Below, one piece after another: positions 1 to 64,000 of a stretch of 64,000 nucleotides of DNA; the first letter of the stretch is position 1; every line of letters starts with the position of its first letter. The translations under genes were made by a program, and so were the position numbers. The notes under the pieces were generated by a model. The model made no database searches and was not told the DNA's origin. It was given only the letters and a program-made list of their open reading frames with translations. Origin of the DNA: Pseudorhizobium endolithicum (GTDB taxonomy: Bacteria > Pseudomonadota > Alphaproteobacteria > Rhizobiales > Rhizobiaceae); contig NZ_CABFWF030000001.1 of NCBI RefSeq assembly GCF_902153245.2, positions 310,001-374,000 of the forward strand, in the 5' to 3' direction.

Positions 1-3698
<3,698 letters not shown>

Positions 3699-3731
3699 AG
3701 ACGTCTCCCTTTCCGATTTGCGCCATAAGCG

Positions 3732-3749
3732 CATAAACATATCTTTATG
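3732..3749. promoter_or_regulatory. 18-bp palindrome, probable metH operator
   Basis: CATAAACATATCTTTATG consists of two 9-base half-sites that match at 8 of 9 positions. It sits 34 bases upstream of the metH start and about 100 bases upstream of the divergent epimerase, where a repressor would block the metH promoter. ArsR-family SahR regulators are known from comparative genomics to control methionine/SAM-cycle genes in Proteobacteria; linking this site to SahR is inference. Confidence 0.5.
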
Positions 3750-3851
3750 TCAAACAATAACCCACCTTGAGGATTCAACAAACGCGGTGACACGATTGCT
3801 CGCGCGGGCTATACGCTCAGACGCTAAATCTTTGACTTCCGGAGGAGTTTC

Positions 3852-5108
3852 ATGAGCGGTCAGGGTTCGACGCCACGGACATGGGCCAAGCGTGACTATC
3901 ACCGTCAGTGGCTCCTGCGCCAGGCGGATGCGCTGATGGATTTCTTCCAGTATCGCACCATCAACCCGAATGGCGGCTTCCACGAATTGACTGCGGAAGG
4001 AGTGCCGCTCGATCCGGGTAATGCGGTGCGGGGCATTCACGTCTCGGCGCGGATGGTTCACTGCTACTCGATCGCCTATCTCCTCGGCCGCCCCGGCGCC
4101 GGGGAAATCATCGATCATGGCATGCAATACCTCTGGAACCGGCACCGCGACGAGCGCCATGGCGGCTATGTCTGGTCGCTCGACGACGACGGCGCTGTCG
4201 ATGCGACGAAGCAGGGCTACGGCCATGCTTTCGTGCTGCTGGCCGCCTCCTCCGCGAAGACGGCCGGCCACCCGCTTGCCGACCGGATGCTCGCCGACGT
4301 CAGCGAAATCCTCGATACGCGCTTCTGGGAAGAGCACCACGGCGCCATCGCCGAGGAGTTTGAGAACGACTGGTCGCCGATCGGCGGCGGGAAATACCGC
4401 GGCCAGAATTCCAACATGCATCTCACCGAAGCGCTCATGGCGGCATTCGAGGTTACCGGAGAGAGACTTTACCTCGATAGGGCCGAACGCATCGCCGATC
4501 TCGTCATCCGCCGCTCCGCCGGCAGTGTCGGCTTCCGCGTGGCCGAGCATTTCGACGCCGATTGGCGGATCGACCGGGACTACTACCATCCGAACGAGAT
4601 GTTCCGACCGGCCGGGACCACCCCCGGCCACTGGCTGGAGTGGTCGCGCCTGCTGCTGCAGCTCTGGTCGCTGGGCGGCAAGCAGCACGGCTGGATGGCG
4701 GAAGCCGCCAAGGCGCTCTTCGTCCAGGCGATGTCACTGGGATGGGACAAGGAGCGCGGCGGGTTCTTTTATACGCTGGACTGGGAGGACCGGCCGGCAA
4801 AGACCAGCAAGCTCTGGTGGCCCATGTGCGAGGCGGCGGGGGCCGCGCACTTCCTCAACGAGCACCTGCCGGCCGATGACTTCTACGAGGACAGCTACCG
4901 GCTGATCTGGAGCACCATTGCCAATCGTTTCCTGGACCATGCCCACGGCGGCTGGCACGAGGAACTGACGGAAGACCTCGTACCGGCACATACGCTCTTT
5001 CCGGGAAAAGGCGACATCTACCATGCGCTGCAGGCCTGCCTCATTCCGCTCTTTCCGGCCAGCCGCAGTCTGACGCGCGTCGTGCACGAAGTCGAAGGCA
5101 GGATCTGA
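3852..5108 (+). CDS. AGE-family sugar epimerase/isomerase
   Basis: A 418-residue cytosolic protein of the N-acylglucosamine 2-epimerase / mannose isomerase superfamily, an (alpha/alpha)6 barrel that interconverts aldoses and ketoses or C2 epimers. Family-type segments are visible: RMVHCYSIAYLLGRPG near the N-terminus, PGHWLEWSRLL about two thirds along, and HAHGGWHEEL near the C-terminus; their histidines are the expected acid/base residues. Length fits the family (about 390-420). The start is ATG with GGAGGAG six bases upstream. The substrate cannot be read from sequence; mannose/fructose or a related hexose is the usual assignment in rhizobia. It is divergent from metH and shares its promoter gap. 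Confidence 0.85.
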   Translation: MSGQGSTPRTWAKRDYHRQWLLRQADALMDFFQYRTINPNGGFHELTAEGVPLDPGNAVRGIHVSARMVHCYSIAYLLGRPGAGEIIDHGMQYLWNRHRDERHGGYVWSLDDDGAVDATKQGYGHAFVLLAASSAKTAGHPLADRMLADVSEILDTRFWEEHHGAIAEEFENDWSPIGGGKYRGQNSNMHLTEALMAAFEVTGERLYLDRAERIADLVIRRSAGSVGFRVAEHFDADWRIDRDYYHPNEMFRPAGTTPGHWLEWSRLLLQLWSLGGKQHGWMAEAAKALFVQAMSLGWDKERGGFFYTLDWEDRPAKTSKLWWPMCEAAGAAHFLNEHLPADDFYEDSYRLIWSTIANRFLDHAHGGWHEELTEDLVPAHTLFPGKGDIYHALQACLIPLFPASRSLTRVVHEVEGRI

Positions 5109-5124
5109 GGGGGCCCAGCCTCTG

Positions 5125-5148
5125 CGGAACCCACCGGGGCGGGTTTCC
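5125..5148. terminator. Weak hairpin between convergent genes
   Basis: GGAACCC and GGGTTTCC can pair with one bulge across an 8-9 base loop, between the ends of the epimerase and the hybrid kinase. There is no clear U-tract on either strand, so this is only a possible shared terminator. Confidence 0.3.
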
Positions 5149-5159
5149 GACCGAGGATG

Positions 5160-8075
5160 TCAACGGCGCCGGGTCACCATGGATCGGATGCGTATCGCGA
5201 GCAGATCGTAGTCATAGGGCTTGGTGATCAGCGCCGTCTGCTCCAGGGTCTCCGCGCCCGGCACGCTCCGGTCGCCCGTCGCGAAGATTACGGGCAGGTC
5301 CGGCAAGGTTTCCCGCAGCTTCAGCGTCAGCTGCAGGCCGCTCATGTCGGGCAGATGAACATCCGCCACGAGGATGTCGATCGGATGGCTCTCCGCAGCC
5401 GAGATGGCCTCGGCGGCGGTACCGGCCTCCACCACGTTCATGCCCGCATCTTGCAGGAAGTCGGCCGTGGAGATGCGGATGAGCGCCTCGTCCTCGCAGA
5501 GAAGCACGGTGATCGGCAGCGCCCGCTCCTGCTCCGGCGGCGCGGCGGAGGCGACGGTCATCGGGTCGGCGATGGCAGCTTGTTTCTCCCGGCCCTGCTC
5601 GATCGCCTGCCTAATCTTCCGTGCGAGCGCCTCGCGGGTATAGGGCTTGCTGAGGAGGTTCACGCCCGGATCGAGCCGGCCGCCGTGAACGATCGAATTT
5701 TCCGTATAGCCGGACGTGAAGAGCACACCCAGCATCGGAAGCCGTTCCTTTGCCTTGCGCGCGAGGTCGCGGCTCTTCAGCCGGCCGGGCATGACCACAT
5801 CCGTGAACAGCAGGTCGATCGGTGCGCCGCTCTCGACGATCGCAAGGGCGCTGTCGGCATCCTTGGCCTTCAGCACCTTATAGCCGAGCTCCGTCAGAAG
5901 CCCGACCGTGACTTCCCGCACCGCCTCGTCATCCTCGACGACCAGCACCGTTTCCGATCCACCGGTGACGGGACCCGTAAGGGCATCCGTCACGACGTCT
6001 TCCGCCTCGAGCGAGCGCGGCAGATAGATCCGGACCGTGGTGCCGTTGCTCGGCTCGCTGTAGATCTTGATATGGCCGCCGGACTGCTTGACGAAGCCGT
6101 AGACCATCGAAAGCCCGAGGCCGGTACCCTTGCCGTCAGGTTTGGTGGTGAAGAACGGGTCGAAGACCTTCTCCAGGATGTCCTGTGTCATTCCGCAGCC
6201 GGTATCGCTGACGGCCAGCATCACATACTGGCCCGCCTTCACGTCATAGGCGCTGCGCGCATATTCATCGTCTAGGAAAGCATTGCCTAGCTCGATCGTC
6301 AGCTTGCCCTGCCCGTCCATGGCGTCGCGCGCGTTGATCGCCAGATTGAGCAACGCGTTCTCCACGTTGCTCGGATCCACCAGGGTATTCCACAATCCTC
6401 CGCCGACGATCGTGTCGATCTCGATCGCCTCGCCCAGGCTACGCCGCAGCAGGTGGTCCATTTCCCGGATCAGGCGGCTGAGATTGATGACCTTGGGCTC
6501 CAGCGGCTGCCGGCGGCCGAAGGACAGGAGCTGCGAGGCGAGCCGGGCGCCGCGCGCTGCCCCGGCAAGCGCGCTGCTCACCCGCCGTTCGGCCACCTCG
6601 TCTCCCGCTATCTGCCGGTTGAGCAGTTGCAGGTTCCCGGTGATCACCTGCAGCAGGTTGTTGAAATCATGGGCGATGCCGCCGGCCAGGTTGCCGATGG
6701 CCTCCATCTTCTGGCTCTGCCTCAGGGCCTCCTGGGTCCGCTCCAGTTCCTGCGTCCGGGCCTCCACGGTCTGACCCAGCGATTCGGCCAGATGTTCGAG
6801 ATGGGACTCCGTCTTCTTCTGCTCTTCAATGTCCGTATTGGTTGCAACCCAGAGAATGATGTCTCCGTTGTTGTTGGTGATCGGCGCGGCGCGGCTGATG
6901 AACCACCGGTAGGTTCCGTCATGCCGGCGCAGTCGCATCTCCGTCTCGAAGAGACGGCCGGACCTCAAACAGTCCTGCCAGTGCCTGGTCACAGACTCGA
7001 CATCGTCCGGGTGGATCATCGGGGAGCGGGTGGCCGCGTCAAAGAAGATCTTGTCCAGGCCGCTGTAGCGGTAGACCTGGTCATTGCACCATTCCACCTC
7101 CCCGTTAGGCTGGGCAGTCCAAACCTGGTTGGGAAGGGATTGCGCCAGCGTACGGAAGCGGTTTTCATTCGCCCTCGCCGTTTCCTGCGCCTGTCTCAGG
7201 GCAGTGACATCGTGGCCTTGGACAAAGATGCCTGTAACGCGGCCTTCCACGTTTCGGATCGGCTGATAGACGAAATCGAGATAGTGCTCGTCGCCACCCT
7301 CGCGGTCACCCCGTTCAAGCATAATCCTCGCCGCATGGGCGGTATAGGAGACCCCCGTTCGATAGACTTCGTCGAGCAATTCGTAGAAGCCCTGCCCTGC
7401 GATATCCGGCAAGGCGTCACGAACCGGCTTCCCGATCAGATCATCACGCCCGACCAGCTCCCGGAATGTCCGGTTTGCAATGGTGAAGATGTGCTCGGGT
7501 TCCTGCAGGACGGCCATGAAACCGGGCGCCTGCTCGAACAGGCTGCGGAGATACTCCCGCTCTTCTCCAAGCGCCTGGTTTTGTCCCTGGACGGCATCGG
7601 CACGCCGCATGATATCCGTCTGCATCTTCCAGTCGTCGCCGCCGCTCGCCTGGCGCAGATGGTGCAGTTCGGTGACATCGACCGTATGTTGCAGGATGAA
7701 GGCGACCTTACCGCCGGCCGCATGGATGGGCGTATGGGTGGCACTCCAGTAGCGGTTCGTCATCGTCCCATCGGGAGCAGAGATCGGATAGGGAATGACC
7801 GGTACGTGATCGATCTCGCCGGTTTCGAATACCTTGGCGAATGACTGCTGCAGTAGACGGTGTGAAGGAGAATCCGGCTCGCTCGGAAAGGCATCGAACA
7901 TTTTCCGGCCGAGGATATCCTCCTCCCGCCGCATGGTTACCGCGAGATAGGCGCCGTTCATTCCGACGATATGAAGGTCCCGGTCCAAAAGGACATAGGG
8001 GTTCGGCGAGCGGTTGAACAACTGGTTGACGTCGATGTCGGACAAACCTGCGCGGCGAAACATACCCATTCCCAT
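5160..8075 (-). CDS. PAS-domain hybrid histidine kinase with two receiver domains
   Basis: A 971-residue sensor kinase without membrane segments, so probably cytosolic. Order: three PAS domains (about 15-135, 185-300 and 305-425, the last ending in a PAC-like WFISRAAPI segment), a coiled coil, a HisKA domain with the phospho-accepting histidine in [12 protein letters not shown] (H469), an HATPase with DTGCGM and [14 protein letters not shown] boxes, then receiver 1 (phospho-acceptor D759 in TDVVMPG, lysine in SKPYT) and receiver 2 (D905 in ADVHLPD, lysine in TKPYD). No response regulator or output gene lies next to it. The ligand is unknown. Start choice is uncertain: ATG codons at residues 1, 3 and 5 all lack a clear ribosome site. 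Confidence 0.9.
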
Positions 8076-8300
8076 GCCAAATACAGGGATCGGTTATAGA
8101 CGTTCCGCCGACGATGACAATTCCCAACGCGCGACGGATCGGGATCTATACGCACGTTGACTCTGCACGCCTGAGTGAGTTCTTGAATTAGATCCGGACC
8201 GGGCCGATATTCCTCCCGCCGCAGCGATCGCCGCTCTGTTTGTGGCGCGGCTACCGAGGCGGCAAGTCTTCGAAACTGGTCATGCACAGGAGGAGAAGTG

Positions 8301-8597
8301 ATGGACTTGAAGTTCGACACCCCCGTGCCGATCATTATCGGCCTCGGCTATCCGGCAACCGTGGATGGCGTGATGGCAGCCTGTTCGTTTCTCGACGATT
8401 GGCCTGCCTGGAGACGGGACAAAAGTTATTCCCTGGCCTTGAAGGCGTGCAAGGCTGCGCTTGCAGGCGAGGTGGAGCCCTCCACCACCCGAACCGCCTT
8501 CCTGGCCTTTGCGCGTTGCCACGACCTGCTCGCCTACGAGGATGAACCGCCGGCGGCGGTCGCGCCGGCGCTCGCAGATCCCGCCGTGTCGCGCTGA
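8301..8597 (+). CDS. DUF982-family small protein
   Basis: A 98-residue protein showing the DUF982 pattern: an N-terminal FDTPVPIIIG strand, a central WPAWRRDKSYSLALKACKAAL helix-rich core, and an AFLAFARCHDLL ending. Function unknown; the family is common and multicopy in rhizobia. AGGAGGAG lies five bases before the ATG at 8301, which decides against the GTG three bases earlier. A second DUF982 gene lies at 11395, on the other side of groESL. Confidence 0.75.
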   Translation: MDLKFDTPVPIIIGLGYPATVDGVMAACSFLDDWPAWRRDKSYSLALKACKAALAGEVEPSTTRTAFLAFARCHDLLAYEDEPPAAVAPALADPAVSR

Positions 8598-8608
8598 CCG
8601 CGGCGTGC

Positions 8609-8637
8609 CGGCGCCTGTTGCCAGCCAGCGGGCGCCG
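8609..8637. terminator. Hairpin between convergent DUF982 and usg genes
   Basis: A perfect 7-bp stem CGGCGCC / GGCGCCG with a 15-base loop lies between the two stop codons. No U-tract follows on either strand, so termination is only suggested by position. Confidence 0.35.
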
Positions 8638-8651
8638 AAGCTGCCTTCAAG

Positions 8652-8924
8652 TCAGTGCAGCTTGAACTCCCCGTCGATCTGCCTCCATTCGTGCGGGCCG
8701 ATCAGGCGCTTGTGGGTGTAGCGGATAGAATGGAGCGGTCCTTCCAGATTTGTCTCCCAGAAGTCGAGGAACTTGCGCATCTCGGGGAAATCGGGCGCAA
8801 GATCGTAGTCCTGCCAGACGTAGGTCTGCAACACGGAGCCGAAGTCAGGCATGCGGTAGAGGATATGCGCGGTCGTCAGGCCGTAGCCGTTGAGTTGATA
8901 TTCCAGATCAGACGAAAATCTCAT
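8652..8924 (-). CDS. usg: Usg-family protein
   Basis: A 90-residue conserved alphaproteobacterial protein of the Usg family, recognised by LEYQLNGYGLTTAHILYRMP and the HEWRQIDGEFKLH tail. The family is often found beside tryptophan genes in other alphaproteobacteria, but none is here. Biochemical role unknown. The start at 8924 is chosen because GGAG lies six bases upstream; the ATG at 8930 directly abuts that site. A 35-bp perfect hairpin lies 22 bases upstream of this start. Confidence 0.75.
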   Translation of the reverse strand: MRFSSDLEYQLNGYGLTTAHILYRMPDFGSVLQTYVWQDYDLAPDFPEMRKFLDFWETNLEGPLHSIRYTHKRLIGPHEWRQIDGEFKLH

Positions 8925-8945
8925 TCTCATCTCCGTTACATCACC

Positions 8946-8980
8946 TTGATCAGGCTGCCGCAAAACCGCAGCCTGATCAA
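8946..8980. repeat. Perfect 13-bp inverted repeat upstream of usg
   Basis: TTGATCAGGCTGC and its exact reverse complement are separated by nine bases. It lies between usg and groES. No U-tract follows in either direction, so it does not look like an ordinary terminator. It could form in the usg leader RNA or be a protein-binding palindrome. Confidence 0.6.
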
Positions 8981-9026
8981 CATCAACTCCAATGCAGATA
9001 AGAAATAATTGTTCCAGTTCAGTATG

Positions 9027-9053
9027 TTAGCAGCCACGCAAGGCGAGTGCTGA
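9027..9053. promoter_or_regulatory. CIRCE-like element (HrcA operator)
   Basis: TTAGCAGCC-N9-GAGTGCTGA matches the CIRCE consensus TTAGCACTC-N9-GAGTGCTAA at 15 of 18 positions with the correct nine-base spacer. CIRCE is the HrcA repressor site found before groESL operons. Its left arm is degenerate, and it lies just upstream of the RpoH-type promoter rather than over the start site, so it may control a second, upstream promoter. Confidence 0.65.
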
Positions 9054-9068
9054 TTTTTTTCTGAAATC

Positions 9069-9099
9069 CTCTTGAATCTGCAAAATCTACCAACCAAAT
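9069..9099 (+). promoter_or_regulatory. RpoH (sigma-32) type promoter of groESL
   Basis: CTCTTGAA, a 17-base spacer and CCAAAT match the rhizobial RpoH consensus CnCTTGAA-N17-CCAnAT at every defined position. It lies about 100 bases upstream of groES. Confidence 0.8.
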
Positions 9100-9199
9100 C
9101 GTTTGCCGCCGGTTGCTCGATAGAGGACCGGCACCCGTCCGGATCAGTCATCCGGTCCGGTAGGGGGATTGATCATCATTGTTTGTCCAGGAGGAAAAC

Positions 9200-9514
9200 A
9201 TGACGTTCCGACCGCTTCATGATCGCATTCTGGTGCGCCGGGTCGAATCTGAGGAGAAGACCAAGGGCGGCATCATCATTCCCGACACCGCCAAGGAAAA
9301 GCCGCAGGAAGGCGAAGTCATCGCCGTCGGCCCCGGAGCCCGCAACGAGCAGGGTCAGATCCAGGTGCTCGACGTGAAGGTGGGTGACCGCATCCTGTTC
9401 GGCAAGTGGTCTGGCACCGAGATCAAGATCGACGGCGAGGACCTTCTGATCATGAAGGAAAGCGACGTGATGGGTGTCATCGAAGCCCGGGTCGCCGAGA
9501 AGAAGGCCGCCTGA
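9200..9514 (+). CDS. groES: Co-chaperonin GroES
   Basis: A 104-residue heptameric cap of the GroEL folding chamber (cytosol). The N-terminal [13 protein letters not shown] strand, the mobile-loop region [20 protein letters not shown] and the C-terminal VMGVIEARV are all typical. Length is normal for alphaproteobacterial GroES (104). The ATG at 9200 follows CAGGAGGAAAAC. It is 43 bases upstream of groEL and shares its RpoH-type promoter and CIRCE-like site. Confidence 0.97.
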
Positions 9515-9554
9515 GGCCAGCATCAGTCATAACCAGCTGCCTATAGAGGAGTGA

Positions 9555-11183
<1,629 letters not shown>

Positions 11184-11203
11184 GCAAACGATCGCCACGT
11201 CTC

Positions 11204-11233
11204 AGCCCGGCCTCCCGGAAAGGCCGGGCTTTT
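11204..11233 (+). terminator. Terminator of groESL
   Basis: AGCCCGGCC pairs perfectly with GGCCGGGCT across a 9-base loop, followed by TTTT and a second short T run. It begins 21 bases after the groEL stop codon. Confidence 0.85.
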
Positions 11234-11394
11234 CCCTTTAGGACGCCCTCGTTCTCGGATCAGGCAAAATAGCGGTAGGCTCCCGCCGAGATCATGTTAC
11301 ACTTCCTTGGCAGTGCAACTGCTGCAACTCCTGGGCGTTCATTGGACGTCGCGGCCGATCCGGCCAAAGACCTGAGACATCATGGGAGGATGAT

Positions 11395-11616
11395 ATGCAG
11401 AACGACGTTTGGCAGAGACCGGTGAATACCAGTGTCACCGCCGTGTCCAGCGCCTTCGAGGCCCTCGATCTCCTGGACCACCACTGGCCCAATATAAAGG
11501 GTCCCAGATTCATAAAGGCGCGTTACGCCTGCCTGGCCGCGCTGGACGGTCGCGAGAGTGCCGAAGCGGCGCGCGAAAAGTTCAAGGACGCCGTCGCTGA
11601 GGCACAACTGATGTAG
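11395..11616 (+). CDS. DUF982-family small protein (second copy)
   Basis: A 73-residue protein with the same layout as the DUF982 gene at 8301: an N-terminal strand, AFEALDLLDHHWP, a KARYACLAALDG core and AREKFKDAVAEA. Function unknown. GGGAGGA lies four bases before the ATG. It is followed after 14 bases by the EcfG-type promoter of the glgE operon, so it is probably a separate transcription unit. Confidence 0.7.
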   Translation: MQNDVWQRPVNTSVTAVSSAFEALDLLDHHWPNIKGPRFIKARYACLAALDGRESAEAAREKFKDAVAEAQLM

Positions 11617-11629
11617 TCCCGATCCGGCT

Positions 11630-11654
11630 GGAACAACGCAAGGGCCTTCTCGTT
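11630..11654 (+). promoter_or_regulatory. EcfG-type (general stress) promoter of the glgE operon
   Basis: GGAAC, a 16-base spacer and CGTT match the alphaproteobacterial EcfG/RpoE2-type consensus GGAAC-N16/17-CGTT exactly. The CGTT ends 32 bases before the glgE start, giving a short 5' leader. Stress control of trehalose-to-glucan conversion would make sense under osmotic or stationary-phase stress. Confidence 0.75.
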
Positions 11655-11686
11655 TAGCTCACGAAGCCAAACGCAAGGCCCCCGCG

Positions 11687-14600
11687 ATGAATACAATTCC
11701 GACGCTCGATGCTCCGGTCTCCCGTGTCACACAGCCTCCCAGGATCTATTACGTCCACCCGCTTCAGCTGAAGGGCTACGACGCCTGGGAGCAGGTTTTC
11801 GCGCACGCGCAGGCGCTCGGCTTCGACACCGTCCTGACGGCGCCGCTTTTCCAGCGCGGCACGAACTCCAGCATCTTCGTTTCCGGCGGTTTCGACCGGT
11901 TGGAGCCGGAGCTCGACCTGGGCGCGGACGTCTCCTCCTCGCTCTCGCGCCTCACGGCGCTCGCCCGTGGATACCAGCTTCGGCTGATGCTCGATCTGGT
12001 CATCGACCGGGTGGCGCAGGAGGAGCGCGGTACCGACCGGATAGCCGCCGACCCGCGTGTTTCGCCCGAATGCAACTGCAGCCGCTCCTTGGATCTGTCG
12101 CCCAGCGATGCCACCTATCACTACCTGGAGGAATGGCGTCAGCGGATCGGGACGCTCGTTGAAGCAGGGATTTCAGGCTTCCGCTGCCTTGGCGTGGAGC
12201 GGGTGCCCGAGGAAGCCTGGGCGTCGCTGATCAAGGCCACCAGGGCTCGCAAGGCTGAGACGGAGTTCTTTGCCTGGACGCCCGGCACTGACTTCGAGCG
12301 CAGGCGAGCGCTGCGCGGTGCTGGTTTCGACGGCTGCTTCTCCTCCTTTGCGTGGTGGGACCTGCAGTCCAGATGGCTCGCGGAAGAACACGAGGTCCAG
12401 CGCGCGCTCGGCCACCAGATCACCTTCCCGGAGCCTCCCTTCGGCAAGCGGCTCGCCCACGGGACCGAAAGCTGCGAGGTCCTCCAGCGAAAGTCGCTGC
12501 GGGCCCTGAAGCTTGCGGCTTGCTTCGGTAGCGGCCTGATGGTGCCGATGGGTTTCGAGTTCGGCGCCTCCAAGCCTCTCGATCAGATGCATGGCGACGG
12601 GCTGGGTCTCGCCGGCCTTCGTGACCAGTCCTCCTTTGATATTTGCAGCGATATCCGCGCCACGAACGAGATGCTGCGACAGGATCAGGAACCGTTCCGC
12701 CTGCGCCCCTTCACTCTGATTGCGGCGACCCACACCCCGGCGGTCGCCCTCATCCAGTCCAATCGCGAAGACGTGCGGAGTTCGGAGAAGCTACGCGTGA
12801 TTCTGGTCAACCGCGATCTGCGGCAAACCGCGCCGCCTCCGCTTAACGCCGTCAACCAGGTCGCCTCCTCCTTCCTTCCCCTGACAGAGGTCGAGGGGCA
12901 CTCGGGGCCGCGCCTGAAGCCCGGCGAGGTACGGATACTGGAAGGGCGTGTGTCTGCACCCATCCTGTCCGCCTCGCCGCTGCCCGATATCGACGTCGCC
13001 GCCGCCGCACCGCGCCTGGCGATCGAGAAGATCACGCCGTCCGTCGACGAAGGTCGCTTCACCGTCAAGCGCGTGGTCGGGGAGACGGTCCGTGTCGAAG
13101 CCGACATCTTCGGCGACGGCCATGATCCGCTTGCGGCCGTACTGCTCTGGCGGGCTGCCGATGAGGACGAGTGGCAGGAAGTCCGCATGCAGTTGTTCGA
13201 GAACGACCGCTGGCGGGGCGAATTCACGCCGAGGCGCATGGGGCGCCATGAATTCGCGATCGAAGCCTGGCGCAACCCCTTTGCCATCTTCCGATACGAA
13301 TTCACCAAGAAGCATGACGCACGGCTGGACCTGACGCTGGAGATCCAGGAGGGTATAAACCTTGTCCGGGAGGCGCTCGCTTCGGCGAGTCCCGATTTGG
13401 AGGCCGAGCTTCGAGCGCTGCTCGATGAGATGGATGGTGCGGCGGAATCGCGACGGATCGAGCTCCTGCTCGCCCACGAGACATCCGAGCTCATGGCAAG
13501 AGCCGATCGCCGGCCCTTCAGGCTACGCTCGCAGATCATCCCGCTGGATGCGGAGCGGCTCGGAGCGTCATTCGCCAGTTGGTACCAGATCTTTCCCCGC
13601 TCGCAGAGCGGCGACCCGAACCGTCACGGAACTTTCGACGACGTCATCAATCGGCTTCCCGCAATCCGGGAAATGGGTTTCGACGTCCTCTACTTCCCGC
13701 CCATCCATCCGATCGGCTCCACCAACCGCAAGGGGCGCAACAACAGCCTCAAGGCGCTTCCGGGAGACCCCGGCAGCCCTTACGCTATCGGATCGGAGGA
13801 TGGAGGACATGATGCGATCCATCCGGAACTCGGGACCTTCGAAGACTTCCGTCGGCTGGTAGCGGCCGCCCAGGACCACGGACTGGAAATCGCTCTCGAC
13901 CTCGCGATCCAGGCCTCGCCGGATCATCCCTGGCTAAAAGAGCATCCCGGCTGGTTCGACTGGCGTCCGGACGGCACGATCCGCTACGCAGAAAACCCGC
14001 CGAAGAAGTACGAGGACATCGTCAACGTCGACTTCTACGCCAAGGATGCCGTTCCGTCTCTCTGGCAGGAACTGCGCGACATCGTTCAGATGTGGGTGGA
14101 CCAGGGCGTCAAGCTCTTCCGCGTCGATAACCCCCACACCAAGCCATTTCCCTTCTGGGAATGGCTGATCGCCGACATCCGTTCGCGTCATCCCGATGTG
14201 ATCTTCCTGTCGGAGGCCTTCACCAAGCCGAAGGTGATGTACCGGCTGGCGAAGATCGGCTTCTCGCAATCCTACACCTACTTCACCTGGCGCAACACCA
14301 AATGGGAGCTCGAGCAGTACATGCGCGAGATCACCACGGAAGCGCCGAAGGACTTCTTCCGTCCGCACTTCTTCGTCAACACGCACGACATCAACCCCGA
14401 GTTCCTGCAGAACGCGCCCCGGCCCGCCTACCTGATCCGGGCCGCCCTGGCTGCGACGCTTTCCGGCCTCTGGGGCGTCTACAACGGCTTCGAACTCTGC
14501 GAAGGCCGGCCCGACGCCAAGCGCAAGGAATATGCCGACAGCGAGAAGTACGAAATACGGGCCTGGGACTGGGACCGCCCCGGCAACATCAAGCACGAGA

Positions 14601-14929
14601 TCGGGCTCCTGAACCGTATCCGCAAGGAAAATCCGGCCCTCCACTCGCACCTCGGCCTCACGCTCCTGACGGCCTGGAACGACAACGTGATGTTCTTCGA
14701 GAAGGCGAGCGCCGGCCGCGAGAACGTGCTGCTCATCGCGATCAGCCTCGATCCGTATAACGCGCAGGAGGCGGATGTCGAAATCCCCCTCTGGTCGTGG
14801 AACCTGCCCGACCACGGATCGCTTCCCATGGAGGACCTGATCTCGGGCAACGCCTTCACTTGGACCGGGAAACGGCAGCGGCTGCGGCTGGAGGCGGACA
14901 TGCCGTTCGCCGTCTGGCGTGTGAGATAA
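11687..14929 (+). CDS. glgE: Alpha-1,4-glucan:maltose-1-phosphate maltosyltransferase GlgE with N-terminal extension
   Basis: Uses alpha-maltose 1-phosphate to lengthen alpha-1,4-glucan (GlgE pathway). The C-terminal ~650 residues are a GH13 GlgE: catalytic nucleophile D814 in RVDNPHTKPF, acid/base E843 in LSEAFTKP and transition-state D901 in NTHDIN, with the family spacing. Residues ~430-560 form the usual N-terminal sandwich domain of GlgE. The first ~430 residues are extra: they read like a worn alpha-amylase barrel (YYVHPLQLKGYDAWEQVF, LDLVIDRVAQ) without catalytic residues. Actinobacterial GlgE is about 660-700 residues; this is 1080. It is first in an operon with treS-maltokinase (12-base gap) and glgB. 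Confidence 0.93.
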   Translation: MNTIPTLDAPVSRVTQPPRIYYVHPLQLKGYDAWEQVFAHAQALGFDTVLTAPLFQRGTNSSIFVSGGFDRLEPELDLGADVSSSLSRLTALARGYQLRLMLDLVIDRVAQEERGTDRIAADPRVSPECNCSRSLDLSPSDATYHYLEEWRQRIGTLVEAGISGFRCLGVERVPEEAWASLIKATRARKAETEFFAWTPGTDFERRRALRGAGFDGCFSSFAWWDLQSRWLAEEHEVQRALGHQITFPEPPFGKRLAHGTESCEVLQRKSLRALKLAACFGSGLMVPMGFEFGASKPLDQMHGDGLGLAGLRDQSSFDICSDIRATNEMLRQDQEPFRLRPFTLIAATHTPAVALIQSNREDVRSSEKLRVILVNRDLRQTAPPPLNAVNQVASSFLPLTEVEGHSGPRLKPGEVRILEGRVSAPILSASPLPDIDVAAAAPRLAIEKITPSVDEGRFTVKRVVGETVRVEADIFGDGHDPLAAVLLWRAADEDEWQEVRMQLFENDRWRGEFTPRRMGRHEFAIEAWRNPFAIFRYEFTKKHDARLDLTLEIQEGINLVREALASASPDLEAELRALLDEMDGAAESRRIELLLAHETSELMARADRRPFRLRSQIIPLDAERLGASFASWYQIFPRSQSGDPNRHGTFDDVINRLPAIREMGFDVLYFPPIHPIGSTNRKGRNNSLKALPGDPGSPYAIGSEDGGHDAIHPELGTFEDFRRLVAAAQDHGLEIALDLAIQASPDHPWLKEHPGWFDWRPDGTIRYAENPPKKYEDIVNVDFYAKDAVPSLWQELRDIVQMWVDQGVKLFRVDNPHTKPFPFWEWLIADIRSRHPDVIFLSEAFTKPKVMYRLAKIGFSQSYTYFTWRNTKWELEQYMREITTEAPKDFFRPHFFVNTHDINPEFLQNAPRPAYLIRAALAATLSGLWGVYNGFELCEGRPDAKRKEYADSEKYEIRAWDWDRPGNIKHEIGLLNRIRKENPALHSHLGLTLLTAWNDNVMFFEKASAGRENVLLIAISLDPYNAQEADVEIPLWSWNLPDHGSLPMEDLISGNAFTWTGKRQRLRLEADMPFAVWRVR

Positions 14930-14941
14930 GGGAGGAACCGA

Positions 14942-17900
14942 ATGGATACCCTGCAGTCGCAGGCTCAGATCGTCAACGATCCCCTGTGGTACAAGGATGC
15001 CATAATCTACCAGCTTCACATCAAGTCGTTTTTCGACGCCAACGGCGACGGGATCGGTGACTTCAAGGGGCTGCACGAGAAGCTGGACCACATCGCGTCG
15101 CTCGGGGCGACCGCGATCTGGCTTCTACCCTTCTTTCCTTCGCCTCGCCGGGACGATGGCTACGATATCGCCGACTATGGCGATGTCAGCCCCGACTACG
15201 GAACGATGGACGACTTCCGGGCCTTCGTCGACGCAGCCCACGAACGAGGCATCCGGGTCATCATCGAGCTCGTCATCAACCACACCTCCGATCAGCATCC
15301 GTGGTTCCAGCGCGCCCGCCACGCGCCGCCCGGATCGCAGGAGCGCGATTTCTACGTTTGGTCTGACACCGACCAGAAGTTTCCCGAGACGCGGATCATC
15401 TTCCTCGATACGGAGAAATCGAACTGGACCTGGGATCCGGTAGCGGGCGCCTATTACTGGCACCGTTTCTATTCCCATCAGCCGGATCTCAACTTCGACA
15501 ATCCGGCTGTGCTGGAAGAACTGCTGCAGGTGATGCGTTTCTGGCTCGAAACCGGCATCGACGGCTTCCGGCTGGACGCGATCCCCTATCTGATCGAGCG
15601 CGAGGGCACGATCAACGAGAACCTGCCCGAGACCCACGAGATCCTGAAGAAGATTCGTGGTGCACTGGACTCGACCCATCCGGGAAAGATGCTGCTCGCG
15701 GAGGCCAATCAATGGCCCGAAGATACCAGCGAGTATTTCGGCGATGGCGACGAATGCAACATGGCGTTCCATTTCCCGCTGATGCCGCGCATGTACATGG
15801 CGATCGCCAAGGAGGATCGCTTTCCGATCACCGACATCATGCGGCAGACGCCGGAAATCCCGGAGAACTGCCAGTGGGCGATCTTCCTGCGCAATCACGA
15901 CGAGTTGACGCTCGAAATGGTGACGGACGAGGAACGCGATTACCTGTGGAACACCTATGCCGCCGACCGGCGCGCCCGGATCAATCTCGGCATCCGCCGC
16001 CGGCTTGCGCCGTTGATGGAACGCGACCGCCGCCGAATAGAGTTGATGAACGCGCTTCTCCTTTCCATGCCCGGCACCCCGGTCCTCTACTACGGCGACG
16101 AAATAGGAATGGGCGACAACATCTATCTGGGCGATCGGGATGGTGTGCGGACGCCGATGCAATGGTCGCCGGACCGCAATGGCGGCTTCTCCAAGGCTGA
16201 TCCCGCCCGTCTCGTACTGCCGCCGATCATGGACCCTCTCTACGGATACGAAGCAGTCAACGTCGAGGCGCAGGCAGCAGACGCCCACTCGCTGCTCAAC
16301 TGGACACGCCGGATGCTGGCGCTGCGCGGCAAGCACGCCGCCTTCGGCCGCGGCACCCTCCGTTTCCTGGCTCCCGGAAACCGGAAAATCCTCGCCTACC
16401 TCCGAGAATACCAGGGCGAGACGATCATGTGCGTCGCCAACCTCTCGCGCCTGCCGCAGGCAGTCGAGCTCGATCTTTCCGAGTTCGAAGGACGCGTACC
16501 GATCGAGCTGACCGGCATGTCGCCCTTCCCGCCGATCGGTCAGCTGACCTACCTCTTGACCCTGCCGCCCTACGGCTTCTTCTGGTTCCAGTTGGTGGCC
16601 GAGGCCGACGGTCCGGCCTGGCGGAACGAACCGCCGCAGCAGCTTCCCGACCTCGTCACCATGGTCGTGCGCCGCGACCTGCATGAGCTTGTGGAGGAGC
16701 CGCGGCTGGCAGCCACCCTCTCGCGGGATATCCTGCCGGCCTATGTCTCGAAGCGCCGCTGGTTCGGCTCAAAAGGCGAGCAGCTGAACGGGGTGAGGCT
16801 GGTGTCGGCGACGCCTCTCCCCTTTGGCGGCAACGTCCTTCTCGGGGAACTGGAAGCCGATCTCGAAGGCCATACGGAGACCTACCTCCTTCCGCTCGCA
16901 GCAGCCTGGGACGAGACCCATCCTACCGCCCTTGTGCAGCAGCTCGCGCTCGGCCGCATCCGCCAGGGACGTCGCGTCGGCTTCCTGACAGACGGATTTG
17001 CGATGGAAAGCATGGCGCGCGGCATCATCCGCGCCCTGTGCGAAAGGTCGCGGGTTTCGGGGCGGGCCGGAACGTTGGAATTTGTCGGCACAGAAAACCT
17101 CGACTGCATGGGCATCACTGACGAGATGCAGGTGCACTGGCTTTCGGCAGAGCAGTCGAACAGTTCGCTGATCGTCGGTGATACGGCGATGATCAAGCTC
17201 ATCCGCCACATCTTCCCGGGCGTCCATCCGGAAGTCGAAATGACTCGCTACCTGACGAAGGTGGGATATTCAAACACCGCTCCGCTGCTGGGCGAAGTGG
17301 CACGGATAGCACCCGACGGCAGCCGCTACACGCTGATCATCATCCAGGGCGCAATCCGCAACCAGGGTGATGCCTGGACGTGGATGCTGAGCAATCTGCG
17401 CCGCGGCATGGACGAAATCCTCGTGGCGAGCGGCGAGGACGAGGTGATCCAGGACCAGTTCCAGCCGCTCGTGGATTTCGCCGGCACGGTGGGACAGAGG
17501 CTCGGCGAACTCCATGTGGCGCTTGCGCAAGACACCGGCGATCCGGACTTCAAGCCGCTGAAAGCGACGTCAGCGGACATCGAGGCATGGCGGCAATCGG
17601 TAACCCTCCAGATCACGAACGCGCTGGACATCCTGGCGAACGAAGTGGGAGGTCTCGAACCTGGGGTCACGCAGCTCGTGCAGCCTCTGCTCGACCGCCG
17701 GGACGAGCTTCTGCGTGCCGCGGCGAAACTTGCCCACACGGCGGTCGGCGCCTTGATGACCCGGCATCACGGTGATTTCCATCTTGGCCAGATCCTCGTT
17801 GCCGAAAGCGATGCCTACCTCATCGATTTCGAAGGTGAACCCGCCCGGGATCTTGCCGATCGGCGTGCCAAATCGAGCCCGTTGCGCGATGTTGCAGGTC

Positions 17901-18225
17901 TCCTGCGCTCGCTGAGCTATCTGGCCGCGACGGCGGACCTGGAGCAGGACGTAGTCGTTGATACCGATCAGGCACGACGCCATGAGATCGTCAGTATCTT
18001 CCGGCGGGAGGCAGAGCAGGCATTCCGCCAACGGTACTTCGACGCCGTAGCCGAAGCGTCAGCGCTGAACATGGACGAAGCCACCCGCGAGGCGCTGTTG
18101 GACCTGTTCCTTCTGGAGAAGGCGGCGTATGAGATCGCGTACGAGGCGCGCAACCGGCCGAAATGGCTGCCGATCCCGCTCGAAGGCTTCTCTGACATTT
18201 CAATGAGGCTCATGGAGAACTCCGA

Positions 18226-18229
<4 letters not shown>
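14942..18229 (+). CDS. treS: Trehalose synthase / maltokinase fusion (TreS-Pep2)
   Basis: A bifunctional 1095-residue enzyme. Residues 1-~550 are GH13 trehalose synthase, which interconverts trehalose and maltose: nucleophile D212 in FRLDAIPYL, acid/base E254 in [11 protein letters not shown]320 in RNHDELTLE. Residues ~560-1095 are a maltokinase (Pep2/Mak) of the aminoglycoside-kinase-like fold, with the start segment KRRWFGSKG, catalytic D945 in HHGDFHLGQ and metal-binding D962 in IDFEGEP. It turns trehalose via maltose into maltose 1-phosphate, the GlgE substrate. GGGAGGA precedes the ATG. Its stop overlaps the glgB start (ATGA), so the two are translationally coupled. Confidence 0.95.
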
Positions 18230-20430
<2,201 letters not shown>

Positions 20431-20439
20431 TACGCCGTT

Positions 20440-20940
20440 TCAGCCGCCGTTCTGCCAGAGCTTGCTGACGGCATCACCGCCAAGCGGATCGGTCTCCGGC
20501 AAGGGCAGCGTCGCGATGATGTGAAGGCCCGCCTCCCCCGGCGCCTCTCGGCGAAGGTCCGGGTCCTGCCCCGGCGGATAGCCGCCGACTACCAGGAAAT
20601 CCTCGCTTGCGGAGATCCGGCAATGGCCGGTGCCAGCCGGCAGGATCAGGCAATCTCCGGCGGAAACCTCGATCTCCCGCCCGCCAGGACCGCCGAGCAT
20701 CACGACGCCGTGGCCGCGAGCGATCCCCAGCACCTCATGGGCCATGGTGTGGTAATGGTGGTAGTCGAAGATACCGTTCCGCCAGGTTCCCTGCCAATGA
20801 TTGCCGGCGAAAGTTCGCTCGAAGGTCCTCGCAAGGTCGCCGCCCTCATCCGGCGCGACTCCGCGGTAGCCGATAACCGGCAGATGCGCATTGTTGGGAA
20901 CCCAGCCATTCTCCGACAGGAAGAAATGTTCGATCACCAT
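20440..20940 (-). CDS. Cupin-fold protein of unknown substrate
   Basis: A 166-residue cytosolic protein with a cupin core: DYHHYHTMAHEVLGIARGHG gives the metal-binding histidines and glutamate of motif 1, and GDCLILPAGTGHC gives motif 2 with its histidine. It resembles the YjlB-like cupin family; the reaction is unknown. The ATG at 20940 is preferred because GGAGG lies six bases upstream; longer in-frame starts lack such a site. It is convergent with glgB and lies downstream of the J-domain gene. Confidence 0.7.
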   Translation of the reverse strand: MVIEHFFLSENGWVPNNAHLPVIGYRGVAPDEGGDLARTFERTFAGNHWQGTWRNGIFDYHHYHTMAHEVLGIARGHGVVMLGGPGGREIEVSAGDCLILPAGTGHCRISASEDFLVVGGYPPGQDPDLRREAPGEAGLHIIATLPLPETDPLGGDAVSKLWQNGG

Positions 20941-21006
20941 CGCCGCCTCCATTCTCGCTCCGTCCATAAAGCTAGGAGGCACGGCGGCGCAGACCAGTAG
21001 CGCACA

Positions 21007-21588
21007 TCACTCGGCGGCGCTTTTCGCTTCCACCTCGATCTCGTAGGAATAGCCCTCGAGCATCTGGTAAGCCTGCTCGATCGTCGCGATCTGCGCCTCC
21101 GCCTTGGTGATCGCGTCGGTAATGGAATCGCTGCGTGCCCGCATCATGCTGCCGAGGAAGTCGGTCTCCGGTCGTTTGCCGATCCGGTCCAGGTGGTTGC
21201 GGATGCGCGCGCGGTGCCGCTCGAGCTCCAGGATGTGAAAGCGCACATTGACGATCTTGTCGGTCAGCTTGCGTCGCATCGCCGCCACGGGATCGAAGCT
21301 GCCGGGCTCCCGCTCGTCCAGAATGAAGTCGTTGATCAGTCCTTCGAGAACCAGCAGCCCTTCGAGATCCTTGGTATCGGCCAATGTCGGATCATAGCCG
21401 GTTTCATCGAAGACCTTGCGGCGCACGGGATCGGACAAAATCTCGAAGGAGATCTTCAGTTTGGAGAACGCGTCGGCATCGCCCCCCGTGTCCGGATGGG
21501 CGTTCTTGGCGCGCTTGCGATACGCGGTCTTGATCTGTGCGGTATCGGCGTCCCGGGCAACACCGAGGGTATCGTATGGATCGATCAA
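21007..21588 (-). CDS. J-domain (DnaJ-like) protein
   Basis: About 193 residues. An N-terminal J domain (residues 1-~65) with YDTLGVARDADTAQIKTAYR, the essential HPD in KNAHPDTGGD, and KVFDETGYDP; the rest is helical without the zinc or peptide-binding domains of true DnaJ, so it is a class III J protein that would stimulate a DnaK ATPase. No in-frame ATG is present. The TTG at 21588 is chosen because AGGTGGG lies five bases upstream; a TTG at 21633 would add 15 residues outside the fold. It follows PAP2 and DUF1206 on the same strand after 111 bases. Confidence 0.75.
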   Translation of the reverse strand: MIDPYDTLGVARDADTAQIKTAYRKRAKNAHPDTGGDADAFSKLKISFEILSDPVRRKVFDETGYDPTLADTKDLEGLLVLEGLINDFILDEREPGSFDPVAAMRRKLTDKIVNVRFHILELERHRARIRNHLDRIGKRPETDFLGSMMRARSDSITDAITKAEAQIATIEQAYQMLEGYSYEIEVEAKSAAE

Positions 21589-21639
21589 CGTGTCCCACCT
21601 GATTTTCGCTGAGCCATGGGTCCAGCCGCCCAAGGCTTA

Positions 21640-21679
21640 GAGGTTGATGCCGCTTCGCTCAAGCGCCAACCTCGTTTTT
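21640..21679 (+). terminator. Hairpin with U-tract on the + strand, no + gene upstream
   Basis: GAGGTTG pairs with CAACCTC, with CGCTT/AAGCG continuing the stem, followed by G and TTTTT on the + strand. Flanking genes are on the minus strand, where it lies between PAP2 and the J-domain gene and has no U-tract. It could end antisense or small-RNA transcription, or act as a bidirectional terminator. Confidence 0.5.
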
Positions 21680-21699
21680 CCCACCGGCCGGTCATGCGC

Positions 21700-22407
21700 T
21701 TAGCCCGGTGTTTGGGCGATATAACGGCGGGCGACCAGCCAGCAGACCAACGCCCAGGTCGCGCCGGCGCACCAGCCGCCGAGGACATCCGTCGGGTAGT
21801 GTACACCGAGAAAGACCCTGCTCAAACCGATGATGAATGTCAGAAAGACGGCGACGCCGATCATGTAGAGGCGCGTTACCCGCGTCGGCTGGGCACGGGA
21901 GAGGAGCGCCCCCAGCGTCAGGTAGGTGGCGGCTGAGACCATGGCGTGGCCGCTCGGGAAGCTGAGATCGTAGACCTCGACGAGATGCGGGACGATGTCC
22001 GGCCGCGGCCGCGCCACCCCCAGCTTCAGCGCCGCGCTCAGCGCCCAGCCTCCGGCCACCGAGGCGAGCGTGAAGACGGCGATCGCCCTGCGCCGTGCCA
22101 AAAGAAGGTAGCCCGTCACCATGATGGTCATCAGCGAAAGCACCGCCGTGCCACCAAGCGCGGTGATGTCGTCCATCGCATGCGACAGCCAGTACGGGCC
22201 GATCGGGGTTGCCGGATCGTCGGCGGAACGCAGCAGCAGGAGCAGCCGTTCGTCGAACGCGTGCGTGTCGCCCTCGATCACCTCACCGGTGAGTTGCAGG
22301 AACAGGAATAGTCCGCCGGCCGCGACGGCAAACAGGATCAGGCTCACCGGCTCGAACGTCATGATCCGGTCAACGATCTTTCGGCTGACCCTTTGATGGA
22401 ACGCCAT
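21700..22407 (-). CDS. PAP2-family membrane phosphatase
   Basis: A 235-residue membrane protein with about six hydrophobic segments and the three phosphatidic-acid-phosphatase motifs: KLGVARPRP (KX6RP), PSGH, and SRVFLGVHYPTD (SRX5HX3D). Such enzymes dephosphorylate lipid phosphates such as undecaprenyl-PP, phosphatidylglycerol-P or phosphatidic acid at the periplasmic face; the substrate is not readable. GGAG is six bases before the ATG. It starts 30 bases after the DUF1206 gene and is probably in the same operon, behind the EcfG-type promoter at 23280-23304. Confidence 0.88.
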   Translation of the reverse strand: MAFHQRVSRKIVDRIMTFEPVSLILFAVAAGGLFLFLQLTGEVIEGDTHAFDERLLLLLRSADDPATPIGPYWLSHAMDDITALGGTAVLSLMTIMVTGYLLLARRRAIAVFTLASVAGGWALSAALKLGVARPRPDIVPHLVEVYDLSFPSGHAMVSAATYLTLGALLSRAQPTRVTRLYMIGVAVFLTFIIGLSRVFLGVHYPTDVLGGWCAGATWALVCWLVARRYIAQTPG

Positions 22408-22437
22408 CCGTCACTCCGCTGAAGATTATGCCGCGGC

Positions 22438-23256
22438 TCAGGTCCGCAGCGCGTGCTTGGCATCACTTAGTGAGGGTTCCCGGATAATGCGATACCTGGC
22501 CTCGACCACACCATAGGCACCGAAGGCAAAAAGCCCGAGCGCCGCAAGAGCGTAGAGCAGGCCCCCGAAGGGCAGTCCCCGCACCCAGGCCAGCGCATCC
22601 GCCGTGCTCCCCGCCTGCCCCGGATCGACGGCCCAGGCCGCGTAAAGGAAGAAGCCGCCCAGAATGACGAAGATTGCGCCGCGGGCGGCAAGGCCATAGA
22701 TGCAGAAGAGCTCGAGCAACCGCTTGTGCCGGCCGCTGATGCGGACGAACTTCTCGTAGCGCCGCGTTACACCCTTGACGATCTGCACCATGCCGGCGCC
22801 GATCACAGCAAGCCCGACCGCCGCTACGAGGTAGGGGCCGAAAGGCTGCTGCATCAGCCAGGCGGTCCAGCTTTCCTGGCTGTTGCCGGATCCGGCGCCG
22901 AAAGAAATTTTCAACGCCTGGCCGATGGCATAGGAGGCCAGACCGGTATAGGTAGCCGCACTGACGAGGAGGGCTGCCCGGATGACGAGGCCCTGGGCGT
23001 CGTTTTCATGCTGATCGGCGTTGAGGAAAGCCTGCGCCAGCCGCCACACGATGAAGCCGATCAAGCCGATGCCGATCAGCCCCAGCCAGATGGCGCCGAA
23101 GGGCGTGTCGAGCACCAGTTCCAGCGCCGAGCGCGAATCCGCCTCGCCGCCCCCCAGGGTCGAAAGCAGCGCCATGCCGCCGACGAGGATATAGACGACG
23201 CCCCGCGCCGCATATCCGGCACGCGCCAGCCATTCGAAACGCGGACGATCCTGCAT
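22438..23256 (-). CDS. DUF1206 membrane protein
   Basis: A 272-residue membrane protein built of three repeats of about 70-90 residues, each with two hydrophobic helices. Repeat starts are visible as ARAGYAARGVVYILVGGMAL, the segment near LVSAATYTGLASYA, and YGLAARGAIFVILGGFFLYA. This is the DUF1206 layout; function unknown. GGAG is six bases before the ATG. A perfect EcfG-type promoter lies 24 bases upstream, and PAP2 follows after 30 bases, suggesting a general-stress envelope operon. Confidence 0.8.
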   Translation of the reverse strand: MQDRPRFEWLARAGYAARGVVYILVGGMALLSTLGGGEADSRSALELVLDTPFGAIWLGLIGIGLIGFIVWRLAQAFLNADQHENDAQGLVIRAALLVSAATYTGLASYAIGQALKISFGAGSGNSQESWTAWLMQQPFGPYLVAAVGLAVIGAGMVQIVKGVTRRYEKFVRISGRHKRLLELFCIYGLAARGAIFVILGGFFLYAAWAVDPGQAGSTADALAWVRGLPFGGLLYALAALGLFAFGAYGVVEARYRIIREPSLSDAKHALRT

Positions 23257-23279
23257 GTCGTTCTCCGTAAAGACGGGCG

Positions 23280-23304
23280 AACGCGCGGACCTGCGGCCGG
23301 TTCC
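23280..23304 (-). promoter_or_regulatory. EcfG-type promoter of DUF1206-PAP2
   Basis: Read on the minus strand, GGAAC (23304-23300), a 16-base spacer and CGTT (23283-23280) match the EcfG consensus exactly. The expected start site leaves a leader of roughly 15-20 bases before the DUF1206 ATG at 23256, which contains its GGAG ribosome site. Confidence 0.75.
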
Positions 23305-23322
23305 GAACGACGCGGTTACAAA

Positions 23323-23350
23323 CGAGGAAGGCCTGCCAAGGCAAGCCTCG
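23323..23350 (-). terminator. Possible terminator of chvE-gguA-gguB
   Basis: CGAGG pairs with CCTCG and an inner TGCC with GGCA, forming a broken stem about 20 bases after the gguB stop. Only GTTTGT follows on the minus strand, so the call is weak. Confidence 0.3.
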
Positions 23351-23370
23351 CCTTGCGCGTTTCCCGATCC

Positions 23371-24561
23371 TCAGCGGCGCTGGTTGTAGACGTCGACGCA
23401 GACGGCACCGAGCAGGACCAGTCCCTTGATCACCTGCTGGTAATCGATGCCGATGCCGAGGATCGACATGCCGTTGTTCATCACGCCCATGATGAAGGCG
23501 CCGATCACCGCACCCGTCACCTTGCCGACGCCGCCATAGGCCGAGGCGCCGCCGATGAAGCAGGCGGCGATGACGTCGAGTTCGAAACCGAGGCCGGCCT
23601 TCGGCGTCGCCGTATTCAGACGAGCAGCGAAGACAAGGCCCGCAAGAGCTGCCAGGACCCCCATGTTGACGAAGGTGAAGAAGGTCAGCCGCGCCGTCTT
23701 GATGCCGGAGAGCGCCGCCGCCTTCTCGTTGCCGCCCACCGCGTAGATCTGCCGCCCGAAGATCGTCCGGTTCGTGAAGAAGGCATAGGCCGCGATCAGG
23801 AGCGCCATGATGATCAGCACGTTGGGCATGCCGCGATGGGAGGCGATGAGATAGGCCAGATAGCCGATGATCGCGAAGATCACGAGGTTCTTGACGAGGA
23901 AGAAGCCGAAGGGTTCAGTCTCCACGTCATGCGAGATGCGCCGCGCCCGGCTCTTGAAGTTCTGCCACACGAGCAGCACCGCAAGCCCCAGTCCAAGCAC
24001 CAGCGAGGTGACATAGATGCCGTTGGCCGAGCTCACCATCTCCGGGATATAGCCGGACGAGAGCTTCTGGAAGGTCGGATCGAACGGCCCGATCGAACGG
24101 CCGCTGAGCACGGCGATCATCAGGCCGCGGAAGACCAGCATGCCCGCGAGCGTCACGATGAAGGACGGGATCTTGAAGTAGGCGACCCAGAAGCCCTGTA
24201 TGGCACCGATTACCCCGCCCAGCACCAGGCAGAGGATTGCCGCAATCACGAAGTGAACGTCGTACTGCACCATCAGCATCGCGGCGACGGCACCGATGAA
24301 GCCGGCGACCGAGCCCACGGACAGGTCGATATGGCCGGTGACGATCACCATCAGCATGCCCAGCGCCATGATGACGATATAGCTGTTCTGCAGGATGATG
24401 TTGGTGAGGTTGAGCGGCTTGAGGATCACGCCGTCGGTCGTGAAATAGAAGAAGACGACGATGGCGACCAGCGAGATCATCATCCCGTATTCGCGCAGGT
24501 TCTCCTTCCAGAACCCGGTGCCGCGCTGCGGGGCAGCCATGGTATTGGGCGGGTTGCTCAT
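23371..24561 (-). CDS. gguB: Sugar ABC transporter permease GguB
   Basis: A 396-residue inner-membrane permease with about ten hydrophobic segments, of the XylH/GguB group (longer than RbsC because of an internal insert). Typical segments: [15 protein letters not shown] early and [20 protein letters not shown] late. It moves the sugars delivered by ChvE, energised by GguA. Its ATG overlaps the gguA stop by four bases (ATGA). Last gene of the leftward cluster. Confidence 0.93.
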
Positions 24562-26120
24562 TGATCCCTCTCCTTGCGGCGCATGATGGCGCGCATGATG
24601 TTTTCCTGCGTGGCCTCCTCTCCGGCCACCTCCCCGACGAAATCGCCCTCGTGCATCACCATGATCCTGTCGCAGATGCCGATCAGTTCCGGCATTTCAG
24701 ACGATATCACGATGACAGCCTTACCGGCGTCCGCCAGTTCGTTGATGATCGAATAGATCTCGTACTTGGCGCCGACATCGATCCCGCGGGTGGGCTCATC
24801 GAGGATCAACACGTCCGGGCCGGTGAACAGCCACTTGGACAATACTACTTTCTGCTGGTTGCCGCCGGAAAGCTTTCCGGTTTCCTGGTAGACGTTGTGG
24901 CTGCGGATGCGCATGCGGTTGCGGAACTCCTGCGCCACCTTCATCTCCCGGATGTCGTCGATGACGGCACGCGTCGAAACGCCGCCGAGATGGGCGAGAG
25001 AGATGTTCTTGCGGATGTCCTCCGGCAGGATGAGGCCGAGTTGCTTCCTGTCTTCCGTGACGTAAGCAAGGCCCGCCTTGATCGCCTTGTGGACGTCGGA
25101 AAGATCGACCTCCTGCCCGCGGATACGCACCGTGCCGGTGATGTTGCGGCCCCAGGACCGTCCGAAGACGCTCATGGCGAACTCGGTGCGGCCGGCTCCC
25201 ATGAGCCCGGAGATGCCGACGACCTCCCCTGCCCGCACCTGCATGGAAACCTTCTTCACCACCTGCCGTTCGGAATGCTGCGGATGGTAGACGGACCAGT
25301 TCGCCACCTCGAAGATCAACTCGCCGATCTTCGGCTCCCGCGTGGGGTATCGGCTCTCCAGGTCCCGATCGACCATCCGGCGGATGATCTCGTCCTCCTC
25401 CACCACGCCGTCATGGCAGTCGAGCGTTCCGACGGTCCGGCCGTCACGCAGCACGGTGATGCGATCGGCGACGGCGGAAATCTCGTTGAGCTTGTGCGAG
25501 ATAAGGATCGACGTGATGCCCTGCTCCCGGAACTCCTTGAGAAGTTCGAGCAAGGCCGCGCTGTCCTTTTCATTGAGGCTCGCAGTCGGTTCGTCGAGGA
25601 TCAGCAGGCGCACGTCCTTCGACAGCGCCTTGGCGATTTCCACCAGTTGCTGTTTGCCGACGCCCATATTGGTGATCAGCGTGTCCGGTGCTTCGCTGAG
25701 GCCGACTTTTGCAAGCAGCGCCTTTGTGCGCTCGTGGACGGCCGACCTGTCGATGATGCCGAAGCGCGACGGCGGGTTCGACAGGAAGATGTTCTCCGCG
25801 ATCGACATCAGCGGAATGAGTGCCAGTTCCTGATGGATGATGATGATGCCGAGCGCTTCGGAATCGTTGATGTCGCGGAATTGGCGCTCGTGACCGTCGA
25901 ACAGGATCGAGCCTTCGTAGCTGCCATGCGGATAGACGCCGGAGAGGACCTTCATCAGGGTCGATTTTCCCGCTCCGTTTTCCCCGACCAACGCGTGAAT
26001 CTCTCCTTCGCGCACGGTGAAGCTAACGTCGGAAAGCGCCTTAACGGCGCCAAATGATTTCGAGATGCCACGCATCTCGAGAATGGGCGGTCGATCCGCC
26101 GAAACCACGGGTGCAAGCAT
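24558..26120 (-). CDS. gguA: Sugar ABC transporter ATP-binding protein GguA
   Basis: A 520-residue tandem ABC ATPase. Domain 1 has Walker [10 protein letters not shown], a degenerate signature [15 protein letters not shown] and Walker [12 protein letters not shown]; domain 2 has the degenerate P-loop [10 protein letters not shown], the signature [15 protein letters not shown] and [13 protein letters not shown]. This is the normal layout of carbohydrate class-2 importers. The ATG at 26120 is preferred because GGAG lies six bases upstream; an in-frame ATG at 26153 would overlap the hairpin region. It lies between chvE (51-base gap with a perfect hairpin) and gguB (overlap). Confidence 0.94.
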
Positions 26121-26139
26121 CCGGAACTCCGTGTGAGAT

Positions 26140-26164
26140 GAAGGCGCCCTCATCGGGCGCCTTC
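26140..26164 (-). repeat. Intercistronic hairpin between chvE and gguA
   Basis: A perfect 10-bp inverted repeat (GAAGGCGCCC and its complement) with a 5-base loop lies in the 51-base gap between chvE and gguA. There is no U-tract. Such hairpins after a binding-protein gene commonly protect the upstream mRNA, letting the binding protein be made in excess. Confidence 0.65.
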
Positions 26165-26171
26165 CGATGCC

Positions 26172-27236
26172 TTACTTGATCTGGTCGGCGGTGTAGTAGC
26201 CGCTGCCAACAAGCACTTCTTCCCAGTTGTCCTTGTTCACGACCACCGGCTTCAAGAGGTAGGACGGTACGACCTTGACGCCGTTGTCATAGGTCTTGGT
26301 GTCGTTGACTTCCGGCTCCTTGCCACCCATCACGGCATCGACCATGTCGACCGTCACCTTGGCAAGCTCGCGGGTATCCTTGAAAATCGTCGAGTACTGT
26401 TCGCCGGCAAGGATGGACTTTACCGAAGGCACTTCCGCATCCTGGCCGGAGACGATCGGCATGGGCATGTCGCCGGAACCGTAGCCGACGCCCTTCAGCG
26501 ACGACAGGATACCGATGGAGATGCCGTCATAGGGCGACAGCACCGCATCGACGCGCTTGTCGGCATAGGTCGAACTCAGGAGCGCGTCCATGCGCGCCTG
26601 CGCAGTCGCACCGTCCCAGCGAAGCGTCGCCACCTTGTCCATACCCGTCTGGCCGCTGCCGACAACGAGCTCGCCGCTGTCGATCATCGGCTGCAGCACG
26701 CTCATCGCGCCGTCATAGAAGAAGTAGGCATTGTTGTCGTCCGGCGAGCCGCCAAAGAGTTCGATGTGCCAGGGGCCTTCCTTGCCGCTGGCCTTCAAGC
26801 CGTCGACGAGGGACTGTGCCTGCAGCACGCCGACCTGGAAGTTGTCGAATGTGGCGTAGTAGTCGACGTTAGCGCTGTCACGGATCAGGCGGTCATAGGC
26901 GATGACCTTGATGCCCTGGTCGGCCGCCTGCTGCAGGACGTCGGAAAGGGTCGTGCCGTCGATCGATGCGATGACCAGCACCTTGGCGCCCTTCACGATC
27001 ATGTTCTCGATCTGCGACAGCTGATTAGGCACGTCGTCTTCCGCGTACTGCAGATCCGTCTCGTAGCCGCGCTCCTGCAGCACCTTCACCATGTTGTCGC
27101 CGTCGGCGATCCAGCGCGCTGATGACTTCGTCGGCATGGCAACGCCGACGAGGCCCTTGTCCTGGGCGCCGGCCGGAGCGGCGAACGCCATCGACGCCAG
27201 CATCGCTGCGGTCGTCAGCAGTTTCATCAATCTCAT
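26172..27236 (-). CDS. chvE: Multiple sugar-binding periplasmic protein ChvE
   Basis: A 354-residue type-I periplasmic binding protein with an N-terminal signal peptide (hydrophobic stretch ending in PAGAQ, cleavage near residue 24). The mature part closely follows Agrobacterium ChvE as I recall it: [60 protein letters not shown] and the C-terminal [20 protein letters not shown]. It binds galactose, arabinose, glucose, xylose and related aldoses for GguAB, and in Agrobacterium also signals to VirA and chemotaxis. No virA is in this window. RBS GAGGAGGAG. A terminator 40 bases upstream separates it from the catabolic genes. Confidence 0.95.
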
Positions 27237-27275
27237 GACATCTCCTCCTCAAGGGCGGGTCTTCTACTCCCGCCG

Positions 27276-27307
27276 AAAAACCGGGCGACGGCCTCCTGCC
27301 GCCGCCC
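27276..27307 (-). terminator. Internal terminator between the dehydratase gene and chvE
   Basis: On the minus strand GGGCGgCGGC pairs with GCCGtCGCCC (one G-U pair) around a 5-base loop, followed by GG and TTTTT. It begins ten bases after the dehydratase stop and ends 40 bases before the chvE start. A second small hairpin (27254-27274) follows before the chvE ribosome site. Confidence 0.7.
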
Positions 27308-27316
27308 CACTCCAAC

Positions 27317-29161
27317 TCAGTGGTTGTCGCGCGGAATGCCTTCCGTCTGCGCGATCCGCTGGTATTTCACGGCCGGCTCCAGCACGGCGCCGGTCTCCAT
27401 CTGCCCGACAACGGACCGCTGGATTTCCTGCCAGGGCGTCTGGTGCTTCGGATAGCGGTAGCCGCCCTGCGCTTCCAATTCCCGGCGACGTTCCGCCAGT
27501 TCCTCGTCAGAGATGAGGATGTCCGCCTTGCCGCGGCCGACATCGATGCGCACGCGGTCGCCGGTCTTCAAGAGCGCCAGACCGCCTCCGGCAGCGGCTT
27601 CCGGCGAAGCGTTGAGGATGGAGGGACTACCCGAGGTTCCCGACTGGCGGCCGTCGCCGATGCAGGGAAGCGAAGTGACGCCCTGCTTGAGCAGGTAGTC
27701 GGGCGCACGCATATTCACGACTTCGGCGGCGCCCGGATAGCCGATCGGACCGGCACCGCGCATGAACAGGACGGTGTGCTCGTCGATGGCGAGCGCCGGG
27801 TCGTCGATCCGCTTGTGGTAATCCTCGGGGCCGTCGAAGACCACCGCCCTGCCCTCGAAGGCATCCGGATCATCGGGGTTCGACAGGTAGCGGTCACGGA
27901 ATTCCGGAGAAATGACGCTGGTCTTCATGATGGCGGATGAGAACAGGTTGCCGCGCAGCACGCGGAAGCCGGCGCGCTCCTTGAGGGGCTGCTCGAACGG
28001 CCGGATGACTTTTTCGTCCTCGATGATCGCGCCGCGGCAGTTCTCGCCGATCGTCTTGCCGTTCACCGTCATGGCGTCCTCGTGAATGAGGCCCTGCTTC
28101 ATGAGTTGGTTGACGACGGCCGGAACGCCGCCGGCATGGTAGTAATCCTCACCGAGATACTCGCCAGCCGGCTGCAGGTTGACGAGCAGCGGCACGTCCT
28201 CGCCATAGGTCTGCCAGTCGTCGACCGAAAGCTCGACGCCCATGTGCCGGGCCAGGCCGTTCAGGTGGATCGGGGCGTTGGTGGACCCGCCGATCGCTGA
28301 GTTGACGCGGATGGCGTTGATGAAGGCCTCGCGGGTCATGATGTCGGAGGGTTTCAGATCCTCCTTGACCATTTCCACGATCCGCAGTCCCGTCAGGTAG
28401 GATACTTCCTGCCGGTCGCGATAGGGAGCCGGGATGGCGGCGGAACCCGGCAACTGCATGCCGAGCGCTTCGGCCAGCGAGTTCATCGTGGTCGCCGTGC
28501 CCATGGTATTGCAGTAGCCAGTCGACGGGGCCGACGAGGCAACCAGCTTCACGAAGCCGGCATAGTCGATCTCGCCCTTGGCCAGCAGTTCGCGGGCCTT
28601 CCAGACGATGGTGCCTGAACCGGTGCGCTCGCCGCGGAACCAGCCGTTCAGCATGGGGCCGACCGACAGCGCGATCGCCGGGATGTTGACGGTCGCTGCC
28701 GCCATCAGACAGGCCGGCGTGGTCTTGTCGCAGCCGATCGTCAGCACGACACCGTCCAGCGGATAGCCGTAGAGCACCTCGACGAGGCCGAGATAGGCGA
28801 GGTTGCGGTCGAGACCGGCGGTCGGACGTTTTCCCGTTTCCTGGATCGGATGGACGGGGAATTCGATGGCGATGCCGCCTGCCTCACGGATGCCTTCGCG
28901 CAGGCGGTGGGCGAGTTCCAGGTGATGGCGGTTGCAGGGCGAGAGGTCCGATCCGGTCTGGGCGATGCCGATGATCGGCCGATCCGACTGCAGCTCCGCC
29001 TGGCTGAGGCCGAAGTTCATGTAGCGCTCCAGGTAGAGCGCCGTCATGTCGGCATTGGCCGGATTGTCGAACCAGGCGCGGGAACGCAGCTTGCGCGCTT
29101 CGCCCCGTGTTCGATCGGTCTCGGCGATCTCGGTGGAAGGCAGGTTTTCGGAGTTGCTCAT
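27317..29161 (-). CDS. Sugar-acid dehydratase, IlvD/EDD family (L-arabinonate/D-xylonate dehydratase type)
   Basis: A 614-residue cytosolic iron-sulfur dehydratase that removes water from an aldonic acid to give the 2-keto-3-deoxy acid. The three cluster cysteines appear in [18 protein letters not shown] and [22 protein letters not shown] and [15 protein letters not shown] are further family signatures. Neighbours (a sugar 1-dehydrogenase and GguC/AraD1 upstream, ChvE transporter downstream) point to L-arabinonate, with D-xylonate, D-fuconate or galactonate possible. The start ATG follows GAGAAGAAG. It is 48 bases downstream of the dehydrogenase gene and followed at once by a terminator. Confidence 0.88.
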
Positions 29162-29209
29162 GATCTTCTTCTCAAGCGTGAAATGAAAGGAAAGACGGCC
29201 GCAAGACCG

Positions 29210-30133
29210 TCAGTCCTCGAAAGCCTCGACGGCCGTTCGGCGTCCCAGCATGAAGGCATCGGCCACATGCACCAGCGGTGCAAAGTCGGCATCGATGCGC
29301 CCGTCACCGACCAGCGACACAAAGTGCCGGTAGAGGTTGCGGTATTCCCGGTCCTCCTCGACGATGCGCGGTTCCCCGTCCACCATCAGGCGGCTGCCGC
29401 CATGGGTCAGCACCACCGGCCCCTCCTCCGTTTCGATCCGGATGTCCCAGGTTTGCGGCCCGGTCTGCCGCCAGTCGAACTCGGCCTCGACGGGCACGCC
29501 GGACGCGGTCTGGAAGGCGAGGCTCGCGGCGATCGGCGCCGCACGGTTTTCTGGAAAGAAGAGTTCGCAGCACACGAGATGGAAGGTCTCGGGCAGGATA
29601 CGGGTGACGATCGACAGCGCGTTGATGCCCGGATCGAAGACGCCCAGGCCACCGGGCTCCCAGATCCAGGCTTGGCCCGGATGCCAGTGACGTACGTCCT
29701 CCTTCCATTCGACCGCAACGCGGCGAATGGTCCGGCCGGCGAGGAGCGCCCGCGCCGGCTCGACGGCCGCGGCCTCGCGCGAATGCCAGGTGGCGAAAAG
29801 GGTGACACCCTTGGCCTTCGCAAGGGCCTCAAGGGCATGGACCTCCGCCAGCGTCGCGCCGGGAGGCTTTTCCAGCATCACGTGCTTGCCCGCAGCGAGC
29901 GCCGCCCTGGCCTGCGCGAACCGCCCCTGCGGCGGCGTACAGAGCGAAACGGCATCCACCCAGACGTCCGACGCCAGCAACTCGTCGATGTCGTTGAACG
30001 AGGCAAATCCCTCCAGCGCCGCATTGCGGCTCGCCACGGCGACAAGGTCGATGCCGTCGGTCGCTGCGATCGCGCCGAGATGCTGATCCCTGGCAATCTT
30101 CCCGAGCCCGACGATGGCGAGGCGGATGCTCAT
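29210..30133 (-). CDS. D-galactose/L-arabinose 1-dehydrogenase (Gfo/Idh/MocA family)
   Basis: A 307-residue NAD(P)-dependent dehydrogenase. The N-terminal Rossmann fold starts IRLAIVGLGKIARDQHL, and the family EKP motif is in HVMLEKPPGATL. The length and the motifs WHPGQAWIWEPGGLGVFDPG resemble Pseudomonas galactose 1-dehydrogenase and Azospirillum L-arabinose 1-dehydrogenase; these enzymes often accept both sugars, which share configuration at C2-C4. It would oxidise the sugar to its lactone. It starts eight bases after the gguC stop and precedes the dehydratase gene. No lactonase gene is in the cluster. Confidence 0.85.
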   Translation of the reverse strand: MSIRLAIVGLGKIARDQHLGAIAATDGIDLVAVASRNAALEGFASFNDIDELLASDVWVDAVSLCTPPQGRFAQARAALAAGKHVMLEKPPGATLAEVHALEALAKAKGVTLFATWHSREAAAVEPARALLAGRTIRRVAVEWKEDVRHWHPGQAWIWEPGGLGVFDPGINALSIVTRILPETFHLVCCELFFPENRAAPIAASLAFQTASGVPVEAEFDWRQTGPQTWDIRIETEEGPVVLTHGGSRLMVDGEPRIVEEDREYRNLYRHFVSLVGDGRIDADFAPLVHVADAFMLGRRTAVEAFED

Positions 30134-30141
30134 CGAACCCC

Positions 30142-31131
30142 TCAGAGCTTTCGGACGGAGACGGAGGTGGCGGCGGCGACCGTCAGCCTGTTGACGAGCG
30201 ACAGCTTGAAGGGCTCGGCGGAAATCTCGAACACGTCACCCGGCTCGGTCTTCACCCCTTCGGAGAAGGAGAGCGTCGCGGTGCCGAAAAAGTGGACGTG
30301 CAGGTCGCCCGGCCGACGGAAGAGATCGTACTTGAAGTTGTGATGTTCGAGGTTGGCGATGGAGTGGGACATGTTTGCCTCGCCGGAAACGAAGGGCTTC
30401 TCGAAGATCACTTCCTCGCCGCGGCGGATGCGGGACATCCCCTCGACGCTCTGCGGCAGCTCACCGACGATCAGTTCCGGCCCGAGCGCCGCCTGGCGGA
30501 GCTTCGAATGGGCAAGCCACAGATAATTGCCCTTCTCCGTCACGTGGTCGGAGAATTCGTTGGCAAGACAGAAACCGAGGCGATAAGGCGTTCCGTTCGC
30601 GCCGATCAGGTAGATGCCGGCAAGCTCCGGCTCCTCGCCGCCGTCGAGCGCAAAGGCCGGCGACACGAGATCCTCGCCGGTGGCGCGCAACTGCGAGCCG
30701 TCTCCCTTGTAGAACCATTCCGGCTGCACGCCTTCCTGACCTTCGGAAGGCTTGCCGCCCTCGACGCCCATCTGGAACATGCGCATGGAATCGGTCGGCT
30801 TCTCCGCCGATTGCGCCGCCTTGTGCATCTTGTCGCGGCCGTCGGCCGAGCCGAGATGCGTGAGACCGGTGCCGGCAACGAAGAAATGCGCCGGATCGGG
30901 ATGCGAGGCGGGAAGCCCGAGACGCCCTTCCCTCCGCGCAAGCTCCAGATCGACCTCCGCCCCGTAACCGAGGGCGTCGATTCTTTCGGCAAGCGACTGG
31001 CCGGCCTCGATGGCGCTCTTTGCCAGCTCATAGGTGGACGTCACGCCGCGAACGGCCCGCGCAGATCCAACACCATCCCATGCGACAACCACCTGGCCAT
31101 CGCCATCACGCACCTGAAGAATTCGAAGCAT
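30142..31131 (-). CDS. gguC: GguC / AraD1-family protein (FAH fold)
   Basis: A 329-residue protein of the fumarylacetoacetate-hydrolase fold, the GguC/AraD1 family found next to chvE-gguAB in Agrobacterium. Segments: FFVAGTGLTHLGSADGRDKM, VGEGGKPS-like glycine-rich loop, FCLANEFSDHV and LHVHFFGTATLSFSEGV. Family members have been proposed as 2-keto-3-deoxy-L-arabonate dehydratases, which would complete the non-phosphorylative arabinose route to 2-oxoglutarate semialdehyde; this is inferred from context. The ATG at 31131 is chosen (GAGG four bases upstream) over an ATG 42 bases earlier. First gene of the leftward cluster. Confidence 0.87.
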   Translation of the reverse strand: MLRILQVRDGDGQVVVAWDGVGSARAVRGVTSTYELAKSAIEAGQSLAERIDALGYGAEVDLELARREGRLGLPASHPDPAHFFVAGTGLTHLGSADGRDKMHKAAQSAEKPTDSMRMFQMGVEGGKPSEGQEGVQPEWFYKGDGSQLRATGEDLVSPAFALDGGEEPELAGIYLIGANGTPYRLGFCLANEFSDHVTEKGNYLWLAHSKLRQAALGPELIVGELPQSVEGMSRIRRGEEVIFEKPFVSGEANMSHSIANLEHHNFKYDLFRRPGDLHVHFFGTATLSFSEGVKTEPGDVFEISAEPFKLSLVNRLTVAAATSVSVRKL

Positions 31132-31438
31132 GGATCCTCTACCTGAGCATTTGCCGCGATGCCGATGCGGCATCCTCCTCCCATCACCGGGTGACGGAAC
31201 ATAAATAGGACTATTTGAGGCGAGGCTTGCTTGTCAAGGCAAGAGCAAGACATCAGGCTGTCTGACAACTATATTCCGAGCAGTCTATTTCGATGATTGA
31301 TATCAAGGCCTTACTGCGAAAATGCTGCAGCCGTCGACGAAGATTCCAGCTGACGGCTGTCAAAACCCCTTGCAAAAGTATGACAATATGTCGATGGTTG
31401 TGCTGTCCATACGCCATCATCTTCTGGGAGGATTAAAG
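31132..31438. promoter_or_regulatory. Divergent control region between gguC and ytfQ-like operons
   Basis: A 307-base gene-free region serving both sugar operons. It holds three short palindromes: TGTCTGACA (31259-31267), TTGATATCAA (31297-31306) and GACAATATGTC (31382-31392). The first and third share GACA/TGTC half-sites, which would suit a GntR/FadR-type dimer such as the one encoded at 36025. No convincing -35/-10 pair was found. Confidence 0.45.
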
Positions 31439-32398
31439 ATGAAGAAGGCTCTCGCGGCGTTCACCGTCGCCTTTTCCGCATGCCTTGCGTCGAGTGTTTC
31501 CGCACAATCTCTGACTGTCGGCTTTTCGCAGATCGGCTCCGAATCCGGCTGGCGCGCCGCCGAGACGACGGTCACCAAGCAGGAAGCCGAGAAGCGCGGC
31601 ATCGACCTTAAATTCGCCGACGCGCAGCAGAAGCAGGAGAACCAGATCAAGGCGATCCGCGGCTTCATCGCCCAGGGCGTCGACGCCATCCTTGTCGCCC
31701 CGGTCGTCGCCACCGGCTGGGATGCCGTCCTGCAGGAAGCCAAGGAGGAAGAGATCCCGGTCATCCTGCTCGACCGCCAGATCGAGGCGCCCGAGGATCT
31801 CTATCTGACCGCCGTCACCTCCGATCAGGTTCACGAGGGCAAAGTCGCCGGCGACTGGCTCGTGAAGGAAGTCGGCGACAAGGAATGCAAGGTCGTGGAG
31901 CTTCAGGGCACCACCGGCTCCTCACCGGCAATCAACCGCAAGAAGGGCTTCGAGGAGGCCATCGCCGGCCACGCCAACATCACCATCGCCCGCTCGCAGA
32001 CCGGTGACTTCACCCGTACCAAGGGCAAGGAAGTCATGGAGAGCTTCATCAAGGCCGAGGGCGGCGGCAAGGACATCTGTGCCGTCTATGCCCACAATGA
32101 CGACATGGCGGTCGGTGCCATCCAGGCGATAAAGGAAGCCGGCCTAAAACCGGGCTCCGACATCAAGATCGTCTCGATCGACGCCGTGCCGGATATCTTC
32201 AAGGCCATGGCCGACGGCGAAGCCAATGCGACGGTCGAACTGACGCCCAACATGGCAGGCCCCGCCTTCGACGTGCTCGATGCCTACCTGAACGACAAGA
32301 AGGAGCCGCCGAAATGGATCCAGACGGAATCCAAGCTTTATACGGCCGCCGATGATCCGATGAAGGTCTACGAATCCAAGAAGGGCCTCGGCTACTGA
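31439..32398 (+). CDS. ytfQ: Sugar-binding periplasmic protein, YtfQ type
   Basis: A 319-residue type-I periplasmic binding protein with a signal peptide (MKKALAAF...ASSVSAQ, cleavage near residue 22). The mature part starts SLTVGFSQIGSESGWRAAET, typical of YtfQ, the galactofuranose-binding protein of E. coli (318 residues); AVYAHNDDMAVGAIQAIKEA is the usual hinge region. The ATG at 31439 has GGGAGGA six bases upstream, and the signal peptide starts there. First gene of a rightward operon with ATPase, two permeases and regulator. Ligand by family: galactofuranose or another furanose/pentose. Confidence 0.9.
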   Translation: MKKALAAFTVAFSACLASSVSAQSLTVGFSQIGSESGWRAAETTVTKQEAEKRGIDLKFADAQQKQENQIKAIRGFIAQGVDAILVAPVVATGWDAVLQEAKEEEIPVILLDRQIEAPEDLYLTAVTSDQVHEGKVAGDWLVKEVGDKECKVVELQGTTGSSPAINRKKGFEEAIAGHANITIARSQTGDFTRTKGKEVMESFIKAEGGGKDICAVYAHNDDMAVGAIQAIKEAGLKPGSDIKIVSIDAVPDIFKAMADGEANATVELTPNMAGPAFDVLDAYLNDKKEPPKWIQTESKLYTAADDPMKVYESKKGLGY

Positions 32399-32405
32399 TC
32401 GACCC

Positions 32406-32475
32406 GGAGGAGAGGCTTGCCGTCTCCTCCCTCAATCCAACGGCCGGAACTGCCGCCTGCGGCTCCGGCCGCAGG
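32406..32475 (+). repeat. Two tandem hairpins between ytfQ and ytfR
   Basis: Hairpin 1 (32406-32430) pairs GGAGGAGA with TCTCCTCC over nine bases. Hairpin 2 (32456-32475) pairs CCTGCGGC with GCCGCAGG over a TCCG tetraloop. Neither has a U-tract. They fill the 94-base gap after the binding-protein gene, as at chvE-gguA, and may stabilise the upstream transcript. Confidence 0.65.
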
Positions 32476-32492
32476 CCGCAGGACGTCCGCAC

Positions 32493-34013
32493 ATGGAACA
32501 AACTCCCCTTCTGGAAGCGCGCGCCATCGGCAAGAGCTTTCTCGGCATACCCGCACTCGACAACGTCGATTTCACGCTGAACCGTGGCGAGATACATGCC
32601 CTGCTCGGCGAAAACGGCGCGGGTAAATCCACGCTCATCAAGATCCTGACCGGCGTCTATACCCGCGATCGGGGAAGCGTGACGCTGGAGGACGCGGAAA
32701 TCGCACCCGCCAACGTCGCGGAAGCACAGGCGCTCGGCATCGGCACCGTCTATCAGGAGGTAAACCTGCTGGAGAACCTGACGGTCGCCGAAAACCTGTT
32801 CCTCGGGCGGCAGCCGCGGCGCTTTGGACTGGTCGACAAGCGGGAGATGCGCAGGCAGGCCCGAAGCCTGCTTGAGGGCTACGGCCTCGCGATCGACGTC
32901 GACGCCCTCCTCTCCTCCTACTCCGTCGCGATCCGGCAGATCATCGCCATCGCACGCGCTGTCGACCTTTCCGGCAAGGTCCTGGTGCTGGACGAGCCGA
33001 CGGCCAGCCTCGATGCCCATGAGGTCGAGATGGTGTTCGCCGTGCTGCGCCGCCTGCGCGACCAGGGGCTCGGCGTCATCATCATCACGCACTTCCTGAA
33101 TCAGGTCTACGCCATCGCGGACCGGGTGACCGTGCTGCGCAACGGCCGCCTCGTCGGCAGCCGGCCCACCGCCGAACTTCCCCGCATGGACCTGATCTCG
33201 ATGATGCTCGGCCGCGAACTGCAGCACATCACCCGCGATCATCATGCGGTGGAAGCCACGGTCGACAAGGGCGAGGCGCCGATCCGCTTTTCCGGCTACG
33301 GCAGGCGCGGCAGCGTTGCTCCCTTCGACCTCGACCTTCGCCCGGGCGAGGTGGTGGGCGTCGCGGGCCTGCTCGGCTCCGGCCGGACGGAAACCGCCTT
33401 CCTGCTCTTCGGCGTGGAACCGGCCGACAGCGGCATCGCAAGCATCGACGGCCGCGAACTCCGCATCGCCTCTCCGGAGGCTGCCATCCGCCACGGCTTC
33501 GGCTTCTGTCCGGAAGAGCGCAAGACGGACGGCATCATCGGCGAGTTCTCCGTCAGCGAGAATATCGCGCTGGCGCTGCAGGCCAGGCAGGGCTGGGCGA
33601 AGCCGATCGCCTCCCGCGAAAAGCGCGCCCTTGCCCAGGAGTTCATCAAGTCGCTCGATATCCGCCCGCCGGATCCCGACCGGCCGATCAAGTTCCTCTC
33701 CGGCGGCAACCAGCAGAAGGCGATCCTGGCGCGCTGGCTCGCCACCCATCCGCGCCTGCTGATCCTCGACGAGCCGACCCGTGGCATCGACATCGGCGCC
33801 CATGCCGAAATCCTCAAGATGATCGAGAGGCTGTGCGCAGAGGGAATGTCGCTTGTGGTCATCTCCTCCGAACTTGAGGAACTGACGGCCGTCGCCCACC
33901 GCGTCATCGTGCTCTCCGACCGCCGCCACGTGGCGGAACTCACGGGCGAGGCGATCACCGCCGACAACATCATGAAGGCGATCGCCGCACCCTCGCAGAC
34001 GGAGGCCGCCTGA
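32493..34013 (+). CDS. ytfR: Sugar ABC transporter ATP-binding protein, YtfR type
   Basis: A 506-residue tandem ABC ATPase. Domain 1: Walker [15 protein letters not shown], degenerate signature SSYSVAIRQIIAIARAV, Walker [12 protein letters not shown]. Domain 2: degenerate P-loop AGLLGSGRTET, signature [28 protein letters not shown]. It energises the two permeases that follow. The ATG follows AGGA at nine bases. Its stop overlaps the next start by one base (TGATG). Confidence 0.93.
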   Translation: MEQTPLLEARAIGKSFLGIPALDNVDFTLNRGEIHALLGENGAGKSTLIKILTGVYTRDRGSVTLEDAEIAPANVAEAQALGIGTVYQEVNLLENLTVAENLFLGRQPRRFGLVDKREMRRQARSLLEGYGLAIDVDALLSSYSVAIRQIIAIARAVDLSGKVLVLDEPTASLDAHEVEMVFAVLRRLRDQGLGVIIITHFLNQVYAIADRVTVLRNGRLVGSRPTAELPRMDLISMMLGRELQHITRDHHAVEATVDKGEAPIRFSGYGRRGSVAPFDLDLRPGEVVGVAGLLGSGRTETAFLLFGVEPADSGIASIDGRELRIASPEAAIRHGFGFCPEERKTDGIIGEFSVSENIALALQARQGWAKPIASREKRALAQEFIKSLDIRPPDPDRPIKFLSGGNQQKAILARWLATHPRLLILDEPTRGIDIGAHAEILKMIERLCAEGMSLVVISSELEELTAVAHRVIVLSDRRHVAELTGEAITADNIMKAIAAPSQTEAA

Positions 34014-35041
34014 TGAACGCGCTGACCCGCCGCCTGCGCCGGATCGCACCGCAGCTCGCCGCGCTGGCGATCATCATCGCGCTGATCAGCCTTCTGTCGC
34101 CGGGCTTCCTTGACGTGACCTTCCAGAACGGCCGCCTCTACGGCAGTCTCGTGGACGTCATGGTGCGCGCCGCACCCGTCGCGCTGCTGACGATCGGCAT
34201 GACGCTCGTCATCGCCACGCGCGGCATCGATCTCTCCATCGGCGCCGTCATCGCCATCTGCGGCGCCGTGGCGGCAACGCTCATCAGCGACGGTCACTCC
34301 CTGGTGACCGTCATTGCGGTATCACTCGCAGTCGGGCTGGTCTGCGGCCTGTGGAACGGCTTTCTCGTGGCCGTCCTGGACATCCAGCCGATCATCGCGA
34401 CGCTGATCCTGATGGTCGCCGGCCGAGGCATCGCCCAGCTCATCACCGAGGGCGTCATCCTCACCTTCAACAACGAAGGCTTCGCTGCCTTCGGGTCCGG
34501 CGCGTTCCTGGGCGTACCGATCCCGATCCTGATGTGGATCGGCGCAGCGCTCCTCGTCGGCCTGCTGGTGCGCCGCTCGGCCCTCGGCTTTCTTATCGAG
34601 GCGACCGGCATCAATCGCCGCGCGGCCATGCTCGCCGGCATCCGCGCCCGCTTCCTCTTGTTCTTCGTCTATGCGGTGTCCGGCATCATGGCGGCGGTGG
34701 CCGGCCTGATCGTCACCGCCGACATCCGCGGCGCCGATGCCAACAATGCCGGGCTCTGGCTGGAGCTCGACGCGATCCTCGCCGTGGTGATCGGCGGCAA
34801 TTCGCTGAACGGCGGCCGCTTTTCGATCCTCGCCTCGCTGATCGGTGCGCTGATCATCCAGTCGATCAATACCGGCATCCTCGTTTCCGGCTTTCCGCCA
34901 GAATTCAACCTCGTCATCAAGGCGGGCATCATCATCCTGGTACTGACGCTGCAGTCTCCGGCGGTCGGCACGCTGCTCGGCTTCCTGAAGCCGCTGCGAC
35001 GGACGGCGCAGCCCGGCCAGGCCGAAAGGACGGTGCCATGA
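34013..35041 (+). CDS. ytfT: Sugar ABC transporter permease, YtfT type
   Basis: A 342-residue inner-membrane permease of the RbsC/YtfT family with 8-10 hydrophobic helices. Signature segments: IATRGIDLSIGAVIAICG and WLELDAILAVVIGGNSLNGG. Pairs with the next permease (YjfF type) to form a heterodimeric channel, as in E. coli YtfT-YjfF. Its stop overlaps the next start by four bases (ATGA). Confidence 0.92.
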   Translation: MNALTRRLRRIAPQLAALAIIIALISLLSPGFLDVTFQNGRLYGSLVDVMVRAAPVALLTIGMTLVIATRGIDLSIGAVIAICGAVAATLISDGHSLVTVIAVSLAVGLVCGLWNGFLVAVLDIQPIIATLILMVAGRGIAQLITEGVILTFNNEGFAAFGSGAFLGVPIPILMWIGAALLVGLLVRRSALGFLIEATGINRRAAMLAGIRARFLLFFVYAVSGIMAAVAGLIVTADIRGADANNAGLWLELDAILAVVIGGNSLNGGRFSILASLIGALIIQSINTGILVSGFPPEFNLVIKAGIIILVLTLQSPAVGTLLGFLKPLRRTAQPGQAERTVP

Positions 35042-36024
35042 TCCATGCCCGCAACCTTCCGTTCGTCGCGGCGCTGGCGATCTTCTTGCTCGCCTACCTC
35101 GCCTGCGTCTTGCAGTTCCCGAACATGCTGTCGACACGGGTTCTCGGCAATCTCCTGACCGACAACGCCTTCCTTGGCATTGCGGCCGTCGGCATGACCT
35201 TCGTCATCCTCTCGGGGGGCATCGACCTTTCGATCGGCTCGGTGATCGCCTTCACGAGCGTCTTCGTCGCCGTCATGGTCGGCAGCCTCGGCGTCAACCC
35301 GGTCCTGGCCTTTGTCGCCGTCCTCTTCATCTCCACCGCCTTCGGGGCAGCCATGGGGCTGATGATCCGCTTCCTTGCCATCCCGCCCTTCGTGGTGACG
35401 CTGGCGGGCATGTTCCTTGCGCGTGGTGCGGCCTACCTCATCTCGACGCAATCAGTGCCGATCTCCCACCCGGTTATCGATGCGATCCAGGGCTTCTATT
35501 TCCGCTTCCCCGGGGGCGGCCGCCTCACCGCCATGGCCATGCTGATGCTGCTCGTCTTCGCGATCGGCGCTTTCGTGGCCGGACGCACCCGCTTCGGCGC
35601 CAATGTCTATGCGCTCGGCGGCAATCCGCAGTCGGCAGAGCTCATGGGCGTGCCGATTGCCCGCACGACGATCGGAATCTATGCGCTGTCGGGTTTTCTG
35701 TCCGGCCTCGCGGGCATCGCCTATACCCTCTACACCTCTTCCGGCTATTCGCTGGCGACGGTCGGGGTGGAACTGGACGCGATCGCCGCCGTGGTCATCG
35801 GCGGCACGCTGCTCACCGGCGGTGCCGGCCTTGTGGCGGGAACACTTGTCGGCATACTGATACAGGGGCTCATCCAGACCTATATCGTCTTCGACGGCAC
35901 GCTGTCCTCCTGGTGGACGAAGATCGTGATCGGCATCCTGCTGTTCACATTCATCGTGCTGCAGCGCGCCATCGTATGGTATTCGGATCGGAAGCTCGCC
36001 GAGGGTCGCCTGAAGGAGGTTTGA
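35038..36024 (+). CDS. yjfF: Sugar ABC transporter permease, YjfF type
   Basis: A 328-residue inner-membrane permease, the second half of the YtfT-YjfF pair. Signature segments: ILSGGIDLSIGSVIAFTSV and VELDAIAAVVIGGTLLTGGA. The start at 35038 is fixed by the ATGA overlap with the preceding gene; an open frame extends far upstream but inside ytfT. It is followed with no gap by the TTG-started regulator. Confidence 0.92.
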   Translation: MIHARNLPFVAALAIFLLAYLACVLQFPNMLSTRVLGNLLTDNAFLGIAAVGMTFVILSGGIDLSIGSVIAFTSVFVAVMVGSLGVNPVLAFVAVLFISTAFGAAMGLMIRFLAIPPFVVTLAGMFLARGAAYLISTQSVPISHPVIDAIQGFYFRFPGGGRLTAMAMLMLLVFAIGAFVAGRTRFGANVYALGGNPQSAELMGVPIARTTIGIYALSGFLSGLAGIAYTLYTSSGYSLATVGVELDAIAAVVIGGTLLTGGAGLVAGTLVGILIQGLIQTYIVFDGTLSSWWTKIVIGILLFTFIVLQRAIVWYSDRKLAEGRLKEV

Positions 36025-36801
36025 TTGGGACTGCTGGAATCGACGATCACCGGACGCAAGCGGCGCAGCAGCCATGCGCATGTGGTCGCGGAACTCGGCA
36101 GCGCCATCGTATCCGGCCGCATTCCCGAAGGCTCGCTGCTGCCCGGCGACGCGGAACTCTCTTCCCGCTTCGGCGTCTCCCGCACGGTGCTGCGAGAGGC
36201 GATGAAGACGCTGGCCGCCAAGCGGCTGGTTGAACCCAAGGCAAAGGTCGGCACCCGGGTCGTCGACCGCTCGAACTGGAACTTCTTCGATGCCGACGTG
36301 CTGGGATGGCGCTGCGAATCCGGCTTGGACTTCGAGTTCATAGAACATCTCGCGGAGATGCGCATGGCGCTCGAGCCGGCCGCGGCCGCGGCCGCCGCCA
36401 GGCGCGCGTCCAACGACGACATCGTGCAGCTCTACGCGATCGCTGCCAGGTTCGACGACCTCGCCCATACGCCGGAAACCATCGCCAAGGTGGACCTGGA
36501 ATTTCACCTGGCGATTGCACGCATGTCCGGCAATCCCTTCATGCGCTCCGCAAGCGCCATCGTGGAGGCGGCGCTCGCCATTTCCTTCCAGTTGTCCTCG
36601 CCTGCCGCCTCGCCTGAAAAAATCGACGAGGTGGCGACCAATCACCTGCGCATCGTCCATGCCATCGCCTCTCGCGATCCGGAAAAGGCCGTCCAGGCGA
36701 TGCGCCACGTGATCGATGTCGGCAGGAGCCGCATTCGTTCGTCGCTTGCCTCCTCGCCGCATGCATCCGGTGAGACCGCGGCCCTCGTTCCTGTCCGCTA
36801 A
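36025..36801 (+). CDS. FadR/GntR-family transcriptional regulator
   Basis: A 258-residue DNA-binding repressor. Residues ~15-85 are a GntR winged helix (AIVSGRIPEGSLLPGDAELS, FGVSRTVLREAMKTLAAKRL); residues ~95-235 are an FCD effector domain with the metal-binding pattern DLEFHLAIARMSGNP, TNHLRIVHAIAS and MRHVID. The start is TTG, directly after the yjfF stop, with AAGGAGG five bases upstream. Last gene of the transporter operon, so it likely controls it, and perhaps the divergent arabinose/galactose genes, in response to a sugar acid. Its stop codon overlaps that of the convergent phosphoesterase gene. Confidence 0.9.
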   Translation: MGLLESTITGRKRRSSHAHVVAELGSAIVSGRIPEGSLLPGDAELSSRFGVSRTVLREAMKTLAAKRLVEPKAKVGTRVVDRSNWNFFDADVLGWRCESGLDFEFIEHLAEMRMALEPAAAAAAARRASNDDIVQLYAIAARFDDLAHTPETIAKVDLEFHLAIARMSGNPFMRSASAIVEAALAISFQLSSPAASPEKIDEVATNHLRIVHAIASRDPEKAVQAMRHVIDVGRSRIRSSLASSPHASGETAALVPVR

Positions 36802-37295
36802 CGTTTGGAACCAGTCTTCAGCAGGTCTTCCAGCCGCACCGGGTGCAGACCCCGCGCATCGACCCCCACATCGAACTGGCGAGGCACGGGCTTCAACCTG
36901 CCGTGGGAATGGCCATGCAGGTCGATCGATCCTTTACCCATCTTGTTCCAGGTGCGGAAGGCATAGTGGCAGAGCACCAGCAGGTGCTCCCCTGCCCTCA
37001 ATTCGGCATAGTGCTGGACGCTTGCCCATCCCTTTGCCTCGGTAACCGCAACCGGGTCGTTGTTGCCGATGACCAAATGCTTCGCGCCGTTAAGGCGCGC
37101 GAGCAGAAGATCGGGATCGCCGGCGCGCAACGACATGAAGTCTCCCAGATGCCAGACCTCGTCCTCCGTGGAGACCATCTGGTTCCAGTTTTCGATCAGC
37201 GCCTCATCGTGCTCCGCCATGTTCGCGAACGGCCGGCGGTCGATCCGCAGGACCCGCGGATCGCCGAAATGGGTGTCGCTGGTAAAGTGGATCAT
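36798..37295 (-). CDS. Calcineurin-like metallophosphoesterase
   Basis: A 165-residue cytosolic phosphoesterase with the dinuclear metal motifs: FTSDTHFGDP (DxH), WHLGDF (GD), GNND in LVIGNNDPV, LCHYAF and HGHSHG. It is short and lacks extra domains, like YfcE/MJ0936-type hydrolases. The substrate is unknown. The ATG at 37295 begins directly before the first motif; longer starts add 18 unrelated residues. Upstream ribosome site is weak. It is convergent with the regulator, the stops overlapping by four bases. Confidence 0.85.
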   Translation of the reverse strand: MIHFTSDTHFGDPRVLRIDRRPFANMAEHDEALIENWNQMVSTEDEVWHLGDFMSLRAGDPDLLLARLNGAKHLVIGNNDPVAVTEAKGWASVQHYAELRAGEHLLVLCHYAFRTWNKMGKGSIDLHGHSHGRLKPVPRQFDVGVDARGLHPVRLEDLLKTGSKR

Positions 37296-37453
37296 GCTGG
37301 TAAACGCTCTATTCCTTCGGTCGGCCGGAAGCGGCTGCCGAGGTGGCATTAGACTTTGGGTTAAAGGGACGCTTGCCGGGAATCAAAGCCTCTGCCATGG
37401 TCCGCGCGACCTTAGAATCATCTAATATGAATTTTCCGCCAGCAAGTTAGACA

Positions 37454-37654
37454 GTGTCGCCAGAAACGCTCGTACAGTATCAGCATGATGGAATGAAGGC
37501 GAGGTCACGCGGCCTCGACTACGGAAGCAACCCGTTCATGGCAAGGGATCGCATGCCGCAGGTTACCGGAGAGCCCGTTGCCGAATGGCGCCAGAAGGCC
37601 GAGGCATGGCTGTTCGGCTGGCTGCTCGAAAACACCTGGTGCGAGACGGACTAG
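37454..37654 (+). CDS. Small protein resembling ribosome modulation factor / CrpP family
   Basis: Up to 66 residues. The pattern GMKARSRGLDYGSNPF followed by WRQKAEAWLFGWLLE is like the RMF/CrpP layout (G.KA...G....NP...W..GW..E). RMF dimerises ribosomes in stationary phase; whether this protein binds ribosomes is unknown. The GTG at 37454 lacks a ribosome site; an ATG at 37493 (MKARSRG) is an equally plausible start and would give 53 residues. Confidence 0.55.
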   Translation: MSPETLVQYQHDGMKARSRGLDYGSNPFMARDRMPQVTGEPVAEWRQKAEAWLFGWLLENTWCETD

Positions 37655-37660
37655 CCGCCG

Positions 37661-37762
37661 TCACTTGTAGACGGGCGTCGTTGCCGGAGGCTGGTAGTCC
37701 GAAGGCGGTTTGGTGGCGCAACCGGCGAGCAGCAGGGCGGCGAACAGGGCAAGAGTCTTCAC
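37661..37762 (-). CDS. 33-residue lipoprotein
   Basis: A very short gene: GTG start at 37762 with GGAG six bases upstream, TGA at 37661. The product starts VKTLALFAALLLAGCATKPP: a basic residue, a hydrophobic stretch and a clear lipobox LAGC, leaving a mature lipid-anchored peptide of about 19 residues rich in Pro, Thr and Tyr. This resembles small rhizobial entericidin-like or generic short lipoproteins, but no specific family is recognised. It lies between the RMF-like gene and the BA14K gene, antisense to both. Confidence 0.6.
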   Translation of the reverse strand: MKTLALFAALLLAGCATKPPSDYQPPATTPVYK

Positions 37763-37879
37763 GGCAGTCTCCGAATCTCTGCCGAAGAGCTTACGAAACC
37801 CTCGTTACCAATCTCTGAATCCGCCTGCCGATAGCCGCGATGCCACCGCCCTCCGCGTCCCGCAGGAGCAGCTTTCAGG

Positions 37880-37904
37880 GGAACTCCTTCCGCTGGCCTG
37901 CATT
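37880..37904 (+). promoter_or_regulatory. EcfG-like promoter of the BA14K gene (one mismatch)
   Basis: GGAAC, 16 bases, then CATT, differing from CGTT at one position. It ends 31 bases before the BA14K-type gene start, the same distance as at glgE. Confidence 0.45.
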
Positions 37905-37935
37905 CTACGCAGGAATGCCGAATGCGGAGAATGCC

Positions 37936-38643
37936 ATGAAATCGCTCGTGTCTCTGGTGCTGGGCGTCAGCCTTGCCGTCGCACTCTTCATCGGTGCCGT
38001 TGCCGCCGTTGCATGGCTGATTTCGGAGCACAATCCGCATCGGTTCGCCAATCTGGATGAACGGCCCCTCTGGACCAACCGCCCGGTAAAGATCGATCCT
38101 GCCTCGCAGGACTACGAGCGGGTTGCCGCCGCCCCCGTCCCGCCAGTCTTCCAGGCCATGGCCGTCGATATTCCGGAAGATCAGGAAAGAGAGATGCGGA
38201 TGGCCTCCCAGGCGCAATCGCAGGAGCCCGGCATAGACGAGACGACCACGGGTGCCGTTGACGCCAGCATGGAACTGGCCGGCACGCCGCATGCCGACTG
38301 GTGCTCGCAGAAGTATCGCTCCTATCGGGTCGGCGACAACAGCTACCAGCCCTATAGCGGCCCGCGCCGGCAGTGCATGTCCCCCTATATGGGCAGTATG
38401 CAGGTCACGACCGGCCCGGACGAGCCCCAGCCGGAGCCGGGCTTCCATGACGTGGCCGAGTCGGGCTACCCGTCCGAGGATCCCGTCTACGCCGCCAGCG
38501 ACGCTCCACGCGGTCCCGGGTCGATGGAAGCGGACGCGCATCTCGAATGGTGCTTCGCCCGCTACAATTCCTACCGCCCGCAAGACAATACCTACCAACC
38601 CTACAACGGCCCACGCCGCCAGTGCACGTCTCCTTTCGGATGA
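37936..38643 (+). CDS. BA14K-family protein with duplicated domain
   Basis: A 235-residue protein with one N-terminal membrane anchor (residues ~5-28, [19 protein letters not shown]) and a periplasmic part carrying two BA14K-like motifs of about 35 residues: [28 protein letters not shown] and [30 protein letters not shown]14K is named for a Brucella 14-kDa antigen with lectin-like activity; function here is unknown. Each motif has two conserved cysteines. The ATG at 37936 is chosen because GGAG lies six bases upstream and the anchor begins there. Confidence 0.8.
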
Positions 38644-38659
38644 TCGATGGTAATGAGGG

Positions 38660-38735
38660 TGGTGGGCCCGGAGGGACTCGAACCCCCAACCAAGCGGTTA
38701 TGAGCCGCCGGCTCTAACCATTGAGCTACAGGCCC
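38660..38735 (-). tRNA. tRNA-Ile (anticodon CAU, lysidine type)
   Basis: A 76-base cloverleaf read on the minus strand: acceptor GGGCCTG/CGGGCCC, D-arm GTAGCTCAATGGTTAGAGC, anticodon loop CTCATAA with CAU at 38702-38700, T-loop GTTCGAGTC, and an encoded CCA. The body resembles E. coli tRNA-Ile2 (k2C at the wobble base) more than elongator or initiator tRNA-Met, so TilS modification would make it read AUA. Confidence 0.88.
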
Positions 38736-38884
38736 TGCCCAGGGGGCATAGGGAGGCGCAATGGCTCGCCTGCCCCGGACGCCCGCTCTAACGCAATTCC
38801 GGCGATGCCACAAGCCGTCGCCGCAATAGCCACACAATCTCCGGCAAGCTAGTCTTCAGGGACAAGAACTGAAGAGGAATCATC

Positions 38885-39637
38885 ATGCTCCGCTCCACCC
38901 GCTCGACGGTTGCCGCCTGGACACTCCCCGTCCTCCTGGCGTTCTCCACCACGACCATAGCCCTTGCCCAGGAACCCCCTGCCCCGCGCGAGCGGGTGAT
39001 CCTCGTCTCGGCCGAGGGAGAGGCGAGCATCGCGCCGGACATCGCGATCGTCAGCTTCTCGGTGGTGCGCAATTCGCAAACCGCCCAGGTGGCGATGGAT
39101 CAGAACAGCCAGGCGATGAATGCCGTCATGGCGGCGCTGAAGTCGCAAGGGGTGGAAGCCAGGGACATCCAGACCAGCAATTTCTCCATCCAGCCGCAGT
39201 ACCGGCATTTCCAGCCCAAGGAGGACGGCACGATCGATCCGCCCGAGGTCGTGGGCTACGAAGTGACCAATACGCTAATGGTGAAGATCCGCGACATTGC
39301 CAAGGTCGGCACCATCCTTGACCGCGTGGTCAAGCTCGGCGTCAACCAGGGCGGGCAGATCGTCTTCACCAATGACGACCCTGAGGCCGCGTTCACCGAG
39401 GCGCGCAAGCAAGCCGTCGAGCGCGCGATTGCCAAAGCCCGCACCCTGACGGAGGCCGCGGGCGTCAGGCTGGGACAGGTCATCCAGATCGACGAGAACG
39501 CTCGGCCGCCGATGCCGCCGCAGCCCATGTCCCGCATGGCCATGGCCAAGGAGGCGGCGTTCGATGCCGTTCCGGTCGCCGCCGGCGAGAACACCTATGC
39601 GGTGCGGGTTGACCTCACCTTCGCGCTGGAACAGTAG
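38885..39637 (+). CDS. SIMPL-domain (DUF541) periplasmic protein
   Basis: A 250-residue exported protein: signal peptide (residues 1-~29, ending TIALAQE) and a SIMPL/DUF541 domain with the start VSAEGEASIAPDIAIVSFSV and the central EVTNTLMVKIRDIAKVGTIL. Family members form periplasmic ring assemblies and are linked to oxidative or membrane stress tolerance (e.g. E. coli YggE). RBS AGAGGA is six bases before the ATG. Followed by a strong hairpin. Confidence 0.85.
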   Translation: MLRSTRSTVAAWTLPVLLAFSTTTIALAQEPPAPRERVILVSAEGEASIAPDIAIVSFSVVRNSQTAQVAMDQNSQAMNAVMAALKSQGVEARDIQTSNFSIQPQYRHFQPKEDGTIDPPEVVGYEVTNTLMVKIRDIAKVGTILDRVVKLGVNQGGQIVFTNDDPEAAFTEARKQAVERAIAKARTLTEAAGVRLGQVIQIDENARPPMPPQPMSRMAMAKEAAFDAVPVAAGENTYAVRVDLTFALEQ

Positions 39638-39653
39638 AATGCACCAATGAGAA

Positions 39654-39684
39654 GCCCCCGCACGCCCAATGGGCCTGCGGGGGC
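39654..39684. terminator. Strong hairpin between convergent genes
   Basis: GCCCCCGCA pairs with TGCGGGGGC, with inner GCCC/GGGC, giving a nearly closed 13-bp stem. It lies between the stops of the SIMPL gene and the convergent secreted-protein gene. No long U-tract; probably a bidirectional terminator. Confidence 0.6.
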
Positions 39685-39720
39685 GCCTCCTCCGTCAACG
39701 GGCGAATGGAGACGGAAGCC

Positions 39721-40074
39721 TTAACGGCGGATCAGCGGGCAGCCGCGGTCATTGGCGAAGACGACGCGGTCGCGCCCACGCCGGTCACGTCCCACGACGG
39801 TGACCGTACGGCGGTCGACATCGACGACGCGGGCGCGACGCAGGCCCATATGGCGCGCCTTTTCCTCCGCGAGCCAAGGAGCGCAACGGCCGCCACGGTC
39901 GCGGCGCGGCCTGTCCCACCGGTCATGATGACGATCGCGGCCGCGGTCATCCCAGCCATGCTGCACGAGGATGCGGAACTCCGAGCCCGATGCGGCAGCC
40001 GTCGAAGCGGAGGCGGAAAAGCCGGCGAGCGCGATGAGAGCGGCGATCCCGGTCTTCACGAGGATATTGGTCAT
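39721..40074 (-). CDS. Small secreted basic protein, unknown function
   Basis: A 117-residue protein with a signal peptide (residues 1-~28, ending TAAASG). The mature part is rich in Arg, Asp and His in a low-complexity stretch (DDRGRDRHHDRWDRPRRDRG), followed by a conserved-looking C-terminal part, EKARHMGLRRARVVDVDRRT and DRGCPLI, with two cysteines (one in GGRCAPWL, one near the end) that could form a disulfide. It resembles small rhizobial exported proteins of unknown function; I do not recognise a named family. Confidence 0.65.
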   Translation of the reverse strand: MTNILVKTGIAALIALAGFSASASTAAASGSEFRILVQHGWDDRGRDRHHDRWDRPRRDRGGRCAPWLAEEKARHMGLRRARVVDVDRRTVTVVGRDRRGRDRVVFANDRGCPLIRR

Positions 40075-40202
40075 GAATGTCTCTCCCGAAAGGGCCAGAA
40101 ACTGGCGCCGTTAAACTCTCCCGTCTGCCGGGATTGAGAACACACTATCCAAGACCCGCTGAACGCTCTCCGAATCCTCCATTCAGCGCAGGTTCATCGA
40201 CG

Positions 40203-40625
40203 TCAGGGGGAGAGATGCAATACGACACTGCGGCTGTGCGGGCGGTCGCGGTGTTCGAAAAGGTAGATGCCCTGCCAGGTTCCGAGCATCGGGCGACCGC
40301 CATTGACCGGAATGGTCAGCGATACGGCCATAAGGGCTGCCTTGATGTGGGCCGGCATGTCGTCGACCCCCTCCATGGTATGGGTGACCCAGCTCATCGA
40401 CGGCGCGTCCGAAGGCGGCACGAGGCGCGAGAAGAAGGTCTTCAGGTCGCGCCGAACATCCGGGTCGGCATTTTCCTGGATCAGGAGCGAGCAGGAGGTG
40501 TGCTGCACGAAGACCGTCAGCACCCCTTCCTCTGCCTTCTGCCGCCTGACGAACTCCGCGACATCGTCGGTGAACTCGTAGAGCCCCTGGCCCCGGGTCC
40601 GAATCGTCAGTTGCGTCTGCGGCAT
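40203..40625 (-). CDS. yjbQ: YjbQ family protein (UPF0047)
   Basis: A 140-residue cytosolic protein of the YjbQ/UPF0047 family. Signatures: FVQHTSCSLLIQENADPDV and HTMEGVDDMPAHIKAALMA, and GTWQGIYLFEHRDRPHSR at the end. E. coli YjbQ has a weak thiamine-phosphate synthase activity; the physiological role is unsettled. The ATG at 40625 has AAGGA six bases upstream and fits the family length; an earlier in-frame start adds 36 unlike residues. Confidence 0.88.
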   Translation of the reverse strand: MPQTQLTIRTRGQGLYEFTDDVAEFVRRQKAEEGVLTVFVQHTSCSLLIQENADPDVRRDLKTFFSRLVPPSDAPSMSWVTHTMEGVDDMPAHIKAALMAVSLTIPVNGGRPMLGTWQGIYLFEHRDRPHSRSVVLHLSP

Positions 40626-40666
40626 CGATGTCCTTCCACCATGGCGGGAGCGCCCTGCGGGCCCCC

Positions 40667-41020
40667 CTATCGTGTCAGAAACGCTTGAAAGCCGCCATAG
40701 ATCATGCGTTTTCCGTCGAAGACCTGCTTCCACTCGTCACCGGCCAGCCGCGGATCGGCCATCACCTTTGCGCAGATCTCGTCCCGCCGCTCGCGGTTCT
40801 CATAGGTGATCCAGGAGAAGATCACCGTTTCATCCCCGCTTGCCTGCACCGCACGCGGGAAGGACGTTACCTCGCCATAGGGGATGTCGTCGCCGATGCA
40901 TTCCACATAGGAGAGCGCCCCGTGCTCCATCCAGACCTCTGCGCCCACCCGCGCCATCTCCTTGTAGGCCTCGAGATTCGCCTTCGGCACCGGGACGATG
41001 AAGCCATCCACATAAGCCAT
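40667..41020 (-). CDS. DUF1428 family protein
   Basis: A 117-residue protein matching the DUF1428 pattern: MAYVDGFIVPVPKANLEAYK, EHGALSYVECIGDD and the C-terminal FDGKRMIYGGFQAF. The fold is a ferredoxin-like dimeric alpha/beta barrel as in small monooxygenases; no catalytic role is established. It lies between yjbQ and the alcohol dehydrogenase on the same strand, with gaps of 41 and 89 bases, so an operon is possible. Confidence 0.85.
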   Translation of the reverse strand: MAYVDGFIVPVPKANLEAYKEMARVGAEVWMEHGALSYVECIGDDIPYGEVTSFPRAVQASGDETVIFSWITYENRERRDEICAKVMADPRLAGDEWKQVFDGKRMIYGGFQAFLTR

Positions 41021-41109
41021 TGTCTTCCTCCTTCTGTTGCTCGAACGAAGATATGACGGATGACCGTCCGCGTGTCCGACACCGGCGGCGATTTTTCCCG
41101 GTGCCTGCG

Positions 41110-42150
41110 TCAGAAGCCGGTGATGACGCTGATCCCCGGCGCCGTCGCGCGATCCATCGCCATCAGTGCCGGCACCGCCTCTTCCAGGCTGATGCGTGAC
41201 GAGATCAGCTTCGACGGCGCCATCCGGCCCACGGCGATCATCGACATCATGGCATCATAGCGCCATGCCTGCATGCCATGGCTGCCATAGATCTCGAGTT
41301 CGTGGCCGATCACCTGCGCCATGGGGATCTGCGGCGTTGAATGCTGGCCGAGCATAAGCCCGACCTGCACATGGCGGCCCCGACGGCGGAGGTTCTTGAT
41401 CGAGTTGAAGCAGGTCACCGGATGGCCGAGCGCATCGATTGAGACATGCGCACCACCGCCCGTAATCTCCCGCACCGCCTCGACAGGATCCGCGACGCTG
41501 CTGGCGTTGATCGTGGCGACCGCACCGCAGGCGCGGGCGAGATTCAGCTTCTCGTCCGACAGATCAATCCCGATCGCATTCGCCCCGAGCGCCGTGGCGA
41601 TCATGATGGCCGAGAGGCCGACGCCGCCGCACCCGTGCACCGCGATCCATTCCCCCGGAGCGGTGCGCGCCTGGTCAGCCACGGCGCGGAAGGAGGTCGC
41701 AAAGCGGCAGCCGAGGCTGGCCGCGGTTGCATCGTCGATCGTCTCCGGCAGGTGCACCAGATTGGTATCGGCATAGCCGATCGCGACATATTCGGCAAAG
41801 GAGCCCCAATGGGTGAAGCCGGGTTGGAACTGGTTCGAGCAGACCTGTTGGTTACCAGAATGGCATTCGCTGCAATGGCCACAGCCGGAGACGAAGGGCA
41901 CTGTCACCCGGTCGCCGACCTTGAAGCGCATCACGCCCCTGCCGGTCGCCACCACTTCGCCGGCCAATTCATGGCCGGGCACATGCGGCAGGCGGATATC
42001 CGGATCGTGCCCCATCCAGCCGTGCCAGTCGCTGCGGCAAAGGCCGGTGGCACCGACCTTGATGACGACGCCGTCATCCGTCGGGGTGGGATCGGGAAGA
42101 TTGAGGATTTCTGGTGCCTTCTCGAAGGCGTCGTAGAGCATGGCTTTCAT
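41110..42150 (-). CDS. Zinc-dependent alcohol dehydrogenase (MDR superfamily)
   Basis: A 346-residue NAD(P)-dependent dehydrogenase. Catalytic zinc ligands are in [10 protein letters not shown] and [11 protein letters not shown]; the structural zinc site has four cysteines in [16 protein letters not shown]; the nucleotide-binding [13 protein letters not shown] loop follows. The substrate is not readable; the closest look is to general zinc alcohol dehydrogenases acting on aliphatic or aromatic alcohols. The ATG at 42150 has AAGG seven bases upstream; a start 156 bases earlier would run through the divergent uvsE leader. Confidence 0.88.
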
Positions 42151-42254
42151 GAGTCTACCTTCTGATGTCGTGCGCAGCATATTCGCGAGCTTCAAGCGGT
42201 CAACGACGGATCGGAACCGCGGCTTGTCCGTTACCGAAGATCGGGAGGTGCCGG

Positions 42255-43340
42255 ATGGATCAGCATGGCGAGAAGCAGGTGGCGACGGGACAGCGAATGC
42301 GCCCAAGAAGGCTTGGCTTCCCCGTGAAGGTCATGGCGCGTGATGACCTCAAGAGCAATGACAGCCGCCGGTCCGTCAACAACCCGCACCTCAAGGTCTC
42401 GCTGGCATATGTCGACTGGATCCTTGATCACCTCCACCGGCATGACATCCGGATGTACCGGCTGTCTTCCGACCTCGCACCGTATGCGACGCATCCCGAC
42501 TTGCCGCAATTCCATGACATGGTGGCCGAAAGCGACGCGGATCTAAAGGCGATAGGAGAGAAGGCGAAACGGCTCGATATCCGCCTCTCCTTCCACCCTT
42601 CGCAATTCGTCGTCCTGAACAGCCCGAACCCGGAACTCGTTCGCAAAAGTGTCTGGGATCTGCAAAGTCAGGCAGAGATGCTGGACCGGATGGAGCTTGG
42701 GCCTGAAGCGGTAATGGTGATCCATGTGGGTGGCACCTATGGCAACATCCAGGAGAGCCGCGCCCGCTGGGTTGACACTTGGCAGAGCCTTCCGGAGCCG
42801 GTCCGCCGACGCCTCGTGCTGGAGCACGACGATCTTCGCTTTTCGGCAGCCGATGTCCTCTGGATCCACGAGCACACCGGCGTGCGCCTCATATTCGATT
42901 ACCAGCACTTCTGGTGCCTCAATCCAGAGCGCGCCGACCTGCGCGAGACGCTGGCCAAGATCCTTCGCAGCTGGCCGGATAACCAACAGCCAAAGATCCA
43001 TTTCTCCTCGCCCAGGACGGAACTGCGCGAGCAGGTGCGGGTCGATCCGAAGACTCGCAAGAAGACAGTCAGGCATGTGGCACCGGTGTTCACGGGACAT
43101 GCGGATTTCTGCAACCCCTTCGAGTTCGCAACCTTCATGCGAACGGCCGAGGGCCTCAACTTCGATGTGATGCTGGAGGCCAAGGCGAAGGATCTGGCGC
43201 TGCTACGGCTGCGCCCCGACCTCCTCCGTTATGCACCGGACGTTGCCGCCCAATTCGGCTTGCAGGCAGAAGAGGCGGAAACACTGGAAGAGGAAGCAGA
43301 CGCCGTGATGGATGAGGGTGGCGAAGCCGGGGGAGCCTGA
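42255..43340 (+). CDS. uvsE: UV damage endonuclease UvsE/UvdE
   Basis: A 361-residue TIM-barrel endonuclease that nicks DNA 5' of UV photoproducts. Family segments: [58 protein letters not shown] (metal-binding His/Asp/Glu) and KIHFSSPR. The ATG at 42255 has GGGAGG six bases upstream. It is divergent from the alcohol dehydrogenase. No LexA box is visible in its 104-base promoter gap, unlike the repair genes at 61.2-64 kb. It ends two bases before the convergent DUF930 gene. Confidence 0.9.
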
Positions 43341-43342
43341 TT

Positions 43343-44296
43343 TCAGGACCCGGGAAAGCCGCGCCGACGCCATTCGCTGCGCGGAACCGGAGCGCCGATG
43401 CTAAAGGCGAAGCTCACCACCTTCGTGGCATCTTCGTTGATCTCGCAACGGAAGCTCAGGTCGTACCATTGTTCCTCGGCCCGGAAAGCGGTCCGCCGCA
43501 GTTCCAGAACCGTCCCTTCCGACAGCGGCGAGCGAGGGATGAAGTCCGGATCCTGCGGCGGTGAGGCATTTCTTAGCTGCTCGGTCAGTTCAGTCTCACA
43601 CAACTGCGTCGCCCGCATCGCGCGTGGCATCCCATCCATGGCAGTGCGCGCCACCGGATCCTCGGTCATGTCCGGGGAGAACAGCGTCTTGGCTTCGGCC
43701 AGTTCGTCGAGCGGTTCCTCGGTCGGCTGTTCCTCGGTCTCGGTCGCATCCTCCAACGTTTCGGGCGGGGCACTCGCCGCCTCTGCCGTCTCCGGATCCT
43801 CCTGCGGCGCGACGGTCAGCGGCTCGGGAGCATCTGGCGGGGCGCTTGCGGAAGCGTCAGGCTCCTCCTCGGCCGGCGCTTGGCCAGCTTCCTTAGAGGA
43901 ATTGCCGCCGGGCGCATTCCTTGGTCCCGTCGTTTCTTCACCGAATTCGAAGACCGGACGCAGTGTCGGTATGGGCGGGGCTGCGGCCTCCTCCTCTTCG
44001 GCGGGCGTTTCCGCCTCAGGGGGTGGCGGGGGCGGTTCCGCCGGCTGTTCTTCGGCTGGCGGCGGCGGTGCGGGCGCCTCCTCCGCCGGCGGCATTTCCT
44101 CTTCCTCTTCCGCTTCCGGCTCAGGCTCCGGCGGCGGCTCGATGATCTCGACCGCCACCACCTCCTCTTCCGGAGGTGACGGCAGTTCTATCGGCAGGCC
44201 GAAGATGAGGATGACGGCGACAACGGCATGCGCGGCGACGGACATCGGGATGCCCCATCGCATGTCGCTTCGTCGCTTTTCAACCTCGTCTGCCAT
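43343..44296 (-). CDS. TonB-like protein with DUF930 domain
   Basis: About 317 residues. A short cytoplasmic N-terminus, one membrane helix (PMSVAAHAVVAVILIFGL), a ~200-residue Pro/Glu/Ala-rich periplasmic linker, and a C-terminal globular domain of about 95 residues (AMRATQLCETELTEQL to RRGFPGS) that fits DUF930, with two cysteines. The anchor-linker-domain layout resembles TonB and TolA, but the end domain is different and no ExbB/ExbD is nearby. Start ATG at 44296 begins the anchor; the ribosome site is poor, so a start further upstream is possible. Confidence 0.75.
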   Translation of the reverse strand: MADEVEKRRSDMRWGIPMSVAAHAVVAVILIFGLPIELPSPPEEEVVAVEIIEPPPEPEPEAEEEEEMPPAEEAPAPPPPAEEQPAEPPPPPPEAETPAEEEEAAAPPIPTLRPVFEFGEETTGPRNAPGGNSSKEAGQAPAEEEPDASASAPPDAPEPLTVAPQEDPETAEAASAPPETLEDATETEEQPTEEPLDELAEAKTLFSPDMTEDPVARTAMDGMPRAMRATQLCETELTEQLRNASPPQDPDFIPRSPLSEGTVLELRRTAFRAEEQWYDLSFRCEINEDATKVVSFAFSIGAPVPRSEWRRRGFPGS

Positions 44297-44364
44297 CGCA
44301 CGGGATGTAAGATGGAATGATGCGCGGATCGAGTCCCGACGCATCAAAAGAACAGGGTGCCTCA

Positions 44365-44709
44365 ATGAACCCCATGCTGTTGACCTATGTCTCTCTCGCT
44401 GCCGCGATCGTTCTCGAGGTCATCGGAACCACCTTCCTGCAGCAGAGCCAGCAGTTCAGCCGCCCGCTGCCGACGCTGCTCATGGCTCTCTGCTACGGCG
44501 CGGCTTTCTACCTGCTGTCGCTGGCGCTGCGCACGATGCCGGTGGGGGTCGCCTATGCAATCTGGAGCGGCCTCGGCATCGTCCTCATCTCTGCCGTCGG
44601 CTTCTTCGTCCTCGGCCAGCGTCTCGACCTGCCCGCCATCTGCGGGATCGGCCTCATCATCGCAGGCGTTCTGGTCGTCAACCTGTTCTCGTCGTCCGTC
44701 GGCCATTGA
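44365..44709 (+). CDS. SMR-family multidrug efflux protein
   Basis: A 114-residue inner-membrane protein with four hydrophobic helices, of the small multidrug resistance (EmrE) family. The membrane-embedded glutamate that couples protons to drug efflux is E18 in AAAIVLEVIGTTFLQQS; the family YAIWSGLGIVLIS helix follows. Length fits EmrE (110). Start ATG 44365 with AGGG nine bases upstream. It is divergent from the DUF930 gene and convergent with rpoD. Confidence 0.9.
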   Translation: MNPMLLTYVSLAAAIVLEVIGTTFLQQSQQFSRPLPTLLMALCYGAAFYLLSLALRTMPVGVAYAIWSGLGIVLISAVGFFVLGQRLDLPAICGIGLIIAGVLVVNLFSSSVGH

Positions 44710-44710
44710 A

Positions 44711-44742
44711 AAGCCCCGGCAAGCTTTCGATCGCCGGGGCTT
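44711..44742. terminator. Bidirectional terminator, SMR gene / rpoD
   Basis: AAGCCCCGGC pairs with GCCGGGGCTT over a 12-base loop. On the minus strand it is followed by TTTT (rpoD end); on the + strand by TTGAGGTCTTT. Confidence 0.8.
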
Positions 44743-44767
44743 GAGGTCTTTCCGTTTCGAAGCCGGA

Positions 44768-46819
<2,052 letters not shown>

Positions 46820-47240
46820 GAATTTTCGCTTTCCCTGAACGCCACCTCGCCGCGGTGGCCGCCGGCTGGGATCAAGTCCTCAGCCGCGAATCACTGTTCA
46901 ACACGTACGGAATGTTCTTTAATTCCGGATTACCACCGAGGCGGACGTCACCTGCAGAGACCGCTGGTCCACGCTTCGCCGCTCGTGGCCCGGTGTGCTT
47001 GACCCACTCCACCTTTTCTGCCTGATGTGGTGATTCCCACAAATTAACGCTCCGTCAAGCTTTTCTAAGGCGACCAGCCTATGAAAAGTGGAAAAACCGT
47101 CTCTCTAGGGCTTTTAGGGCTACGCGCACACGTTTCGCCCGATATGTAGGCAGTGACGGCCGGATGACAAGGGCGTTCTCCGGCTTCCCGCATCTCGGAA
47201 CGAGGAGTTCCCCCGCGGCCGGAACCGTCATCCGATTCGC
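46820..47240. other. Gene-free region between dnaG and rpoD
   Basis: 421 bases with no supported gene. It must hold the rpoD promoter(s). Reading leftward, TTGACG (47058-47053) is a fair -35 hexamer, but no good -10 follows at 16-18 bases. A GGAAC-gagga-GTTCC palindrome lies near 47196-47210. No RpoH- or EcfG-type promoter was found. Confidence 0.5.
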
Positions 47241-49247
47241 CTAACCGTGGCTGATCGCCGGCCCCTTCACCCGCCCGGACATCACACCGAAGCCGTCGAT
47301 GATCGCCTCCTGGTTTTCAAGCCGCGCAATTTCCATCTGAACCTCCGAGAGAGCCCGGATGAGCGCCGTGCCGCGCTCCATTTCATCGGGGCCGGCCTCT
47401 GCCAATTCCCGCTCCAGCTCGATCTTCTGCCATCGCAGTTCCTTGTTGCGGGAATGCAGCGCATAGGCCTGACGATAGGCCTGCACCACGTCCTGAAGGT
47501 CCGCTTCCTCGGTGGCGGTCCAGAGGCGGGCATTGCGCACCTGCTGGTTCATGGACTTCAGAAGCGCCTCGAAGCCGTTTTCCTCGAGTTGCTCCTTCAG
47601 ATGCTGCCGCTCCAGCCCGGCGCCCGCCGTGGCCGCCACCGTCAGAAGACAGGACCAGAAGCGCTGCAGGTCGCGGTTCTCGAACTCGATGCCGGCAATC
47701 TCGTCATAGTCTTCGAGGAGGAGTTGCGGATGGTTCGCGACGGTAAGCGCCAGCACGCTTTCGCGCAGCGCCGGCAGGTCCCGGTGCCCCCGCACGAGCC
47801 CCGAGCGGGCCAGCCGATCCGAAACGGCCACGCCCCGGCCTGCTGCTCTCGGCCCCTGGACGGCAGGGCCGCGCTGGGAGCCTGCCTGTCCCTGCCTGCC
47901 GCCTCTCGGCTGGAACGCCTGGCGCCGATCGCCTCCCCGCCCGGCCGCCTGGAAGAACCCATTCAAACGGTCGCGGACATCCTGCTGATAGTGTCGGCGA
48001 ACGTTCTCGTCCGCGATCACGGACACGACCTGCTTCAGCCGCGCCTCAAGCTCGGCGCGCCTTTCGGGCGTATCGAAGCTGGCGCCTGCGGTCTCGCGCA
48101 TCCAGATCATTTCCGCCAGCGGCCTCGCCTCAGCCAGCACCCGGTCGAAGGGCGCCCGCCCCTCGTGCCGGACGAGATCGTCCGGATCCTTGCCCTCCGG
48201 AAGCAGGGTGAACCGGACCGACCGGCCGGGCTTGAGGAATGGCAGCGCGAGGTCGGCTGCACGATTTGCAGCCCGCATGCCCGCGCCATCGCCGTCAAAG
48301 CACAGGATCGGCTCCGGGGACATCCTCCAGAGCAGGTCGAGCTGGTTTTCCGTGAGTGCCGTTCCGAGCGGGGCCACCGCGTTCTCGACCCCTGCCTGAT
48401 GCAGCGCGATCACGTCCATGTAACCTTCGACGGCGATGACCGCGGCACTGTCGCGCTCGCCGGCCCGTCCTTGGGCACCACGCCGTGCACGGGCGACATT
48501 GTAGAGCACCTGCCCCTTGTGGAAGAGTTCGGTCTCGTTGGAATTGAGATATTTCGCCGGCGCATCCGGTGACATGGCACGCCCGCCGAAGGCGATGACC
48601 CTTTCGCGCGCCGAGAGGATCGGGAACATGATGCGGTCACGGAACCGGTCGTAGGAGACGGCAATCCCCTCCCCGTGCACGACCAGGCCGCAGGCCTCGA
48701 TCTGCTCCTTCGGCACACCCTTGCCCGCCAGATGCTCCTTGAGGGCATTGCGGCTCTCGGGCGCATAGCCCAGCCGGAAGGTTTCGATGGTCCTGCCGGT
48801 CAGTCCCCTGTCCCGCAGATAGGCCCGCGCCTTGGCGCCGGCAGCGCTCTGCAACTGGTCCTGGAAGAACCGCGTCGCCATCTCCATCACGTCGAGGAGA
48901 GACGTCCGCTCCTTCTCGCGCCGCTCCGCCTGCGGATCGGGTTGCGGCAGCGCGACACCCGCCATGTCGGCGATCTGCTGCACCGCCTCCGGAAAGCTCA
49001 TCCCCTCAAGTTCGGTCAGGAAGCGGAAATGATCGCCGGACACTCCGCAGCCGAAGCAGTGGTAGCGGCCCTTGCGGTCTTCACAATGGAAACTGGGGCT
49101 CTTTTCGCCGTGGAAGGGGCAACAGGCCCAGTAGTCGCCGCGCGAGACGTTGGTTTTCTTGCGATCCCACGTCACGCGGCGTCCGACGACTGCCGATATC
49201 GGCACCCGGTCCCGGATCTCGTCGAGAAAGCTGTTGGAGAAGCGCAT
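47241..49247 (-). CDS. dnaG: DNA primase DnaG
   Basis: A 668-residue primase that makes RNA primers at the replication fork. The N-terminal zinc-binding domain has C43-x2-H46...C64-x2-C67 (CCPFHGEKSPSFHCEDRKG, YHCFGCG). The catalytic TOPRIM core follows with EGYMDVIALHQAG and the metal-binding CFDGDGAGMRAA. A low-complexity linker (~440-490, Gly/Arg/Gln) leads to the C-terminal DnaB-interacting domain. The ATG has GAGG five bases upstream. Same strand as rpoD and yqeY. Confidence 0.97.
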   Translation of the reverse strand: MRFSNSFLDEIRDRVPISAVVGRRVTWDRKKTNVSRGDYWACCPFHGEKSPSFHCEDRKGRYHCFGCGVSGDHFRFLTELEGMSFPEAVQQIADMAGVALPQPDPQAERREKERTSLLDVMEMATRFFQDQLQSAAGAKARAYLRDRGLTGRTIETFRLGYAPESRNALKEHLAGKGVPKEQIEACGLVVHGEGIAVSYDRFRDRIMFPILSARERVIAFGGRAMSPDAPAKYLNSNETELFHKGQVLYNVARARRGAQGRAGERDSAAVIAVEGYMDVIALHQAGVENAVAPLGTALTENQLDLLWRMSPEPILCFDGDGAGMRAANRAADLALPFLKPGRSVRFTLLPEGKDPDDLVRHEGRAPFDRVLAEARPLAEMIWMRETAGASFDTPERRAELEARLKQVVSVIADENVRRHYQQDVRDRLNGFFQAAGRGGDRRQAFQPRGGRQGQAGSQRGPAVQGPRAAGRGVAVSDRLARSGLVRGHRDLPALRESVLALTVANHPQLLLEDYDEIAGIEFENRDLQRFWSCLLTVAATAGAGLERQHLKEQLEENGFEALLKSMNQQVRNARLWTATEEADLQDVVQAYRQAYALHSRNKELRWQKIELERELAEAGPDEMERGTALIRALSEVQMEIARLENQEAIIDGFGVMSGRVKGPAISHG

Positions 49248-49352
49248 TATGACCTCGAGGCAGGCCTCTTCTATAGAGCCTGCCGATGCAGCAATCCACC
49301 ATGACCGGAATGATACACGGTTTCCACAGGCTCCATACGCCTCGAAACGAGA

Positions 49353-49382
49353 AAGGCGGGACCCGGTGCGGCCCCGCCTTTT
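49353..49382 (-). terminator. Terminator of yqeY
   Basis: AAGGCGGG pairs with CCCGCCTT over a 12-base loop, starting 20 bases after the yqeY stop. Short T runs follow on both strands, so read-through into dnaG may be limited. Confidence 0.7.
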
Positions 49383-49402
49383 AGATCACTGGAGGCTGCT
49401 AG

Positions 49403-49855
49403 TTACTTCAGCAATTCCTTCACCATCCCGGAGGCCTTGGCAAAGTCCATCTGGCCCGGATACTTTTCCTTCAGCGCGTTCATGCACTTGCCCATGTCGC
49501 GCAGGCCCTGTGCGCCTGTCTCGCTGATGACGGACTGGCAGAGCTGGCGGACCTTTTCCTCCGGCAGCTGTTCCGGCATGAAACTCTTGATGACGTCGAT
49601 TTCCTCGCGCTCCTGCGTGGCGAGTTCGGCGCGGCCGGCCTCTTCGTAGATCTTGGCCGATTCCTCGCGCTGCTTCACCATCTTCTGCAGGATCTGCATG
49701 ATCTCGTCATCGCCGACCGGATCCTTGCCGGCACCGCGATGGGCGATATCCCGATCCTTGATCGCCGTCTGGATGAGACGCACGGTGGAAAGGCGACGGC
49801 TGTCCTTGGCCTTCATCGCCTCTTTCAAGGCATTGGCGAGCTTGTCTCGCATCAT
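49403..49855 (-). CDS. yqeY: GatB/YqeY domain protein
   Basis: A 150-residue helical protein of the YqeY family, related to the tRNA-binding tail of GatB. Signatures: MRDKLANALKEAMKAKDSRR, LSTVRLIQTAIKDRDI, FMPEQLPEEKV and the C-terminal ALKEKYPGQMDFAKASGMVK. Role unknown; possibly amidotransferase- or tRNA-related. The ATG at 49855 has AAGGAG eight bases upstream; a longer frame adds 28 unlike residues. It is often found upstream of dnaG-rpoD in alphaproteobacteria and is divergent from carA here. Confidence 0.9.
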   Translation of the reverse strand: MMRDKLANALKEAMKAKDSRRLSTVRLIQTAIKDRDIAHRGAGKDPVGDDEIMQILQKMVKQREESAKIYEEAGRAELATQEREEIDVIKSFMPEQLPEEKVRQLCQSVISETGAQGLRDMGKCMNALKEKYPGQMDFAKASGMVKELLK

Positions 49856-50175
49856 TGTCTCTGCTCCTTCGGAAAGCCGTCGCTGGTATATGAATTGCGG
49901 CTTTTCCTTGTCATTCGGGCGGCCCTCATAGACAAGCATTCGGCTGCGATCAAATCAAATCCGCCAAGCCCTTGAATTTCATGGGAGCAGATTCCCATGT
50001 AGAAAGGACGAGGTCGACATTGACCGCTCCGCGCGCTTTGTCTATTTTCCGGCACCTGCACGAGATTTAAGTATTCAGGCTGCGCGGGTCGTCCTGCGCG
50101 CCTTTTTCTGCGACCATAGATGGCCCTGTTTTCCTGCGACTTCAAGTGGCGGGCCGGCAGGGCGGAAGGATAGAG
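49856..50175. promoter_or_regulatory. Divergent yqeY/carA control region with carA leader
   Basis: 320 bases. Contents: a CATGGGA-N6-TCCCATG palindrome (49980-49999); a 29-codon open frame from ATG 49981 to TAA 50070 with no evident ribosome site; and the U-tract hairpin at 50077-50107 just after it. TTGAAT at 49972 could be a -35 element but its -10 is poor. Confidence 0.4.
50077..50107 (+). terminator. Leader terminator/attenuator-like hairpin of carA
   Basis: AGGC(t)GCGC pairs with GCGCGCCT (one bulged T) over a 10-base loop, followed by TTTTT (50103-50107). It lies 69 bases before the carA start. No + strand gene lies upstream for it to terminate, since yqeY runs the other way. Confidence 0.5.
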
Positions 50176-51381
50176 ATGACCGCGACCTCCCCTTGGACCA
50201 GCAAGAAACCCACCGCCGTTCTCGTTCTCGCGGACGGCACGGTCATCGAAGGCATCGGCGTCGGAGCAACCGGCAAGGCGACGGCGGAAGTCTGCTTCAA
50301 CACCTCGCTCACGGGCTACCAGGAAATCCTGACGGATCCCTCCTATCTCGGCCAGATACTCACCTTCACCTTTCCCCATATCGGCAATATCGGCACCAAT
50401 GACGAGGACATCGAGGATCTGACGCCCGCCGCGCGGCGGGGCGCCGTCGGCGTGATCTTCAAGGCCGACATCACCGAGCCCTCGAACTACCGCGCCGCAA
50501 AGCATCTGGACGATTGGCTGAGATCCCGCGGGATCATCGGCCTGTCGGGCATCGATACGCGTGCCCTCACCGCCTGGATCCGGGAGAACGGCGCACCGAA
50601 TGCCGTTATCACCCATGATCCGAACGGCGTCTTCGACATCGAGGCACTCAAGGCCGAGGCCCGCGCCTGGAGCGGCATCGAAGGCCTCGACCTTGCGAAG
50701 GAAGCGACGTCCGGCCAGTCTTCGCACTGGACGCAGACGCCGTGGGTCTGGAACGAGGGATATGGTGAAGCGGATCCGGCCGAGGCGAAGTATCACATCG
50801 TCTGCGTCGATTACGGCGTGAAGCGCAACATCCTGCGGCTCTTTGCGGGCCTTGACTGCAAGGTGACGGTTGTTCCGGCCGAGACTTCAGCCGAAGACAT
50901 CATGGCGCTCAACCCCGACGGCGTCTTCCTGTCGAATGGTCCCGGTGACCCTGCGGCAACCGGTGAATATGCCGTGCCGATGATCCGCGGGGTGCTCAAC
51001 AAGGACATCCCCACCTTCGGCATCTGCCTCGGCCATCAGATGCTGGGCCTCGCGCTCGGAGCGAAGACGACGAAGATGCACCAGGGTCACCACGGCGGCA
51101 ATCATCCCGTGAAGGACTACACCACCGGCAAGGTCGAGATCGTCTCCATGAACCACGGCTTCGCGGTCGACTCGAGCTCGTTGCCGGAAGGCGTTGAGGA
51201 GACTCACGTTTCCCTGTTCGACGGTTCCAACTGCGGACTGCGCGTCAGCGGCAAGCCGGTCTTCTCCGTTCAGCACCACCCGGAGGCCTCCCCCGGCCCA
51301 CAGGACAGCCATTACCTCTTCCGGCGCTTCATCAACATGGTGCGCGAGCGCAAGGGCGAACCGGCAGTCGCCGAGCGCTGA
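50176..51381 (+). CDS. carA: Carbamoyl phosphate synthetase small subunit CarA
   Basis: The 401-residue glutaminase subunit that feeds ammonia to CarB for arginine and pyrimidine synthesis. The N-terminal CPSase domain (AVLVLADGTVIEG, FNTSLTGYQEILTDPSY, IGNIGTNDEDIE) is followed by a class I amidotransferase with nucleophile C284 in FGICLGHQMLGLALG and the QHHPEASPG His/Glu pair. The ATG at 50176 has GGAAGGA five bases upstream. carB is not adjacent but 5.5 kb downstream, in the same direction. Confidence 0.97.
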   Translation: MTATSPWTSKKPTAVLVLADGTVIEGIGVGATGKATAEVCFNTSLTGYQEILTDPSYLGQILTFTFPHIGNIGTNDEDIEDLTPAARRGAVGVIFKADITEPSNYRAAKHLDDWLRSRGIIGLSGIDTRALTAWIRENGAPNAVITHDPNGVFDIEALKAEARAWSGIEGLDLAKEATSGQSSHWTQTPWVWNEGYGEADPAEAKYHIVCVDYGVKRNILRLFAGLDCKVTVVPAETSAEDIMALNPDGVFLSNGPGDPAATGEYAVPMIRGVLNKDIPTFGICLGHQMLGLALGAKTTKMHQGHHGGNHPVKDYTTGKVEIVSMNHGFAVDSSSLPEGVEETHVSLFDGSNCGLRVSGKPVFSVQHHPEASPGPQDSHYLFRRFINMVRERKGEPAVAER

Positions 51382-51390
51382 TCTCTCCCG

Positions 51391-51410
51391 AAGGCCCGCG
51401 CGCGGGCCTT
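51391..51410. terminator. Terminator between carA and the MATE gene
   Basis: A perfect 20-base palindrome AAGGCCCGCG/CGCGGGCCTT, followed on the + strand by CTCATTT. It is directly downstream of both convergent stops. Confidence 0.75.
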
Positions 51411-51411
51411 C

Positions 51412-52794
51412 TCATTTCCGACGCACCAGAAGATAGAAGCGTCCGCAGAGCATGGCCGCCGCCGCCGCAAGACCGGTGACGAAGCCGAACCAGACGCCCG
51501 CACCGCCATATTCCAGCGGAAACGCGAAGATCCAGGCACAGGCAAAGCCGATCGGCCAATAGGCGATCAGTGCCAGGATCATCGGAATCGTCGTGTCCTT
51601 GAGCCCTCGCAGCAGACCCGCCCCCACCGCCTGCAGCCCGTCCGCCATCTGGAAAATGCCGGCGATGACGATGAGCGAGGCCGCAAAATCGAGCACCGCC
51701 ACGGCATCTACCCTGTCGGTGTCCAGAAAGAACGATCCCAGCGCGCGCGGAAAGAGGGCAAACAGCGCGCTGCCGCAGATGGAGAAGCAAAGGCTGACCA
51801 GCAGCACCGTGATGGCCGCCTTGTGCACGCCCTGCATGTCCCCGCGCCCGTAGGCAAGTCCGACGCGGACCGTCGCCACCTGTGCCAGGCCCAGCGGTAT
51901 CATGAAGGCGATGGACGCCAGTTGGAGCGCGATCCCGTGGGCAGCCAGTTCCATCGTTCCGATCGTGCCGATCATCAGCGAGGCCCCGGCAAACAGACTC
52001 GTCTCGGCCAGGATCGTAAAGCTGATTGGCAGTCCGAGCCACAAGTTCTCGCGGATCGCCCCCCAGTCTGCCCGCCAGAACCGAACGAACAATTCATAGG
52101 CCCGCGTCTCTGCCTGGCTGTTGATGTAGAGGATCATCGCGACGCAGCCGAAAGTGCTGGCACAGACGGATCCGACCGCCGCGCCCACGAGACCCCAGGC
52201 CGGTGCGCCGAAGTTTCCGAAGATCAAGGCGTAGTTCAGGACGGCATTGGTCAGAAACATGCCGATCGTCACGTAGAGGATGATGCTTCCCCGCTCCAAC
52301 CCGCTGAGGAAGCTGCGCAGCACCATCAGTGTCAGGGCCGGGAAAATCCCCCACACGGCAACACGCAGATAGGCCTGGGCGAGAGCGGAGACCTGTTCGT
52401 CCTGGCCGAGCATCATCAGGATCGGTTTTGCAAAGAACAGGATCGGCGTCGTCAGCAGCCCATAGCAGAGAACCACCCAGATCCCCATCCGCACCGCACG
52501 TCGGACCGAAGTCACGTCCCCCTGCCCCATCGCATGCGCCACCATGGGCACGACTGCGGCCGCGAACCCGGAGCCGAAGATGAACACGATGAAGAACATC
52601 TGGCTTGCAAGAACCACGGCCGCAAGTTCCAGCGTGCCGAGCCAGCCCACCATGATCACGTCGGTGGTATTGATGGCCATCTGGGCCAGTTGCGCCCCGA
52701 CGAAGGGGATGCCGAGACCGATGGTCGACCGGATATGATGCCCCCATGAATTGGCCTGCACAGAGGAAGCCGCGGAAGCAGAGAGGCTCGACAT
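51412..52794 (-). CDS. MATE-family multidrug efflux transporter
   Basis: A 460-residue inner-membrane protein with 12 hydrophobic helices in two similar halves, of the NorM-type MATE family: GIPFVGAQLAQMAINTTDVI in helix 1, FGSGFAAAVVPMVAHAMGQG in helix 2, and the repeat counterparts LPISFTILAETSLFAGASLM and IPLGLAQVATVRVGLAYGRG in the second half. It exports drugs or metabolites with Na+ or H+. GGAG lies seven bases before the ATG. Convergent with carA. Confidence 0.92.
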   Translation of the reverse strand: MSSLSASAASSVQANSWGHHIRSTIGLGIPFVGAQLAQMAINTTDVIMVGWLGTLELAAVVLASQMFFIVFIFGSGFAAAVVPMVAHAMGQGDVTSVRRAVRMGIWVVLCYGLLTTPILFFAKPILMMLGQDEQVSALAQAYLRVAVWGIFPALTLMVLRSFLSGLERGSIILYVTIGMFLTNAVLNYALIFGNFGAPAWGLVGAAVGSVCASTFGCVAMILYINSQAETRAYELFVRFWRADWGAIRENLWLGLPISFTILAETSLFAGASLMIGTIGTMELAAHGIALQLASIAFMIPLGLAQVATVRVGLAYGRGDMQGVHKAAITVLLVSLCFSICGSALFALFPRALGSFFLDTDRVDAVAVLDFAASLIVIAGIFQMADGLQAVGAGLLRGLKDTTIPMILALIAYWPIGFACAWIFAFPLEYGGAGVWFGFVTGLAAAAAMLCGRFYLLVRRK

Positions 52795-52911
52795 GACGGT
52801 TCTCCAGACGAAAAAAGCCGCTTGCGGGCATGGCGAGCGGCGATCCCGGAAGCTTTAGATCAGCCCCTGGCCACCGGCAAGCCAAGCCGGCGGCCCAGAA
52901 ATATTTGTGGC

Positions 52912-54168
52912 CTATACTTCACCATAGGTGATGGTTGAGCTCTTGGCGGTTTCCCGGTCGGGGGTAATCCTGCGCGCCAGCACGAGGGCGGCCAGAAGGA
53001 TGAATCCCGCTGCCAGGAGGTAAGCAGCACCCGCGAACTCGATGGGGGCGCCTTCTCCCGTAGAACTGCTGAACACCTGGGTGAAGATCAGCGGACCGAT
53101 GATCGTCGTCAGGCTGGTGATGCTCGTCATCGCCCCCTGCAGTTCCCCCTGCGCGGACGGCGGGACCTTACCGGCAGCGATGCTTCGCAACGGCGGGTCC
53201 GCCACGTTCTCGATGGTCGTCAGGAGGATCACCGCGTAGACCATCCAGCCTTCCCAGGCGAGCGCGTAGCCGAGAAGGCCGATGCACGCGAAGCTCAGGC
53301 CCAGCAGGGCCGTCCGCCACTCGCCCAGCACCGGCACGATGCGTGGCAGGACGGTCGCCATCACCACCGCCGCACAGATGCCGAACAGGCCGAGCGAAAG
53401 GCCAATCTCTCCTTCGCTCCAGCCATAGCGATAGGCCGAGACGAACGCCCAGACAGAAGGGTAGACCGCATGTGCCAGCCAGTACAGGAACAGCACGGTC
53501 AGCACTGCGCCGATCCCCGGATAGTGGCGCATCTGCTTCAGCGCTCCCAGAGGATTGGCGCGCCGCCAGTCGAACCGCCGGCGATTGGCGGCGTCCAGCG
53601 TCTCGGGCAGCAGGAACCATGCAGCGACGAAGTTGACGAACGAAAGGGCCGCCGCGCCGAAGAACGGCACGCGGGGGCCGAACTCCCCGAGAAACCCGCC
53701 GATCACCGGCCCCACGGTAAAGCCGACGCCGAAGGCAATTCCGATCAGCCCGAAGTTCTTGGCCCGGTTCTCGTCGTTGCTGATATCGGCGATATAGGCC
53801 GAACAGGTCGCGAAGCTGCCGCCGCTGATGCCCGCGAGTACCCGGCCGAGGAACAGCATCCAGTAGCCGGTGGCGATCGCGCAGATGAAATTGTCGAGCG
53901 CAAAGGTAAGGACCGAGAGCAGCAGGATCGGCCGGCGGCCGAAGCGGTCGCTGAGGTTGCCGAGGAGCGGAGCGAACAGGAACTGCATCGCCGAGTAGAT
54001 CAGCAGCAGCCAGCCGCCGTCCACCGCTGCGTCACTGACGCTGTCGCCGGTGAGTTCCTGAAGGAAGGCCGGAAGTACCGGCATGATGATCGCGATCCCG
54101 ATGATATCGAGGAAGAGGATCATGAAGACGAGGAAAAGCCCCCGCCGGACGAATTTGGGATCAAGCAT
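52912..54168 (-). CDS. MFS transporter, TCR/Tet-like
   Basis: A 418-residue 12-helix major facilitator. The loop 2-3 motif GNLSDRFGRRPILLLS and FLDIIGIAIIMPVLPAF in helix 1 place it with the Tet-type (TCR/DHA1) drug:H+ antiporters; GVGFTVGPVIGGFLGEFG is the antiporter motif C of helix 5. True TetA function is not implied; chromosomal relatives have unknown substrates. No TetR-type regulator is adjacent. A small palindrome AACATTCAATGTT (54259-54271) lies 91 bases upstream. The ribosome site is weak. Confidence 0.87.
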   Translation of the reverse strand: MLDPKFVRRGLFLVFMILFLDIIGIAIIMPVLPAFLQELTGDSVSDAAVDGGWLLLIYSAMQFLFAPLLGNLSDRFGRRPILLLSVLTFALDNFICAIATGYWMLFLGRVLAGISGGSFATCSAYIADISNDENRAKNFGLIGIAFGVGFTVGPVIGGFLGEFGPRVPFFGAAALSFVNFVAAWFLLPETLDAANRRRFDWRRANPLGALKQMRHYPGIGAVLTVLFLYWLAHAVYPSVWAFVSAYRYGWSEGEIGLSLGLFGICAAVVMATVLPRIVPVLGEWRTALLGLSFACIGLLGYALAWEGWMVYAVILLTTIENVADPPLRSIAAGKVPPSAQGELQGAMTSITSLTTIIGPLIFTQVFSSSTGEGAPIEFAGAAYLLAAGFILLAALVLARRITPDRETAKSSTITYGEV

Positions 54169-54258
54169 GGCGCGTCTCTCAACAAAATCCTCTCCGGAAA
54201 GACGAGCGGCTCGTCAGGCAGCCTACATAGCCGCCCGAGAAAAAGGAAACAATACGAG

Positions 54259-54271
54259 AACATTCAATGTT
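54259..54271. promoter_or_regulatory. Palindrome upstream of the Tet-like MFS gene
   Basis: AACATT-C-AATGTT, perfect 6-base arms around one base, within an AT-rich stretch, 91 bases upstream of the MFS start. It may be an operator; no regulator gene is nearby. Confidence 0.3.
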
Positions 54272-54339
54272 TTTGATGCTCCCGCCAAGAATGTTGATGA
54301 TGTAACGGAACCTTCGCGGCACGAAGCCGGAACGGAGAC

Positions 54340-54369
54340 AGGCCGCATGCGGAAGTCTGCATGCGGCCT
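54340..54369 (-). terminator. Hairpin after the zinc metallopeptidase gene
   Basis: AGGCCGCATGC pairs perfectly with GCATGCGGCCT (11 bp) over eight bases, starting 13 bases after the metallopeptidase stop. No U-tract follows. Confidence 0.45.
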
Positions 54370-54381
54370 CCTCCATGTCGG

Positions 54382-55293
54382 CTAGAGGTCGGCGGAGAAG
54401 GTATCGCAGGCGTTGACGTCGCCGCTTTCGAAGCCGCGGCGGAACCATTCCATCCGCTGCGCCGACGTACCATGGTTGAAGCTCTCGGGAACGACATAGC
54501 CCTGGCTGCGCTTCTGCAGCGTATCGTCGCCGATCTGCTGCGCCGCGTTGAGCGCCTCCTCCAGGTCACCCTGTTCGAGGATGCCTTTCTGGTCGGTGAA
54601 CTTGCCCCACACGCCTGCGAAGCAATCCGCCTGCAGCTCGACGCGCACCGACATCTGGTTGGCCTCCACCTCGCTCATCCGCTGGCGCGCCTGGTTGAAG
54701 CGCGGCAAGACGCCGATCAGGTTCTGCACGTGATGGCCGACCTCATGGGCAATCACGTAAGCCTCCGCGAAATCGCCGGCGGCGCCGAACTGTCGGTCAA
54801 GTTCCTGGAAGAAGGCGGTATCGAGGTAGACCTTCTGATCGCCGGGGCAGTAGAAGGGCCCGGTAGCCGACGATGCGAAGCCGCAAGCCGACTGCACTTG
54901 TCCCGAGAAGAGAACGAGGGTCGGCTCCCGGTAGTCCTCGCCGCTCGCCTGGAAGATGCCGCTCCACGTATCTTCCGTTTCCGCCAGTACGGTTCGCACG
55001 AAGGCGGTCATCTCGTCGTTTGCGGGCGTCGAGGTGCCGGTCTGCTGCTGCTCGTAGCCGCCCCCATCGAGGCCCATGTCCCCGCCGGACAGGAGCGTCA
55101 GCGGGTTTATGCCGAGGACCCAGGAGATGATCAGGATCAGGATGATCCCGCCGATGCCGATGCCGCCCCCGGCCCGCCGCACGCCGCCGCGTCCGACGGG
55201 GATGCGCAGGCCGCCGCGGCCGAAGGGATTGCGCCCTCCCGCTCCGCGCCGGTCCTCGATATTGCTCGACTGGCGGCGACCTCTCCATTCCAT
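54382..55293 (-). CDS. Neutral zinc metallopeptidase, YpfJ type, membrane-anchored
   Basis: A 303-residue protein: a basic, Gly/Arg-rich cytoplasmic N-terminus, one membrane helix (IGIGGIILILIISWVLGI, about 45-62), and a periplasmic protease domain with the HEVGHHVQ zinc motif, CGFASSATGPFYCPGDQKVY, a downstream ELQADCFAGVW (third ligand) and a C-terminal FNHGTSAQRMEWF. This is the YpfJ/neutral zinc metallopeptidase family; the substrate is unknown. GGAGGAG is eight bases before the ATG. Confidence 0.9.
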   Translation of the reverse strand: MEWRGRRQSSNIEDRRGAGGRNPFGRGGLRIPVGRGGVRRAGGGIGIGGIILILIISWVLGINPLTLLSGGDMGLDGGGYEQQQTGTSTPANDEMTAFVRTVLAETEDTWSGIFQASGEDYREPTLVLFSGQVQSACGFASSATGPFYCPGDQKVYLDTAFFQELDRQFGAAGDFAEAYVIAHEVGHHVQNLIGVLPRFNQARQRMSEVEANQMSVRVELQADCFAGVWGKFTDQKGILEQGDLEEALNAAQQIGDDTLQKRSQGYVVPESFNHGTSAQRMEWFRRGFESGDVNACDTFSADL

Positions 55294-55356
55294 CTGATGT
55301 TCTCCTCCGGGCTTTCTTAGGACGATACAACGCGGGGCGCGTGAAGACGATCCCTC

Positions 55357-56574
55357 TCACGCCACCCGCAAGGCCCGCTTTCCCGGAAGAAAGACGGTCA
55401 GCAGCCCGAGTGCCGGCAGGAAGGCGCAGATGGTATAGACGGTCGAGATACCGTGACGGTCCGCCAGCACCCCGAGCAGGGCGGCGGCTATTCCGCCCAC
55501 GCCAAAGGCGATGCCGAAGAAGATGCCGGCGATCATGCCTACCCGTCCCGGCACCAGTTCCTGCGCCATGACGACGATGGCCGGGAAGGACGAGGCCATG
55601 AGGAAGCCGGTGATCGCCGAGAGCAGGATCGTCATCGGCAGGTTGGCATAGGGCATTGCGAGCGTGAAGGGCAGCACGCCGAGGATGGAGATCCAGATGA
55701 CGACCTTGGAGCCGAACCGGTCGCCGACAGGTCCCCCGACGACGGTGCCGAGCGCCACCGCCCCCAGGAAGACGAACAGCATGATTTGGGACTGCTGCAC
55801 GGACACGCCGAAGCGCTCGATCACGAAGAAGGTGTAGTAGCTGCTGATCGAGGCCATATAGGAATTCTTGGAGAAGGTCAGGATCGTCAGAACCACGAGC
55901 GCAATCACTACCGCGCGTCTAGGAAGACTGTGGGCGTGAAGTGCCTTCTTGCGTCCTTTGTTGGCCATCATGTGCGCCTTGTACCAGCGCGCGATCCAGG
56001 TCAGGACGACGATCCCGAGCAGAGCGATGCCGGAGAACCAGGCAACGCTGCCCTGCCCGTTCGGCACGATCAGGAAGGCCGCCAGCAGCGGCCCGATCGA
56101 CTGACCGAAATTGCCGCCGACCTGGAACGTCGCCTGGGCGAAGCCGTAGCGCCCTCCGGCCGCCAGGCGCGCCACGCGGGAGGCTTCGGGATGGAAGACC
56201 GCCGACCCGATCCCGACAAGCCCTGCGGCAATGACCAGCATCCCGTACGACTGGGACCAGGCAAGCAGGATAAGCCCGATGAAGGTCGATCCCATGCCGA
56301 CCGGCAGCGAATAGGGATAGGGCTTCCTGTCCGTGATGGTGCCGATGACGGGCTGCAGCAACGAAGCCGTGCACTGGAATGCGAGCGTCAGCATGCCGAT
56401 CTGCCAGAAGTCGAGATTGAAGTCGGCTTTCAACATGGGGTAGATCGCCGAGATCATCGACTGCATGATGTCGTTGAGCATATGGCAGAAGCTCGCCGCG
56501 AGAATGATCGGCAGAACCGTCTTCTCCGGCGCGACATGCGGTTTGCCGATTGGCTTGGACGTGGCATCGGCCAT
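55357..56574 (-). CDS. MFS transporter, fosmidomycin-resistance (Fsr) type
   Basis: A 405-residue 12-helix major facilitator of the Fsr/YfnC group: SFCHMLNDIMQSMISAIYPM in helix 1, PVIGTITDRKPYPYSLPVGM in loop 2-3, FHPEASRVARLAAGGRYGFA, and FGSKVVIWISILGVLPFTLA in the second half. Relatives export fosmidomycin or other drugs. The ATG at 56574 has AAGGAG five bases upstream; an earlier start adds 16 unlike residues. Divergent from carB. Confidence 0.88.
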   Translation of the reverse strand: MADATSKPIGKPHVAPEKTVLPIILAASFCHMLNDIMQSMISAIYPMLKADFNLDFWQIGMLTLAFQCTASLLQPVIGTITDRKPYPYSLPVGMGSTFIGLILLAWSQSYGMLVIAAGLVGIGSAVFHPEASRVARLAAGGRYGFAQATFQVGGNFGQSIGPLLAAFLIVPNGQGSVAWFSGIALLGIVVLTWIARWYKAHMMANKGRKKALHAHSLPRRAVVIALVVLTILTFSKNSYMASISSYYTFFVIERFGVSVQQSQIMLFVFLGAVALGTVVGGPVGDRFGSKVVIWISILGVLPFTLAMPYANLPMTILLSAITGFLMASSFPAIVVMAQELVPGRVGMIAGIFFGIAFGVGGIAAALLGVLADRHGISTVYTICAFLPALGLLTVFLPGKRALRVA

Positions 56575-56879
56575 GATGTCTCCTTTGAGCATATCGGCGG
56601 GCAATTTTCTGTGTGGTCGCAAACTGCTGGTCTATTCCGGCGCCGCCACCCTGTCCATGGCGATACATCGCAACCCGGTACGGCCCGGGGTGCATTTTTG
56701 TGCGCCCTCTCTGCTGCAGGACGCCGAATTCCTGTCGATTTCCAGATTCAGGGGTTCCGTTCATCAAGACATTTGCCTATAAGCCGCGTCTAGCCTCAAA
56801 AGACCATGCTCGCGCGCCCGGCCGGTGATCTCCCACCCTGGCCGGTTTTTCGCGCAGCCGGAAATAGCGGAAAGAGATC
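56575..56879. promoter_or_regulatory. Divergent fsr/carB control region
   Basis: 305 bases. TATAAG (56779-56784 region) is a fair -10 for carB with TTCCGT 17 bases upstream as a weak -35. Downstream lies the terminator-like hairpin at 56818-56850 and a short overlapping open frame starting at ATG 56806. Nothing specific is seen for the fsr-type gene. Confidence 0.4.
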
Positions 56880-56901
56880 ATGCCCAAGCGCCAAGATTTG
56901 A
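56806..56901 (+). other. Putative carB leader peptide frame
   Basis: ATG 56806 opens a 31-codon frame that runs through the leader hairpin and its U-tract and ends at TGA 56899-56901, overlapping the first 22 bases of carB in another frame. The ribosome site is weak (AAAAGA). It is arranged like leader peptides that couple translation to attenuation, but may be chance. Confidence 0.25.
56818..56850 (+). terminator. Intrinsic terminator/attenuator in the carB leader
   Basis: CCGGCC plus GGTG pair with CACC plus GGCCGG (two-base bulge) over a 6-base loop, followed directly by TTTTT. The U-tract ends 29 bases before the carB ATG. The gene upstream is on the other strand, so this hairpin can only act on carB leader transcripts. 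Confidence 0.65.
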
Positions 56902-59900
56902 AATCGATCCTCATCATCGGCGCGGGTCCGATCGTTATCGGCCAGGCCTGCGAATTCGACTATTCCGGCACCCAGGCCTGCAAGGCCCTGAAGGAGGAAG
57001 GCTACCGCGTCATCCTCGTCAACTCCAACCCGGCGACGATCATGACCGATCCGGGTTTGGCCGACGCCACCTATGTCGAGCCGATCACGCCGGAGGTCGT
57101 CGCCAAGATCATCGCCAAGGAACGCCCGGACGCCCTGCTGCCGACCATGGGCGGGCAGACGGCCCTCAACACGGCGCTCTCCCTCAAGCGCATGGGCGTG
57201 CTCGACCGCTACAATGTCGAGATGATCGGGGCGAAGCCCGCGGCGATCGACAAGGCCGAGGACCGCGCCCTCTTCCGCGAGGCGATGGCCAAGATCGGGC
57301 TGGAGACACCGCGCTCCATGCTCGCCAACGCCACCGACATCAAGGATGCCGACCGCAAGGCGCACGAGGCCGAACGCGCCAAGCTGCGCGAGACCTTGTC
57401 CGGCGCCGAACTCGACAAGGCGCTCGACGAGCTCGAGAACCAGTGGAACCTCGGCGAAACCGACCGCAAGCAACGCTACATGAGCCACGCCATGGCGATT
57501 GCCGCGCAGGCGCTGGACGTTGTGGGCCTTCCCGCCATCATCCGTCCGTCCTTCACGCTCGGCGGCACCGGCGGCGGCATCGCCTACAATCGCTCCGAGT
57601 TCTTCGAGATCGTTTCGGGCGGGCTCGATGCTTCCCCCACGACCGAAGTACTGATCGAGGAGTCGGTGCTCGGCTGGAAGGAATACGAGATGGAGGTGAT
57701 CCGCGACAAGGCGGACAACTGCATCATCATCTGCTCCATCGAGAACATCGATCCGATGGGCGTCCACACCGGCGATTCCATCACGGTCGCGCCGGCGCTG
57801 ACGCTGACGGACAAGGAATACCAGATGATGCGCAACGCCTCGATCGCGGTGCTGCGCGAGATCGGCGTCGAGACGGGCGGCTCCAACGTCCAGTTCGCCG
57901 TCAACCCGAAGGACGGCCGCCTCGTCGTCATCGAGATGAACCCGCGCGTATCCCGCTCGTCCGCACTCGCATCGAAGGCGACCGGCTTCCCGATCGCCAA
58001 GGTCGCCGCCAAGCTCGCCGTCGGCTACACGCTGGACGAACTGGAAAACGATATCACCGGTGGCGCGACACCTGCCTCCTTTGAGCCGTCGATCGACTAC
58101 GTCGTCACCAAGATCCCGCGCTTCGCCTTCGAAAAATTCCCGGGCGCCGAGCCGACCCTGACCACCGCGATGAAGTCGGTCGGCGAGGTCATGGCGATCG
58201 GCCGTACCTTCGCAGAATCCCTGCAGAAGGCGCTGCGCGGCCTCGAAACGGGGCTGACCGGCCTCGACGAAATCGAGATCCCCGGCCTTGAGGACGGCGA
58301 GAACGCCAACAATGCCATCCGCGCCGCGATCGGCACCCCGACGCCGGACCGGCTGCGCATGGTCGTCCAGGCGCTGCGCATGGGCATGTCGGAAGCCGAT
58401 GTCCACGAGGGCTGCAAGATCGACCCCTGGTTCATCAGCCAGTTCAAGGCGATCGTCGACATGGAGGCCCGCATCCGCGAGCACGGCCTGCCGACCGACG
58501 CCGAGAACCTGCGCATGCTGAAGGCCATGGGCTTTTCCGATGCGCGCCTCGCCAGCCTCTCCGGCAAGCGGCCCAAGGAAGTCGCCGAACTGCGCAACGG
58601 CCTGAACGTCCGCCCGGTCTTCAAGCGCATCGACACCTGCGCTGCCGAATTCGCGTCGCCGACGGCCTACATGTACTCGACCTACGAGACGCCGTTCGTC
58701 GGTGCCCTTCGCTCGGAAGCCGAAGTGTCGACCGCCAAGAAGGTCGTCATCCTCGGCGGCGGCCCGAACCGTATCGGCCAGGGTATCGAGTTCGATTATT
58801 GCTGCTGCCACGCTGCCTTCGCGCTGAAGGATGCCGGCTATGAAGCGATCATGATCAACTGCAACCCGGAAACCGTGTCGACCGACTACGACACCTCCGA
58901 CCGCCTGTATTTCGAGCCGCTCACGGCAGAAGACGTGATCGAGATCCTGCGCGCGGAACAGGAAAAAGGTGAAGTCGTCGGCGTGATCGTCCAATTCGGC
59001 GGCCAGACGCCACTGAAGCTCGCCGAGGCGTTGGAAAAGAACGGCATCCCGATCCTCGGCACCGCGCCGGACATGATCGACCTCGCCGAAGACCGCGACC
59101 GGTTCCAGAAGCTTCTCATGAAGCTCGACCTCAACCAGCCGAACAACGGCATCGCGTACTCGGTCGAGCAGGCGCGCCTCGTCGCGGCCGAGATCGGTTT
59201 CCCGCTGGTCGTGCGCCCGTCCTACGTTCTCGGCGGCCGGGCGATGCAGATCATCCATTCGGAATCCATGCTGCAGACCTATCTGCTCGACACGGTTCCG
59301 GGCCTCGTGCCGGAAGACATCAAGCAGCGCTACCCGAACGACAAGACCGGCCAGATCAACACCCTGCTCGGCAAGAACCCGCTGCTCTTCGACAGCTACC
59401 TGACCAACGCCGTGGAAGTGGACGTAGACGCGCTCTGCGACGGCACGGACGTCTTCGTCTCCGGCATCATGGAGCATATCGAGGAAGCCGGTATCCACTC
59501 GGGCGACTCCGCCTGCTCGCTGCCCACTCGCTCGCTGTCGAAGGAGACGGTCGACGAGCTGGAGCGCCAGACGACGGCACTCGCCAAGGCGCTGAATGTC
59601 GGCGGCCTGATGAACGTGCAGTACGCCATCAAGGACGGCACGATCTATGTGCTGGAGGTCAATCCCCGCGCTTCGCGTACTGTGCCGTTCGTGGCGAAAA
59701 CCATCGGCGCTCCGATCGCCAAGATCGCCGCCCGCATCATGGCAGGCGAGACGCTCGATGCGGCAATCACCGCCTATGGCGCCAGGCCCGACCCGCGCAA
59801 CCTGAAGCACATCGCCGTCAAGGAAGCCGTCTTCCCCTTCGCCCGCTTCCCCGGCGTCGATATCCTGCTCGGACCTGAAATGCGCTCGACCGGCGAAGTC

Positions 59901-60365
59901 ATCGGCCTCGATACCGATTTCGCCTTGGCCTTCGCCAAGTCGCAACTGGGTGCGGGCGTCGAACTCCCCCGGGAAGGCACGGTGTTCGTGTCCGTCCGCG
60001 ATGAAGACAAGCAGCGGGTCCTGCCGGCAATCCGCATCCTGACCGAAATCGGCTTCAAGGTCCTCGCCACCGGCGGCACCCAGCGCTTCCTTGCCGAACA
60101 GGGCATTGCCGCGACGAAGATCAACAAGGTTCTGGAAGGCCGTCCGCACATCGAGGATGCGATCCGCAACCGGCAGGTCCAGCTCGTCATCAACACGACG
60201 GACGGCAACAAGGCGATCTCGGATTCGAAGTCGCTGCGCCGCGCGACGCTGATGCAGAAGGTCCCCTACTACACGACCATGGCCGGTGCCGAAGCCGCCG
60301 CCATGGCGATCCGGGCGCTCAAGGCCGGAAATCTCGAGGTTCGGCCGCTGCAGAGTTATTTCTGA
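56880..60365 (+). CDS. carB: Carbamoyl phosphate synthetase large subunit CarB
   Basis: A 1161-residue synthetase that makes carbamoyl phosphate from bicarbonate, ATP and ammonia from CarA. Two homologous ATP-grasp halves are seen ([39 protein letters not shown]), the interhalf [20 protein letters not shown], and the C-terminal MGS-like regulatory domain ([20 protein letters not shown]) that in enterobacteria binds UMP/ornithine. It is about 90 residues longer than the E. coli enzyme; an insert of roughly 45-50 residues around 155-205 ([20 protein letters not shown]...) in the first ATP-grasp domain explains much of this and is known in alphaproteobacteria. Confidence 0.97.
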
Positions 60366-60393
60366 GCCGCTGCCGGAAACCCGCGCCTGCATC

Positions 60394-60424
60394 AAGGGAG
60401 GCCCGCACCCGCGGCGCCTCCCTT
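60394..60424 (+). terminator. Terminator of carB
   Basis: AAGGGAGGC pairs perfectly with GCCTCCCTT over 13 bases (with a small inner CCGC/GCGG stem), 28 bases after the carB stop; a short TGTTTGG follows. Confidence 0.7.
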
Positions 60425-60465
60425 CATGTTTGGAACGTACCGGAACGGACGACTTGACCTCCGGC

Positions 60466-60490
60466 GGAACTGACGGCCCGCGGAAACGTT
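60466..60490 (+). promoter_or_regulatory. EcfG-type promoter of the DUF6766 gene
   Basis: GGAAC, a 16-base spacer and CGTT match the EcfG consensus exactly, 66 bases before the start of the membrane protein gene and beyond the carB terminator. Confidence 0.75.
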
Positions 60491-60555
60491 CCAGAGCCCA
60501 CCACCACCGGTCATCACGAGCCGGTGAGGTCACGGCTTCACAGCGGGTTTCGAAC

Positions 60556-61215
60556 ATGACCTTCTTGCGCAACAACGGTCTCAGCATCGCCCTTCTCCTG
60601 GCAACGCTCCTCACGCTCATAGGCATGCTCTTCAGCGGCTGGCACGTCGGCCAGGAGGAAGCCTTGCAGCACGGCGACCTCCCACCCCCTCTTTGGGAAT
60701 ATGCAACCTCGGGCGATTTCCTGTCCGCCCTCTTCGAAAACTGGGAAAGCGAATTCCTGCAGATGGCCATGTATGTCTGCCTGACCGCCTTTCTCTACCA
60801 GAAAGGCTCGGCGGAATCGAAGGATCCGGAAACACCGCATGAGGAGGTCGATGAGGATCCGGTACTCCATAAAGACGACCCGGAAGCCCCGTGGCCCGTG
60901 CGGCAGGGGCCAGTGATCCGCGGCCTCTATTCCTATTCGCTCGGCATCGTCCTCGCCCTGCTCTTCGTCGCCTCCTTCATCCTCCACCTCGTCAACAGCG
61001 CAGCGGCTGCCAGCGAGGAGGCCGTGCGCCACAATCAGCCGGCGACGACCGTGGCCGAGCATCTCGTTTCGGCGCAGTTCTGGTTCGAATCCTTCCAGAA
61101 CTGGCAGTCCGAGTTTCTGTCGACCCTCGTTCTGGTCGTCCTGTCGATCTTCCTGCGCTTCCGGGGGTCGCCGGAATCGAAGCCTGTCGCCGCCAGCTAT
61201 GGAAAGACCGGCTAG
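60556..61215 (+). CDS. DUF6766-like membrane protein
   Basis: A 219-residue membrane protein of two similar halves. Each half has GLSIALLLATLLTLIGMLFS-like or YSYSLGIVLALLFVASFILH helices, then an FENWESEFLQM / FQNWQSEFLSTLVL segment, then a helix and a cytosolic SAESKDPE / SPESKP tail. The repeated NWxSEFLxxxxxVxL motif is the family hallmark (DUF6766); function unknown. It is placed under the general stress response by its EcfG-type promoter. Start ATG 60556 has no strong ribosome site. Confidence 0.75.
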   Translation: MTFLRNNGLSIALLLATLLTLIGMLFSGWHVGQEEALQHGDLPPPLWEYATSGDFLSALFENWESEFLQMAMYVCLTAFLYQKGSAESKDPETPHEEVDEDPVLHKDDPEAPWPVRQGPVIRGLYSYSLGIVLALLFVASFILHLVNSAAAASEEAVRHNQPATTVAEHLVSAQFWFESFQNWQSEFLSTLVLVVLSIFLRFRGSPESKPVAASYGKTG

Positions 61216-61216
61216 C

Positions 61217-62707
61217 TCACGGAGAGGGTGAGCTTGCTGAATCGATTGATGCGAAACTCGCGACAAGCCGTTGAATGGATTCCATATCCTTTTGGAAGCG
61301 CCTGAGCTCCGCCGCTTTGCGCGCAGCATCCGGAATCCGGAGAAGATAGGAGGGATGCACCGTCACGAACAGCGTCCGCCCGTCCGGAAAGGGAAGTGGT
61401 CGGCTGCGCACGTCCTCGATCCGCTCCTTCTGATCGGTCAGGGAATAGAGCGCCGTCGCGCCCATTGCTACGATCAGCTTCGGCTTCACCAGCTCGATCT
61501 CCCGGGTCAGCCACCAGCGGCACTGCTGGATCTCGCTCTGGTTCGGCTTCTGGTGGATGCGTCGCTTGCCGCGCGGCTCATACTTGAAGTGCTTGACGGC
61601 ATTGGTCACGTAGAGCGCTTGGCGGTCAAGCCCTGCGTGACGGATCGCCTCGTTAAACACTTGTCCCGCGGGACCTACAAACGGCACGCCCGCTAGGTCC
61701 TCCTGATCGCCCGGCTGCTCGCCGACGATCATGACCTTCGCCTCCGCCGGCCCCTCCCCGAACACCGTCTGCGTGGCCCGGCAATGCAGGTCGCAGCGTG
61801 TGCAATGGCGCGCTTCCTCCTTCAGCGCCGCGAGCGTTCCCGCCGACAAAGGTTCCGGCTGCGGCTGACGTGCGGCAACCGCCTGGAGCCGGTGATGGAA
61901 CGGTTGCGGCTCGCTGGCGGCCCGCTCCGCCATCTGCAAGACGCTTGATTCCGCCCCGGCGATCAGTTGCGGAATGAGCTCGGCTTCCGGCAGGTTCCTC
62001 CAGTATTTCTTCGGCATCTCCGCCGTCATGGCCTTCACCTTCAACCGCGCCGGGTTGAAGATCGAGGCATAGTAGGTCCGCCAGAGATCGTCGGTGTCAT
62101 CCTGGAGATCAGGCTTTTCCGCCGGCTCCTCCGTCGTCCGCAGCGTCCGGCCGTCCCAGGAGGCGGATCCCTTCGGCGTGGCGATCAGCCAGTCCATGTC
62201 GTTGAACCGGCGCTGGAAGAAGGGTGCTACCCGCTCGACAATGTAATGATCCGGCTCGAACCAGGCCACGAACTGCCGGCGCGCCGCCGTATCGGGTGGC
62301 AACCGCAGTTCCTTGAAGCGCACAAAGGCCGTCATCTTGTGATAGTCGCGCCCCACCGACTTCGCCATCTGCCGTGCCGCCACGACATCCGCATCGGCGG
62401 CCATCGAAAGCAGCTGGCGATTGCGGCTCAGCCGGAAAAGGAGCCGGTAGAGCAGCGAAAACCGCGCCGGATCGCTGTGGCAGACCACGGTAGCGGCGAG
62501 CTTCAGGAAATCGGAAGAAACGGTGATGGAACCGTCGTGAGGCAATGCCGGCGGAAGATCGGCGGGCGCTGCTGCGAAAAGGCTTCTTTCCTGCTCCAAG
62601 GTGCGCCAGAGGATCTGCTCCGGCCGCACCCCACCCTGCAGCAGTGCCCGCGCAGCATCCCGCCACTCCTCCAGATCTCCCCTGCCCTTCAACGTGATCG
62701 TGTACAT
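61217..62707 (-). CDS. udgX: TIGR03915-like domain fused to UdgX uracil-DNA binding protein
   Basis: A 496-residue fusion. Residues 1-~250 (YTITLKGRGDLEEWRDAARA to FNPARLKVK) match the TIGR03915/DUF4130 type of putative DNA metabolism domain. Residues ~285-480 are a family-4-like uracil-DNA glycosylase of the UdgX kind: an iron-sulfur cluster (ARHCTRCDLHCRATQ), GEQPGDQEDLAGVPFVGPAG, and the R-loop KRRIHQKPN. In mycobacterial UdgX the equivalent histidine (here H385) bonds covalently to uracil sites. The ATG at 62707 overlaps the radical SAM stop by one base (TGATG), so translation is coupled. The operon carries a LexA box. Confidence 0.88.
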   Translation of the reverse strand: MYTITLKGRGDLEEWRDAARALLQGGVRPEQILWRTLEQERSLFAAAPADLPPALPHDGSITVSSDFLKLAATVVCHSDPARFSLLYRLLFRLSRNRQLLSMAADADVVAARQMAKSVGRDYHKMTAFVRFKELRLPPDTAARRQFVAWFEPDHYIVERVAPFFQRRFNDMDWLIATPKGSASWDGRTLRTTEEPAEKPDLQDDTDDLWRTYYASIFNPARLKVKAMTAEMPKKYWRNLPEAELIPQLIAGAESSVLQMAERAASEPQPFHHRLQAVAARQPQPEPLSAGTLAALKEEARHCTRCDLHCRATQTVFGEGPAEAKVMIVGEQPGDQEDLAGVPFVGPAGQVFNEAIRHAGLDRQALYVTNAVKHFKYEPRGKRRIHQKPNQSEIQQCRWWLTREIELVKPKLIVAMGATALYSLTDQKERIEDVRSRPLPFPDGRTLFVTVHPSYLLRIPDAARKAAELRRFQKDMESIQRLVASFASIDSASSPSP

Positions 62708-63939
62708 CAAAGCAGCGACAGTTGTTCCGGCTTCGGCTCGAACATCGCCCGCAGGTCCGGCCGGTCAACCAGCCGGTGCGGCGTCCACCCTTCCGCCGTG
62801 ATGAACGGCTGAACCTTGCGCAACGACACACCGAGCCGCTTCAGGTCGTCGAGCCGGAGCCGGGAGAAGCGGCGCGCCGCGATGATCGCCTTTACCGTCT
62901 TGGTGCCGAGCCCCGGCACCCGAAGCAGCATTTCCCGCTCCGCCCGGTTGATGTCCACGGGAAACCGCTCCCGATGCCGGAGCGCCCAGGCAAGCTTCGG
63001 GTCAAGGTCCAGATCGAGCATTCCGTCCGGCCGCGCCGACGTAATCTCGCCGATCTCGAAGCCGTAGAAGCGGTAAAGCCAATCCGCCTGGTAGAGCCGA
63101 TGCTCACGCATCAGCGGCGGCTTGATGAGCGGCAGGTTCTTCGACGAATCTGGGATCGGGCTGAAGGCCGAATAGTAGACGCGCTTGAGGCCGTAGCTGC
63201 CATAGAGGCGTGCGCTCGTGCCGAGGATGGTCGCGTCATTGGCTCCGTCCGCGCCGACGATCATCTGCGTGCTCTGGCCGGCCGGCGCGAACCTCCGCAC
63301 CCGCTTCGTCTGCATGGTCGGCTCGCTCATCTCCTCGATCTTGAGGCGCAACTCCCCCATCGACCGGCGGATGCTGTCCGGCCGCTTTTCAGGCGCATAG
63401 CGGGTGATGCCGGCATCGGTCGGCAGTTCGATGTTGAGCGACAGGCGGTCAGCGTAAAGCCCCGCCTCCTCGATGAGATGCGGCGACGCTTCGGGAATCG
63501 ACTTGAGATGGATATAGCCGCGGAAGTTATGGGTGGTGCGCAACTCCCGCGCGATCCGCACCATTTCCTCCATCGTGTGGTCGGAGGAGCGGATGATGCC
63601 GGAGGACAGGAAAAGGCCCTCGATATAGTTGCGGCGGTAAAATTCCAGCGTCAGCCAGATCACCTCCTCCACCGAAAAACGCGCTCGTTCGACATTGCTG
63701 GAAGATCGGTTGATGCAATAGGCGCAGTCGTAGATACAGAAGTTCGTGAGCAGGATCTTCAGGAGCGAGATGCACCGCCCGTCCGGGGCATATGCATGAC
63801 AGATGCCGGAGCCTTCGGTAGAGCCGAGGCCTCCCGACGCGCCGGAATGGCGGCGGGCGGTACCGCTCGAGGCGCAGGACGCATCGTATTTCGCAGCATC
63901 GGACAGGATGGCCAGGCGTTCTTTGAGCGACTTCTTCAT
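62707..63939 (-). CDS. Radical SAM DNA modification/repair protein (TIGR03916 type)
   Basis: About 410 residues. A radical SAM iron-sulfur motif C-x3-C-x2-C in LTNFCIYDCAYCINRSSSN (C68, C72, C75), a barrel with GLFLSSGIIRSSDHTMEEMV and KSIPEASPHLIEEAGLYADR, then a C-terminal helix-hairpin-helix-like region (LLRVPGLGTKTVKAIIAARR) that could bind DNA. It is the usual partner of UdgX fusions; the reaction is unknown. An ATG at 63939 is preferred over the GTG at 63951 because the latter lies inside the LexA box. Together with UdgX it forms a two-gene operon. Confidence 0.88.
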   Translation of the reverse strand: MKKSLKERLAILSDAAKYDASCASSGTARRHSGASGGLGSTEGSGICHAYAPDGRCISLLKILLTNFCIYDCAYCINRSSSNVERARFSVEEVIWLTLEFYRRNYIEGLFLSSGIIRSSDHTMEEMVRIARELRTTHNFRGYIHLKSIPEASPHLIEEAGLYADRLSLNIELPTDAGITRYAPEKRPDSIRRSMGELRLKIEEMSEPTMQTKRVRRFAPAGQSTQMIVGADGANDATILGTSARLYGSYGLKRVYYSAFSPIPDSSKNLPLIKPPLMREHRLYQADWLYRFYGFEIGEITSARPDGMLDLDLDPKLAWALRHRERFPVDINRAEREMLLRVPGLGTKTVKAIIAARRFSRLRLDDLKRLGVSLRKVQPFITAEGWTPHRLVDRPDLRAMFEPKPEQLSLL

Positions 63940-63945
63940 TAGCTT

Positions 63946-63960
63946 GTTCACTATATGTTC
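63946..63960 (-). promoter_or_regulatory. LexA (SOS) box of the radical SAM-UdgX operon
   Basis: GTTCACTATATGTTC is an exact match to the alphaproteobacterial LexA operator GTTC-N7-GTTC. Read on the coding strand it is GAAC-N7-GAAC and ends six bases before the ATG at 63939. Confidence 0.8.
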
Positions 63961-64000
63961 CGGCTCCGCCAGTCAACCATTCGCGTGTCGACGAAGAGAA

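Follow-up and report, generated by a model that had tools for sequence, protein, structure and literature searches.

A LexA-boxed radical SAM and DUF4130-UdgX gene pair in Pseudorhizobium endolithicum: a putative SOS-controlled DNA-damage unit with an optional UdgX tail

Introduction

The ability of mycobacterial UdgX to grip uracil and abasic sites is known, and UdgX is in use as a uracil tool. In NCBIfam the UdgX family (TIGR03914) is linked to TIGR03915 and to the radical SAM family TIGR03916, which we take to be COG4277. Passages of PMC10359453 describe a covalent bond of UdgX to DNA via His109 and state that its physiological role is largely unknown. An association of these families was pointed out in 2013 (PMC3765255). 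For Bacteroidetes, PMC8565304 inferred that LexA controls a COG1573-COG4277 operon, and it also cites earlier reports of an SOS-regulated UDG repair system in Alphaproteobacteria and Verrucomicrobia.

The locus studied here lies in a window of 64,000 nucleotides (the whole stretch of DNA analysed) from Pseudorhizobium endolithicum. It shares with the linked NCBIfam families all three domains and their pairing, and with no difference found it is an ordinary member. Since these family links, the 2013 observation (PMC3765255) and the SOS control of such a gene pair (PMC8565304) were already in print, the initial annotation went too far in calling a joint pathway "largely undescribed". The COG1573-COG4277 operon likewise pairs two genes, one for a UDG, and is under LexA-type control; however, the excerpts of PMC8565304 present it as UDG-based base excision repair, whereas here the radical SAM-DUF4130 core persists without a UDG. 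We favor, with a probability of about 60%, the reading that this is a LexA-controlled two-gene DNA-damage unit, in which the radical SAM-DUF4130 core would process lesions and UdgX would serve as an accessory uracil trap. Spore photoproduct lyase (SPL, SplB) belongs to the same radical SAM superfamily, to our knowledge without a C-terminal helix-hairpin-helix, and it was matched neither by our sequence profile nor among the fold matches listed. SplB is itself SOS-regulated in several species, according to passages of PMC8565304.

Results

A coupled pair of genes

Both genes, and all features given below, lie on the reverse strand. The radical SAM gene occupies positions 62707..63939 (ATG at 63939, stop at 62709-62707; a GTG at 63951, within the LexA box, is a possible alternative start), and its product scores 584.5 bits against TIGR03916 (curated cut-off 343.5). 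The second gene (61217..62707; ATG at 62707, stop at 61219-61217) encodes a fusion protein scoring 219.8 bits against TIGR03915 (curated cut-off 112.25) and 344.1 bits against TIGR03914 (curated cut-off 189.95). With all three families far above their curated cut-offs, and with the stop of the first gene and the start of the second sharing one base in a TGATG overlap, both the two-gene unit and the coupling that had been proposed from the letters are borne out.

The TIGR03915/DUF4130 domain of the fusion (61982..62683), recognized by its NCBIfam and Pfam scores (137.4 bits against the Pfam model, cut-off 27), has no solved structure related to it by sequence. The UdgX-type uracil-DNA glycosylase domain (61277..61978) is supported by family score, alignment and fold match, being 43-45% identical to Mycobacterium smegmatis UdgX (PDB 6AIL and others) with TM scores of 0.84-0.91, normalised to the target. 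The criteria for UdgX membership in excerpts of PMC10359453 are a GEQPG motif, a KRRIH loop with its histidine and an HPS motif; the window protein carries GEQPG at residue 329, the histidine at 385 and HPSYLLR at 451. Residue 385, previously put forward as the crosslinking histidine, sits in the KRRIH loop (61553..61567), as identified by the motif and by alignment with the M. smegmatis protein. Unlike its mycobacterial counterpart, the domain follows DUF4130 as the C-terminal portion of a fusion protein whose operon bears a LexA box.

The LexA box and its conservation

A perfect match to the alphaproteobacterial LexA pattern (GTTCACTATATGTTC; 63946..63960, GAAC-N7-GAAC on the coding strand) ends 6 bases before the ATG, so the perfect GTTC-N7-GTTC box earlier reported by the start codon is indeed present. 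We do not rely on the box count in the window as evidence, because its four copies of GTTC-N7-GTTC are near chance (1.71 expected; at least four in 9 of 100 shuffles). Genome-wide, GAACNTNNNNNGAAC occurs 32 times as compared to 11 for a backwards control, and most single matches therefore carry little meaning; it is the place and conservation of the box, rather than rarity of the pattern, that make it significant. A TTGACT at 63971..63976 is a possible −35 element, in which case the box would overlie the −10 region; at 44 of 143 loci a TTGAC lies 16-18 bases ahead of the start of the box, but a consensus promoter scan gave no sigma-70 match. Elsewhere in this genome, lexA (a match over the cut-off at G000:C13) has a perfect box. 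Another stands two bases ahead of the start of an imuA-like gene (46.5 bits, sub-cut-off), while no perfect box was found at recA in the stretch examined.

Across relatives, in sets that are alphaproteobacterial or mostly so, the perfect box was found at 46 of 47 class-mate loci (3 of 604 control windows), a LexA box at 75 of 80 loci from named records (as against 29 of 3328 control windows; xanthomonads make up three of the five misses), and the perfect box at 166 of 169 distinct alphaproteobacterial loci, counting as such L211 and L225, which are named to phylum only. Conservation before orthologous operons, a check named beforehand, is thus found. As these loci were drawn from related genomes (of the first 30, 29 belong to one genus), they do not represent independent events. 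In the genome-contig scan the best 80 of 588 confirmed stretches were retained, which biases the sample to alphaproteobacteria. Part of the boxes stand in the opposite orientation or at a different distance from the start, as would not be expected of a by-product of coding constraint.

Other lineages appear to use other operators. In other proteobacterial classes, assigned (as were the xanthomonad-like loci) by kinship codes and likeness to the named L213, L231 and L232, CTGT-N8-ACAG was present exactly in 19 of 29 loci (controls 4/1383), and with at most one mismatch in 24 of 29 (controls 29/1383). We found no known box at the Bacteroidota, Bacillota and Acinetobacter-record copies (L146-L149, L151), nor at L109 and L125. 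The boxes are conserved to a degree far beyond chance, and LexA-type boxes of different sequence occur in different lineages; this supports in silico the SOS control initially proposed, and the gene pair is probably under LexA control.

Xanthomonad-like loci carry a third palindrome, GTCTCA-N5-TGAGAC, common to the operon and uvrA, and the same palindrome with one mismatch at imuA. This sharing of an element with uvrA and imuA would fit a role of the pair in SOS mutagenesis (ImuA-ImuB-DnaE2), as an accessory that traps the uracil or abasic sites which the error-prone polymerase produces or encounters, and passages of PMC8565304 suggest that UDGs belonging to the SOS response deal with misincorporation by such polymerases. 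However, the one-mismatch form occurs 9-16 times per genome and also stands ahead of mraZ, and the mutagenesis explanation leaves the radical SAM enzyme, the constant part, without a role; we consider it quite unlikely. For the helicase of the xanthomonads, the identity as DinG was dropped when a family search of a 500-residue piece gave a TIGR03817-like match, below the family cut-off.

UdgX as an optional tail

UdgX is fused to DUF4130 in 164 of 208 loci, and 38 of the 208 have a complete DUF4130 gene without UdgX (one of these, L076, has a UdgX piece in another frame). On a quick tree of 152 loci, which left out L150, L047, L152, five loci whose UdgX state was uncertain, those lacking DUF4130, and near-duplicates, the presence of UdgX switches at least 13 times. 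TIGR03915 is present in 84 of 84 Pseudomonadota genomes with TIGR03916 above cut-off, and a Caulobacter vibrioides control genome matches all three families. In eight genomes that have both the pair and a LexA-type box, neither TIGR03914 nor family-4 UDG gave a match. UdgX is found, in turn, in genomes without the radical SAM enzyme. Judged from these comparisons, the radical SAM protein and DUF4130 make up the constant core, and UdgX is an optional tail. In three genomes (G526, G542, G608) DUF4130 occurs without TIGR03916, with a LexA-type box nearby and in two of the three fused to UdgX, so DUF4130 may work alone.

The tight coupling and the fusion in the window, together with the covalent bond that UdgX makes through His109 (in excerpts of PMC10359453), speak for the idea of the initial annotation that the radical SAM enzyme resolves or processes UdgX-DNA adducts. 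Box-less loci are also commoner among complete unfused alphaproteobacterial copies (2/12) than among fused ones (1/151). This idea is not favored, because the pair and its box persist where UdgX is missing. The perfect box is kept in 10 of these 12 unfused loci (L047 and L206, at contig ends, L127 and L223, whose frames run off, L036, whose genome has UdgX directly behind DUF4130, and L076 were left out), and CTGT-N8-ACAG, allowing one mismatch, in 16 of the 17 unfused loci from other classes. The 38 unfused loci, the eight genomes that gave no TIGR03914 match, the occurrence of UdgX without the radical enzyme and the degraded UdgX of two operons (L111, L199) all speak against adduct processing, which we regard as very improbable. 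The comparison moves the question, since SOS control follows the radical SAM-DUF4130 pair, with UdgX as an add-on; strains that have the pair without UdgX offer a clean genetic test of the core.

The radical SAM protein and its chemistry

The radical SAM protein carries the CX3CX2C cluster motif (63715..63738) and a C-terminal helix-hairpin-helix region of DNA-binding type (62866..63003), with profile matches to ComEA and RuvA segments. This agrees with the DNA-binding-like C-terminus of the initial annotation, although the region scores 26.0 bits, just under the Pfam gathering score of 27. The view of DNA as the substrate rests on this sub-threshold region.

UV damage is a classic SOS trigger, and direct reversal of pyrimidine photoproducts of the spore photoproduct lyase type, with UdgX afterwards removing uracil from deaminated dimers, might be envisaged. 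Passages of PMC3765255 term the associated radical SAM proteins SplB-like. Yet SPL was absent both from the 26 matches of the family profile to PDB sequences (E<=1) and from the best 50 of the 77 Foldseek matches (E<=0.001), and on these grounds we rejected it as the closest relative; photoproduct reversal itself seems unlikely. The leading Foldseek matches, among the best 50 of 77, were MgmA, HydE, PFL-activating enzyme, HydG, viperin, biotin synthase and LIAS, with RimO and MiaB also listed.

An N-terminal stretch (63772..63876) holds three conserved cysteines (21, 46 and 55 of the protein, P0001), which possibly form an auxiliary Fe-S site; a regular-expression search recovered all three motifs at 196 of 208 loci. 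Some radical SAM enzymes use auxiliary clusters for inserting sulfur. These cysteines beside the canonical cluster, and LIAS, RimO and MiaB among the fold matches, could point to modification rather than repair, with the enzyme attaching, under stress, a group such as sulfur or methyl to DNA or RNA. We hold this to be doubtful, as the fold matches are those of the general superfamily, the extra cluster is putative in a protein whose predicted structure has low model confidence at residues 21-43, and SOS control together with the association with a uracil-DNA protein points to damage.

For a lesion-processing unit, the following order of events may be suggested. LexA would sit on the box beside the start codon, as the box and its conservation imply, and on its cleavage, induced by RecA filaments, both coupled genes would be made. 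The radical SAM protein might then dock on DNA through its helix-hairpin-helix end, its 5'-deoxyadenosyl radical acting on a damaged nucleotide, with DUF4130 as a presumed partner for recognition or for a second step. Where fused, UdgX would hold on to uracil close to the site of repair, or to the abasic site that results. We found no substrate for the radical SAM-DUF4130 pair in print, and the core-pair view points to radical-based DNA repair chemistry. A more far-reaching proposal, which we advance as a long shot, is that the pair represents an undescribed class of DNA repair enzyme, docked by the helix-hairpin-helix and bearing a second Fe-S site, which acts on a damaged base in situ, converting or reversing it, and leaves a uracil or abasic site capped by the optional UdgX; it would form a widespread SOS arm wired to lineage-specific LexA-type operators.

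Defence models and phage records

PADLOC models gave 0 families at E<=0.01 for either protein. Of ten hits in a phage collection, eight are "Bacteriophage sp." entries of human faecal origin, and the remaining two are records of one Acinetobacter "phage"; in the one record inspected, host-type genes flank the pair. A phage or defence origin of the pair was rejected on these results. The viral-contig scans returned the same two contigs in both.

The gene pair and its upstream operator

Encoded on the minus strand of a Rhizobiaceae-like genome, the unit consists of a TIGR03916 radical SAM gene (ATG at 63939, stop codon 62709-62707) and a DUF4130-UdgX fusion gene (ATG at 62707, stop codon 61219-61217), which share one base. 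The coordinates, together with NCBIfam scores far above the cut-offs for TIGR03916, TIGR03915 (DUF4130) and TIGR03914 (UdgX), agree with the initial annotation of an overlapping radical SAM and TIGR03915-UdgX pair. Pfam matched Radical_SAM, DUF4130 and UDG, as well as a helix-hairpin-helix slightly below its gathering score. Among named records, the radical SAM protein is closest to those of Endobacterium cereale and a 'Rhizobiales bacterium', at 90% identity. The fusion carries the UdgX motifs GEQPG (at 329), KRRIH, whose last residue is the previously noted His385, and HPSYLLR (at 451), and the model of its UdgX part resembles the solved M. smegmatis UdgX (43-45% identity, target-normalised TM 0.84-0.91). 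Mean pLDDT was 85.9 and 90.1 for the AlphaFold models of the radical SAM and fusion proteins, respectively, with low confidence at residues 21-43 of the former; the pTM of the latter was only 0.57, so that its domain arrangement is uncertain. A convergent membrane-protein-like frame (in the interval 60286-61219) stops at 61215, so that a single base separates it from the fusion stop codon (61217).

A LexA box, GAACATATAGTGAAC (63946-63960), is found 6 bases ahead of the radical SAM ATG. The motif alone is little proof, since the window holds 4 such patterns against 1.71 expected; its significance comes from conservation. Within positions −250 to +30, a perfect box appeared in 46 of 47 loci of the same class (30/30 in the set of relatives and 16/17 in the class-wide set, L032 being the sole miss), as compared to 3 of 604 control windows of equal length from the same loci. 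Loci from named records gave 75/80 (controls, 29/3328 windows); the box was missing from L157, L171 and three xanthomonads. Over all distinct alphaproteobacterial loci the box preceded 166 of 169 operons, bearing out its earlier assignment at the start of the operon. Its orientation and distance differ between loci, which argues that this conservation is not simple sequence inertia.

Elsewhere in the window's own genome, a perfect box accompanies lexA, and GAACATAAAGTGAAC lies two bases ahead of the first start codon of an imuA-like gene (scoring 46.5 bits, under the cut-off of 150); no perfect box was found in the stretch examined at recA. Genome-wide, on both strands, GAACNTNNNNNGAAC occurs 32 times as compared to 11 for its backwards control, and a lone genome match therefore means little. 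Another UdgX, encoded on its own in the same genome (L282, G000:C12:201980-202558), also carries GEQPG and KRRIH; its 3-kb stretch contains one perfect box near position 2860, about 1 kb ahead of the UdgX frame.

The unit thus described had been proposed as SOS-controlled and largely undescribed. By its conserved box it appears to be a true, well-conserved SOS unit, but it belongs to a catalogued family whose SOS control was published before. We take COG4277 to be the radical SAM family of the window (TIGR03916). Published reports describe DUF4130 as a predicted mutagenesis-related enzyme linked with UDGs and with radical SAM proteins that are SplB-like (PMC3765255), place a COG1573-COG4277 operon under LexA-type control in Bacteroidetes, citing earlier reports of such control in Verrucomicrobia and Alphaproteobacteria (PMC8565304), and describe such a gene as up-regulated on desiccation in Acinetobacter (PMC13130816). 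In the excerpts retrieved from open-access literature on UdgX/radical SAM, the TIGR accessions/DUF4130 and COG4277, we found no biochemical study of the radical enzyme.

A constant core with an optional UdgX

Across one set of 398 Pseudomonadota genomes, TIGR03916 scored above cut-off in 84 and TIGR03915 in 87, which include all 84. Three genomes (G526, G542 and G608; loci L285, L283 and L284) have TIGR03915 without any TIGR03916 match; in each, the DUF4130 gene has a perfect GAAC/GTTC-N7 box nearby, and two of the three have UdgX. UdgX itself was above cut-off in 78 of the 398, some without the radical enzyme. Among 208 distinct loci having the radical SAM gene, 164 show the UdgX fusion and 38 a complete DUF4130 frame without UdgX, although in one of these (L076) a different reading frame holds part of a UdgX. 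Three of the remainder run off the locus and three lack a detected DUF4130, two at contig ends and the third being L150. The latter, on a Gemmatirosa kalamazoonensis plasmid (L150:3992-5149), is related to the radical SAM family but divergent, with 36% identity, no N-terminal cysteines and no DUF4130 found in the stretch.

The box was perfect in 150 of 151 alphaproteobacterial loci counted as UdgX-fused and in 10 of 12 that were complete and truly unfused, the latter accounting for two of the three alphaproteobacterial misses. Eight genomes (G365, G516, G562, G584, G607, G630, G660 and G684) have the pair with a CTGT-N8-ACAG box, five with one mismatch, and no TIGR03914 match at E<=0.001, in a search that scored only the best candidates and that a weak relative could escape. 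A quick tree of 152 proteins gave at least 13 changes of UdgX state and at least 6 of box type. These data provide evidence, new here, that SOS control follows the radical SAM-DUF4130 core and not UdgX. A loose pattern found the loop His in 153 of the 164 fused UdgX domains; by eye, those of L111 and L199 look degraded. When the surroundings of 140 loci were clustered by their frames of 120 residues or more, the largest neighbour clusters (setting aside the core and a core-centred cluster of minus-strand frames) covered 11 and 10 loci, typically kilobases off and on either strand.

Operators in other lineages

In 29 loci from the phylum's other classes (L086-L113 and L125), exact CTGT-N8-ACAG lies just upstream in 19 (controls, 4/1383), and in 24 when one mismatch is allowed (controls, 29/1383). 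The five without it are L109, L125 and the xanthomonad-like L090, L102 and L113. Six xanthomonad or xanthomonad-like loci (L090, L102, L113, L213, L231 and L232) have instead an upstream GTCTCA-N5-TGAGAC palindrome, with one mismatch in L102. G427 and G705 each have three exact copies of the palindrome, ahead of the operon, uvrA and a DEAH-box helicase (TIGR03817-like); in G622 it lies ahead of uvrA and the helicase, and also of a small open reading frame. G423, G371 and G605 have no TIGR03916 match; G423 has a single site, which no recognised gene follows, and the genome scan found no exact copy in the other two. The backwards-read control gave zero matches in all six genomes. Allowing one mismatch brings the number of sites to 16 in G427, 9 in G705 and 12 in G622, and the two shared sites examined precede imuA (G622, G705) and mraZ (G622). 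The operon, uvrA, helicase and imuA perhaps form a small damage regulon, although a one-mismatch site also precedes mraZ (xanthomonad-like sites: L244 and L246 in G705 and G427, L242, L247-L251, L295 and L297).

By sequence, the operon thus appears linked to no fewer than two known LexA-type operators as well as a third, damage-type palindrome; PMC8565304 gives two further motifs for Bacteroidetes. The few Bacteroidota, Bacillota and Acinetobacter copies (L146-L149, L151) showed none of these operators by eye. L151 is a 240-kb record named as an Acinetobacter phage that, with glyS, glyQ and aidB around the pair, looks like host chromosome.

Structural hints and inserted genes

We infer that the operon would be repressed by LexA and inducible, and that its two proteins would divide the labour on a DNA substrate. 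DNA is favoured because the helix-hairpin-helix region gave PDB profile matches to ComEA and RuvA-type segments. No solved relative of DUF4130 was found by sequence. The radical SAM fold matched MgmA, HydE, PFL-activating enzyme, HydG, biotin synthase, LIAS and viperin; spore photoproduct lyase was absent among the 50 of 77 fold matches listed and among the PDB profile matches. Ahead of the cluster motif, three extra conserved cysteines (21, 46 and 55 of the window's radical SAM protein) may form a second Fe-S site, which the AlphaFold model does not settle; all three cysteine motifs are present in 196 of 208 loci.

In four loci (L036, L116, L211 and L217) a Pfam hemerythrin-domain gene separates the two core genes, and L130 has a related frame in the same position; L116 and L130 are loose cases, since a beta-helix gene also lies in between. 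Such an insert might suit an oxygen-sensitive radical enzyme, perhaps through oxygen or iron handling. In two further loci (L128:3357-3851 and L191:7850-8488) the inserted gene belongs to the cytidine/dCMP-deaminase family, which might suit uracil-related chemistry.
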